36,950 nt of DNA, taken from positions 1 through 36,950 of IMG/VR virus record IMGVR_UViG_3300035070_001339. The stretch is one strand, 5' to 3'. Below the pieces are notes generated by a model that saw only the letters and a list, made by a program, of their open reading frames with translations, ran no database searches and was not told the origin of the DNA. This DNA is from a virus. Made by a program: the position numbers and the translations under genes. The stretch's first letter is position 1. Each line of letters starts with the position of its first letter. Below, piece by piece: positions 1 to 36,950 of the stretch.

Positions 1-60
1 AAAAGATTGGCAATCAGAACATGTTCATTCTCCGGATGTTTTTAAACATAGAACTTTTAA

Positions 61-759
61 AAATCCCTATGGTGCTATGATGCTAATGAGAATGTAGGGA
101 TTGGTACAGCTAGTCCAGACTCTAGTGTTAAGTTACACGTACAAGGTGCTATAGGCTCAACTAATGGTACAGCGTCAGCACCGACACATACGTTCTATGG
201 TGATTCTAACACAGGAATGTTTAGAGCTGCCGCTGATACATTAGGTTTGTCTACCAACGGCTCAGAACGAGCACGCATAGACAGCTCGGGTAATCTGTTG
301 GTTAACTGTACAACACCACCCTCAGCCTCTGTAGGCGGCGCAGGTTTTATTAAATCAGTGAACGGAGCAGATTTATACTTATCCACAACGGTAACCACTG
401 GTGATGCGTTAGCTCTTTTGTACAACCCCAATGGTCTTATTGGTAGTATTACAGCATCGGGTTCAGCTGTAAGTTTTAATGAAACTTCAGACGAGCGAGT
501 AAAAGAAAACATACAAGACACAGCTCATGCTGTTGACATTAATGATATACAGATTCGTCAGTTTGATTGGAAAGCTGATGGCAGTCACCAACGTTACGGT
601 GTTATTGCTCAAGAGTTAAATGAAGTTTACCCTGAAGCGGTTTATTCCCCTGAAGACAAAGACGCATTAATGGGTGTGGACTACAGTAAACTTGTACCAC
701 TGTTAGTAAAAGAAATACAGCAACTTAAAACACGAATTGAAACTTTGGAGAATAACTAA
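61..759 (+). CDS. Tail fibre, C-terminal part with S74 intramolecular chaperone (5' end missing)
   Basis: The reading frame is open from 61, after an in-frame stop at 58-60, and shows fibre repeats (GNVGIG-type, then SERARIDSSGNLLV) before a C-terminal peptidase S74 domain. In that family the domain trimerises the fibre and then cuts itself off with a Ser-Lys pair; here SDERVK (S and K five residues apart) fits that pair. A C-terminal helix follows. The ATG at 217 lies inside a conserved fibre motif (NTGMFRAAADTLG), so it is unlikely to be the true start. The first 60-75 bases do not continue the fibre frame, so the 5' part is missing or the contig start is chimeric. The last 77 bp of the window are identical to 469-545. 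Confidence 0.85.
   Translation, partial: KSLWCYDANENVGIGTASPDSSVKLHVQGAIGSTNGTASAPTHTFYGDSNTGMFRAAADTLGLSTNGSERARIDSSGNLLVNCTTPPSASVGGAGFIKSVNGADLYLSTTVTTGDALALLYNPNGLIGSITASGSAVSFNETSDERVKENIQDTAHAVDINDIQIRQFDWKADGSHQRYGVIAQELNEVYPEAVYSPEDKDALMGVDYSKLVPLLVKEIQQLKTRIETLENN
469..545 (+). repeat. 77-bp exact repeat, copy 1 (also at 36874-36950)
   Basis: Bases 469-545 are identical to the last 77 bases of the window. They encode the start of the S74 domain. Upstream of the repeat the two fibre copies differ. Confidence 0.95.
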
Positions 760-1043
760 TGATTAATATTGTAAATTTAGAACGTGAACCAGATAACAAC
801 GGAATTGTAATTGTTCATTGGACAGCCTCAAAAGTCGATGGAGACTTCACAGCCAACACATACGGCACGAAGTCATTCACACCTGACCCAGAAGCTGAGG
901 GCTTTACAGCCTTTGAAGACTTGACGCAAGAAGCTGTAGTCGGGTGGTTTACTGAGGAAGAAGTTGAGCAAATCGAGAGTGTCTTAGACGCTGACTTAGC
1001 GGCACAGGCTGAACCAAAAGTAATCAGCGGCACACCTTGGTAA
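759..1043 (+). CDS. Hypothetical small fibre-associated protein (94 aa)
   Basis: The start overlaps the fibre stop (TAATG), so translation is probably coupled. The protein is acidic and ends in ISGTPW. I recall similar small proteins with a terminal PW next to fibre genes in podoviruses, but I cannot assign a function. It has no signal peptide or membrane segment. A fibre chaperone or a minor virion role is possible, inferred only from position. Confidence 0.75.
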   Translation: MINIVNLEREPDNNGIVIVHWTASKVDGDFTANTYGTKSFTPDPEAEGFTAFEDLTQEAVVGWFTEEEVEQIESVLDADLAAQAEPKVISGTPW

Positions 1044-1052
1044 GGAGTTGAC

Positions 1053-1334
1053 ATGAGTGAAGATAGACTCAACAGAATTGAACAGAAGTTAGACCGCTTA
1101 GTAGACGTTGTTGAGTCTATAGCTCGTGTAGAAGAAAAGATGGCGGCTAACGATTCTAAACTAAATCGCCTAGAGTTTCGCATGGACGGTTTAGAAGGCG
1201 AGTTAGACGAAGTAAACAAGGTTGCACGAGATAACTCAGGAGTGGCTAAGTTTGCCGATAAAGTCTTCTGGTTGTTTGTTGGTGGTCTAGTGTCACTGGC
1301 TGTGTGGGCTATGAAGTCAGGAGTTAGTGCGTGA
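1053..1334 (+). CDS. Coiled-coil protein with C-terminal membrane helix (XhlA/holin-accessory-like)
   Basis: A good Shine-Dalgarno (AAGGAG) lies just before the ATG. Residues 1-65 form heptad-rich coiled coil (RLNRIEQKLDRLVDVVESIA and a second block NRLEFRMDGLEGELDEV). A membrane helix follows at about residues 72-88 (VFWLFVGGLVSLAVWAM). This layout matches XhlA-type lysis accessory proteins, which work with a holin at the inner membrane. The next gene overlaps and looks like a holin, which supports a lysis role. Function is inferred from architecture and position. Confidence 0.75.
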   Translation: MSEDRLNRIEQKLDRLVDVVESIARVEEKMAANDSKLNRLEFRMDGLEGELDEVNKVARDNSGVAKFADKVFWLFVGGLVSLAVWAMKSGVSA

Positions 1335-1699
1335 TGGGTATTTTGAGTAAGATTTTCGGTAGCGGAGACGTCATTGAGAAAGGCTTAGATTTGATTGATA
1401 GCTTTCACACGTCAGACGAGGAGTTAATCAAAGCTAACACAGATGCTAAGAGAGAGCTTCTAACGGCTTATGCGCCCTTTAAACTAGCTCAACGATACTT
1501 AGCCCTACTTTTCTCTGTTACGTTCATAGGGAGCTTCCTGCTTGTTCTGGGGATGTCTCTGAGTGGTAAGGCTGACGTTGATGTTGTTCGTCAAGTCTTG
1601 TCTGAATTCTACATTGGTGAGATAATGTTATCCATCATATTGTTCTACTTCGGTGGCGGTGCTTTCGAAGGTATTATTAATAAAACAAAAGGTAAATAA
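1331..1699 (+). CDS. Putative holin
   Basis: The 122-aa protein has a charged N-terminal half (TSDEELIKANTDAKRELL) and then hydrophobic segments near residues 60-80 (LALLFSVTFIGSFLLVLGMS) and 95-112 (IMLSIILFYFGGGAFEGI). This resembles the '3TM holin' type of phage and gene-transfer-agent release proteins. GTG at 1331 sits 7 bases after AGGAG; ATG at 1334 is the alternative. It overlaps the stop of the coiled-coil membrane gene. The GH24 lysozyme it would release lies far away, beside the terminase genes. Holin is likely but not proven. Confidence 0.65.
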   Translation: MMGILSKIFGSGDVIEKGLDLIDSFHTSDEELIKANTDAKRELLTAYAPFKLAQRYLALLFSVTFIGSFLLVLGMSLSGKADVDVVRQVLSEFYIGEIMLSIILFYFGGGAFEGIINKTKGK

Positions 1700-1701
1700 A
1701 T

Positions 1702-1875
1702 ATGTCAGCTAAATTATATAAAGCTCCAAAGTGTTCTACTGGTAAGAAAGCTCCACAAAAGAAAAAGGCTCTACCTAAAGACTTAGACTTCAGTAAGATG
1801 AAGAAAGCAGGTAATGCTAATGAACGTGCTTCAGTTGACCAACAGGCTCGTGGTAAATCTAAGAAAGGCTACTAG
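1702..1875 (+). CDS. Small lysine-rich basic protein (57 aa)
   Basis: ATG at 1702 follows the holin-like stop by two bases, and TAG at 1873-1875 lies two bases before the next ATG. The product starts MSAKLYKAPKCSTGKKAPQK, is rich in Lys and Gly, and has no hydrophobic segment. The tight packing in a structural operon suggests a real gene. A DNA-contacting minor virion protein is possible, but I do not recognise it. Confidence 0.65.
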   Translation: MSAKLYKAPKCSTGKKAPQKKKALPKDLDFSKMKKAGNANERASVDQQARGKSKKGY

Positions 1876-1877
1876 TC

Positions 1878-2216
1878 ATGATTAAGAAATCCTCAGCATT
1901 AACCACGACAGCATCCTTACAGACTATCTATACAGTACCTAACGGTAAACGTGCAGAGTGGAAGATGCTGTGGATTAGTAATGTTAGTGGCAGTAACGGT
2001 ACGTTTGATGTTACGTATTACAATAAAGCTAATGATACAACTTTTTCATTCTTTGATGACCATATTCTATCTGCTAAAGACTTCTTTCAGATAGGTGGTG
2101 AATACTATGAGTTTGTTACAATGTACGAAGGTGACTACATTCAGATTAGCGCTACACAGCCTATGACAGCTGTTGCATCTGTAATAGAACATAACGACAT
2201 TATCCAAGGAGGTTAA
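1878..2216 (+). CDS. Small structural protein, beta-rich (112 aa)
   Basis: The protein looks like a small beta-sandwich: short alternating strands, an N-terminal IYTVPNGKRAEWKMLWISNV stretch and a C-terminal EGDYIQIS-type strand. Similar proteins that begin with a 'T.YTVP.G' strand occur in marine phage virions, so a minor tail or capsid-decoration role is reasonable. It lies between two small genes in the tail operon. Family placement is from memory only. Confidence 0.65.
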   Translation: MIKKSSALTTTASLQTIYTVPNGKRAEWKMLWISNVSGSNGTFDVTYYNKANDTTFSFFDDHILSAKDFFQIGGEYYEFVTMYEGDYIQISATQPMTAVASVIEHNDIIQGG

Positions 2217-2217
2217 C

Positions 2218-2502
2218 ATGCCTACTAAGAAAGACCCTAGACTCGAACGAGTAGGTGTCTCGGGCTACAACAAACCAAAGAAAACACCTAGTCATCCGAC
2301 TAAGTCACACGTTGTAGTCGCTAAAGATGGTGACAAGGTTAAGACTATTAGGTTTGGACAGCAGGGTGTCAGTGGTGCAGGTAAGAGTCCTAAGACAGAA
2401 AGTGAAAAGGCTCGTAAGAAGTCGTTCAAGGCTCGTCATGCAAGTAACATAAGCAAAGGTAAGATGTCTGCTGCATTTTGGGCTGATAAGGTTAAGTGGT
2501 GA
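2218..2502 (+). CDS. Basic conserved marine-phage protein (94 aa), function unknown
   Basis: AGGAGG lies right before the start. The product is strongly basic, starts MPTKKDPRLERVGVSGYNKP, and contains TKSHVVVAKDGDKVKTIRFG and ends KGKMSAAFWADKVKW. I recognise this as a compact protein found in many marine tailed phages, but its function is not known to me. High charge and the conserved Trp-rich end suggest nucleic-acid or virion contact. Its position in the tail operon fits a virion component. Confidence 0.75.
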   Translation: MPTKKDPRLERVGVSGYNKPKKTPSHPTKSHVVVAKDGDKVKTIRFGQQGVSGAGKSPKTESEKARKKSFKARHASNISKGKMSAAFWADKVKW

Positions 2503-2506
2503 TTAT

Positions 2507-4843
2507 ATGGGTATGGTAAAAGTAGATTATGGAAATCCCAGTGGCTTGTCAGGTCTATTCAAGTTAGACCCTTCGAAGTTTAACTTTAGCGCTTATGCTC
2601 CTACGGCTGAACCTGAACCTGAGGCTGTCACAGACCCTATAGCTGTTGTTTCAAATAACACACCGGATGCACAAGTAGATGTACTTGAGGATGAAGGTAC
2701 GGTAGCTGTTACTGTTCCTACTCATGTTCAACAAACTATGAATGAGCTAAAGGGTAAAGACCTGACTGATGATTTGAATGTCAATCCTTTTCTTAATGCA
2801 TCTCCTACAACATTTAATAATATTAGAGATTTGACATCCAATATTCCTGTTTCTTCGGGTGGTAATACTAACGGTAGTTTTTTAGATGTTGGAGCAGGTC
2901 AGACAGGTATTAGTTCTAATGTCGATTATGGTGTAGGCGCTGAAAAGGCTTATGATTTACTGGATGGTGTATTGGAGTCTAATAGTGATATTGAAGATAT
3001 CAATAACTATCTTAAAAGTGAACAGTTTGGTAGTTATATGTCAGAGTATGATGACCGTCTTTCTACCCTAGGCGATTACAAACGAGCGGAAGGTGCTACA
3101 ACTAATTTATTAAATCAAGTTGGTCTTTCTAAAGCGTTAGGTGTTCAAGGTAAATATGGTGGATATAAGAACTATACATACAATGGAGAAACTAATCAGT
3201 ATGAACTAACAGGCGACACCGAGAAGAGTGCGTTTGAAGCAGCAGCTCCAGATATTATTGTAGGGGTAGCAACTGCTGCAGCTACAGCAGGGTTAGGGAG
3301 TGCTTTAGGGGCAACTGTGGGAGCTACAGGAGCTGCCGGCACAGCTGCCACAAATGCTGTAGCAAGTGCAGTAGTTCAACAACTTACAACAGGTGAAATA
3401 GACCCTACAAAGGTAGCACTTGCTGCTCTAGGTGGTGCGCTACAAGGAGCTGAGGCTGCAGATGCAGCAGCTAACGCAGACTTGGCAGGGGCTTATGCTG
3501 ACTTTGGTGTGGACAGTGTTGAATACGCTAACGCGTTATCCACAGCTAACGAAGCTACATCTACTCTAGAAGTTATAAGTAATATTAGCACAGGTGTTGA
3601 TATTGTAAGCGCTGTAGAAGATAAGAATATTATTAAGGCTTTTGATTTAACAGCAGGGATGATGGATTCTCCTACTCTCAATGCAACTGTCTCTAAGCAA
3701 CTATCTAATGTAGTTCCTGAGAATTATTTAGATGCTGCTACAAACGCAGTAATTAGAGCAGGTTCAACTGCTATTCAAGGTGGCGATGTAGGTGAAGTAC
3801 TGCAAGACTCTACTAATGAATTTCTAATTGAGCAGTACGCTACGGAGAAAGCTGTTCAAGAAAGATTTGGATTCGAAGGAGACTGGGCTAAAACAGCTTC
3901 ACGTACTATATCATCTATAGCTACGGACACGCTAAAAGGCGACAGCTCTCAAGACATAGCGCTATCCGGTTTAGAAACTTTCCTAGATAATGCTATTAGG
4001 CTTATTCCAGAGGGTGAAGACTCTGCAGACTACTTAGCTGATGCTGAGAAATGGTGGCATGAAAATGTGGAAGACCCTTTACAAAACTGGTGGCAGGAAG
4101 TAGAAGGTACGCGTGAAGCTATCGAGCAACCATTTGAAGATGCTTATAACTTTGCGGTCGGTGCAGGGCAAGCTGCTCTAGATTCTGTAGACGCAGGAAT
4201 AAGAGCTGTCCCAACAACTAAAAAGGACTGGGAAGACGCTGTAGAAACAGTTAATAATACTGTTGTAGACCCTGTTGTTGAAACTGTGCGTGAAACAGGT
4301 AGACAAGCTGAAGATGTCTATGACACAGTTGAAGACTACGTTAAAGAAGAAGTAGCTCCTACTGTAAGAGAAACTGGCAGAGGTGTCAGGGAGGCTGTTG
4401 ACCCCATATCTAATGCTGTAAGAGAAACAGGTCGAACTCTTGAAGAAGGTTATGATGTAGTTGAAGATTATGTCAAGGAAGAGGTAGCTCCTGCCGTTAG
4501 AGATACTGGTAGAGATATACGTGAATTCTTTGACACTGATGGTGCGGATAATCCTGATATTAACATTCCTAGTGTAGACATCCCTGACGTTGATACTCCT
4601 AGTGTTAGTGGCAGTCTTAACGGGTATAAGAGATATCAGGACTACTACTATGATGACACGGACTTAGTTACAAACCCTCTACTATCTACTAGCTCTCAAC
4701 GTATTAAAGACCTAACTGGTTCTTTAACACAGGAGAAAGAGATTGAGAAGGCGAGAATAGCTAAAATTTTAGCTGATGAACAAGAACGTAAGCGTAGGAC
4801 TAAACCTGTATATGGTATAGACCCTAGACTTACAGTAGGATAA
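2507..4843 (+). CDS. Large virion protein with Ala/Gly-rich and VRETGR-repeat regions
   Basis: The 778-aa protein is Pro/Glu-rich at the N terminus. It has an Ala/Gly hydrophobic stretch near residues 245-325, which might insert in a membrane. From about 590 to 680 an imperfect repeat appears twice (VRETGR, then an EDYVKEEVAP block, then VR-TGR) and looks helical and amphipathic. The C terminus is basic. Size and composition resemble internal virion or ejection proteins. The Shine-Dalgarno is weak; ATG at 2513 is an alternative start. It lies just before the tail tubular genes. No enzymatic motif was found. Confidence 0.7.
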   Translation: MGMVKVDYGNPSGLSGLFKLDPSKFNFSAYAPTAEPEPEAVTDPIAVVSNNTPDAQVDVLEDEGTVAVTVPTHVQQTMNELKGKDLTDDLNVNPFLNASPTTFNNIRDLTSNIPVSSGGNTNGSFLDVGAGQTGISSNVDYGVGAEKAYDLLDGVLESNSDIEDINNYLKSEQFGSYMSEYDDRLSTLGDYKRAEGATTNLLNQVGLSKALGVQGKYGGYKNYTYNGETNQYELTGDTEKSAFEAAAPDIIVGVATAAATAGLGSALGATVGATGAAGTAATNAVASAVVQQLTTGEIDPTKVALAALGGALQGAEAADAAANADLAGAYADFGVDSVEYANALSTANEATSTLEVISNISTGVDIVSAVEDKNIIKAFDLTAGMMDSPTLNATVSKQLSNVVPENYLDAATNAVIRAGSTAIQGGDVGEVLQDSTNEFLIEQYATEKAVQERFGFEGDWAKTASRTISSIATDTLKGDSSQDIALSGLETFLDNAIRLIPEGEDSADYLADAEKWWHENVEDPLQNWWQEVEGTREAIEQPFEDAYNFAVGAGQAALDSVDAGIRAVPTTKKDWEDAVETVNNTVVDPVVETVRETGRQAEDVYDTVEDYVKEEVAPTVRETGRGVREAVDPISNAVRETGRTLEEGYDVVEDYVKEEVAPAVRDTGRDIREFFDTDGADNPDINIPSVDIPDVDTPSVSGSLNGYKRYQDYYYDDTDLVTNPLLSTSSQRIKDLTGSLTQEKEIEKARIAKILADEQERKRRTKPVYGIDPRLTVG

Positions 4844-4852
4844 GGAAAAGAA

Positions 4853-5497
4853 ATGACCTATTTAGAACTAGTTAACGCTGTACTGCGTAAGCTTAGAGAA
4901 GATGAGGTTGGTGTAGTCAATGAAAGCGATTACAGTAAACTTATTGGAGACTTCGTTAATGACGCATTAAATGTAGTGGAGTCCTCTTGGGATTGGAGTA
5001 GCTTACGTGAGTCTCTTGTAATCTCCACCACTCCGAATGTTGATACATACCCTCTTGCTGGCTTCGGTATTCGTGGCGAAGTAATGAGTATTTATAATAT
5101 CACTAACAAAACTGAGTTACGCTATCACAGCAAGGCATATATCGTAGACCAGCAGACTCGTGCTGTTGGTGCAGGTAAGCCTCGCTATTACACATTAAAT
5201 GGTACAGATAGTAATAATGATACTAATCTTATTGTCTATCCAAACCCTGACGATACGTACACACTAGAAGCTAATGTGGTACTGCGTAATCAATCGATGA
5301 GTGCTGACGCTGATAGTACAAAGCTTCCTACACAACCTATCATCCAGTACGCTTTTGCATATGCATTACGTGAACGAGGTGAGACTGGTGGTCAAGGAGC
5401 TATGGAGCAGCTTGTTATGGCTCAAACAGACTTAGCTAATGCTATTGCCCTAGATGCTGGTAATAACGCTGGTGAACTCATCTTTGATGTACTATAG
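4853..5497 (+). CDS. Tail tubular protein A-like (T7 gp11-type)
   Basis: The 214-aa product starts with helices typical of gp11-type proteins (MTYLELVNAVLRKLREDEV, then a DFVNDALNVVESSWDWSSLR segment), followed by beta-rich sequence and a C-terminal helical region. T7 gp11 forms the ring between portal and nozzle and has about this length. The start has a good Shine-Dalgarno (AAGGAAAAGAA). The larger nozzle-like gene follows at once, the same order as T7 genes 11 and 12. Confidence 0.75.
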   Translation: MTYLELVNAVLRKLREDEVGVVNESDYSKLIGDFVNDALNVVESSWDWSSLRESLVISTTPNVDTYPLAGFGIRGEVMSIYNITNKTELRYHSKAYIVDQQTRAVGAGKPRYYTLNGTDSNNDTNLIVYPNPDDTYTLEANVVLRNQSMSADADSTKLPTQPIIQYAFAYALRERGETGGQGAMEQLVMAQTDLANAIALDAGNNAGELIFDVL

Positions 5498-5505
5498 GGG
5501 GTAGC

Positions 5506-7005
5506 ATGGCTAAACCATTACAGACAGTTACCATTCAGGCTCCGGGCTTCTACGGTTTAAATACTGAAGATAGCCCCACCTCTTTAACAGAGCAATATGC
5601 CTTGGATGCGACTAACTGTGTAATTGACCAATTCGGTCGGATAGGTGCACGTAAAGGGTGGAGCTATTTAAATCAAGATTCGACAGACCCTATAGTGAGT
5701 GTTGGAGAATATATCAATAACTCTGGAGAGAGTGAGATTATCTCAACCACTGGAGCTAGTATCTATGCCGGCAAAACTTCCTTAACGGATATTACTCCTG
5801 CAAGTTATGGGATTAATAGTGGAAACTTTGCACACGCTAGTTTCAATGACTATCACTTCCTATTTGCTGCAGACCAAGAACCTTTATACTATGATGGAAC
5901 TACTTGTGACCTAATTAGTAACAACTCATTCTACAGTGGGACAGTGCCACAAGGTGATATAGTTGTAGGTGGTTTTGGTAGATTGTGGGTGACAGGGACA
6001 ACCGCCAATAATGATAAGATTTTCTTTTCAGACCTTTTGAATGGTTTTGCATGGGACACAGGCTCATCCGGCTCTATCGATATCTCAAAGGTTTGGGTAG
6101 CAGGTCAAGACAGAATCACTGCACTAGCTATACATAATAGCTTTTTAATTATATTCGGTGAACGTCAGATTATAATATATGAAGGTGCTAGTGACCCTGC
6201 AACAATGTCTCTAGTTGACACTATCTCAGGCATAGGTTGTATAGCTCGTGATAGCATACAGAGTACTGGTGCTGATTTACTATTCCTATCTGATTCAGGG
6301 ATTGCATCTCTCAACCGTATTGTTCAGACTAAATCTCTACCCATCTTAGATATAACACGTAATGTTAGACTTACATTTATGACAGAGATTCGCTCCGAGA
6401 CTGGTGTTATAAAAACTGTGTTCAGTCAAGAAGAAGCCTTCTACCTTGTCCGTCTTCCATCTCTTGGTGTCACTTGGTGTTTTGATGTCAGAGCGCCGTT
6501 AGAGAATGGTGCTTTCAGGGTGACTAAATGGGAAGGTCATACAGGTACATGTTTCGTAAGAGATAAATCAGGTGACTTAATTATAGGTGTTAGTGATGGA
6601 CTTGCGTTGTATAATGGATACAGCGATAATGGTAGTAGCTATCATATGTCTTATTTCACAAACTACTTAGACTTCGGTGCACCTAGTAATTTAAAACTAC
6701 TTAAGAACTTAAAGATAACAGTTATAGGTGGTTCAGATACAGATGTTACACTTAACTGGGGCTATGACTATAGCTACTCTTACAAGAAGAAACGCTTCAC
6801 ATTAAGCGCACAAGTAATAGCAGAATATAATGTAGCTGAATATAACGAGGGTGAATTTAACGCAGGTGTATTAGTTAATAGACCTACAGTTAATGCTGCT
6901 GGTGGTGGTCAAGTTGTACAGCTTGGTATCGAAGCAGAAGTTAATGGCGCACCAGTTTCTATACAGCGTATGACAGCACAAGCAATAATAGGAAGGACTA
7001 TTTAA
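5506..7005 (+). CDS. Tail tubular protein B-like (tail nozzle)
   Basis: The 499-aa, beta-rich protein has the N-terminal pattern APGFYGLNTEDSP, later ALDATNCVIDQFGRIGARKGW, which is common in podovirus nozzle or stabilisation proteins. It lies directly after the gp11-like gene with a strong Shine-Dalgarno (GGGGG). It is shorter than T7 gp12 (about 790 aa), so a compact marine form is likely. The stop overlaps the next start (TAATG). Confidence 0.65.
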   Translation: MAKPLQTVTIQAPGFYGLNTEDSPTSLTEQYALDATNCVIDQFGRIGARKGWSYLNQDSTDPIVSVGEYINNSGESEIISTTGASIYAGKTSLTDITPASYGINSGNFAHASFNDYHFLFAADQEPLYYDGTTCDLISNNSFYSGTVPQGDIVVGGFGRLWVTGTTANNDKIFFSDLLNGFAWDTGSSGSIDISKVWVAGQDRITALAIHNSFLIIFGERQIIIYEGASDPATMSLVDTISGIGCIARDSIQSTGADLLFLSDSGIASLNRIVQTKSLPILDITRNVRLTFMTEIRSETGVIKTVFSQEEAFYLVRLPSLGVTWCFDVRAPLENGAFRVTKWEGHTGTCFVRDKSGDLIIGVSDGLALYNGYSDNGSSYHMSYFTNYLDFGAPSNLKLLKNLKITVIGGSDTDVTLNWGYDYSYSYKKKRFTLSAQVIAEYNVAEYNEGEFNAGVLVNRPTVNAAGGGQVVQLGIEAEVNGAPVSIQRMTAQAIIGRTI

Positions 7006-7238
7006 TGAGTAACTACACTAAAACAACTAACTTTGCGGTTAAGGACACCTTAGCCTCAGGGAACCCTGCAAAGATTATCAAGGGCTCTGAAATAGATACA
7101 GAGTTTAATAACATTCAAACCAACGTGGCAACAAAATCTGATACAGCTAGTCCTACTTTCACAGGGACAGTTACAGCTCCTACTTTGAATGTAGTTGGCA
7201 CACTAACAGCAGGTACTATTGATGGAGGTACATACTAA
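7005..7238 (+). CDS. Short protein resembling a fibre N-terminal adaptor (77 aa)
   Basis: The product reads like the first domain of a tail fibre: TTNFAVKDTLASGNPAKIIKG, then a GSEIDTEFNNI helix and a PTFTGTVTAP beta repeat. In other phages such a sequence begins a long fibre gene, but here it ends after 77 residues. It is coupled on both sides by TAATG overlaps. It may be a stand-alone adaptor on the nozzle to which the fibre binds, or a remnant of a lost fibre. Confidence 0.6.
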   Translation: MSNYTKTTNFAVKDTLASGNPAKIIKGSEIDTEFNNIQTNVATKSDTASPTFTGTVTAPTLNVVGTLTAGTIDGGTY

Positions 7239-8587
7239 TGGCTGATATTGAACAAATTTTAGCTTCAGTCGGTGGCGCAGGCGCAGCAGGTTTAGCAGCA
7301 TACAAGGGTATGCAGCAAGGGCAAGAGGACTTAGGTCTTATTGGTCAACAGTTATCACCTATGTATGATGCTATTAGCTCAGGTGTCCAATCTAGTGCTG
7401 AATTCAAACCCTTTACTGTGACAAGTGGTGCAGGTACTGGTAGCTTTACCAATGGTCAATTAAACCTATCTCCTAACGTAGTTCAAACTGGCTTGCAAAA
7501 TCAAGCTCAGAGTATGCTAGGTAATGTAGGTTCTACTGCTAACGTCAGTGGTTTACAGAATCAAGCATTCACTGGTGCAGGTACAGCACTAGGTATGGGC
7601 AGTGGTGCATTTGCATCAGGCTTAGGTGGCATGTACGGAGCTATGGGAGAGAATCAGATTAGTCAGGCTGGAGTTCCTTCTAACTTAGCTGCCTTACAAG
7701 GACAGTTTGCTCAACAAGGTATGTCACAACAGTCAGGTAGTTTAGGTGGTTTAACAGGACAACTTCAGCAAGCAGCTAGTGGTGCATTCGGTGGAGTAGC
7801 TCCAACTGCTCAGTCAGTTTATGACCAAATTAGAGCTACACAATCTCCAGAAGAAGAACGTCAACGTATAGCATTGGAGAATCGTTTAGCTGCTCAAGGT
7901 AGATTAGGTCTACAGACTAGCATGTATGGCGGTACACCTGAACAGTTCTCTATGGACAAGGCACAAGCAGAAGCTCGTAACTCAGCATCTCTACAGGCTA
8001 TGTCAATGGCTGACCAGTTGGCTACATCTCAACAGTCTCGTGCATCACAGCTTGCACAGCTTGGTATGAGTGCTGAACAAATTGATAGCCAGTTAGCTAG
8101 TGAAGGTTTAGCTCGTCAAGCACAGAGTGCAGGACTAGCAGGAAGTCTCGCTCAAACAGGAGAGGGCATCTCTGCACAGCAACAACAACTAGGTCAAGGT
8201 TTACTAGGTTTAGGTCTAGAGGCTCAACAGCTTGGTGGTAGCTTAGGTGCTCAGGATATTGCTAATGCAGCCTCTATGTTTGGTATCGGTCAACAAGCTA
8301 CAACTATGCCATATCAGGAACAGGCTCTACAGCTTGGTAACATTCAATCTGCATTAACAGCGTCTGGTATTCCATTAGAGCAGCAATTAGCAGCTACTGG
8401 TATGGGCTTAACAGCACAGCAACAAGAGCTAGAACGTCAGCAACAGTATGCTAACCTACTTGCTAACTTAGGTCTATCTGAAACAGGATTGATGAAAGAC
8501 TTAGCGTTAAGTGATTCTACACTTACTCAAGAGTACATTAAATCTCTTGGTAACATTGGTGCAGGTTTAGCTGGTATTGAATTTTAA
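7238..8587 (+). CDS. Gln/Ala/Gly-rich internal virion protein candidate
   Basis: The 449-aa product is very rich in Gln, Ala, Gly and Leu, with long predicted amphipathic helices (for example GQLQQAASGAFGG and repeated LAQLG/QQQLG blocks). It has no Cys and no catalytic motif. It is the first of three large genes after the tail tube, the place where T7 keeps its internal core proteins gp14, gp15 and gp16. An ejection role, forming a channel in the cell envelope, is inferred from position and composition. Confidence 0.65.
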   Translation: MADIEQILASVGGAGAAGLAAYKGMQQGQEDLGLIGQQLSPMYDAISSGVQSSAEFKPFTVTSGAGTGSFTNGQLNLSPNVVQTGLQNQAQSMLGNVGSTANVSGLQNQAFTGAGTALGMGSGAFASGLGGMYGAMGENQISQAGVPSNLAALQGQFAQQGMSQQSGSLGGLTGQLQQAASGAFGGVAPTAQSVYDQIRATQSPEEERQRIALENRLAAQGRLGLQTSMYGGTPEQFSMDKAQAEARNSASLQAMSMADQLATSQQSRASQLAQLGMSAEQIDSQLASEGLARQAQSAGLAGSLAQTGEGISAQQQQLGQGLLGLGLEAQQLGGSLGAQDIANAASMFGIGQQATTMPYQEQALQLGNIQSALTASGIPLEQQLAATGMGLTAQQQELERQQQYANLLANLGLSETGLMKDLALSDSTLTQEYIKSLGNIGAGLAGIEF

Positions 8588-8601
8588 GAGGAACTAATAA
8601 C

Positions 8602-9903
8602 ATGGCACAAGATGCAAATTCACAACTACTTAATATGCTTAGTCCTCAAGAAGGGAAACTACTCGATGACCAACTAAGACGTAAACAACTACAAGAAGGT
8701 GTCACTAACTACGGTGGTGATGCTATGGGTAGATTCCTAACCGCAGCTTCGGGGGCGCAACGCGCCTCTGCGGGCTTCGGTATGTTAGGGGAACGTCTTA
8801 TTGGTGGGAGACAGAAGGGGGCTAATGAGGTTAAGGCTGAACGTCAACAAGAGGTTGTTCAGCAAAGAATAGCTAAGGAAGAAGCTGATAAGGCTGCTGA
8901 AAAAGATAACTTAGCTGACTCTAATACTATCCTCACCACTAGAAGTCTTAAGGCTTTAGAGGGTATACGTGACAAAGCTATTGCTAAGAACACTACACAA
9001 TCTTCTATTGTGGCTCAACAAGCTCAGAAGAAGATTGAGGGTTTACAGGCTCAGATTAAAGAGCTAGGTATTACTGAAAAGACTGTTGATACAGCTTTAG
9101 ATATTGTGGCAGCTAGTGATTTACCTGAGCCTCTAATCTCCCAGATATCTGATGAAGTTACTAGTGGTCTAACTAAACCTCAAGATATTAATGGGCGTAT
9201 TAAAGAAGCTTTAGCTCCTATTAAGAAAGCAAAGTCTGTTGAAACAGCAATACAATCTTTAGATGGTTTTAACCTAACTGAACAAGAGCAAAATAATTAT
9301 ACAAATTATCTTAAAGGCGGTGGTAGTCTAACTACACTTATGCAGAAGTTGATTCCTGCTACAGAGAGTCTCACTGTGGACAGACTATCTCAGATGTATA
9401 GGTTCTTTACTTCTGAATCTGTTGATAACTTTAAGAAAGCTTTTGCAGATGGTACTCGTGGTGCTGACTTACCTGCATTAAAAGAGCAGGACAGTGAGCG
9501 TAAGGTTAATGTGTCTAATGTTACATCCACTATGCTTAACACCTTTACATCTCTTGTTAATGAAAACTTTGAAGACCCTAATGTTAAAGCAGTGTTTACA
9601 GATTCAGGTTACTTTAGTGAAGACCCAGATAAGAATAAGCTTAAAGGTTATGTAGCAGATGTTTACACCTATGCTAACAAAAATCAACTACTACCTAGTC
9701 AAGCTTTAGTTGAATGGTCGCAGCTTAGAAATTCTGGTGGGGAAGCTTCTGCTAAGGTTAGTGAGAATACTAAACCTGAGCCTATCGTAATAACTTCCCC
9801 TGCTGATATTCCTCAAAGCATGGTCGATGCTGTTAAGAAAGATAACCCTAATGCAACAGAAGAACAGGTTAGACAAGCTATTTACAATAAAGATAACAAA
9901 TAG
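8602..9903 (+). CDS. Internal virion protein candidate (433 aa)
   Basis: The 433-aa, mostly helical, charged protein has a coiled-coil stretch near residues 75-160 (VKAERQQEVVQQRIAKEEAD onward). It starts MAQDANSQLLNMLSPQEGKL after GAGG and lies between the Gln-rich protein and the very large protein. No known enzyme motif was seen. By synteny it is likely one of the internal core or ejection proteins, perhaps the gp15-like partner, but the sequence alone does not prove this. Confidence 0.65.
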   Translation: MAQDANSQLLNMLSPQEGKLLDDQLRRKQLQEGVTNYGGDAMGRFLTAASGAQRASAGFGMLGERLIGGRQKGANEVKAERQQEVVQQRIAKEEADKAAEKDNLADSNTILTTRSLKALEGIRDKAIAKNTTQSSIVAQQAQKKIEGLQAQIKELGITEKTVDTALDIVAASDLPEPLISQISDEVTSGLTKPQDINGRIKEALAPIKKAKSVETAIQSLDGFNLTEQEQNNYTNYLKGGGSLTTLMQKLIPATESLTVDRLSQMYRFFTSESVDNFKKAFADGTRGADLPALKEQDSERKVNVSNVTSTMLNTFTSLVNENFEDPNVKAVFTDSGYFSEDPDKNKLKGYVADVYTYANKNQLLPSQALVEWSQLRNSGGEASAKVSENTKPEPIVITSPADIPQSMVDAVKKDNPNATEEQVRQAIYNKDNK

Positions 9904-9914
9904 AGGTTCTCAAA

Positions 9915-12632
9915 GTGTCTGAAATAAATTTAGATGGGATCGATATCGGTCAGCTTATAAAGAAAGAGATATCTCCTGAGATTAATCTTGATGGAATTGA
10001 TTTATCAAACTTAGTCAATAAAGAAAAAGCTACGGGGATGGAAACATTCTCGTATGCTTTCGAGAAGGAGGGTAACCTCTCTCGTGACTTCGGTGACTAC
10101 ATGGAAACCATCATCCCTCTGGGTAGAGTTGTTATGCCGTGGGAAGATGCGTTTGATGAGACTGGATTTTATCAATCTCCTGTTGAAACTTATGGCGAGG
10201 AGTGGGCAACTGCTTCTCAAGATGAGCGTAGGAAGATGATTCTTAATACTCGTGCTCAACAATTAGAGGAAGAGTACGGAGATAAAGCGTTTGATAAGGA
10301 GAGTGGCGCATACCTAGCAGGTACTGTAGCTAAAGCTGTAGCTGACCCGTCTACTGCTATTCCTTTCGGTCAAGGTGTTCGTGCAGCTATAGGTGTTGGT
10401 GGTGCTGTTTCAGCAGCTTCATCTACGGCTAAGGACTTAGCGGAAGAAGGTGAGGTCAACCTAGCTGATGTAGCTGTTGATACGTTAACAGGTGCTGCTG
10501 TTTCTGGGGTGTTCCAATATGGTGGTCAGAAAGTTGCTAATGTCTTTAGAAAGAAGGCTATGAACACTAAGGTTAAGAAAGCTCAGAAGGTGTTGGATGA
10601 GAGTCCTTATAAGGATGTTAGCAAGGCACTCAAAGATGCAGGATATAACGATAAGCAGATTGCAGAAGTTGGTTCAGCAGCTCAGGCTACTGGTAAGAAA
10701 CTTGTAGTGAGGAAAGCTAACAAGACTAACCCTGAAGCTGAGGCTAATGAGTTTGTTACACGTCATGCTCATACACAAAAAGATAGTAAGTTAGACAAAG
10801 CTTTCGGCATCATGAGCACACGCCTAATGAATATACATCCTGCTCTTGGTCGTAGATTGCGTCAATACGAGCAGGGCAGCCGTGAAACTTTTAACTCTTA
10901 TGCTCAAGGTATAGAGCCTTTTGTTAAATCTTATAGAGCATTGGATGGAGAAACACGTAAGAGTGTTAACTTCCTTCTAGCTAACGGTAAGTTTGATGAG
11001 GTAACTAAGCTTGTTGGTAAGGATAGTCCATTAGGTCAGGCTCTGCCTCAGTTGAAACAAACTCTGAACATGGCAGGTAAAGACCTAAAAGCTAGTGGTC
11101 GTGTGTTTGATGAGAATCCTGACTACTTCCCTAGACTTGTTAGAGACTACGAGCAAATGAGTAGTGAGCTATATGATGAGACGGTTAACAGTCTTATAGG
11201 TAGACGTATAAAAGCCTATGCTGATAAGAAAGGTGTAACTGTAGGTGAAGTAACAAGCCATCAAAAAGATAGCATAGCCAACAGTGTGCTTCGTGCTTAT
11301 GATCCTCTTGTTGCTTCAGGAGTTCCAAGTAACTTAAAGAGACGTCTAATAAAAGAGGTTGATAAAGACGTACACGCTAAGTACTACATGGAAGCTGATG
11401 AAGCCCTAACTCGCTACATATCAGGTGCATCTCACGACATCCACGTTAACAAGATGTTCGGTAAATTTGGGGGCGAGAATCTAGATACAAGTATTGGAGC
11501 ACTCGTCAACGACTTTAAACTTAACACCGCTCAACAGTCGGATGTGTCTGATATACTTAAAGCTAGGTTTCAAGGTGGGCGTCAGTCTGCAGGAAAGTAC
11601 AATCAGTTGCTTAAGAACGTAGGGTATATGGGAACTATTGGACAGTTTACCAGTACTATTACCCAGTTGGGTGACCCGTTTGTTTCAGCTGCAAAGCATG
11701 GAACACTTAACACTATTAGGTCTTTCTTTGGTGCTGTAGGTAATAAGTCTAAGATGAAGTTGATTGATATTGCTATTGATGATGAAGTCATGGCTGAAAT
11801 TGCAAGCGACCCAACTCTTACGTCAAGACTATTGAATAAGGTTTTAACCGCAACAGGATTTAAAGCTGTAGATAGGATCGGTAAGGAGACTATTATCAAC
11901 TCTAACTTTAAGATGCTTCAAGCTCAGGCTAAGAGGTCTCCTAAAGTGATAAGAGATAAGTGGAAATCATACTACGGTGACGATATGGATAATCTCATAG
12001 ATGACCTAGCTCAGGGTAAGATAACTCCACTCACTAAAGAACATGCGTTTGCTACACTGTCTGACTTCCAACCTATTAGTATGTCAGAGATGCCTGAGCT
12101 GTATGCTAAACATCCTGATGCTCGTATCTTGTACATGCTTAAATCGTTCACACTTAAGATGTGGGATTTAGCACGTAAGGATATATACAATGAATGGCGT
12201 AATGGTAATAAGAAGCAAGCTGCTCAAGCTATGGCGACTATGGGATTGTACTTAGCTGCAGGTAACACTGCTACTTCTAAGATAAAAGACTTGATGCTTG
12301 GAAGGGATATAGAACCAGAGAATTTACCTAATGACCTCATGTGGAACTTACTAGGCGTATATGGTTTTGGTAAATATCAGTTTGAACAATCGGGTAGAGA
12401 CGGTTTAGTAGACACTACGTTTGGTATGGCTCAACCACCTATCCCGTTAGTTGATGCTGCTGAAGGTGCTTATAAGTATGTAACAGCTGAAGAGAATTTC
12501 AATGACCCTAATAAGGATGCTCGTAAGGTTGTACGTAATCTACCCGTAGTTGGTAACATTGCTACCAATTGGTTTATGGGGGGAGCTGAAGCTTACAATC
12601 AGAGACTTGAGAAAGAAAGATATAAGGACTAA
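9915..12632 (+). CDS. Large internal virion/ejection protein (905 aa, GTG start)
   Basis: The start is GTG at 9915, eight bases after AGAGG. The N terminus holds two copies of an INLDGID motif about 20 residues apart, a possible docking repeat. A hydrophobic Ala/Gly region at about residues 150-200 is flanked by long helical segments. This is the last gene of the rightward unit and the largest, like T7 gene 16. I do not see the catalytic pattern of the gp16 lytic transglycosylase, so it probably lacks that activity. A terminator follows directly. Confidence 0.7.
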   Translation: MSEINLDGIDIGQLIKKEISPEINLDGIDLSNLVNKEKATGMETFSYAFEKEGNLSRDFGDYMETIIPLGRVVMPWEDAFDETGFYQSPVETYGEEWATASQDERRKMILNTRAQQLEEEYGDKAFDKESGAYLAGTVAKAVADPSTAIPFGQGVRAAIGVGGAVSAASSTAKDLAEEGEVNLADVAVDTLTGAAVSGVFQYGGQKVANVFRKKAMNTKVKKAQKVLDESPYKDVSKALKDAGYNDKQIAEVGSAAQATGKKLVVRKANKTNPEAEANEFVTRHAHTQKDSKLDKAFGIMSTRLMNIHPALGRRLRQYEQGSRETFNSYAQGIEPFVKSYRALDGETRKSVNFLLANGKFDEVTKLVGKDSPLGQALPQLKQTLNMAGKDLKASGRVFDENPDYFPRLVRDYEQMSSELYDETVNSLIGRRIKAYADKKGVTVGEVTSHQKDSIANSVLRAYDPLVASGVPSNLKRRLIKEVDKDVHAKYYMEADEALTRYISGASHDIHVNKMFGKFGGENLDTSIGALVNDFKLNTAQQSDVSDILKARFQGGRQSAGKYNQLLKNVGYMGTIGQFTSTITQLGDPFVSAAKHGTLNTIRSFFGAVGNKSKMKLIDIAIDDEVMAEIASDPTLTSRLLNKVLTATGFKAVDRIGKETIINSNFKMLQAQAKRSPKVIRDKWKSYYGDDMDNLIDDLAQGKITPLTKEHAFATLSDFQPISMSEMPELYAKHPDARILYMLKSFTLKMWDLARKDIYNEWRNGNKKQAAQAMATMGLYLAAGNTATSKIKDLMLGRDIEPENLPNDLMWNLLGVYGFGKYQFEQSGRDGLVDTTFGMAQPPIPLVDAAEGAYKYVTAEENFNDPNKDARKVVRNLPVVGNIATNWFMGGAEAYNQRLEKERYKD

Positions 12633-12635
12633 GAG

Positions 12636-12663
12636 AGGGGGCTTTATGCCCCTTCTTCTTTTT
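12636..12663 (+). terminator. Intrinsic terminator at the end of the late operon
   Basis: Stem AGGGGGC (12636-12642) pairs with GCCCCTT (12648-12654) around loop TTTAT, followed by CTTCTTTTT. It lies four bases after the last rightward gene and between convergent genes. The stop codon of the last leftward gene lies in its loop. The leftward reading lacks a U-run. Confidence 0.85.
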
Positions 12664-12835
12664 GTACGATGTACACACTACCAAACTTAAAACGTAAAAA
12701 CCCTAAGTTGACCACCAACCCCTTAAACATTCCATACTTAGGATACTCGCTATCTTCTAGCATAATAAACAAAGGGTATTTCGTCAGGTAGAGTCCGACA
12801 CTAAAGCCGTTTATCAATTCAATCAAGATTCTCAT
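12644..12835 (-). CDS. Hypothetical protein (63 aa), last gene of leftward operon
   Basis: The likely start is MRILIELINGFSVGLYL at 12835, preceded by GAGG, not the longer frame. It overlaps the end of the acidic 67-aa gene by 17 bases. The product is hydrophobic and mildly basic (ISTMR excluded; LYLTKYPLFIMLEDSEYP). No family was recognised. Its stop falls in the hairpin of the convergent terminator. Confidence 0.55.
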   Translation of the reverse strand: MRILIELINGFSVGLYLTKYPLFIMLEDSEYPKYGMFKGLVVNLGFLRFKFGSVYIVQKEEGA

Positions 12836-13022
12836 CGTAGATATCCTCTTCCTCTTCTTCCATACCATACCCCATAACTAGCTCATGAAGTCTGTAGTAG
12901 TGGGTTTCGATTACATGCTCAAAGTTTTCAACTAAGTCTTCAGAGGATACGTCTAATGCTTCCATTAGTGTTATCTCATCTAAGAGTATTAGTTGTTCTT
13001 TGAGTTCTTCTATTGTTAACAT
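12819..13022 (-). CDS. Acidic small protein (67 aa)
   Basis: AGGAAC precedes the ATG. The product is helical and very acidic, with the motif DVSSEDLVENFEHVIE and a C-terminal MEEEEEDIYDENLD tail. Small acidic proteins with an 'SSEDL...FE' helix are common in marine podoviruses, but no role is known to me. A DNA-mimic or host-protein inhibitor is conceivable from the charge alone. Confidence 0.65.
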   Translation of the reverse strand: MLTIEELKEQLILLDEITLMEALDVSSEDLVENFEHVIETHYYRLHELVMGYGMEEEEEDIYDENLD

Positions 13023-13031
13023 GATTGTTCC

Positions 13032-13406
13032 TTAGTAGGGGAGTTTAGATACGATAGGACATTTGAGAACTTCACACATCGTTCTGAATGGAAACCACTT
13101 AATCTTTCTTTCTTTAGCTTTCCAGTGGGAGAGTGCCCTACCTGTGAACCCTGCTTCGTCAGCTAATTCGATAAGTGTCATTCCGGTGGTATGAGTGTGT
13201 AGTAAATTTGATAGGTGTTCGATGGGGGCTAGAGGTGCTTGATAACCTAGTGCGGAGAGAATAGCTGTTGCTCTAGTTGCATCCATATCTTGATTCTTAT
13301 AGAGCATAGCATCCACCGTATGATGTGGGAGTTTGTATAATTTCTCAAACCCCCTCACTCCGTGCTTGTCACAGTTCTCTCTAACTAGTGACCTTAACGT
13401 AGTCAT
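13032..13406 (-). CDS. Double-HTH DNA-binding protein, paralogue of the 19249-19626 product
   Basis: The 124-aa product has two helix-turn-helix-like segments, LPHHTVDAMLYKNQDMDATR in the N-terminal half and a Cro/CI-like LIELADEAGFTGRALSHWKA near residues 78-97. The C terminus, IKWF-F--MCE-L-CPIV-KLPY, is nearly the same as in the 19249-19626 protein. The two genes are therefore duplicates in the same operon. A transcription regulator is likely. Its start overlaps the stop of the 103-aa gene. Target sites are unknown; the CTAG repeats near 23217 and 26157 are candidates. Confidence 0.75.
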   Translation of the reverse strand: MTTLRSLVRENCDKHGVRGFEKLYKLPHHTVDAMLYKNQDMDATRATAILSALGYQAPLAPIEHLSNLLHTHTTGMTLIELADEAGFTGRALSHWKAKERKIKWFPFRTMCEVLKCPIVSKLPY

Positions 13407-13717
13407 TACTCAGCGTCCAACTCAATAGAACGTTTGATAGAAGCAATAGCTTCTTCCTTGTCCTGAGATGTACCCTTGTATCCACGTAAGCCACTACAAA
13501 GCATTTTCTTAATAGCATGTTGCATTGCAGGGCATGTAACATTAAAACCCTTTAGAACGTCATACACGTCCATATCAACACCTTTGATTATACGTACATA
13601 CTTATTATCTGTTTGAGTGGGCAGGTTATCAACCCACGCTTCCCACTCAGTGTTGCGTTCCTTAATAGCATGTTCATCACGATAGGTGTCTTCACCATAA
13701 TATTTAGAATGTGCCAT
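13406..13717 (-). CDS. Conserved phage protein (103 aa), function unknown
   Basis: The product contains VDVYDVLKGF-type sequence (DMDVYDVLKGFNVTCPAMQH), then KKMLCSGLRGYKGTSQDKEE and IASIKRSIELDAE. I recognise this 'NVTCPA.QHAIKK.LC.GLRG.K' pattern from many phages but know no function. It has two Cys residues that could be structural. It is coupled to its neighbours by TAATG overlaps on both sides. Confidence 0.75.
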   Translation of the reverse strand: MAHSKYYGEDTYRDEHAIKERNTEWEAWVDNLPTQTDNKYVRIIKGVDMDVYDVLKGFNVTCPAMQHAIKKMLCSGLRGYKGTSQDKEEAIASIKRSIELDAE

Positions 13718-13893
13718 TATAACTTCTCCTTTAAAACTTTTTGCACCGCTTGACTTACAGCTTCATCTAGTGCCTCATCTTTAGAGCAGATGAAAGTTTG
13801 TTCAGTTGAGATACCAACCATCTTAATCTGAATGACATGACCGTTAGCTACCTTTGTTACTTTAATTGTTTCTATGTAATTATATTCTTTCAT
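13717..13893 (-). CDS. Small hypothetical protein (58 aa)
   Basis: An ORF from the ATG at 13893 gives MKEYNYIETIKVTKVANGHV and ends KVLKEKL, with its TAA overlapping the next ATG (TAATG). The end of this gene carries the AAGGAGAAG Shine-Dalgarno of the next one. It looks beta-strand rich and then helical. The coupled start and the lack of any other gene here support it. No function was recognised. Confidence 0.65.
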   Translation of the reverse strand: MKEYNYIETIKVTKVANGHVIQIKMVGISTEQTFICSKDEALDEAVSQAVQKVLKEKL

Positions 13894-13929
13894 TATGTTC
13901 TCGATTATTTAATTAGTTAGTTGGTGGAT

Positions 13930-14000
13930 GCCCTCACGTAGACTCGAACTACGATCCCACTTTTATCAGGTGTGTGCTCTAACCATTGAGCTATGAGGGC
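13930..14000 (-). tRNA. tRNA-Ile (anticodon GAT) with altered anticodon stem
   Basis: The minus strand folds as acceptor GCCCTCA/TGAGGGC, D arm GCTC/GAGC, T arm CGTAG-TTCGAGT-CTACG. The anticodon loop CTGATAA is the standard tRNA-Ile loop with GAT, and the sequence closely follows bacterial tRNA-Ile. The anticodon stem is CACAC/AAGTG, so its two loop-side pairs are A-A and C-A mismatches. No CCA is encoded directly after the acceptor. It may be functional, decaying, or a remnant of host DNA. Confidence 0.8.
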
Positions 14001-14007
14001 AAAATTA

Positions 14008-14060
14008 TTTAGTGGATGCCGACTCTGGCACGAGTCTTACCACCATTATCTGCGCCCCTT
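14008..14060 (-). other. Possible tRNA-like remnant
   Basis: Downstream of this piece the minus strand repeats the tail of the tRNA-Ile: GGCATCCACTAA here versus GGCATCCACCAA after the tRNA. Before it lie a T-arm-like hairpin TGGTA-AGACTCG-TGCCA and the stem GACTC/GAGTC. I could not find a matching 5' acceptor half, so no complete tRNA is claimed. Confidence 0.25.
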
Positions 14061-14116
14061 GTGGATTGCACGTACCACTAGCGACTTACAAGCACTTTGA
14101 ACCTCTTTACTACCTG

Positions 14117-14392
14117 TTAGTGATGACGACCGGTCTGTGGATAAAACTTATCCTCTTCCATCTCACCCTCATACAACTCAGCATAGACTAAATATATAAC
14201 ACCTAATGTTGCAAGTGTCTCTAGTTTTATCTCCCAAACATAATCACCTAAGTCGAAGTCTCGGTTAAAGAACTTAACCATAGGCTGTCGTTGACCGTGT
14301 AGTTGAGATACATCCTCGAGCTTAACTGCGTGGATGTCATCATCAAACATCTCATTATATGTTTCATCGTTACATACTACAAAGTACATCAT
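14117..14392 (-). CDS. Hypothetical acidic protein (91 aa)
   Basis: The product begins MMYFVVCNDETYNEMFDDDI and is acidic with a hydrophobic N-terminal strand. It has an alpha/beta look but no known motif. Its ATGATG start overlaps the stop of the phosphoesterase gene. It ends about 115 bases before the tRNA-Ile, with a short non-coding gap containing the tRNA-like remnant. Confidence 0.6.
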   Translation of the reverse strand: MMYFVVCNDETYNEMFDDDIHAVKLEDVSQLHGQRQPMVKFFNRDFDLGDYVWEIKLETLATLGVIYLVYAELYEGEMEEDKFYPQTGRHH

Positions 14393-15162
14393 TTGTCTTC
14401 CCCGTATTTATTCATGAGGTAGTCCATACCGATGATACAAGGGTTACAATCACCACCCTTCACATCATGCAGCATTAACATCCCTCTCCAATGGTCATTG
14501 CCTTGATACCCGATGTACCCTTCGTGGTGTGTATAGAAGCTACCTGCAACTATACCCCAATACTTAGTACCATCATTACCTGTGGCAGTGGCAATGTCCA
14601 AGCCTTGTTGATGCCCCATTACAAAAGATGTCTTAACCTTCTGCAACTTACTATGTGCTGTACCACCTAGAGGTCTACCTGACATAGGATTGTAGAAGTA
14701 GTGGGCAAACTGTATACCCTCAATCTCCACCGGCTTAAGGAACTCGTGTACGTTCCAACCGTGTACTTCTAACCCGAAATCGTCCGGATAATGAATAACC
14801 CCAGACAAACTAGGATTGTCAGATATATACCTTTTAAGACGCTCTTCGTGATTTCCCAAGCAAAAGTGAAGCTCGGGCTTGTATGGGCGTTTCTTTTGTT
14901 GTTTCTTCTTATCATTGTAATCTTCCAATGGCTTCATGATTCTAGCCATCCCTTCTTTACCGGAGTTGATGTCTTTAACGATACGCTGACCTTCAACCTC
15001 TATCTTCTTATTGTAGGATGATACGGCTGGCATGTCAAAGTGGTCACCAATATGAACAATGATGTCTGGCTTCTTGTCCACAATGTATCTTCCACATGCA
15101 TCAAGGTGTTCCATATCTACACCATCTCTCACTTGTGTATCTGGGATGACTAATATCTTCAT
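14389..15162 (-). CDS. Calcineurin-like metallophosphoesterase
   Basis: The 257-aa product carries the metallophosphatase signature: IPDTQ near residue 8 (DxQ instead of the usual DxH), HIGDHFD near 40, LGNHEE near 106, and a late GHQQG in place of GHxH. The fold uses two metals to hydrolyse phosphoesters; the substrate is unknown (phosphodiesters or nucleotides). The changes at the first and last motif may alter the metal site. ATGA-type overlaps join it to both neighbours in the replication operon, so a DNA-processing role is plausible. Confidence 0.8.
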   Translation of the reverse strand: MKILVIPDTQVRDGVDMEHLDACGRYIVDKKPDIIVHIGDHFDMPAVSSYNKKIEVEGQRIVKDINSGKEGMARIMKPLEDYNDKKKQQKKRPYKPELHFCLGNHEERLKRYISDNPSLSGVIHYPDDFGLEVHGWNVHEFLKPVEIEGIQFAHYFYNPMSGRPLGGTAHSKLQKVKTSFVMGHQQGLDIATATGNDGTKYWGIVAGSFYTHHEGYIGYQGNDHWRGMLMLHDVKGGDCNPCIIGMDYLMNKYGEDK

Positions 15163-15527
15163 TTCTTACGCTCCTCCTGTGTCTTGACATGGTGGCATGG
15201 CTTACACAATACCTGTAGGTTGTCCGTCTCACAGAATAGTCTTTGTACGAATGCAGGTAGGTCTTCATAACACTTTAAACTACCTGCGCTTTTGATGTGG
15301 TCTACTTGTACTTCTTTGGCTTTGTAATACTTCTTACAATCCTTGCACTTGTATTCCCACTTAGTTCTTTTATCCTCACCTGAGAATGGTCTACGCGCTT
15401 CGTTCAACACTTGATAGCGTACAGGATACTTACTCCAAGCTTGTCTCAATGCTGAACGTATAAACGTCCAATACCTTGCTTCTGTCCACGTTTCGCCACA
15501 TCGTGTCTTCTCTCCACGTTTAGCCAT
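15159..15527 (-). CDS. HNH endonuclease with zinc-binding cysteines
   Basis: The 122-aa product has a CKDCKKYYKAKEVQVDHI segment followed by DNLQVLCKPCHHVKT, which is the CxxC ... DH ... N ... CxxCH layout of small HNH nucleases. Such enzymes nick or cut DNA and often serve in packaging or recombination. Here it overlaps the exonuclease and the phosphoesterase genes. T7 has endonuclease I in the corresponding block, and I see no such gene here, so this HNH enzyme may take over its host-DNA breakdown or junction-cleaving work (inference). Confidence 0.85.
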   Translation of the reverse strand: MAKRGEKTRCGETWTEARYWTFIRSALRQAWSKYPVRYQVLNEARRPFSGEDKRTKWEYKCKDCKKYYKAKEVQVDHIKSAGSLKCYEDLPAFVQRLFCETDNLQVLCKPCHHVKTQEERKK

Positions 15528-16308
15528 TAATCAGTTCCTTACAAAAGTCTGTCTCCGAAAACATGATAGGGCTTCCGTCTTCTTTAAGGTGTGTCACCAT
15601 CCAGAGGAGGTTGCCGTTCTCAAGCAGGTCTTCGAGGTTGTTGTCATACATGTCCAGAGATGTCTTGAACATGTCTAGTGAGGTAGACAAGTCGCTGAGG
15701 GCGTCATAAGCTTTCTTAGCACCAACACCTTTAACACCTTGGATGTTATCAGTCTTGTCTCCCATAAGGAGTTGAGCAAAGAACCACTTCATACCGCCAC
15801 CTGTTAGCTTCTTGTTGTAGTCGAGGTATCCCATCTCACTAATCCAAGTGAGGGGGAACTCTTTCTGCTTACCACAGGTGTACCCGTAGTGCCAACCTTC
15901 TACCATTCTTAGGTCTTTATCTCGTGAGACAATAACACTCTTGTCTTTCTCATGAGTCTGTCTGATAGCTAACATATCGTCAGCTTCCATACCTTCTACA
16001 GTGATGGCGTTCCATTTGAACTCCACCCATTTACGCATCTCATTATAAAGAGACGGCTTCTCACCTCTACCTGCTTTATAAGCTTGAATTGTTGCAACGT
16101 CATTCCTAAAGTTTGTCTTACCGGTAAGGTAAAACTCTATGTCCTGACAGCCTGTGGATTTAAGTATGTGTTCCATACGTTGTTCTGCTGCTGTAATGCA
16201 GTAGTCTATGGATGGTCTTCTATCTTCTTCAAGCCCTGATTGAGCAGCGAATGGGATGTCGTAGCACCACAAGTCACCGTCTATTAGAGCTATACTTGGC
16301 TTGTTCAT
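15520..16308 (-). CDS. 5'-3' exonuclease (FEN/T7 gp6-like)
   Basis: The 262-aa product has the acidic metal sites of the flap-nuclease family: LIDGDLWCYD at residues 9-18, GMEADDMLAI near 105-114, SRDKDLR near 124, and MGDKTDNIQGVKGVGAKKA near 176-194, where the last is the helix-hairpin-helix-like part. Such enzymes remove RNA primers and degrade DNA 5' to 3'. A strong Shine-Dalgarno (AAGGGG) lies after a terminator-like hairpin. Length is like T7 gp6 (about 300 aa). Confidence 0.88.
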   Translation of the reverse strand: MNKPSIALIDGDLWCYDIPFAAQSGLEEDRRPSIDYCITAAEQRMEHILKSTGCQDIEFYLTGKTNFRNDVATIQAYKAGRGEKPSLYNEMRKWVEFKWNAITVEGMEADDMLAIRQTHEKDKSVIVSRDKDLRMVEGWHYGYTCGKQKEFPLTWISEMGYLDYNKKLTGGGMKWFFAQLLMGDKTDNIQGVKGVGAKKAYDALSDLSTSLDMFKTSLDMYDNNLEDLLENGNLLWMVTHLKEDGSPIMFSETDFCKELING

Positions 16309-16317
16309 TTTATTCCC

Positions 16318-16347
16318 CTTAAAAGAAAGGACTACCGAAGTAGTCCT
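16318..16347 (-). terminator. Terminator with UUCG tetraloop between SSB-like and exonuclease genes
   Basis: On the minus strand AGGACTAC-TTCG-GTAGTCCT is a perfect 8-bp stem closed as C(UUCG)G, followed by TTCTTTTAA. It lies in the gap after the SSB-like gene. It could end most transcripts, leaving more SSB than exonuclease, unless the boxA system reads through it. Confidence 0.8.
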
Positions 16348-16353
16348 ATAAAG

Positions 16354-17031
16354 TTAACCCCAAGGGTCATCACTATCCACAGCTTCCGGAGCAGGTTGCT
16401 GAGGTTCAGGGGTTGAACCCTGTAGTGCTTGTTGCAAGGGGCTGTTGGGGAAATCTACAGCTGAAGTAATCTTCTCTTGTAACCACTTAGGCATACCGTT
16501 GAAGTTTGCAACAGTGTTAGCGTCAACAAGACGTGTAGAGAATACCATTTGTTTCTCAGGTGCAGCGATTGGTGGTACGTCCATACCCTTCGGTACAGTC
16601 ATGATATCCTTGACATCATTGTACCATTTGTTAGGGTCTTTCTTACCTTGGGTAGCTGTTACATATACTTGTAACTCTTTACCTAAAGCCTTAGCCCAAT
16701 CACCACCTAATTCATTAGATGGGTCTAGCTTCTTCATCCACTTAACGCAAGTAGACATGTCAGCCCCACTAAATACCATCTCTTTAGACAACCAACGAGG
16801 TTGTGGTTCAGTTGAACCGTCTTCTAATTGTCTATCGATAGTCTCAAATGGCAATTCAAAAGTAATGCGGATGAATGGTGCAGGAGATTTAGCCTCGCCT
16901 TTATAGGGTTGTCTCTCTTGTACACCAAGTCCGATCACTTGAACGATACGTGCAGCATATGTACCAGTCTCTAAATGTCCGTAGTCTGGACGTGTAGTGT
17001 TGCTTTGTTTTACATCATTAATATTAAACAT
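16354..17031 (-). CDS. Single-stranded DNA-binding protein-like
   Basis: The start MFNINDVKQS at 17031 has AAGGAG eight bases upstream. A longer frame to 17097 would overlap the polymerase, so it is rejected. The 225-aa product has a beta-rich core with YAARIVQVIGLGVQ and FIRITFELPFE, then a Pro/Gln-rich linker and an acidic C-terminal tip DSDDPWG. Acidic tips on SSB proteins recruit replication partners, as in T7 gp2.5. Position next to DNA polymerase fits. There is no direct similarity to gp2.5 that I can prove by eye. Confidence 0.65.
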   Translation of the reverse strand: MFNINDVKQSNTTRPDYGHLETGTYAARIVQVIGLGVQERQPYKGEAKSPAPFIRITFELPFETIDRQLEDGSTEPQPRWLSKEMVFSGADMSTCVKWMKKLDPSNELGGDWAKALGKELQVYVTATQGKKDPNKWYNDVKDIMTVPKGMDVPPIAAPEKQMVFSTRLVDANTVANFNGMPKWLQEKITSAVDFPNSPLQQALQGSTPEPQQPAPEAVDSDDPWG

Positions 17032-17078
17032 CTTATCTGTCTCCTTACGACAGCAGGTTAAGCACCTGTTAGCTATAG

Positions 17079-18968
17079 TTAGTGTATATCTAGCCACGTT
17101 TTACCAATCATACCTTCGCCCACTTGTTCAACTGCTAGGTTGAGGTGTTTGCTTGCATGGTTGATAGCTCGTTCAGCCAGTTGTTTACATTCTTCGGCAA
17201 GTTCATCCCTCACCTCGATAGTAAATTCATCATGTGCCACGCCTACATAAGCAAAATCTTTCCACCATGTCCAACCAATCTTCTTAGTCCATGAGTGAAA
17301 GAAGAGTAAAGCATACTGCATTAGTACAGCTTCGTCACTTTGTAGCGTGTAAACAAGACAGTCTTTCTCGTACTTAACCCTGACAGGTGCACCATCAAGT
17401 GCAGGTACGTAACCGTTTTGCTTTTCCATCTTGCCGTACTTAGTATTGTACGCCACTCCACATGTGTTACCCCAAACTTCTTTGAGGTAGTCACTTGTTT
17501 TCTTTTGCACAGAGAAGAGTTTATCCATTTCTCCACGAATGTCAAGCCCTACTTTTATTCTATCCTTGACAGCGCAATGTGCCATGTCACCTAGCTTACC
17601 GTCACCACAGGCGAATTTATAAGCAAAGTTAAAGTTCTTAGCTGTCTTTCTATTGATTAGTTTTAGTTGATGACGAACCAGTGACTTGTTGATAGCGAGC
17701 ATAGCTTGACTATGACTATCTGTCTTTGTCTCTTTATCGCCATGAAGGAGCATGTGTTCGAACTTGTCATCGTCAAAGTTATACCACTTACCTCTTGATA
17801 ACAGCATTCTATCCTGACAACCACTTGCATCTGTACCAACTAGAGTAAAGCCTTCACGAGCTACAAACAGGCTTCGCATCTGCTTACCGAAGAAAGCTTC
17901 TGGACTTGGTACGTTAACAAGTACGCCATGTTTAAGTCTCCTAGTGTCAGCAATACCGCGTATCTGTTGAGACAGTCTGCTATTTGAACGTGTGTTATTA
18001 ATCCAACCCTCGATTATTCCTTTACGTTGACCGCACTGAAAGCGTTTAGCAATTAGACTACCAAGCTTACCTTGGAGCCCGATGAATGGATCATCTTTAG
18101 AAAGTTTGGGAGAGGTTACCTCACCTTCATCATTCTCATTCCAGTGCTTAGGTTGCCAACCAAGTGATAACAGATAGTCGGATGTCTCAGCACGTTTAGA
18201 TAAATCTAGTTTACGCCAAGTAACACGTGAGAACATACCTGCCACTAATGTTGCATCCTCCTCAAACCAATCAACTACCATCTTGGAATACGTACCGTCC
18301 TTCTTGAATGGTTTCTTAACTTCTACGCCCTTAACTTCACATAACATAGGGAGTCGAGGTGTAATGGCTAAATCAATACGTTCAATCCATTTGTTAAGCT
18401 GTCTTACGTAGGCTCGGGCTTTACCTAAGTCAAACTTCCACCCTGCAATTTCTTGTAACGACATGATGTCCATGAATGCATGAGTCATATCGAAAGCTTT
18501 TTGTGGGTATGGGAAGTTCTGTTCATTAAACCACTTCATACGTTCTAAGCATTTGTTATAGATGCCGACTTGAATATGTGCATCTTCAACACACCGGTGC
18601 ATCATATCAGGTGTGTACGTACTCCAGTCCTCGTGCTTAGGTTTATGTCTGCCTAATTCCTTCCCCCAACTATCAACACCGTGTCTGATACGCTCGGAGA
18701 ATAGTAGTTCTGACAGGATTAGTGTGTCAGTCTTCTTACCTGTAAATGTATATCCCAATATCTTCTTAAGAAGTGGGAAGTCATACATCATACCACTGTG
18801 CATGATAAGCTCGGAACATGAGTCCATGAAGGTAACCATCTTATCCATCTGGTGTGGTTCAAACTTGAAAACATCTGTTGTCTCCACGTCTATGAATACG
18901 CCACAATGAATCTTAGTTGCTTCATGTAATAAGCCATTAGCTTCTAAGTCAGCTACACATCTTCTCAT
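17079..18968 (-). CDS. Family A DNA polymerase (T7 gp5-like) with 3'-5' exonuclease domain
   Basis: The 629-aa product has exonuclease residues D7/E9 (VADLEAN), D63 (MMYDFPLL) and D129 (RCVEDAH). The polymerase core shows motif A TDASGCQDR (D380), the O-helix R440-K444-F448 (RKTAKNFNFAY) and motif C AHDEF (H579-D580-E581). F448 matches E. coli Pol I position 762. Q385 replaces the otherwise conserved E710, and R125 replaces the exonuclease Tyr four residues before D129. It is slightly shorter than T7 gp5. It replicates the phage genome. Confidence 0.95.
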   Translation of the reverse strand: MRRCVADLEANGLLHEATKIHCGVFIDVETTDVFKFEPHQMDKMVTFMDSCSELIMHSGMMYDFPLLKKILGYTFTGKKTDTLILSELLFSERIRHGVDSWGKELGRHKPKHEDWSTYTPDMMHRCVEDAHIQVGIYNKCLERMKWFNEQNFPYPQKAFDMTHAFMDIMSLQEIAGWKFDLGKARAYVRQLNKWIERIDLAITPRLPMLCEVKGVEVKKPFKKDGTYSKMVVDWFEEDATLVAGMFSRVTWRKLDLSKRAETSDYLLSLGWQPKHWNENDEGEVTSPKLSKDDPFIGLQGKLGSLIAKRFQCGQRKGIIEGWINNTRSNSRLSQQIRGIADTRRLKHGVLVNVPSPEAFFGKQMRSLFVAREGFTLVGTDASGCQDRMLLSRGKWYNFDDDKFEHMLLHGDKETKTDSHSQAMLAINKSLVRHQLKLINRKTAKNFNFAYKFACGDGKLGDMAHCAVKDRIKVGLDIRGEMDKLFSVQKKTSDYLKEVWGNTCGVAYNTKYGKMEKQNGYVPALDGAPVRVKYEKDCLVYTLQSDEAVLMQYALLFFHSWTKKIGWTWWKDFAYVGVAHDEFTIEVRDELAEECKQLAERAINHASKHLNLAVEQVGEGMIGKTWLDIH

Positions 18969-18975
18969 AAGTCAC

Positions 18976-19239
18976 CTATAAATATTGAAAAGGATTAAGT
19001 CTCGGTTTAGGTTTAGGTTTAGGGGCTTCCTCTACAACCACTTCACCTTTCTTTTCTATCTTAACTTCATAACCAAGAGCGTCTAAGCACTTAACCCACT
19101 TGTCAACAGTTGGGTTCTTACCGCCAAGCCAACTACAAACAGTTGTGTAAGCCACTCCTGCTCGATTACTCATGGTCTTACGGTTCATAGAGCTTTCATC
19201 TATGAGTGCGCTTAAAGTATCTGCTGCATTATCTTTCAT
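18976..19239 (-). CDS. XRE-like HTH protein (87 aa)
   Basis: The 87-aa product has one Cro/CI-type helix-turn-helix, MSNRAGVAYTTVCSWLGGKN at about residues 23-42, followed by TVDKWVKCLDALGYEVKIEK, then a KPKPKPR tail. GGGG precedes the ATG. It lies between the double-HTH gene and the polymerase. A DNA-binding regulator, perhaps of the phage promoters, is likely; the target is unknown. Confidence 0.75.
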   Translation of the reverse strand: MKDNAADTLSALIDESSMNRKTMSNRAGVAYTTVCSWLGGKNPTVDKWVKCLDALGYEVKIEKKGEVVVEEAPKPKPKPRLNPFQYL

Positions 19240-19248
19240 TACAATCCC

Positions 19249-19626
19249 CTAATAAGGTAGTTTGTTAACAACGGGGCATCTTAAAGCCTCGCACATAATC
19301 TTAAATTCAAACCATCGGATACTAGATTTACCTTTCTTCCATCTCTGGATTGTTTGTCTATCGTAACCGCATGACTCGGATAGTACTCTTAGTGAGCCAA
19401 AGTTTTTCTTTTGTAGTAGCTCTCTCAGGTGTAAAGCTGCACACTCGGGAGTCTTATATTTTAATGCTCTTAAGACTTTCAGAGTTGAGTCAGCCGAGCC
19501 GTTATCGTAGTAAAGCAGACCGTGTAAGTCATTCTTAGAAAGGTTATACTGCTTCATGAAGTTTCTTCTCTTCATTTCATGGCACATTCTCCTAACCGTC
19601 TGCCTTATAGTCTCACCATTCTTCAT
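19249..19626 (-). CDS. Double-HTH DNA-binding protein, paralogue of the 13032-13406 product
   Basis: The 125-aa basic product has two helix-turn-helix-like regions, YNLSKNDLHGLLYYDNGSAD and LRVLSESCGYDRQTIQRWKK, and the same C terminus as the 13032 gene (IRWFEFKIMCEALRCPVVNK then LPY). It is the more basic of the two. It overlaps the end of the small membrane peptide gene. It is a likely transcription regulator of the phage. Confidence 0.75.
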   Translation of the reverse strand: MKNGETIRQTVRRMCHEMKRRNFMKQYNLSKNDLHGLLYYDNGSADSTLKVLRALKYKTPECAALHLRELLQKKNFGSLRVLSESCGYDRQTIQRWKKGKSSIRWFEFKIMCEALRCPVVNKLPY

Positions 19627-19687
19627 AAATAAACCATATTATTGCTATTGCTATTATCATTATTGTGATGAATTGTAAACTTGTCAT
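19613..19687 (-). CDS. Single-span membrane micropeptide (24 aa)
   Basis: The frame reads MTSLQFITIMIIAIAIIW then FIYEEW. Its ATG overlaps the stop of the 145-aa gene as ATGA, and GGGGAG lies about eight bases upstream. The peptide is almost one transmembrane helix with an acidic C-terminal end. It overlaps the next gene by 14 bases. The coupled start and codon phase support translation, but conservation is not tested. It could modulate the membrane or lysis. Confidence 0.55.
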   Translation of the reverse strand: MTSLQFITIMIIAIAIIWFIYEEW

Positions 19688-20121
19688 AACTCAAGCTCCC
19701 CATTGTTCAACATGTCACATAGTTTTTCAGCGCATTCTTTTGACATTCGAATAGTCCCTAATGTACGACATGAAAATAAACAATCTACTGCTGTGTACTC
19801 GTTCTCATTGTTATCTATAAGCACTTCGTATCGTTGACTATCCCAATCAGTCTCATGCTCTTGTACAAGCTCATGTATCTTGAAGTAGTTTTCAACGTCT
19901 TTGTGCGGAAAGCCCTCGCTCACTTTACTAGAATCACCCGAAACTTCTCTGACTAATATAAATCTTAATGGCTTCTTAGGTTTAACCCTGTACACCTTAT
20001 CTTCATACCAATTAGAAGTCAGAGCATTCACCCATTCATTAGAAGAATCAATGTATACCTCTATCTCAGCTCCATCAGCCCACTGCTTAATTAAGTCTGC
20101 GTGTTTGTGTGGTTTATTCAT
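19684..20121 (-). CDS. Conserved phage protein (145 aa), function unknown
   Basis: It begins MNKPHKHADLIKQWADGAEI, a pattern I know from many phages (H.HA.LIK.WADGA.I), followed by EWVNALTSNWYEDKVYRVKP. In related proteins the middle resembles a small beta domain with conserved Trp and a YRVKP strand. The rest (LGTIRMSKECAEKLCDMLNN) is helical. No function is known to me. It is coupled to the membrane micropeptide. Confidence 0.7.
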   Translation of the reverse strand: MNKPHKHADLIKQWADGAEIEVYIDSSNEWVNALTSNWYEDKVYRVKPKKPLRFILVREVSGDSSKVSEGFPHKDVENYFKIHELVQEHETDWDSQRYEVLIDNNENEYTAVDCLFSCRTLGTIRMSKECAEKLCDMLNNGELEL

Positions 20122-20159
20122 AACTCAATCTCTCTTAATTCAATAATTTTATACGCTTA

Positions 20160-20384
20160 TTACGAAAAGATTACTACACACTCTTCAAAAGATGCGTTTA
20201 TCTCTTCTTGAGTCCATTCATCGTCCTGCAAATCTTTCATTGTCGCTAGCTCACCATCATCACACACGCAGTATTTATCAATGTTCCATGCGTTTTCGGC
20301 ACACTCACCATGGTCGGCGTGAATGCGAACACTCATCTCTGGGTCATACTTCTGTAGTGCTTCGATTAATTCTTTTACTTTCAT
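20160..20384 (-). CDS. Acidic small protein (74 aa)
   Basis: The product begins MKVKELIEALQKYDPEMSVR, a helix-strand start that is widespread in phage and bacterial small proteins, then HADHGECAENAWNI and an acidic C-terminal half. Net charge by my count is about -13 in 74 residues. No enzymatic motif was found. It sits beside primase-helicase with a short non-coding gap on each side. Confidence 0.65.
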   Translation of the reverse strand: MKVKELIEALQKYDPEMSVRIHADHGECAENAWNIDKYCVCDDGELATMKDLQDDEWTQEEINASFEECVVIFS

Positions 20385-20427
20385 AATTCAATCCTCAATC
20401 CTCTTCCTCATATGAGCGGAAAAGTCA

Positions 20428-22077
20428 TTAATGTTGTTGTGGCTCTAACAATCTTCCAGTGTTCTTATTAAAGAATAAAGGAATGATAGCACTCTCACCA
20501 AAGTTACGGTCTTCTAGTATAACTAGCTTACGCGTATTTCGTTCCTCATCGGACAGCTCAGGGTCTTTATTCCCCTCAATACCTATCATCATGTGACAGA
20601 AACGTGCCATTGCCCGACTGCCTGCGAATTGACTTGACAACACTTTACCACCTCTATCATGTGGTGTACCGCTCTGTGGGTTGTTCAAGTGGCAGAAACA
20701 ATAAGCTGTAAACTCTAAGTCTTTAGCTAGTGTGGCAAGCTCTGACGCAATCTTAATTAACATGTCATTAGCTTCACCACTAGACAGACCAACAGTGAAG
20801 CAAGTTAGGGGGTCTAGGATGACATCACGACAACCTAACACTGTGACGTTGTAGCGTATCTCCTGCTTAACCTCTTCCCATTTAACATCTTGGTATGTGT
20901 CATAGATTAGTGCACTACTACCTATAATCTCTTTACCTTTGTCGAATTCATCTTGATTAACTGGCATGTTGGGGTCGTAGAATATACGGTCAACTGCTGT
21001 ACCTGCTAGACGCTTCAATGTACCGCCCATGGATTCTTCAGGCTTAACTAGAAATACCGGTGTATCAACGGTCTTAATAAGGTGTGTCGCTATCTCGTTA
21101 ACAACAACACTCTTTCCAATCTTAGGTGCGCCACCGAAGTAATACACCTCACCTCTACGGATACCTCTACTCTTAGCAGTTAGCGTATCCCACACCCAAG
21201 GTATGCCATGTTCCGGTGTGTATTCAGCTAAATGCCATATATCACTAGAGCGTACACTCTTACCACTGGTAGGTGGGTGTGCATCCCATACACAAGCCTT
21301 AAACAATTCTTTCTGTCTACCTGCCTTATACATCTCATTAGAGTCTTTAAGCGGTAGTTTGGCTACTAGTATCTCAGGGAACATCTTACCTAATTCTGTA
21401 GCAAACATTGCTCCGGCTTCATCTTGGTCAGGTACAACAACAATATCCCTAAAATTACGCTTGATATCTGCAATGAAGGGATATAGCTTCTTGGCACTAC
21501 TCGCCCCACCTTGCACACTGATAACACTTGCACTCTTACCATCATGCTCAAAGATAGTTTGCCATAGCGCCATCGCATCACACTCACCCTCTGTGATATA
21601 GAGTTTAGCTGACTGTGGTGCTGACCTTAGTGCTTGCTCCCAACCGAAAGGGTCAGAGTTAACAACACTACCAACACAAAAGAATCGTTTATTTTCCACA
21701 AGTCTAACTTTATATCCCTTAATCTTACCGTTCATGGTGTAGGGGTAGTGATGTGCTGTTATGGTTTGCCCATCAGACTCACTGAGAGCCACTGTAACGC
21801 CAAAATGCTCACTAGCCTTTAGTGGCAATCCTCTATCGGTTAAAGCCTTCTTAGGATGGTTGTAAAGAGCTTTTAGCTCTGCTTGTATTTCTTCTGGAGT
21901 TTTAGTTTGAGTTTTAGGACGATAATCCTCAGGTTTATCTCCATACGGATTAGCCACGTATGTACGACATGCAAAGCAATATCCAGTGTATTTATTATTT
22001 TCTTCATCATAAAAAACATTTAACCCCTTAGTTGAGCCACAATCGTGTGGCAATCTTTCTACAATTTGATTACTCAT
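20428..22077 (-). CDS. Primase-helicase (T7 gp4-like)
   Basis: The 549-aa product has an N-terminal zinc-type site (H11, C13, C34, C37), a TOPRIM primase domain with EGECDAMAL (E163) and VVPDQDEAG (D217, D219), and a RecA-like helicase domain with Walker A GAPKIGKS (316-323) and a B-type strand VILDPLTCF. It unwinds DNA and makes primers at the fork. T7 gp4 has about the same length. Its start overlaps the methyltransferase stop (TAATG). Confidence 0.93.
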   Translation of the reverse strand: MSNQIVERLPHDCGSTKGLNVFYDEENNKYTGYCFACRTYVANPYGDKPEDYRPKTQTKTPEEIQAELKALYNHPKKALTDRGLPLKASEHFGVTVALSESDGQTITAHHYPYTMNGKIKGYKVRLVENKRFFCVGSVVNSDPFGWEQALRSAPQSAKLYITEGECDAMALWQTIFEHDGKSASVISVQGGASSAKKLYPFIADIKRNFRDIVVVPDQDEAGAMFATELGKMFPEILVAKLPLKDSNEMYKAGRQKELFKACVWDAHPPTSGKSVRSSDIWHLAEYTPEHGIPWVWDTLTAKSRGIRRGEVYYFGGAPKIGKSVVVNEIATHLIKTVDTPVFLVKPEESMGGTLKRLAGTAVDRIFYDPNMPVNQDEFDKGKEIIGSSALIYDTYQDVKWEEVKQEIRYNVTVLGCRDVILDPLTCFTVGLSSGEANDMLIKIASELATLAKDLEFTAYCFCHLNNPQSGTPHDRGGKVLSSQFAGSRAMARFCHMMIGIEGNKDPELSDEERNTRKLVILEDRNFGESAIIPLFFNKNTGRLLEPQQH

Positions 22078-22937
22078 TATAATACTCCCTTTAAAATATG
22101 TGATATAACATCAACCGTCCAACCGTTACCTAATACTTTCTGGCACTGGTTGTAACTAAGTATGTCAGTGTAGCCATCTGGAACTGTTTGGCATCTCTCA
22201 AGCTCTCTACGGGTCAAGTATCTACAGAAATCTTCATACTGTATCAGACCACTGTTGGGTTGACGGTCTTGTTTTATTGTTAGACAGTATGCTTTATCAC
22301 TACTTGTTATATTGTAGCATCCACCAGTTTTACCCCCAGTACCATTACCATCTGCCCACATTTTACGTCTACTTGGTGTATCGTTGACTTTTGCCTCTAT
22401 AAGCCTAGTTGAATTAGTATCTTTTATATCTTGAAATGTTATACCTTTATCTATAGGCAAATCTTGCTCCCAGTTAAACCAATACCATCTTGGTCTTTTC
22501 TGTGCACTAACAAGCTCGCTGTTAATAAATACACCATCAACACCAGTAAAGTCATTTATAACTTCTAAGTTCTCTTTCTTCATTCTTACATTTTCTAGTA
22601 AAAACTTAACTTTTGGATTTATTTCTTTAATGTGGTTAAGTATTTCGATAAACGTAAAAAATAATACAGAGCGTTGGTCATCAAACGCTAACTCTTTACC
22701 TATTCGTGAAAAACCTTGGCATGGGCTACCAGCTAAAACTAAGTCAAAGTTCCAATCGATATCCCACTCTTTCCACTTGGTAACATCACCTAACCTTATA
22801 ATATCAGGATAGTTAGATTCACTAACCTTGATAGCGTGTTTATCTATCTCGCTTGAGTAGTAAGTGCAAGCAACACCTAGCTTGTCTAGAGCTATACGGC
22901 CGCAACTCATACCATCAAATAGACTTAGAACTCTCAT
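22077..22937 (-). CDS. DNA cytosine C5-methyltransferase
   Basis: The 286-aa product has FDGMSCGR (SAM site), GSPCQGFSR with catalytic Cys73, LLENV (E115) and SAQKRPR, the ordered motifs I, IV, VI and VIII of C5 methyltransferases, and a C-terminal VLGNGWTVDVI motif X. It would methylate cytosine in phage DNA, probably to resist host restriction. No matching restriction enzyme is in the window. The start overlaps the 61-aa gene (ATGA). Confidence 0.94.
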   Translation of the reverse strand: MRVLSLFDGMSCGRIALDKLGVACTYYSSEIDKHAIKVSESNYPDIIRLGDVTKWKEWDIDWNFDLVLAGSPCQGFSRIGKELAFDDQRSVLFFTFIEILNHIKEINPKVKFLLENVRMKKENLEVINDFTGVDGVFINSELVSAQKRPRWYWFNWEQDLPIDKGITFQDIKDTNSTRLIEAKVNDTPSRRKMWADGNGTGGKTGGCYNITSSDKAYCLTIKQDRQPNSGLIQYEDFCRYLTRRELERCQTVPDGYTDILSYNQCQKVLGNGWTVDVISHILKGVL

Positions 22938-23119
22938 ACTAATTCCCCAATTTGATCTTCAATAAAATCTAACGCATCATCATAAACCGCAAACTTAGCA
23001 CAAACTCTGCTATCTCTAAGCTTACACTCTTCAACAATGTATGGCGTGTCATACTCTTTGGCACTATATGACAGCTCAAAAGCCATCTTAGGTACGCCTC
23101 TAAATAATAAAACTTCCAT
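22934..23119 (-). CDS. Hypothetical protein (61 aa)
   Basis: GAGGAA precedes the ATG and the stop overlaps the methyltransferase ATG. The product (FELSYSAKEYDTPYIVEECK onward) looks like an alpha/beta mini-protein with an acidic end DALDFIEDQIGELV. No family was recognised. It lies just left of the orphan rightward promoter, and a weak leftward promoter may serve it. Confidence 0.6.
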   Translation of the reverse strand: MEVLLFRGVPKMAFELSYSAKEYDTPYIVEECKLRDSRVCAKFAVYDDALDFIEDQIGELV

Positions 23120-23148
23120 TATTATTCCTCTTCTTATTATGGATGCAT

Positions 23149-23177
23149 ATAATACACTATAAATAGTACATTGTGCA
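23149..23177 (-). promoter_or_regulatory. Weak candidate leftward promoter
   Basis: Minus strand TGCACA, a 17-bp spacer, then TATTAT, upstream of the 61-aa gene and methyltransferase. It is divergent from and next to the rightward promoter at 23181. The -35 matches only four of six. Confidence 0.3.
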
Positions 23178-23180
23178 GTC

Positions 23181-23209
23181 TTGACTTTTATAAAAATTTA
23201 TGCTAAAAT
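23181..23209 (+). promoter_or_regulatory. Orphan rightward sigma70-type promoter
   Basis: TTGACT (23181-23186), a 17-bp AT-rich spacer ending in TGC, then TAAAAT (23204-23209). It has an extended -10 (TGN). It is directed rightwards while every gene around it reads leftwards, so its transcript is non-coding or antisense. The layout equals the late promoter at 26118. Confidence 0.8.
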
Positions 23210-23215
23210 CAAATC

Positions 23216-23332
23216 TCTAGAGAGTACTTCCTAGAAAGCACTAACAGCAAGTTAGTCTTCTCCTCAAAAGTATTCTTATCCTGATAAGGATGAGAGAGTA
23301 CTACTAGGGGTACTCTCTACACCTCCTCTCTA
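23216..23332 (+). ncRNA. Candidate structured leader RNA or small RNA from the orphan promoter
   Basis: No ORF of note follows the promoter. The RNA would hold three stem-loops: CTAAC/GTTAG (23241-23255), CTTATCCT/AGGATGAG (23275-23294) and GAGAGTAC/GTACTCTC (23294-23317). It then has CACCTCCT (23320-23327), equal to the anti-Shine-Dalgarno end of 16S rRNA. No U-run terminator follows, so the 3' end is not defined. This may also be a replication origin or a transcription-interference device. Confidence 0.4.
23217..23244 (+). repeat. Two direct CTAG-RRAGYACT units (putative operator)
   Basis: CTAGAGAGTACTTC (23217) is followed by CTAGAAAGCACTAA (23231), spaced 14 bp, directly after the predicted start of transcription. 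A related unit lies at 23304, and similar units lie at the late promoter. AGTACTTCCTAGAAAGCACT is also nearly palindromic around CTAG. Confidence 0.6.
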
Positions 23333-23608
23333 CTAATCCTTAGTACATACAAAGCTTTCTAATAGAATAATCTCATAAGGTGTCAGAGAACCCCACAGAC
23401 TCTCAGTCATAACCTTAGCGTGAATTTTCTGCATTTGTGTATATCGTTCCAGCTGAGGATTTAGCCAATCCTCTCGTTCTTTATTTACATCCTTAGCAAA
23501 AGAACAGACTACATGAGCAGTAGTATTAAAATGCTGTCTAACCATTTCTTGTGCATCCTTAATAGACAATGCATTTGCATTACAGAATTCAATAAATTTA
23601 TTCGCCAT
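23333..23608 (-). CDS. Hypothetical protein (91 aa)
   Basis: The start MANKFIEFCNANALSIKDAQ at 23608 has GGAGAG upstream and overlaps the previous stop (TAATG). A longer frame to 23629 is less likely. The product looks all-helical and slightly basic. No domain was recognised. It is separated from the downstream genes by the non-coding block with the orphan promoter. Confidence 0.65.
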   Translation of the reverse strand: MANKFIEFCNANALSIKDAQEMVRQHFNTTAHVVCSFAKDVNKEREDWLNPQLERYTQMQKIHAKVMTESLWGSLTPYEIILLESFVCTKD

Positions 23609-23838
23609 TATATACTCTCCAAAATACAATCTCTAAGTTCAACATCGTAGTATGCTTTAAAACGTTCCATATCACTGCGTGAGAGGTCATAGTCGAAGTT
23701 TTCATCGTCACATATGTAAACACTCTCAACACCCCAAGAGAAGCCGTCAGACTCTCCCACAGACGCATCACCCTCGTACCACTTAACCTCAAGTACAACA
23801 TAGTACTTATCTCTAAAATCTTCTAGCGTTAAAATCAT
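23608..23838 (-). CDS. Acidic early protein (76 aa)
   Basis: A strong Shine-Dalgarno AAGGAGG precedes the ATG. The product is strongly acidic (about 20 Asp/Glu against 7 Lys/Arg by my count), with LEVKWYEGDASVGESDGF and CDDENFDYDLSRSD. Charge and small size are like phage DNA-mimic or host-takeover proteins such as T7 Ocr, but no similarity can be claimed. It lies in the early cluster. Confidence 0.65.
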   Translation of the reverse strand: MILTLEDFRDKYYVVLEVKWYEGDASVGESDGFSWGVESVYICDDENFDYDLSRSDMERFKAYYDVELRDCILESI

Positions 23839-23850
23839 ACATCCTCCTTA

Positions 23851-24051
23851 TTAGTAATAGACACGTCCAGATAGCTCTTGAAGCTTATCAACCATCTCGT
23901 CAACAACATCACTACACAATGCAGTGTAGGACAACCTATCCCCGTTAACATCATAGAGAGTGCGTGAGAGGCTTACACCATACTCCACACCCTCAACCAT
24001 AAACCAACCTATCTTAACATCTTGCTTAGTGCTTAGTAGTTCTATGTTCAT
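23851..24051 (-). CDS. Hypothetical early protein (66 aa)
   Basis: GAGGA lies before the ATG. The product begins MNIELLSTKQDVKIGWFMVE and has a strand-rich pattern (GVEYGVSLSRTLYDVNGDRL) and an acidic C-terminal helix. No family was recognised. It is tightly packed between two acidic early genes. Confidence 0.6.
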   Translation of the reverse strand: MNIELLSTKQDVKIGWFMVEGVEYGVSLSRTLYDVNGDRLSYTALCSDVVDEMVDKLQELSGRVYY

Positions 24052-24053
24052 GA

Positions 24054-24317
24054 TTAATCGTCCTCTAAAATAGTCATTGATAATTTAAAGCTTGATATTT
24101 TATTCTCAATATCGGTTGTCCAGTTATCCGAGTCTTGGCAGGGTGTAACCCCATAGATACTCACTTGATAATCCTCGCTAGATTCAGATTCTCTGTACAC
24201 GTTAACATCGTAATTTTTACCATCACCTGCTTGAAATGAACACCAATAGTCCGTGTCCACATCGTAATCCCCATCCTCGAGGATAGCCAAAAGTGCTAAT
24301 ACATTTAAGTTTTTCAT
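24054..24317 (-). CDS. Acidic early protein (87 aa)
   Basis: The product begins MKNLNVLALLAILEDGDYDV and is rich in Asp and Glu (about 19 against 5 basic residues by my count). It has a beta-rich middle (YDVNVYRESESSEDYQVSIY). The hydrophobic N terminus is short and looks like a helix packed in a fold rather than a signal peptide. A DNA mimic or host-protein inhibitor is possible only by analogy. Confidence 0.6.
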   Translation of the reverse strand: MKNLNVLALLAILEDGDYDVDTDYWCSFQAGDGKNYDVNVYRESESSEDYQVSIYGVTPCQDSDNWTTDIENKISSFKLSMTILEDD

Positions 24318-24319
24318 AA

Positions 24320-24478
24320 TTAATACCCCATCCAGATTAATACGTCCCTGCTCGAATACGTCTTACTTTCACCGTATTCAGCTACAAACTCCTCAAACTC
24401 TAAGCCGTGTTTCTCTATCTCAGCTTTAGCCATGAAAGCCGTTACAAGGTTATTTTGCATTGCTTGTTCGTATGTCAT
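24320..24478 (-). CDS. Small hypothetical protein (52 aa)
   Basis: The ATG at 24478 has AAGGAG upstream. The product starts MTYEQAMQNNLVTAFMAKAE and ends SRDVLIWMGY. It looks helical, with a mixed charge. It fills the gap between two early genes with a normal spacing. No function was recognised. Confidence 0.65.
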   Translation of the reverse strand: MTYEQAMQNNLVTAFMAKAEIEKHGLEFEEFVAEYGESKTYSSRDVLIWMGY

Positions 24479-24479
24479 G

Positions 24480-24722
24480 TTATAACTCCTTAACATCTAA
24501 TAATTTATTTGATTTTCGATTAACCTTTAGTGTGAATTCGTAAACCTTGCCGATCATGTGCCCACCTAGACAATAATTAACCATACTATCATTTAGCGTA
24601 CCAACTGGTATGACATGACCATTTTTAGACTCTAGTATCAAATTAAAATTAGGGTTACCGTTAATGCTACCGTTAACTCGCTTAATTTGTTTTACTTTCA
24701 AAGTTAGTGTTTGCTTGTTCAT
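24480..24722 (-). CDS. Hypothetical beta-rich early protein (80 aa)
   Basis: The product is basic and strand-rich: MNKQTLTLKVKQIKRVNGSI, NPNFNLILESKNG and FTLKVNRKSNKLLDVKEL. It could be a small beta-barrel such as an OB fold, but this is a guess from strand pattern. It follows the protease-like gene after a GC-rich hairpin. Confidence 0.6.
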   Translation of the reverse strand: MNKQTLTLKVKQIKRVNGSINGNPNFNLILESKNGHVIPVGTLNDSMVNYCLGGHMIGKVYEFTLKVNRKSNKLLDVKEL

Positions 24723-24750
24723 AATTTTACCTTTTATTAGTGTTTGTTTA

Positions 24751-24766
24751 GGAGGCTTACGCCTCC
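24751..24766 (-). other. GC-rich stem-loop between first and second early genes
   Basis: GGAGGC and GCCTCC pair around a 4-base loop on either strand, with no U-run in the leftward direction. It lies right after the first early gene. It may be an RNA processing or pause site and is not a clear intrinsic terminator. Confidence 0.45.
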
Positions 24767-24774
24767 ATGATTGA

Positions 24775-25200
24775 TTAGTTGAATAATGCTTTCGCCATTG
24801 CTTTACGTTCTTTTCGTGTCTTGTTTGGTGTCACTTGTCTAACACTCAACACTTTGTGACGTCTGCCTCTTGTCCAGTCTTCGACTCTGCCGTTAACTAT
24901 TGAGGCGATGTGACCTCTAACCATTACAAAGTAAAAACCTTTCTGTACAGCAATATCACTCTCGATAGTGGCTATCGTTAAGGCACTCACCTGGACGGCT
25001 TCAATCTTAAAGCCTAGCGCATTGATTGCACATCTGATCCAAAACTCAGCCGAGCCTCCTCGATTCTTTCTGCCCTCGTTCTGTAGTGCCTTGTGTGCTA
25101 CCTTGTAAGGCACATCACACAGTATCGACACCGCCTTAACAGCACAGTCGTTACGCTCTCTCATCTGGCTAGATAACCTTTCAGCTTTTAAATAGTTCAT
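24775..25200 (-). CDS. Predicted papain-like cysteine protease, first early gene
   Basis: The 141-aa product has ERNDCAVKAVSILCDVPYK with a Cys at 19 in an N-D-C motif, then VRGHIASIVNGRVEDW with His97 and Asp108. This Cys-His-Asp order is that of papain-like (C39/NlpC-like) peptidases. I recall a family of small phage proteins with this arrangement. AAGGAG precedes the ATG. As the first gene of the leftward transcript it could cleave a host protein early in infection. Enzyme activity is a prediction. Confidence 0.6.
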   Translation of the reverse strand: MNYLKAERLSSQMRERNDCAVKAVSILCDVPYKVAHKALQNEGRKNRGGSAEFWIRCAINALGFKIEAVQVSALTIATIESDIAVQKGFYFVMVRGHIASIVNGRVEDWTRGRRHKVLSVRQVTPNKTRKERKAMAKALFN

Positions 25201-25395
25201 CGTACGTATTCTCCTTGATTAAAATTATTGTTTAACACCCTAGTAGTAAGGCGCTAAAGAATAATAGCTGATCCGCAGTGATTAATTTAACTAGAATGTA
25301 AACGATGGTAGTCTTACGCATCTGATCTGTAGCGGTCAGCTATTGGTGGGGTAACTAAGTACGCCCCTCTATCAACACTCTGCTTAATACAACCT

Positions 25396-25482
25396 TTAAT
25401 ACTTTACCCTTGCCTTACGTCTATTGAGTTCACCCCGTAAACACACCAAAACCCCGTACTCCTCAACTATATCTAGTATCAT
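25396..25482 (-). CDS. Possible leader peptide (28 aa)
   Basis: A short frame in the early leader starts at ATG 25482 and ends LNRRKARVKY. The ATG lacks a Shine-Dalgarno, but an in-frame TTG/GTG further on has GAGGAG upstream. It may be a leader peptide in the untranslated early RNA or chance. Confidence 0.3.
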   Translation of the reverse strand: MILDIVEEYGVLVCLRGELNRRKARVKY

Positions 25483-25569
25483 CAAGGGAAGTTAAACCAT
25501 GCTTTTGCGAACACCCCAAATCGTCAACTTATCAGTTACTATCCAGTGCTTGTATTACGCATCATGTCG

Positions 25570-25584
25570 AATTGTTAAAGAGCT
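25570..25584 (-). promoter_or_regulatory. rRNA-type boxA antitermination site in the early leader
   Basis: The minus strand reads AGCTCTTTAACAATT. The E. coli rrn boxA region is TGCTCTTTAACAATTT, so 14 bases (GCTCTTTAACAATT) agree. A stem-loop lies two bases upstream, as boxB does in rrn leaders. NusB-NusE (with SuhB in rrn) would be the expected readers. It is 370 bases before the first early start codon. Confidence 0.7.
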
Positions 25585-25585
25585 A

Positions 25586-25621
25586 ATCAACATACTGAAA
25601 GGCGTCTGCCGTTTCGTTGAT
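25586..25621 (-). other. Stem-loop upstream of boxA
   Basis: Minus strand ATCAAC ... GTTGAT closes the outer stem. The inner part GAAACGGC-AGAC-GCCTTTC pairs with one bulged C. Two bases separate it from boxA. It matches the boxB-boxA order of rRNA leaders. Confidence 0.65.
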
Positions 25622-25628
25622 GGTTATC

Positions 25629-25657
25629 ACAATACGAGATATCGTTATAATCGTAAA
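25629..25657 (-). promoter_or_regulatory. Candidate leftward early promoter
   Basis: Minus strand TTTACG, a 17-bp spacer and TATTGT, with a T-run upstream. Predicted start near 25622 puts the hairpin and boxA at the very 5' end of the RNA, which supports it. The hexamers match only four of six each. Confidence 0.45.
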
Positions 25658-25821
25658 CAAAAAACAGGTACGACCAGCTACAACCCGCTTGGTATCTACA
25701 TCCTAAATGTTTGGTGGTTATTATTTGTACAGGGTATTTATAGGTATATGTGTACAGTGTATAGGTGTAATGGCTTGGGTGTATTTGCTTGGATAGGTTG
25801 GTATAGGCTCCCTACTCCACA

Positions 25822-25843
25822 TTCTCACTTCATCTTGTGAGAA
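25822..25843. repeat. Inverted repeat / hairpin
   Basis: TTCTCAC (25822-25828) and GTGAGAA (25837-25843) pair perfectly around an 8-base loop on either strand. No U-run. Function unknown; it may be a protein binding site in the control region. Confidence 0.5.
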
Positions 25844-25908
25844 CGCATAGGAATTCCCCCAGAAAATCACTGGTCTGCTCATCAGAGGTCATACCAGATT
25901 TCTATATA

Positions 25909-25924
25909 GGGGACGGGGGTGGGG
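25909..25924 (+). other. G-rich run in the control region
   Basis: GGGGACGGGGGTGGGG lies in an AT-rich region. It has three runs of four or more G, one short of a standard three-tetrad quadruplex. Its role is unknown. Confidence 0.5.
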
Positions 25925-26078
25925 AATTTCTAGCCTAGAAGTACAGGTAGCCTCACAGATTTGCTAGAGGGTGAATTTGAAACTCCTTATAACGTTTATG
26001 AGTAAAAACCTTTGTTATTATTCCTAAAAAGTATGTCTAAATCTAACGCACAAGTGCATGATTTCTAAGACAATACTT

Positions 26079-26092
26079 CTAGAAAGTAATTA
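26079..26092 (+). repeat. CTAG-type unit upstream of the late promoter
   Basis: CTAGAAAGTAATTA is the same unit as at 23231 and 26157, preceded by AATACTT. It lies about 26 bases upstream of the late -35. Confidence 0.45.
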
Positions 26093-26117
26093 ATTAGTAC
26101 AAACCTATAAAAAGGTC

Positions 26118-26146
26118 TTGACATTTGTCTATAAATATGTTAAAAT
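26118..26146 (+). promoter_or_regulatory. Late rightward sigma70-type promoter
   Basis: TTGACA (26118-26123), a 17-bp spacer ending TGT, then TAAAAT (26141-26146). The -35 is perfect and the -10 extended. It drives terminase and all structural genes, starting about 26153. Confidence 0.88.
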
Positions 26147-26156
26147 CAAGCAACTT

Positions 26157-26183
26157 CTAGGGAGCACTCCTAGAGAATACTTC
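26157..26183 (+). repeat. Two CTAG-type units at the late transcription start
   Basis: CTAGGGAGCACTC (26157) and CTAGAGAATACTTC (26170) follow the late promoter at the same place as the pair after the orphan promoter. This suggests a shared operator. Confidence 0.6.
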
Positions 26184-26204
26184 TTATCTTTAAAGAGGTG
26201 TTTC

Positions 26205-26224
26205 AGGAGGAGGTTTCCACTCCT
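26205..26224 (+). other. Strong Shine-Dalgarno without start, inside a hairpin
   Basis: AGGAGGAGGT (26205-26214) has no start codon at a suitable distance. AGGAG pairs with CTCCT at 26220-26224. It is a ribosome-binding-like element of the late leader, possibly a decoy or target for an antisense RNA. Confidence 0.45.
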
Positions 26225-26289
26225 AAGAGTCCTTCCTAATTAAGTATATGTTAGTTGCCCCACAATATGCCTGTTAATCAGAGAACATT

Positions 26290-26688
26290 ATGTCAGAAGA
26301 AACAACACCTGTTAAGAAAAGAAGAGGTAGACCACCAAAGATAGCAGTAGCTGCTAAGACTGCTAACAAAGGTAATAGACCTGTAGGACGCCCTAAGGGT
26401 GATGCAGGTATTATTAACGAGTATAAGGCTAGAATGTTAGCGTCTCCTAAGAGTAAGAAGGTTTTAGAGACGATATTTGATGCAGCCTTAGACAATGAGC
26501 ATAAGAATCAAGCAGCAGCTTGGAAGCTTGTTATGGATAGGATTATTCCTGTTGCAGCCTTTGAGAAGGATGTAGTAGGTAACAGTGGTAAGAATGCTAT
26601 TCAGATTAATATTACAGGTGTAGGTGGAGAGACGACAGTAGTCTCAGGCAACGAGGATATAGTTGATGCAGAATACAAAGAAGAGTAA
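26290..26688 (+). CDS. Terminase small subunit candidate with AT-hooks
   Basis: The 132-aa product starts with two AT-hook motifs (KRRGRPPK and NRPVGRPKG), which bind the minor groove of AT-rich DNA. A helical middle (EYKARMLASPKSKKVLETIF) follows, then an acidic C-terminal tail. It is the first late gene and lies before lysozyme and the large terminase, as expected of TerS. It has no direct similarity that I can prove, so the call rests on place and composition. Confidence 0.65.
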   Translation: MSEETTPVKKRRGRPPKIAVAAKTANKGNRPVGRPKGDAGIINEYKARMLASPKSKKVLETIFDAALDNEHKNQAAAWKLVMDRIIPVAAFEKDVVGNSGKNAIQINITGVGGETTVVSGNEDIVDAEYKEE

Positions 26689-27148
26689 GCCAAAGACGTT
26701 ACACGGTATGGCTGCTATACGTGCAATAGAGGCTAAGGAGGGAGAACTGTCTCCTGAACAGCGTTATGTTGCATTAAAAGAAGGATACGTAGACGGAGAG
26801 TACCTCGACCATAAAGGCATCACTACTAAGGGTGTAGGTCAGACAGGTAAGTTTATGTATATGACATACAAAGAAGCATTCTCTATATTAGAAAAGGAGT
26901 GTGCTGAGAAGTTTATTCCTGCGTATCCTCTCCTATCTTCTGATATGCGTTGTGTCATTATGTCTGCATTCTATCGTGGAGATATACAGCAGTCTCCTAC
27001 ATTCAGACGCTTGTTTAATGAGCATCAGTATGAGAAGGCTGCTGCAGAGTTTCTTGACCATAAAGAATACAAGGCTAAGTCTACGCCTAAGCAGATAAAA
27101 CAAAGAATAAAAGAAGTGAGTGACTGTATTCTTGAGCATGTTCTATGA
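26666..27148 (+). CDS. GH24 lysozyme (T4-lysozyme-like endolysin)
   Basis: The start at ATG 26666 overlaps the TerS-like gene. The catalytic pattern is KEGYVDGEYLDHKGITTKG with Glu39, Asp48 and Thr54, spaced 9 and 15 as Glu11, Asp20 and Thr26 in T4 lysozyme. The enzyme cleaves the MurNAc-GlcNAc bond of peptidoglycan. There is no signal peptide, so a holin must release it (the candidate is at 1331). Its place between terminase subunits is unusual. Its stop overlaps the TerL start. Confidence 0.88.
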   Translation: MQNTKKSKPKTLHGMAAIRAIEAKEGELSPEQRYVALKEGYVDGEYLDHKGITTKGVGQTGKFMYMTYKEAFSILEKECAEKFIPAYPLLSSDMRCVIMSAFYRGDIQQSPTFRRLFNEHQYEKAAAEFLDHKEYKAKSTPKQIKQRIKEVSDCILEHVL

Positions 27149-28404
27149 CTCAGTTGAATGTAGAACTCCTCGACTGGCAACAGGAAGTGTTCAACTCCCC
27201 TACACGGTTTAAAGTAGTTGCAGCAGGAAGACGGTGTGGTAAGAGTAGACTAGCTGCATGGACTATGATTATTCGTGCATTACAGGCTGAGAAGTGTACC
27301 GTATTCTACGTAGCCCCTACACAGGGTCAGGCTCGTGACATTATGTGGTCTTTGCTTGAAGAACTTGTGCATCCTATATTACAGAGTAAGCATGTTAACA
27401 ACATGGAGATGAAGCTGATAAATGGCTCACGCATATTGTTAAAGGGTGCTGATAGACCGGACACGATGCGTGGTGTGTCTCTCGAATACTTAGTAATGGA
27501 TGAGTATGCAGATATGAAGCAGCAGGTGTGGGAAGAGATTCTTCGTCCTGCGTTAGCTGATAGAAAGGGTGATGCCTTGTTCATAGGTACACCTAAAGGA
27601 CGTAACCACTTCTACGATTTATATGTATATGCAGACCAGTCTGAAGACGATAGCTATCAATCGTGGCATTACACATCCTACGATAACGAGAAGCTAGACC
27701 CTGATGAAATCAACCTAGCTAAAAAGTCCATGTCTTCTTATGCGTTTAGACAAGAATTCCTTGCATCTTTTGAAGCGTTAGGCTCTGAGATATTTAAAGA
27801 AGACTGGATAAACTTTGATGACGAGTCTCCGGACATTGGTGAATACTACATTGCTATCGATTTAGCAGGTTATGTTGATACATCGTCCACGTCTAAAAAG
27901 AATAAGAGACTGGATAACACCTCTATTTGTGTAGCTAAAGTCAGTGAGAACGGATGGTGGATAGCAGATATTATATACGGACGATGGACTCTAGATGAGA
28001 CAGCAGAAAAGATATTTAAAGCTGTAGAGAAGTATCGTCCTATATCTGTAGGAATAGAAAGGGGTATATCAAAGCAAGCTGTTATGTCCCCATTACAGGA
28101 TATGATGCGTAAATCTAATAGATTCTTCCGAGTTGAAGAACTTACGCATGGTAACAAGAATAAAGTTGATAGGATTGTGTGGGCGTTACAAGGACGCTTT
28201 GAGCATGGCACAATAACTTTAAAGACAGGAGATTGGAATAGTGAGTTTCTCGACCAGCTGTTTCAGTTTCCAAATCACTTAGTGCACGATGACTTGGTGG
28301 ATTCTTTGGCGTATATAGACCAACTAGCACAAGTTGCCTATCATACTGATTTAATTGAACTCGAAGAGGACTACGAGCCTCTTGATATTATAGCAGGGTA
28401 TTAA
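27145..28404 (+). CDS. Terminase large subunit
   Basis: The 419-aa product has Walker A AGRRCGKS (residues 27-34), Walker B YLVMDEYADM near 117, the coupling motif FIGTPKG near 150, and nuclease acidic sites AIDLAG near 236 and HDDLVDSLAY near the C terminus. It packs DNA with ATP and cuts concatemers. It is a little shorter than T7 gp19 (586 aa) but has both domains. Its ATGA start overlaps the lysozyme stop. Confidence 0.95.
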   Translation: MTQLNVELLDWQQEVFNSPTRFKVVAAGRRCGKSRLAAWTMIIRALQAEKCTVFYVAPTQGQARDIMWSLLEELVHPILQSKHVNNMEMKLINGSRILLKGADRPDTMRGVSLEYLVMDEYADMKQQVWEEILRPALADRKGDALFIGTPKGRNHFYDLYVYADQSEDDSYQSWHYTSYDNEKLDPDEINLAKKSMSSYAFRQEFLASFEALGSEIFKEDWINFDDESPDIGEYYIAIDLAGYVDTSSTSKKNKRLDNTSICVAKVSENGWWIADIIYGRWTLDETAEKIFKAVEKYRPISVGIERGISKQAVMSPLQDMMRKSNRFFRVEELTHGNKNKVDRIVWALQGRFEHGTITLKTGDWNSEFLDQLFQFPNHLVHDDLVDSLAYIDQLAQVAYHTDLIELEEDYEPLDIIAGY

Positions 28405-28405
28405 T

Positions 28406-30472
28406 ATGCAAGATAACGAATATATGAGTGGCACTTTAGAAGGTTGGGTGTTAGACAAGTGTGAAGAATGGCGTGACCATTATGAATCAAACTATGAAGC
28501 AAGACACCAAGAGTACTTCCGCTTATGGCGTGGTATCTGGGATAGTGGTGACACTGTTCGTGACAGCGAGCGTAGCCGTCTTATTGCTCCTGCTTTACAG
28601 CAAGCCGTTGAAAGCTCTGTTGCGGAAGTGGAAGAAGCAACTTTCGGTCGTGGTAAGTGGTTTGATATTAAAGATGACAAAATGGATCAAAACCCATTAG
28701 ACATCGAAAACATCAAAGGTCAATTACTAGAAGACTTCGGTTTCACTAAAACCCGTAAGAATGTTGCAGAGTGTATTCTCAATGCAGCTATCTATGGTAC
28801 AGGTATTGGTGAACTAGTTATCGAAGAAGTTAAAGAGATGCGCCCTGCAACACAGCCTATTATGGACGGTGCTATGCAAGCTGTGGGTGTTAATATTGAA
28901 GATAGGTTTGTTGTTAAACTCAACCCAGTACTTCCACAAAACTTCCTAGTAGACCCTGTAGCAACTTCTGTTGAAGACGCGTTAGGTGTAGTGGTTGACC
29001 AGTTTGTACCTACACATCAAGTAGAGATGATGCAAGAACAAGGCATCTATCGAGACGAAGAGATTGGAACTGCATCACCTAATTCAGACTTAGAAGCTGA
29101 CCCTGAGTTAGCACACTACGCTGACGATAAAGTTCGACTAACTAAGTACTACGGTTTAGTACCACGAGACTTGTTTGAAGAAGCGGTTACCATGGAGTCT
29201 GACGAAGACGAAGAAGTGATAACATTTAACGATGGCGATGATAAAGAAAGTAAGTACATTGAAGCAGTAGTTATACTAGCTAACGGTGTACTAATGAAAG
29301 TTGAAGAAAACCCTTACATGATGCAAGACCGTCCTATTGTTGCATTCCCTTGGGATGTTGTACCTAATCGATTCTGGGGACGTGGTGTTTGTGAGAAGGG
29401 CTACAACAGCCAGAAAGCCCTCGACACGGAACTTAGAGCACGTATTGATGCCCTAGCACTAACTATCCATCCAATGATGGCTGTGGACGCCTCACGGCTT
29501 CCTAGAGGCATGAAGCCTGAAGTACGTCCGGGTAAAATGTTTCTTACTAACGGTAACCCATCTGAAGTGTTGCAACCATTTAACTTCGGTAATGTATCTC
29601 AAGTGACATTTGCTCAGGCAGGACAACTAGAGCGTATGGTACAACAGTCAACTGGTGCTGTAGATTCTACTGGTGTAGCCGGTGGAGTAAACGGTGAAGC
29701 TACGGCTGCAGGTATTAGTATGTCTTTAGGTGCTATTATCAAGCGTCATAAGCGTACTCTTATTAACTTCCAAGAAATGTTCCTGATTCCTATGGTACAG
29801 AAGACAGCTTGGCGTTACATGCAGTACACTCCTGATTTATACCCTGCACAAGACTTTAAGTTTGTTCCTACTTCAAGTTTAGGAATGATGGCTCGTGAGT
29901 ATGAAGTGACACAGCTTGTTCAATTGTTACAAACAATGCCAGCTGATAGTCCAACATATCCAATGCTGATTGAAAGTATTATCGAGAACATGAACTTGTC
30001 TAATCGAGAAGAGATGATTCAGATGATGCGTCAGGCGCAACAGCAAACTCCTGAACAACAGCAAATGGCTCAGATGCAACAACAACTTGCACAACAGCAA
30101 GCTCAATTGCAATTAGCTAAAGACCAAGCTACAGCGTCAGCACTACAAGCGCAAGCAGCTGAAGCAAATGCACGAGCAGGTAAGTACAATGTTGAAGCTC
30201 AGGTTGAGCAGTATAATGCTGAGACCCAACGTATTAAAGCTGTGTCTACTAACATAGACCAAGGTGATGCGGACGACAAAGAGTTTGAAAAACGTATGAA
30301 GCTTGCAGAGCTAACTCTGAAGAAACAACGTCAAGATTCTGACATTGCACAGAAGAGTGCTCAAACTGCACAAACTGTTCAAGAAGTAGCACAACCTAGT
30401 GAGCAAGAAGCTCAGATGATGGCTATGATGGCACAACAAACCGGTAACATGGGTGGTCAAGAAAGTCAATAA
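28406..30472 (+). CDS. Portal protein (T7 gp8-like head-tail connector)
   Basis: The 688-aa product begins with the helical region typical of podovirus portals (WVLDKCEEWRDHYESNYEAR then HQEYFRLWRGIWD), has a core with PIVAFPWDVVPNRFWGRGVC and ALDTELRARIDALAL, and a Gln-rich C-terminal coiled coil from about residue 545. It forms the dodecameric ring where DNA enters the head. It follows TerL directly. T7 gp8 is 536 aa; the extra length is the Gln/Ala tail. Confidence 0.92.
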   Translation: MQDNEYMSGTLEGWVLDKCEEWRDHYESNYEARHQEYFRLWRGIWDSGDTVRDSERSRLIAPALQQAVESSVAEVEEATFGRGKWFDIKDDKMDQNPLDIENIKGQLLEDFGFTKTRKNVAECILNAAIYGTGIGELVIEEVKEMRPATQPIMDGAMQAVGVNIEDRFVVKLNPVLPQNFLVDPVATSVEDALGVVVDQFVPTHQVEMMQEQGIYRDEEIGTASPNSDLEADPELAHYADDKVRLTKYYGLVPRDLFEEAVTMESDEDEEVITFNDGDDKESKYIEAVVILANGVLMKVEENPYMMQDRPIVAFPWDVVPNRFWGRGVCEKGYNSQKALDTELRARIDALALTIHPMMAVDASRLPRGMKPEVRPGKMFLTNGNPSEVLQPFNFGNVSQVTFAQAGQLERMVQQSTGAVDSTGVAGGVNGEATAAGISMSLGAIIKRHKRTLINFQEMFLIPMVQKTAWRYMQYTPDLYPAQDFKFVPTSSLGMMAREYEVTQLVQLLQTMPADSPTYPMLIESIIENMNLSNREEMIQMMRQAQQQTPEQQQMAQMQQQLAQQQAQLQLAKDQATASALQAQAAEANARAGKYNVEAQVEQYNAETQRIKAVSTNIDQGDADDKEFEKRMKLAELTLKKQRQDSDIAQKSAQTAQTVQEVAQPSEQEAQMMAMMAQQTGNMGGQESQ

Positions 30473-30477
30473 ATATC

Positions 30478-30506
30478 TTGACTTTTTTATACTTTTATGT
30501 TATACT
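30478..30506 (+). promoter_or_regulatory. Rightward promoter for scaffold and capsid genes
   Basis: TTGACT (30478-30483), a 17-bp spacer ending TGT, then TATACT (30501-30506). Same design as the other two promoters, in the gap between portal and the 80-aa gene. Confidence 0.85.
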
Positions 30507-30545
30507 CGGGCACAATTATACAGTCATCCCTTATAAGGAGGAAAA

Positions 30546-30788
30546 ATGACTAAAGATGAAGAGATTTATTACAACAATTATTTTGAGCTGTTTGGAAGTA
30601 GTGGATGGGTTCAACTCTTAGATGAGTTAAAAGACCGTGAAGCTACTTATGACTTGGCTTATATATCTGATGAGCGAACCCTTTACCAAGCTAAAGGTGA
30701 ACTCGGCATCTTACGTATGCTATTGAACTTTGAGCAATTCATTGAGCAAGGCTACGAAAGCGCTCCTAGCGAGCAAAACAACGTCTAA
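30546..30788 (+). CDS. Hypothetical small protein (80 aa)
   Basis: AAGGAGGA precedes the ATG, a very strong Shine-Dalgarno. The product is helical and acidic: LFGSSGWVQLLDELKDREAT, YLSDERTLYQAKGELGILRM, and ends EQNNV. Similar small proteins between portal and scaffold exist in marine podoviruses. It lies first after the strong promoter, so it is likely abundant. Function unknown. Confidence 0.75.
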   Translation: MTKDEEIYYNNYFELFGSSGWVQLLDELKDREATYDLAYISDERTLYQAKGELGILRMLLNFEQFIEQGYESAPSEQNNV

Positions 30789-30859
30789 TTAATCTCGTGG
30801 GCTAGAGACTTAGACATTTTAATTTTCCACAATACTGAATAAGTACGGAGATTCACAAT

Positions 30860-31702
30860 ATGGCAAACGAACATGATAGTCGTTTAGAAGACGAAACAAT
30901 TGACGAAATCGTAGAATTTGAAGAATCCACTCCAGCAGAGGACAACTCTAAAAAAGGATACGAAGACTATGTAGCACAACAACAGAAAGAAGAAGTTGTT
31001 GAAGAGACAGTCGAAGAAGAAGAAGTACCTGATAAGTATCGCAACAAAAGTATTCAGGACATTGTTGCAATGCACCAGAATGCTGAGAAGTTATTAGGTA
31101 AGCAATCTTCTGAGGTTGGCGAGTTACGTAAAGTTGTTGATGACTTCATACAAACACAAACTGTCGCACAACAAAAACAAGCCCCAGTACAAGAAGAAGA
31201 TTTTAACGAATTGGATTTCTTTGAGAACCCTGCTAAAGCAGTTAATGCTTTGCTGGAGAATCACCCTAGCGTAAAACAAAGTAAGGAAATGGCATCTAGG
31301 TTTGCACAGCAAGAAGCTGTATCTAAACTTAGAAGCAATCACCCAGACTACACTTCTATCATTGGTGACCAGAAGTTTTTAGATTGGGTTGGTGCTAGCA
31401 AGATCCGAACTAACTTATTACGTCAGGCTGATGCTTACGACTTTGATAGTGCAGATGAACTATTTAGTCTTTGGAAAGACCGTCAATCGTTAGTTAACGA
31501 GACTGTTAAGACAGAGACACAAGCCCGTAAGCAATCGGTTAAAAACGGCTCTACCGGTAATGTACGTGGAAGCAGTGAACAACCAAGACGTAAAGTCTAC
31601 AGACGTGCTGATATTGTAGAACTTATGACTAAAGACCCAGAACGTTATCAGTCAATGGCTAGTGAAATCCGCCAAGCCTACGCTGAAAACAGGGTTAAAT
31701 AA
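30860..31702 (+). CDS. Scaffolding protein candidate (T7 gp9-like)
   Basis: The 280-aa product is very acidic in the first 65 residues (DEIVEFEESTPAEDNSKKGY ... EEEEVPDKY), then helical, with a basic C-terminal end (QPRRKVYRRADIVELMTKDP). An acidic N part and a basic C-terminal helix that binds coat protein are typical of scaffolds. It lies directly before the capsid gene, as in T7 genes 9 and 10. No sequence identity was tested. Confidence 0.75.
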   Translation: MANEHDSRLEDETIDEIVEFEESTPAEDNSKKGYEDYVAQQQKEEVVEETVEEEEVPDKYRNKSIQDIVAMHQNAEKLLGKQSSEVGELRKVVDDFIQTQTVAQQKQAPVQEEDFNELDFFENPAKAVNALLENHPSVKQSKEMASRFAQQEAVSKLRSNHPDYTSIIGDQKFLDWVGASKIRTNLLRQADAYDFDSADELFSLWKDRQSLVNETVKTETQARKQSVKNGSTGNVRGSSEQPRRKVYRRADIVELMTKDPERYQSMASEIRQAYAENRVK

Positions 31703-31728
31703 CTTAATCTTATTATAGGAAACCTAAA

Positions 31729-32658
31729 ATGGCTAACTTAACTCCATCTTCAAGTAACACAGTTACTAAAGCAAATGCAACTCACTTTATTCCAGAACTA
31801 TGGTCTGATGAAGTAATTGCAGCATATAAAAAATCACTTGTCCTTGCTAACTTAGTGCAGAAAATGCCTATGACTGGTAAGAAGGGTGACACAATGCACA
31901 TCCCTAAACCTACTCGTGGTTCAGCTAATGCTAAAACTGCAGCTGATACAGTTACAATTCAACAAAACACTAACGATGAATTAGTAATCACTATCGATAA
32001 GCACTTCGAGTACTCACGTTTAATCGAAGACATCACTGATGTACAAGCGTTTGATTCATTACGTAAGTTCTACACTGACGATGCAGGTTATGCGTTAGGT
32101 CTTAAAGTAGACGAAGAGTTATTCACTCTTGGTAAAGCTTTAGGTGACGGTGACGGTTCTTCTTGGGTTCACTCTGCTGCTTTCCAGTTTAACACCACTA
32201 CTGGTGCTGCTGAAGCATATGATGCAGACGGTGCAACTGATATCGGTTCTTTCAACGATGCCGGTTTCCGTGACCTTATCCAAGCACTAGATGACGAGAA
32301 TGTTCCTATGGACAACCGTGTACTAGTAATCCCACCTTCTGCAGTTAATGAGATTCGTGGTATTGACCGTTACAACTCAAGTGACTTCGTAGATGGTCGT
32401 TCTGTACAGAATGGTCAAATCGGTACTCTTTACGGTATTGATGTTTACGTTTCTACTAACGCTCCTGTAATTGAAACTGGTGTTAAAGCTGGTTTGTTAA
32501 TGCACAAAGACGCGTTTGTATTATGTGAGCAAATGGCTGTTCGTTCACAAACTCAGTATAAGCAAGAGTTCTTATCAACTCTTTATACTGCTGACACTAT
32601 CTACGGCTTAGACGTATACCGTCCTGAGTGTGGTTTAGTTATCGCTTTACCTGCTTAA
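31729..32658 (+). CDS. Major capsid protein (HK97 fold)
   Basis: The 309-aa product begins MANLTPSSSNTVTKANATHF and has the pattern of phage coat proteins: IPELWSDEVIAAYKKSLVLA, a GDTMHIPKPT strand, LVITIDKHFEYSRLIEDIT and YTDDAGYALGLKVDEELF, and a C-terminal TLYGIDVYVSTNAPV. It builds the icosahedral head. Shine-Dalgarno AGGAAA. Its final 33 bases are duplicated in frame right after the stop. Confidence 0.93.
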   Translation: MANLTPSSSNTVTKANATHFIPELWSDEVIAAYKKSLVLANLVQKMPMTGKKGDTMHIPKPTRGSANAKTAADTVTIQQNTNDELVITIDKHFEYSRLIEDITDVQAFDSLRKFYTDDAGYALGLKVDEELFTLGKALGDGDGSSWVHSAAFQFNTTTGAAEAYDADGATDIGSFNDAGFRDLIQALDDENVPMDNRVLVIPPSAVNEIRGIDRYNSSDFVDGRSVQNGQIGTLYGIDVYVSTNAPVIETGVKAGLLMHKDAFVLCEQMAVRSQTQYKQEFLSTLYTADTIYGLDVYRPECGLVIALPA

Positions 32659-32691
32659 GAGTTTGGTTTAGTTATCGCTATACCGGCTTAA
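32626..32691 (+). repeat. In-frame tandem duplication of the capsid gene end
   Basis: Two 33-base copies, 32626-32658 and 32659-32691, differ at three positions. They code ECGLVIALPA-stop and EFGLVIAIPA-stop. The second copy stands in frame after the stop of the first. Confidence 0.9.
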
Positions 32692-32710
32692 TAGCCTAGA
32701 GTTTTGTTCA

Positions 32711-32738
32711 AGGGGGTTCTAACGAGCCTCCTTTATAC
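32711..32738 (+). terminator. Possible terminator after capsid gene
   Basis: AGGGGGTT pairs with AGCCTCCT (two G-U pairs) around CTAACG, followed by TTATAC. The U-run is short, so the signal is partial and would allow readthrough into fibre. Confidence 0.45.
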
Positions 32739-32796
32739 AAAGTTTTAATTACACCCTAAAAAGTGTATTCGACCCACCCACAACAGGACTAGGTGA

Positions 32797-35262
32797 ATGG
32801 CTACTAATATCTTAATAAGACGCTCCTCAACAGCAGGTGCAATCCCCACCACAGCACAACTTACAACAGGCGAGTTAGCAATCAACTTAGCCGACAAGAA
32901 AATATACACTAACACTGGCAGTTCTATTATTGAACTTGGCACTATTGCCTCAACTATGGATGTTGAAGGTGCTTTAGGTGTTGACGGTAATTTCGATGTT
33001 AACACTAATAAATTTACTGTGGCTTTTGCTACAGGTAACACTTCTATTGCAGGTACGTTAGACGTAGCAGGTAATTCACAGGTTGATGGAGACTTCACAG
33101 TCTTGGGAGCTATCTCTATTGAAGAGCCTACAGCCAACTCTCATGCAGCTACAAAGTTCTATGTAGACCAAGCAGTTACAGATTTAATTGGTACAGCAGG
33201 TAGTGCGTTAGACACTCTAGGTGAACTAGCTGACGCTCTAAATGATGATGCTAACTTCGCTTCTACTGTCACCACTGCTCTAGCTACTAAGCTAAACCTA
33301 GCAGGTGGCACTATGACAGGTAATATTGTCATGGGAGCTAACAAAGTAACGTCTACAGCTACACCTACAGCAGCTGATGACCTAACACGCAAAGGCTATA
33401 TAGACGCTCTATACGGCTCTACAGCCTCAGCAGCGGCTAGTGCTACTGCAGCAGAGACAGCAGAAACTAATGCTGAAACTGCTAGAGATGCAGCACAGAC
33501 TGCACAGGCAGCAGCAGAGACTGCTGAGACTAATGCAGCAGCTAGTGCTTCTAGTGCTTCTACAAGCGCTACTAATGCAGGTAACAGTGCTTCAGCGGCT
33601 AGTACGTCTGCTTCTTCAGCTTCTACTAGTGCTTCTTCAGCTTCTACCAGTGCGTCTAATGCAGCTACTTCTGCTACTAATGCAGAAAATGCATATGACA
33701 ACTTTGACGACCGTTACTTAGGTGCTAAGGCTACAGACCCTACAGTTGACAATGATGGCGATGCGTTAATCACAGGTGCTATGTACTTCGACTCGTCTAA
33801 CAACGTTATGAAAGTCTATAGTGGTACAGAGTGGCAGAATGCATCAAGCTCTATTGAAGGTATTAAGTCTGACTTTGTATACACTGCAACGGCTTCACAG
33901 GTTCTATTCAGTGGCGCTGATGATAACACTGATACACTAGTGATTGACAAAGCAGGTTTGGTAAATGTCTATCTTAACGGTGTACGTTTAACTGACGCAG
34001 ACTATACAATAGACGCTTCGGGTAACAGTGTTACACTAGACAGTGGCGCTACAGTTGGTGACATTGTTGAGATTGAAGTGTTTGGTAACTTTGCAGGTCA
34101 GTCAGGTGCTGATGTAGCTATCACTGGTGGTAGTATTACAGGGCTGACTGAGTTGTCTACTGGTACGTTTACCTCCACTGGTATTGACGACAACGCAACA
34201 TCCACAGCAATTACTATTGATGCTAGTGGCAACGTAGGGATTGGTGGAACTCCTAATGAAAAATTAAGTATACACACTGGAAGCAACAATGGAGGGTTAC
34301 GACTTGATTCATCTTCAGGTAATTATCCTTTTATAACCTTTACAGAAAACGGGGCAGCTAGTTGTTACTTAGGAGATGCAGGAGGGTTCGGAGGAACTTC
34401 TACTAACGCAGGGATTAGAGCGCCTTTAGGGGCTATAGAGTTTAGAACAGGTTCATCAGAACGAGCACGCATAGACTCTAGTGGTAATCTGTTGGTTGGT
34501 AAGACTAGTACGTCTTATAACACGGCAGGTATTGTTGCTTATAATAATGGCGGCTTTACAGCTACTAAGTCTGGTGATGCTCCTGTTGGTTTGAATAGAC
34601 TTACAAATGATGGGGATATTTTAACCTTTGCCAAAGACGGCTCAACAGTTGGTAGTATTGGTGCTAGTGGCGGTGATTTACTTATAGGTTCTACAACTAC
34701 AGGTATTATTTTTACTGATAGTGTGGAGGCTATAATCCCCCGTTCCCCTTCTTCAGGTCTTGTTACCGATACAACATCATTAGGGTGGACTAACCAACGC
34801 TTCAAAGACCTATACCTCTCTGGCGGTGTGTATCTTGGCGGTACTGGTGCGGCTAATAAGTTGGATGATTATGAGGAGGGTACTTTTACTGCCGACATCA
34901 CACCAACAGGCGGCTCTGTTACCTTATCTGCAAGTAACCTTAGATATGTAAAAATAGGCTCTAGTGTTACAGTTGGCGGTCGTTTAACTGTAAGTAGTGT
35001 ATCTTCGCCTACAGGTGCTATACAGATAACATTACCATTCCGAGCTGATTTATATTCCTTATATACTGGCTTTAATGTTGGTGTAGAAAACAGTGCTAGT
35101 AAGACTTATAATGATTTTACGGGGTTGGTGTTTAGTGGGACATCTACATTTAGAGTTTACTTAGCAGACTCAAACGGTCTTAGCAGCTCCGCAGCTAATG
35201 CTCAGCAATTACAAGCAACGACTAATATTGACCTATCTTTCACTTATATGACAAATTCATAA
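32797..35262 (+). CDS. Tail fibre 1
   Basis: The 821-aa product has an N-terminal domain (SSTAGAIPTTAQLTTGELAI, then NLADKKIYTN) known from fibre attachment regions. An Ala/Ser/Thr-rich coiled coil lies near residues 210-300 (many AxxA heptads). A beta domain (YLNGVRLTDADYTIDASGN) follows, then fibre repeats (GNVGIGGTP, SERARIDSSGNLLVGKTS) and a C-terminal receptor-binding-like domain. It lacks an S74 domain. The Shine-Dalgarno is weak. It shares repeats with the other fibre sequences at both window ends. Confidence 0.85.
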   Translation: MATNILIRRSSTAGAIPTTAQLTTGELAINLADKKIYTNTGSSIIELGTIASTMDVEGALGVDGNFDVNTNKFTVAFATGNTSIAGTLDVAGNSQVDGDFTVLGAISIEEPTANSHAATKFYVDQAVTDLIGTAGSALDTLGELADALNDDANFASTVTTALATKLNLAGGTMTGNIVMGANKVTSTATPTAADDLTRKGYIDALYGSTASAAASATAAETAETNAETARDAAQTAQAAAETAETNAAASASSASTSATNAGNSASAASTSASSASTSASSASTSASNAATSATNAENAYDNFDDRYLGAKATDPTVDNDGDALITGAMYFDSSNNVMKVYSGTEWQNASSSIEGIKSDFVYTATASQVLFSGADDNTDTLVIDKAGLVNVYLNGVRLTDADYTIDASGNSVTLDSGATVGDIVEIEVFGNFAGQSGADVAITGGSITGLTELSTGTFTSTGIDDNATSTAITIDASGNVGIGGTPNEKLSIHTGSNNGGLRLDSSSGNYPFITFTENGAASCYLGDAGGFGGTSTNAGIRAPLGAIEFRTGSSERARIDSSGNLLVGKTSTSYNTAGIVAYNNGGFTATKSGDAPVGLNRLTNDGDILTFAKDGSTVGSIGASGGDLLIGSTTTGIIFTDSVEAIIPRSPSSGLVTDTTSLGWTNQRFKDLYLSGGVYLGGTGAANKLDDYEEGTFTADITPTGGSVTLSASNLRYVKIGSSVTVGGRLTVSSVSSPTGAIQITLPFRADLYSLYTGFNVGVENSASKTYNDFTGLVFSGTSTFRVYLADSNGLSSSAANAQQLQATTNIDLSFTYMTNS

Positions 35263-35269
35263 CTCATAC

Positions 35270-35287
35270 GCCTAGTGGATGCTAGGC
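35270..35287 (+). other. Hairpin between fibre and HNH gene
   Basis: GCCTAG (35270-35275) and CTAGGC (35282-35287) pair perfectly around TGGATG. No U-run follows. Confidence 0.5.
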
Positions 35288-35310
35288 ACAGACAAAACGA
35301 GGAAATAAAC

Positions 35311-35787
35311 ATGAGTTTAACAAAACAAAGGCATGGCTACTGCGGGACTTCAGAATACATAGCGTATTGTGATGCAAAAGCAAGATGTAATAACCCCAAA
35401 AGACAGGGATATGAGTATTACGGTGGACGTGGCATTGAGTTTAAGTTTGACTCTTTTATAGACTTTATAGAGTGCATGGGTGACAAACCTAGTCAGGGAT
35501 ACTCTTTGGACAGAATTGACCCTAACGGAAACTATGAAGATGGTAATGTTCGTTGGGCTGATTGGTCTACGCAAATGAAAAATCGCAGAGAGTATGACAA
35601 GGAATGGCTTATAGGTAATACTAACAACGCCAAGACTTATAAGGTTTATCACCCTAATGGCGATACAGAAGTAATCAAGAATATGGCTGAATTTTGTAGA
35701 CAGTACAGCCTAGATAAAGCAAACTTAAACCGCACGATTAAACATACTAACAGATACCATAAAGGTTATAGAGCAGAGGTAGCATAA
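35311..35787 (+). CDS. HNH homing-type endonuclease
   Basis: The start at 35311 has GAGGAAATAAAC before it; the frame to 35275 has no such site. The 158-aa product has the HNH core YSLDRIDPNGNYEDGNVRWA followed by Q--NRR, a form common in phage free-standing homing nucleases. The C-terminal part (YKVYHPNGDTEVIKNMAEFC then RQYSLDKANL) resembles the DNA-binding NUMOD-type motif. It lies between two fibre genes, a typical insertion site. Confidence 0.85.
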   Translation: MSLTKQRHGYCGTSEYIAYCDAKARCNNPKRQGYEYYGGRGIEFKFDSFIDFIECMGDKPSQGYSLDRIDPNGNYEDGNVRWADWSTQMKNRREYDKEWLIGNTNNAKTYKVYHPNGDTEVIKNMAEFCRQYSLDKANLNRTIKHTNRYHKGYRAEVA

Positions 35788-35788
35788 A

Positions 35789-36052
35789 ATGTCATTAGAA
35801 AAAAGAATTATTGAGGACAAAGTAGAGGTCATTAACACAGGCGATTGGTCAGTCTTACAAGTACGCACAAAGACTGCAATCATTGAAGATGGCGTGGAGT
35901 TGTCTTCTAGTTATCATCGACATGTAGTTAGTCCTACAGACGACCTCACAGCCGAGTCAGCCGAAGTAACGGCTATAGCTAACGCAGTGTTTACACAGGC
36001 TATGAAAGACCGTTATGAAGATTCACAGGCTTCACAGACCTTAGGAGAATAA
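35789..36052 (+). CDS. Hypothetical small protein (87 aa)
   Basis: The product begins MSLEKRIIEDKVEVINTGDW, is strand-rich (SVLQVRTKTAIIEDGVELSS) and has a C-terminal helix (AIANAVFTQAMKDRYED). It looks like a small protein found by fibre genes in marine podoviruses, perhaps the counterpart of the 94-aa gene at the window start. It starts two bases after the HNH stop. Function unknown. Confidence 0.65.
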   Translation: MSLEKRIIEDKVEVINTGDWSVLQVRTKTAIIEDGVELSSSYHRHVVSPTDDLTAESAEVTAIANAVFTQAMKDRYEDSQASQTLGE

Positions 36053-36054
36053 TT

Positions 36055-36950
36055 ATGGCTTCTAAAGCAAGAGACATAGCTGACTTAGGCTCTAACGATG
36101 TCTTGGAGACAACGGCTACAGGCGTTGACGTCACAGGCACAGTGACTGCGGATGGCTTGACGGTTGATGGCAACACTCAGTTAAAAGGTGATGTGTCATT
36201 CTATGAAGACACGGGCACGACTGCGAAGATGGTGTGGGATGCTAGTGCTGAGAGGTTAGGGATTGGCACGGCTAGTCCTAGTGAAGAACTACACATTGAG
36301 ACAACTGGTGGTGCTACAGCAGGGATACAGTTAAGTACCACTGGAGGTGCTGTTGATAGAGACTGGAAGTTTCTTGCGACTGCCGCCGCCGGAACTTTTT
36401 ATATTCAAGATGCAACCGCAAGTGTTAACAGGTTGGCTATTGACTCAGCAGGCAACGTAGGGATTGGTACGGCTAGTCCTTATACGACTTTGGATGTAGC
36501 AGGTTCATATGACACAGTAGCTACGTTTAGAAGTTTTACAAATAATGGAAACGCATCTAATGTCACAATACGAGGTGTGGATTCTGATAGTAGTCACTTT
36601 TGTAACTTTCAGTATCAAGGTTATACGCACCAGTTTTTATCCGATGGTGGCTCAGAACGAGCCAGAATAGACAGCTCTGGTAATCTGTTGGTTGGTAAGA
36701 CAAGTGATAATACTTCACTTGATGGGGTAAAACTGGCTAACAATGGGTCTACTTTTGTCAGAAGTAATGCCACTGTTATGTTTGTAAATTTGCAAGCGGG
36801 TTTAAGTGGTACGCTTTTACAATTCAGAAGAATAAACTCTGATATTGGTAGTATTTCTGTATCAGGCTCAACGGTAAGTTTTAATGAAACTTCAGACGAG
36901 CGAGTAAAAGAAAACATACAAGACACAGCTCATGCTGTTGACATTAATGA
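36055..36950 (+). CDS. Tail fibre 2, S74 type (3' end beyond window)
   Basis: ATG at 36055 follows AGGAG. The frame (MASKARDIADLGSNDVLETT then ATGVDVTGTVTADGLTVDGN) runs to the window edge with no stop. It has GIGTASPSEELHI, GNVGIGTASP, SERARIDSSGNLLVGKTS repeats and enters the S74 domain (SDERVKENIQDTAHAVDIN). Its last 77 bases are identical to 469-545, so it probably continues as in the fibre part at the window start. The target-binding part differs from that copy. Confidence 0.85.
   Translation, partial: MASKARDIADLGSNDVLETTATGVDVTGTVTADGLTVDGNTQLKGDVSFYEDTGTTAKMVWDASAERLGIGTASPSEELHIETTGGATAGIQLSTTGGAVDRDWKFLATAAAGTFYIQDATASVNRLAIDSAGNVGIGTASPYTTLDVAGSYDTVATFRSFTNNGNASNVTIRGVDSDSSHFCNFQYQGYTHQFLSDGGSERARIDSSGNLLVGKTSDNTSLDGVKLANNGSTFVRSNATVMFVNLQAGLSGTLLQFRRINSDIGSISVSGSTVSFNETSDERVKENIQDTAHAVDIN
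36874..36950 (+). repeat. 77-bp exact repeat, copy 2 (also at 469-545)
   Basis: The last 77 bases of the window are identical to 469-545. The base before the repeat differs in the two copies. It encodes the S74 start. Confidence 0.95.

Follow-up and report, generated by a model that had tools for sequence, protein, structure and literature searches.

A putative second copy of a late-type promoter and leader, facing the early operon of a marine phage

Introduction

A strong promoter that points against all of its neighboring genes, with no open reading frame behind it, raises the question of what its transcript could be for. The preliminary description of such a site in a phage early operon had offered three roles: a regulatory RNA acting on ribosome-binding sites, an antisense RNA that shuts down early genes, or the priming transcript of a replication origin. 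The site is examined here in the window (the whole stretch of DNA analyzed, a virus record of 36,950 bases) and in related phages. The phage belongs to a marine group for which deposited phage genomes offer no close counterpart (terminase identity <60%).

The rightward promoter and its genomic setting

The orphan promoter lies within a 213-bp gap separating a 92-aa gene from a 61-aa gene. The relevant features are as follows.

12.6–25.2 kb, minus strand: early and replication block (HTH proteins, metallophosphoesterase, exonuclease, polymerase, primase/helicase, methyltransferase, small genes)
From upstream of the terminase, plus strand: late block, running rightward and diverging from the leftward early block
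23333–23611, minus strand: 92-aa early gene, its 3' end antisense to the predicted rightward RNA
22934–23119, minus strand: 61-aa early gene, directly downstream of the site for leftward transcription
20428–22077, minus strand: primase/helicase (phrog_239, E 1e-140), the replication gene behind the site
19249–19626, minus strand: early Cro/C1-type HTH protein, with a paralogue at 13032–13406
23181–23209, plus strand: orphan promoter pointing rightward (TTGACT-17-TAAAAT, extended -10 TG), with transcription predicted to start at ~23216
26118–26146, plus strand: late promoter of the same type, kept in the phages L094 and L002
30478–30506, plus strand: another promoter of this type, the third, located past the portal gene and lacking both the leader module and a notable fold
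23455–23486, plus strand: possible but weak intrinsic terminator, which would end the rightward RNA at ~270 nt; 7-pair stem, T-rich tail, -8.3 kcal/mol, located within the 92-aa gene

For leftward transcription, the site directly precedes the 61-aa, methyltransferase and primase genes. The 92-aa gene product had no convincing family match. The two HTH proteins (19249–19626 and 13032–13406, both on the minus strand) are paralogues with 37% identity. Near both ends of the window, within tail-fibre-like sequence, there is a 108-bp repeat (438–545 and 36843–36950) that is 94% identical.

The orientation of the promoter against all neighboring genes was confirmed by the motif on the plus strand. 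The absence of a downstream gene also held, since no plausible rightward open reading frame was identified; the nearest (45 aa at 23513) is without supporting evidence. Matches to the strict form of the motif, TTGAC[AT]-N14-TGNTANANT, number three in the window (23181, 26118 and 30478, all rightward), as compared with 0.02 in dinucleotide shuffles. The strict extended -10 motif is needed for this comparison: a simple consensus scan gave 31 sites versus 37 expected, and the non-randomness is therefore invisible to it. In 741 kb of related contigs, the strict motif was found 73 times, mostly either following the portal gene or directly before the pre-terminase gene; in the latter place it serves as the late promoter. 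The orphan promoter may therefore be considered an extra copy in the two-promoter late set of the phage. By these statistics the predicted promoter is real, and judged by its motif it is a host-type σ70 promoter that faces the early operon and adjoins the replication genes.

A leader module shared with the late promoter

The similarity between the orphan and late promoters extends beyond the promoter motif into the predicted transcripts.

23217–23244, plus strand: two tandem module units (CTAGAGAGTACTTC, CTAGAAAGCACTAA), diverged late-leader copies with 3 mismatches each to the 17-nt module
26157–26186, plus strand: late-leader module, with an exact unit at 26157–26173 and a second unit at 26170–26186
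26153–26263, plus strand: late leader RNA, its 5' and 3' ends kept in three phages (GCAACU...AGUUGC)

Both transcripts start with tandem units of the module CTAGRRAGYACTYCTAG, which is quasi-palindromic (CTAG-AGYACT units). The preliminary description had overlooked that the predicted promoter and its first transcribed bases copy those of the late promoter. When the window, L094 and L002 were scanned, the exact module was found only at leader positions, namely at 26157 in the window, in the late leader of L094 and in the inner slot of L002. Five leaders from the window, L094 and L002 (late and inner) were then compared by local alignment against shuffles, and 10 of 10 pairwise comparisons beat the shuffles (p ≤ 0.018). 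The late-late pairs, as well as the L002 inner leader against the window or L094 late leader, gave p 0.001, while the late and inner leaders of L002 gave p 0.004 and the window inner leader against the four others gave p 0.008–0.018. The post-portal promoter at 30478 presented neither leader similarity (p 0.8) nor a fold (z -0.5).

Folding of the predicted RNA

The first 117 bases of the rightward RNA had been described as three consecutive stem-loops.

23216–23319, plus strand: folded RNA domain, with a closing stem (23218–23234 with 23304–23319) and inner hairpins at 23236–23259 and 23269–23302

Strong folding was borne out. The RNA from 23216 has a folding energy of -43.0 kcal/mol (z -4.0 to -4.9) and is the strongest-folding 117-nt segment between 12.7 and 26.3 kb when both strands are considered. 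The arrangement as consecutive hairpins was not, since in the best fold the RNA forms a closed three-way junction, with the 5' end, containing the module, paired to 23304–23319. Three separate hairpins were rejected: with the pair span limited to 40 nt, the energy reaches only -32.2 at a cost of 11 kcal/mol. The minus strand at the site folds equally well (-43.2, z -2.9) and folding alone therefore leaves the functional strand undecided.

Among the related marine phage contigs, the mean z was -2.35 for 19 late leaders (which include related ones and thus represent fewer than 19 independent cases), -1.46 for 7 early-region leaders and -0.52 for 20 control post-portal leaders. In related phages, the leader at the late position is structured though its sequence differs. 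Over the late leader region at 26153–26290, the ends are almost invariant in three phages and the middle diverges. Since a forced common P0+P1 fold costs 6–9 kcal/mol in two of the three, a single consensus structure for the late leaders was rejected and none is claimed.

Possible pairing in trans

Immediately after the folded domain there is a short motif on which the ribosome-binding-site role had been based.

23320–23327, plus strand: CACCTCCT, an anti-SD-like 8-mer at chance level, absent from the L002 counterpart

The 8-mer is present as described; its significance is not supported, since 0.89 occurrences of CACCTCCT are expected by chance in the window. It is highly improbable that the RNA acts in trans through this 8-mer to block ribosome-binding sites, above all in the late leader. 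The late leader does contain AGGAGGAGGT, an 8-base match to the 8-mer, and the duplex between the RNA tail and the late leader beats 99% of single-base shuffles of the tail. However, the late leader ranks 43rd of 2108 genome segments as a partner of the tail, with 42 segments pairing better, and the L002 inner RNA is without the 8-mer, its tail pairing with its own late leader only at chance (p 0.14). The AGGAGG stretch of the late leader (AGGAGGAGG) lies ~80 bases from the start codon within the leader fold and for this reason is not a ribosome-binding site. Conserved, above-background pairing of the orphan RNA with a target ribosome-binding site was not observed.

A possible replication origin

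In a T7-like scheme, the rightward transcript would prime or open an origin adjoining the primase gene; this idea draws on the nearby replication genes and on the AT-rich promoter region (GC 0.36, ~22.5–23.5 kb). It is nevertheless improbable. The cumulative GC skew, which gene orientation partly drives, turns at 25.2–25.5 kb in the divergent intergenic region and not at 23.2 kb; there are no notable tandem iterons near the site; and comparison of 20 window proteins with PHROGs revealed no phage RNA polymerase. In λ, the proposal that oop serves as a primer was later considered unlikely (PMC3985674). This role was consequently set aside together with the pairing in trans.

Antitermination and a possible cis-acting leader RNA

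The leader of the leftward early transcript contains elements associated with antitermination.

25571–25583, hairpin to ~25630, minus strand: exact boxA of rrn type, GCTCTTTAACAAT, preceded by an ATCAAC...GTTGAT hairpin, both in the early leftward leader
25231–25258, minus strand: terminator-like hairpin of the leftward early unit, directly before the first early gene
16328–16347, minus strand: terminator-like hairpin of the leftward early unit, between a 247-aa gene and the exonuclease

The same ATCAAC...GTTGAT hairpin is found in L094, with GTTCTTTAACAAT. The two terminator-like hairpins are natural antitermination targets. An open reading frame at 25499–25840 on the plus strand is unlikely to be a gene and was set aside; where it resembles L094, the similar stretch spans the boxA region of the opposite strand. 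The boxA match suggests that the early operon is under boxA-dependent antitermination, and the window phage therefore probably uses antitermination.

With this in mind, the main RNA-level rival holds that the shared structured leader is a cis antitermination or anti-pausing RNA resembling HK022 put or nut, such that polymerase starting from 23216 or 26153 is modified and reads through terminators. The occurrence of similar structured leaders behind two promoters in a single phage is reminiscent of putL and putR in HK022 (PMC9378689). In addition to the exact boxA of the early leftward leader, late leaders are structured across the clade, and a distance separates the window late leader from the first start codon (26290), so that it is not simply a ribosome-binding site. 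Against this, no Rfam covariance model matched at any threshold used, and both the sequence and the detailed fold vary between leaders. Readthrough from 23216 would serve no gene, except by reaching the late region 3 kb on. No boxA was found within 2 mismatches in 23216–23340; only the early leftward leader has one. A put-like role is unlikely.

A broader form of the same idea may be considered, in which a large marine phage group carries fast-evolving structured leader RNAs twice per genome (late and early-region) that act in cis on polymerase. Their sequences would differ between lineages and match within a genome, and they would work in a put-like way, either alone or together with a phage protein. 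In the window phage the early-region copy would be reversed, so that a late-type transcript silences the early operon. This reading is quite unlikely.

Relatives of the site and a DNA-level reading

The phage L002 retains an exact module in the same gap, beside a homologue of the 61-aa gene (48%). The promoter of this slot is weak; its best match is TTTACT-17-TATTAC, which was not listed by the promoter scan. The gene for a possible distant relative of the two window HTH proteins terminates beside this inner element of L002. A weak promoter beside an exact module counts against a conserved antisense RNA and favors a role of the element as DNA or as a relic. From these sequences, conservation of the predicted orphan promoter is thin, being limited to one relative in which the promoter is weak. 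Searches for further relatives of the slot with the primase, the polymerase, the 61-aa protein and leader patterns found only L002, and genome contigs provided none. The primase of the Zobellviridae relatives (RIO-1 and others) is ~50% identical to that of the window, and no slot counterpart was obvious in the gene layout of two annotated records. Viral contigs with a polymerase 37–45% identical contained no promoter scoring at least 13.

In two other phages, an early-region element resembles the late leader of the same phage. In L022, 15 identical nucleotides, equally far from the -10, are common to the early-region and late promoters (p 0.0015); L006 shows a longer stretch of resemblance (p 0.0005). 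The similarity was not significant in L028, L039 and L041. In both L022 and L006, the early-region copy is oriented along the operon. An antisense role is therefore not general, and the head-on arrangement is specific to the window phage and perhaps L002. Orphan rightward promoters in L039 (815) and L041 (957) were not counted as the same element, as their RNAs are unstructured and have no significant similarity to their own late leaders. Both are strong and lie 3.6–4.1 kb before the pre-terminase gene, and the one in L041 is located in a gap between leftward early genes.

The main non-RNA rival is that the element acts as DNA, either as tandem near-palindromic operators for a phage regulator or as a recombination relic, and that the rightward RNA has no role. 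The module is quasi-palindromic and tandem, and the phage encodes an HTH protein family. The exact module beside a poor promoter in L002 and the orientation of the early-region copy, which varies between lineages, are also consistent with this reading. The early region of L054 has eight tandem copies (5717–5810) of a 12-nt unit, GAGCACTATAGA, similar to the window leader module. On the other hand, the window copy retains a near-consensus promoter although its module has drifted, and its RNA has the strongest fold of the region. This DNA or relic reading is not very likely. Elsewhere in L002, a tandem array at 3962–4067, in the divergent early-late intergenic region, has 8-bp (also 24- and 40-bp) periods around GTCTAGAA/AGACGTCT; as a sequence pattern it resembles ribbon-helix-helix operator arrays or origin iterons.

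A proposed late-type promoter head-on to the early operon

The feature is real and non-random. It is more specific than had been recognized in the preliminary description, and not as exotic as two of the three roles offered there. The reading preferred here, at a probability of roughly 40%, is that the late-type σ70 promoter and structured-leader start occur here as a second copy, placed head-on to the early operon and tuning the early genes in the manner of λ pO/oop. Among the roles first offered, an antisense RNA that shuts down early genes comes closest, because the position resembles that of λ pO/oop and the promoter is related to the late promoter. In λ, pO adjoins a replication gene and is directed against pR; it reduces transcription from pR and influences replication, and the oop RNA is antisense to cII (PMC3985674).

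According to this model, host RNA polymerase would start at ~23216. The resulting transcript would be short, noncoding and structured, running antisense through the intergenic gap and into the 3' end of the 92-aa gene. It would act mainly in cis, by polymerase collision, antisense pairing or both, with the outcome that leftward transcription into the replication genes is lowered or timed. By analogy with λ, the orphan promoter probably brakes or times the early genes. As the module is common to both promoters, one phage factor, possibly an early HTH protein, may control them jointly; the HTH protein at 19249–19626 is a candidate reader of the module. The shared element probably ties the timing of the orphan promoter to that of the late promoter.

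The head-on reading agrees with the presence of HTH regulators in the early operon and with late leaders that are structured clade-wide when control promoters are not. The degenerate inner module of the window (3 mismatches), the lack of a strong terminator and the equal folding of the minus strand count against it. If it is right, a simple early-to-late switch would be built from host-type promoters, with one element at the late promoter and at a head-on early promoter. The more surprising part is that structured late leaders extend across the clade and that their element was copied into the early region. This group of marine phages would then contain a family of structured late leaders that had escaped description.

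Comparison with known systems

The closest likeness is to λ pO/oop. In both cases, a promoter beside the replication genes opposes the early operon and has no open reading frame behind it, and a short noncoding RNA (predicted here) runs antisense to the upstream gene at its 3' end. The two systems differ in that the orphan RNA opens with a copy of the late-leader element, folds strongly and has no clear terminator. The host and the neighboring genes are unrelated, and conservation has been shown in a single relative.

The primary origin of T7, with its phi1.1A/B promoters, is similar with respect to an AT-rich promoter adjoining replication genes. The window phage differs by its host-type σ70 promoter and by the absence of an origin signature at 23.2 kb.

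Like λ nut and the rrn boxB-boxA elements, the early leftward leader has an exact boxA preceded by a hairpin; this boxA, however, is on the strand opposite to the orphan RNA. The put RNAs of HK022, which the window leaders resemble in their placement behind two promoters of the same phage, are ~70 nt with two stem-loops, belong to early transcripts and bring about factor-independent readthrough via the β' zinc-binding domain. In contrast, the window leaders are ~100 nt with closed multibranch folds and are located on a late transcript and a predicted antisense transcript.
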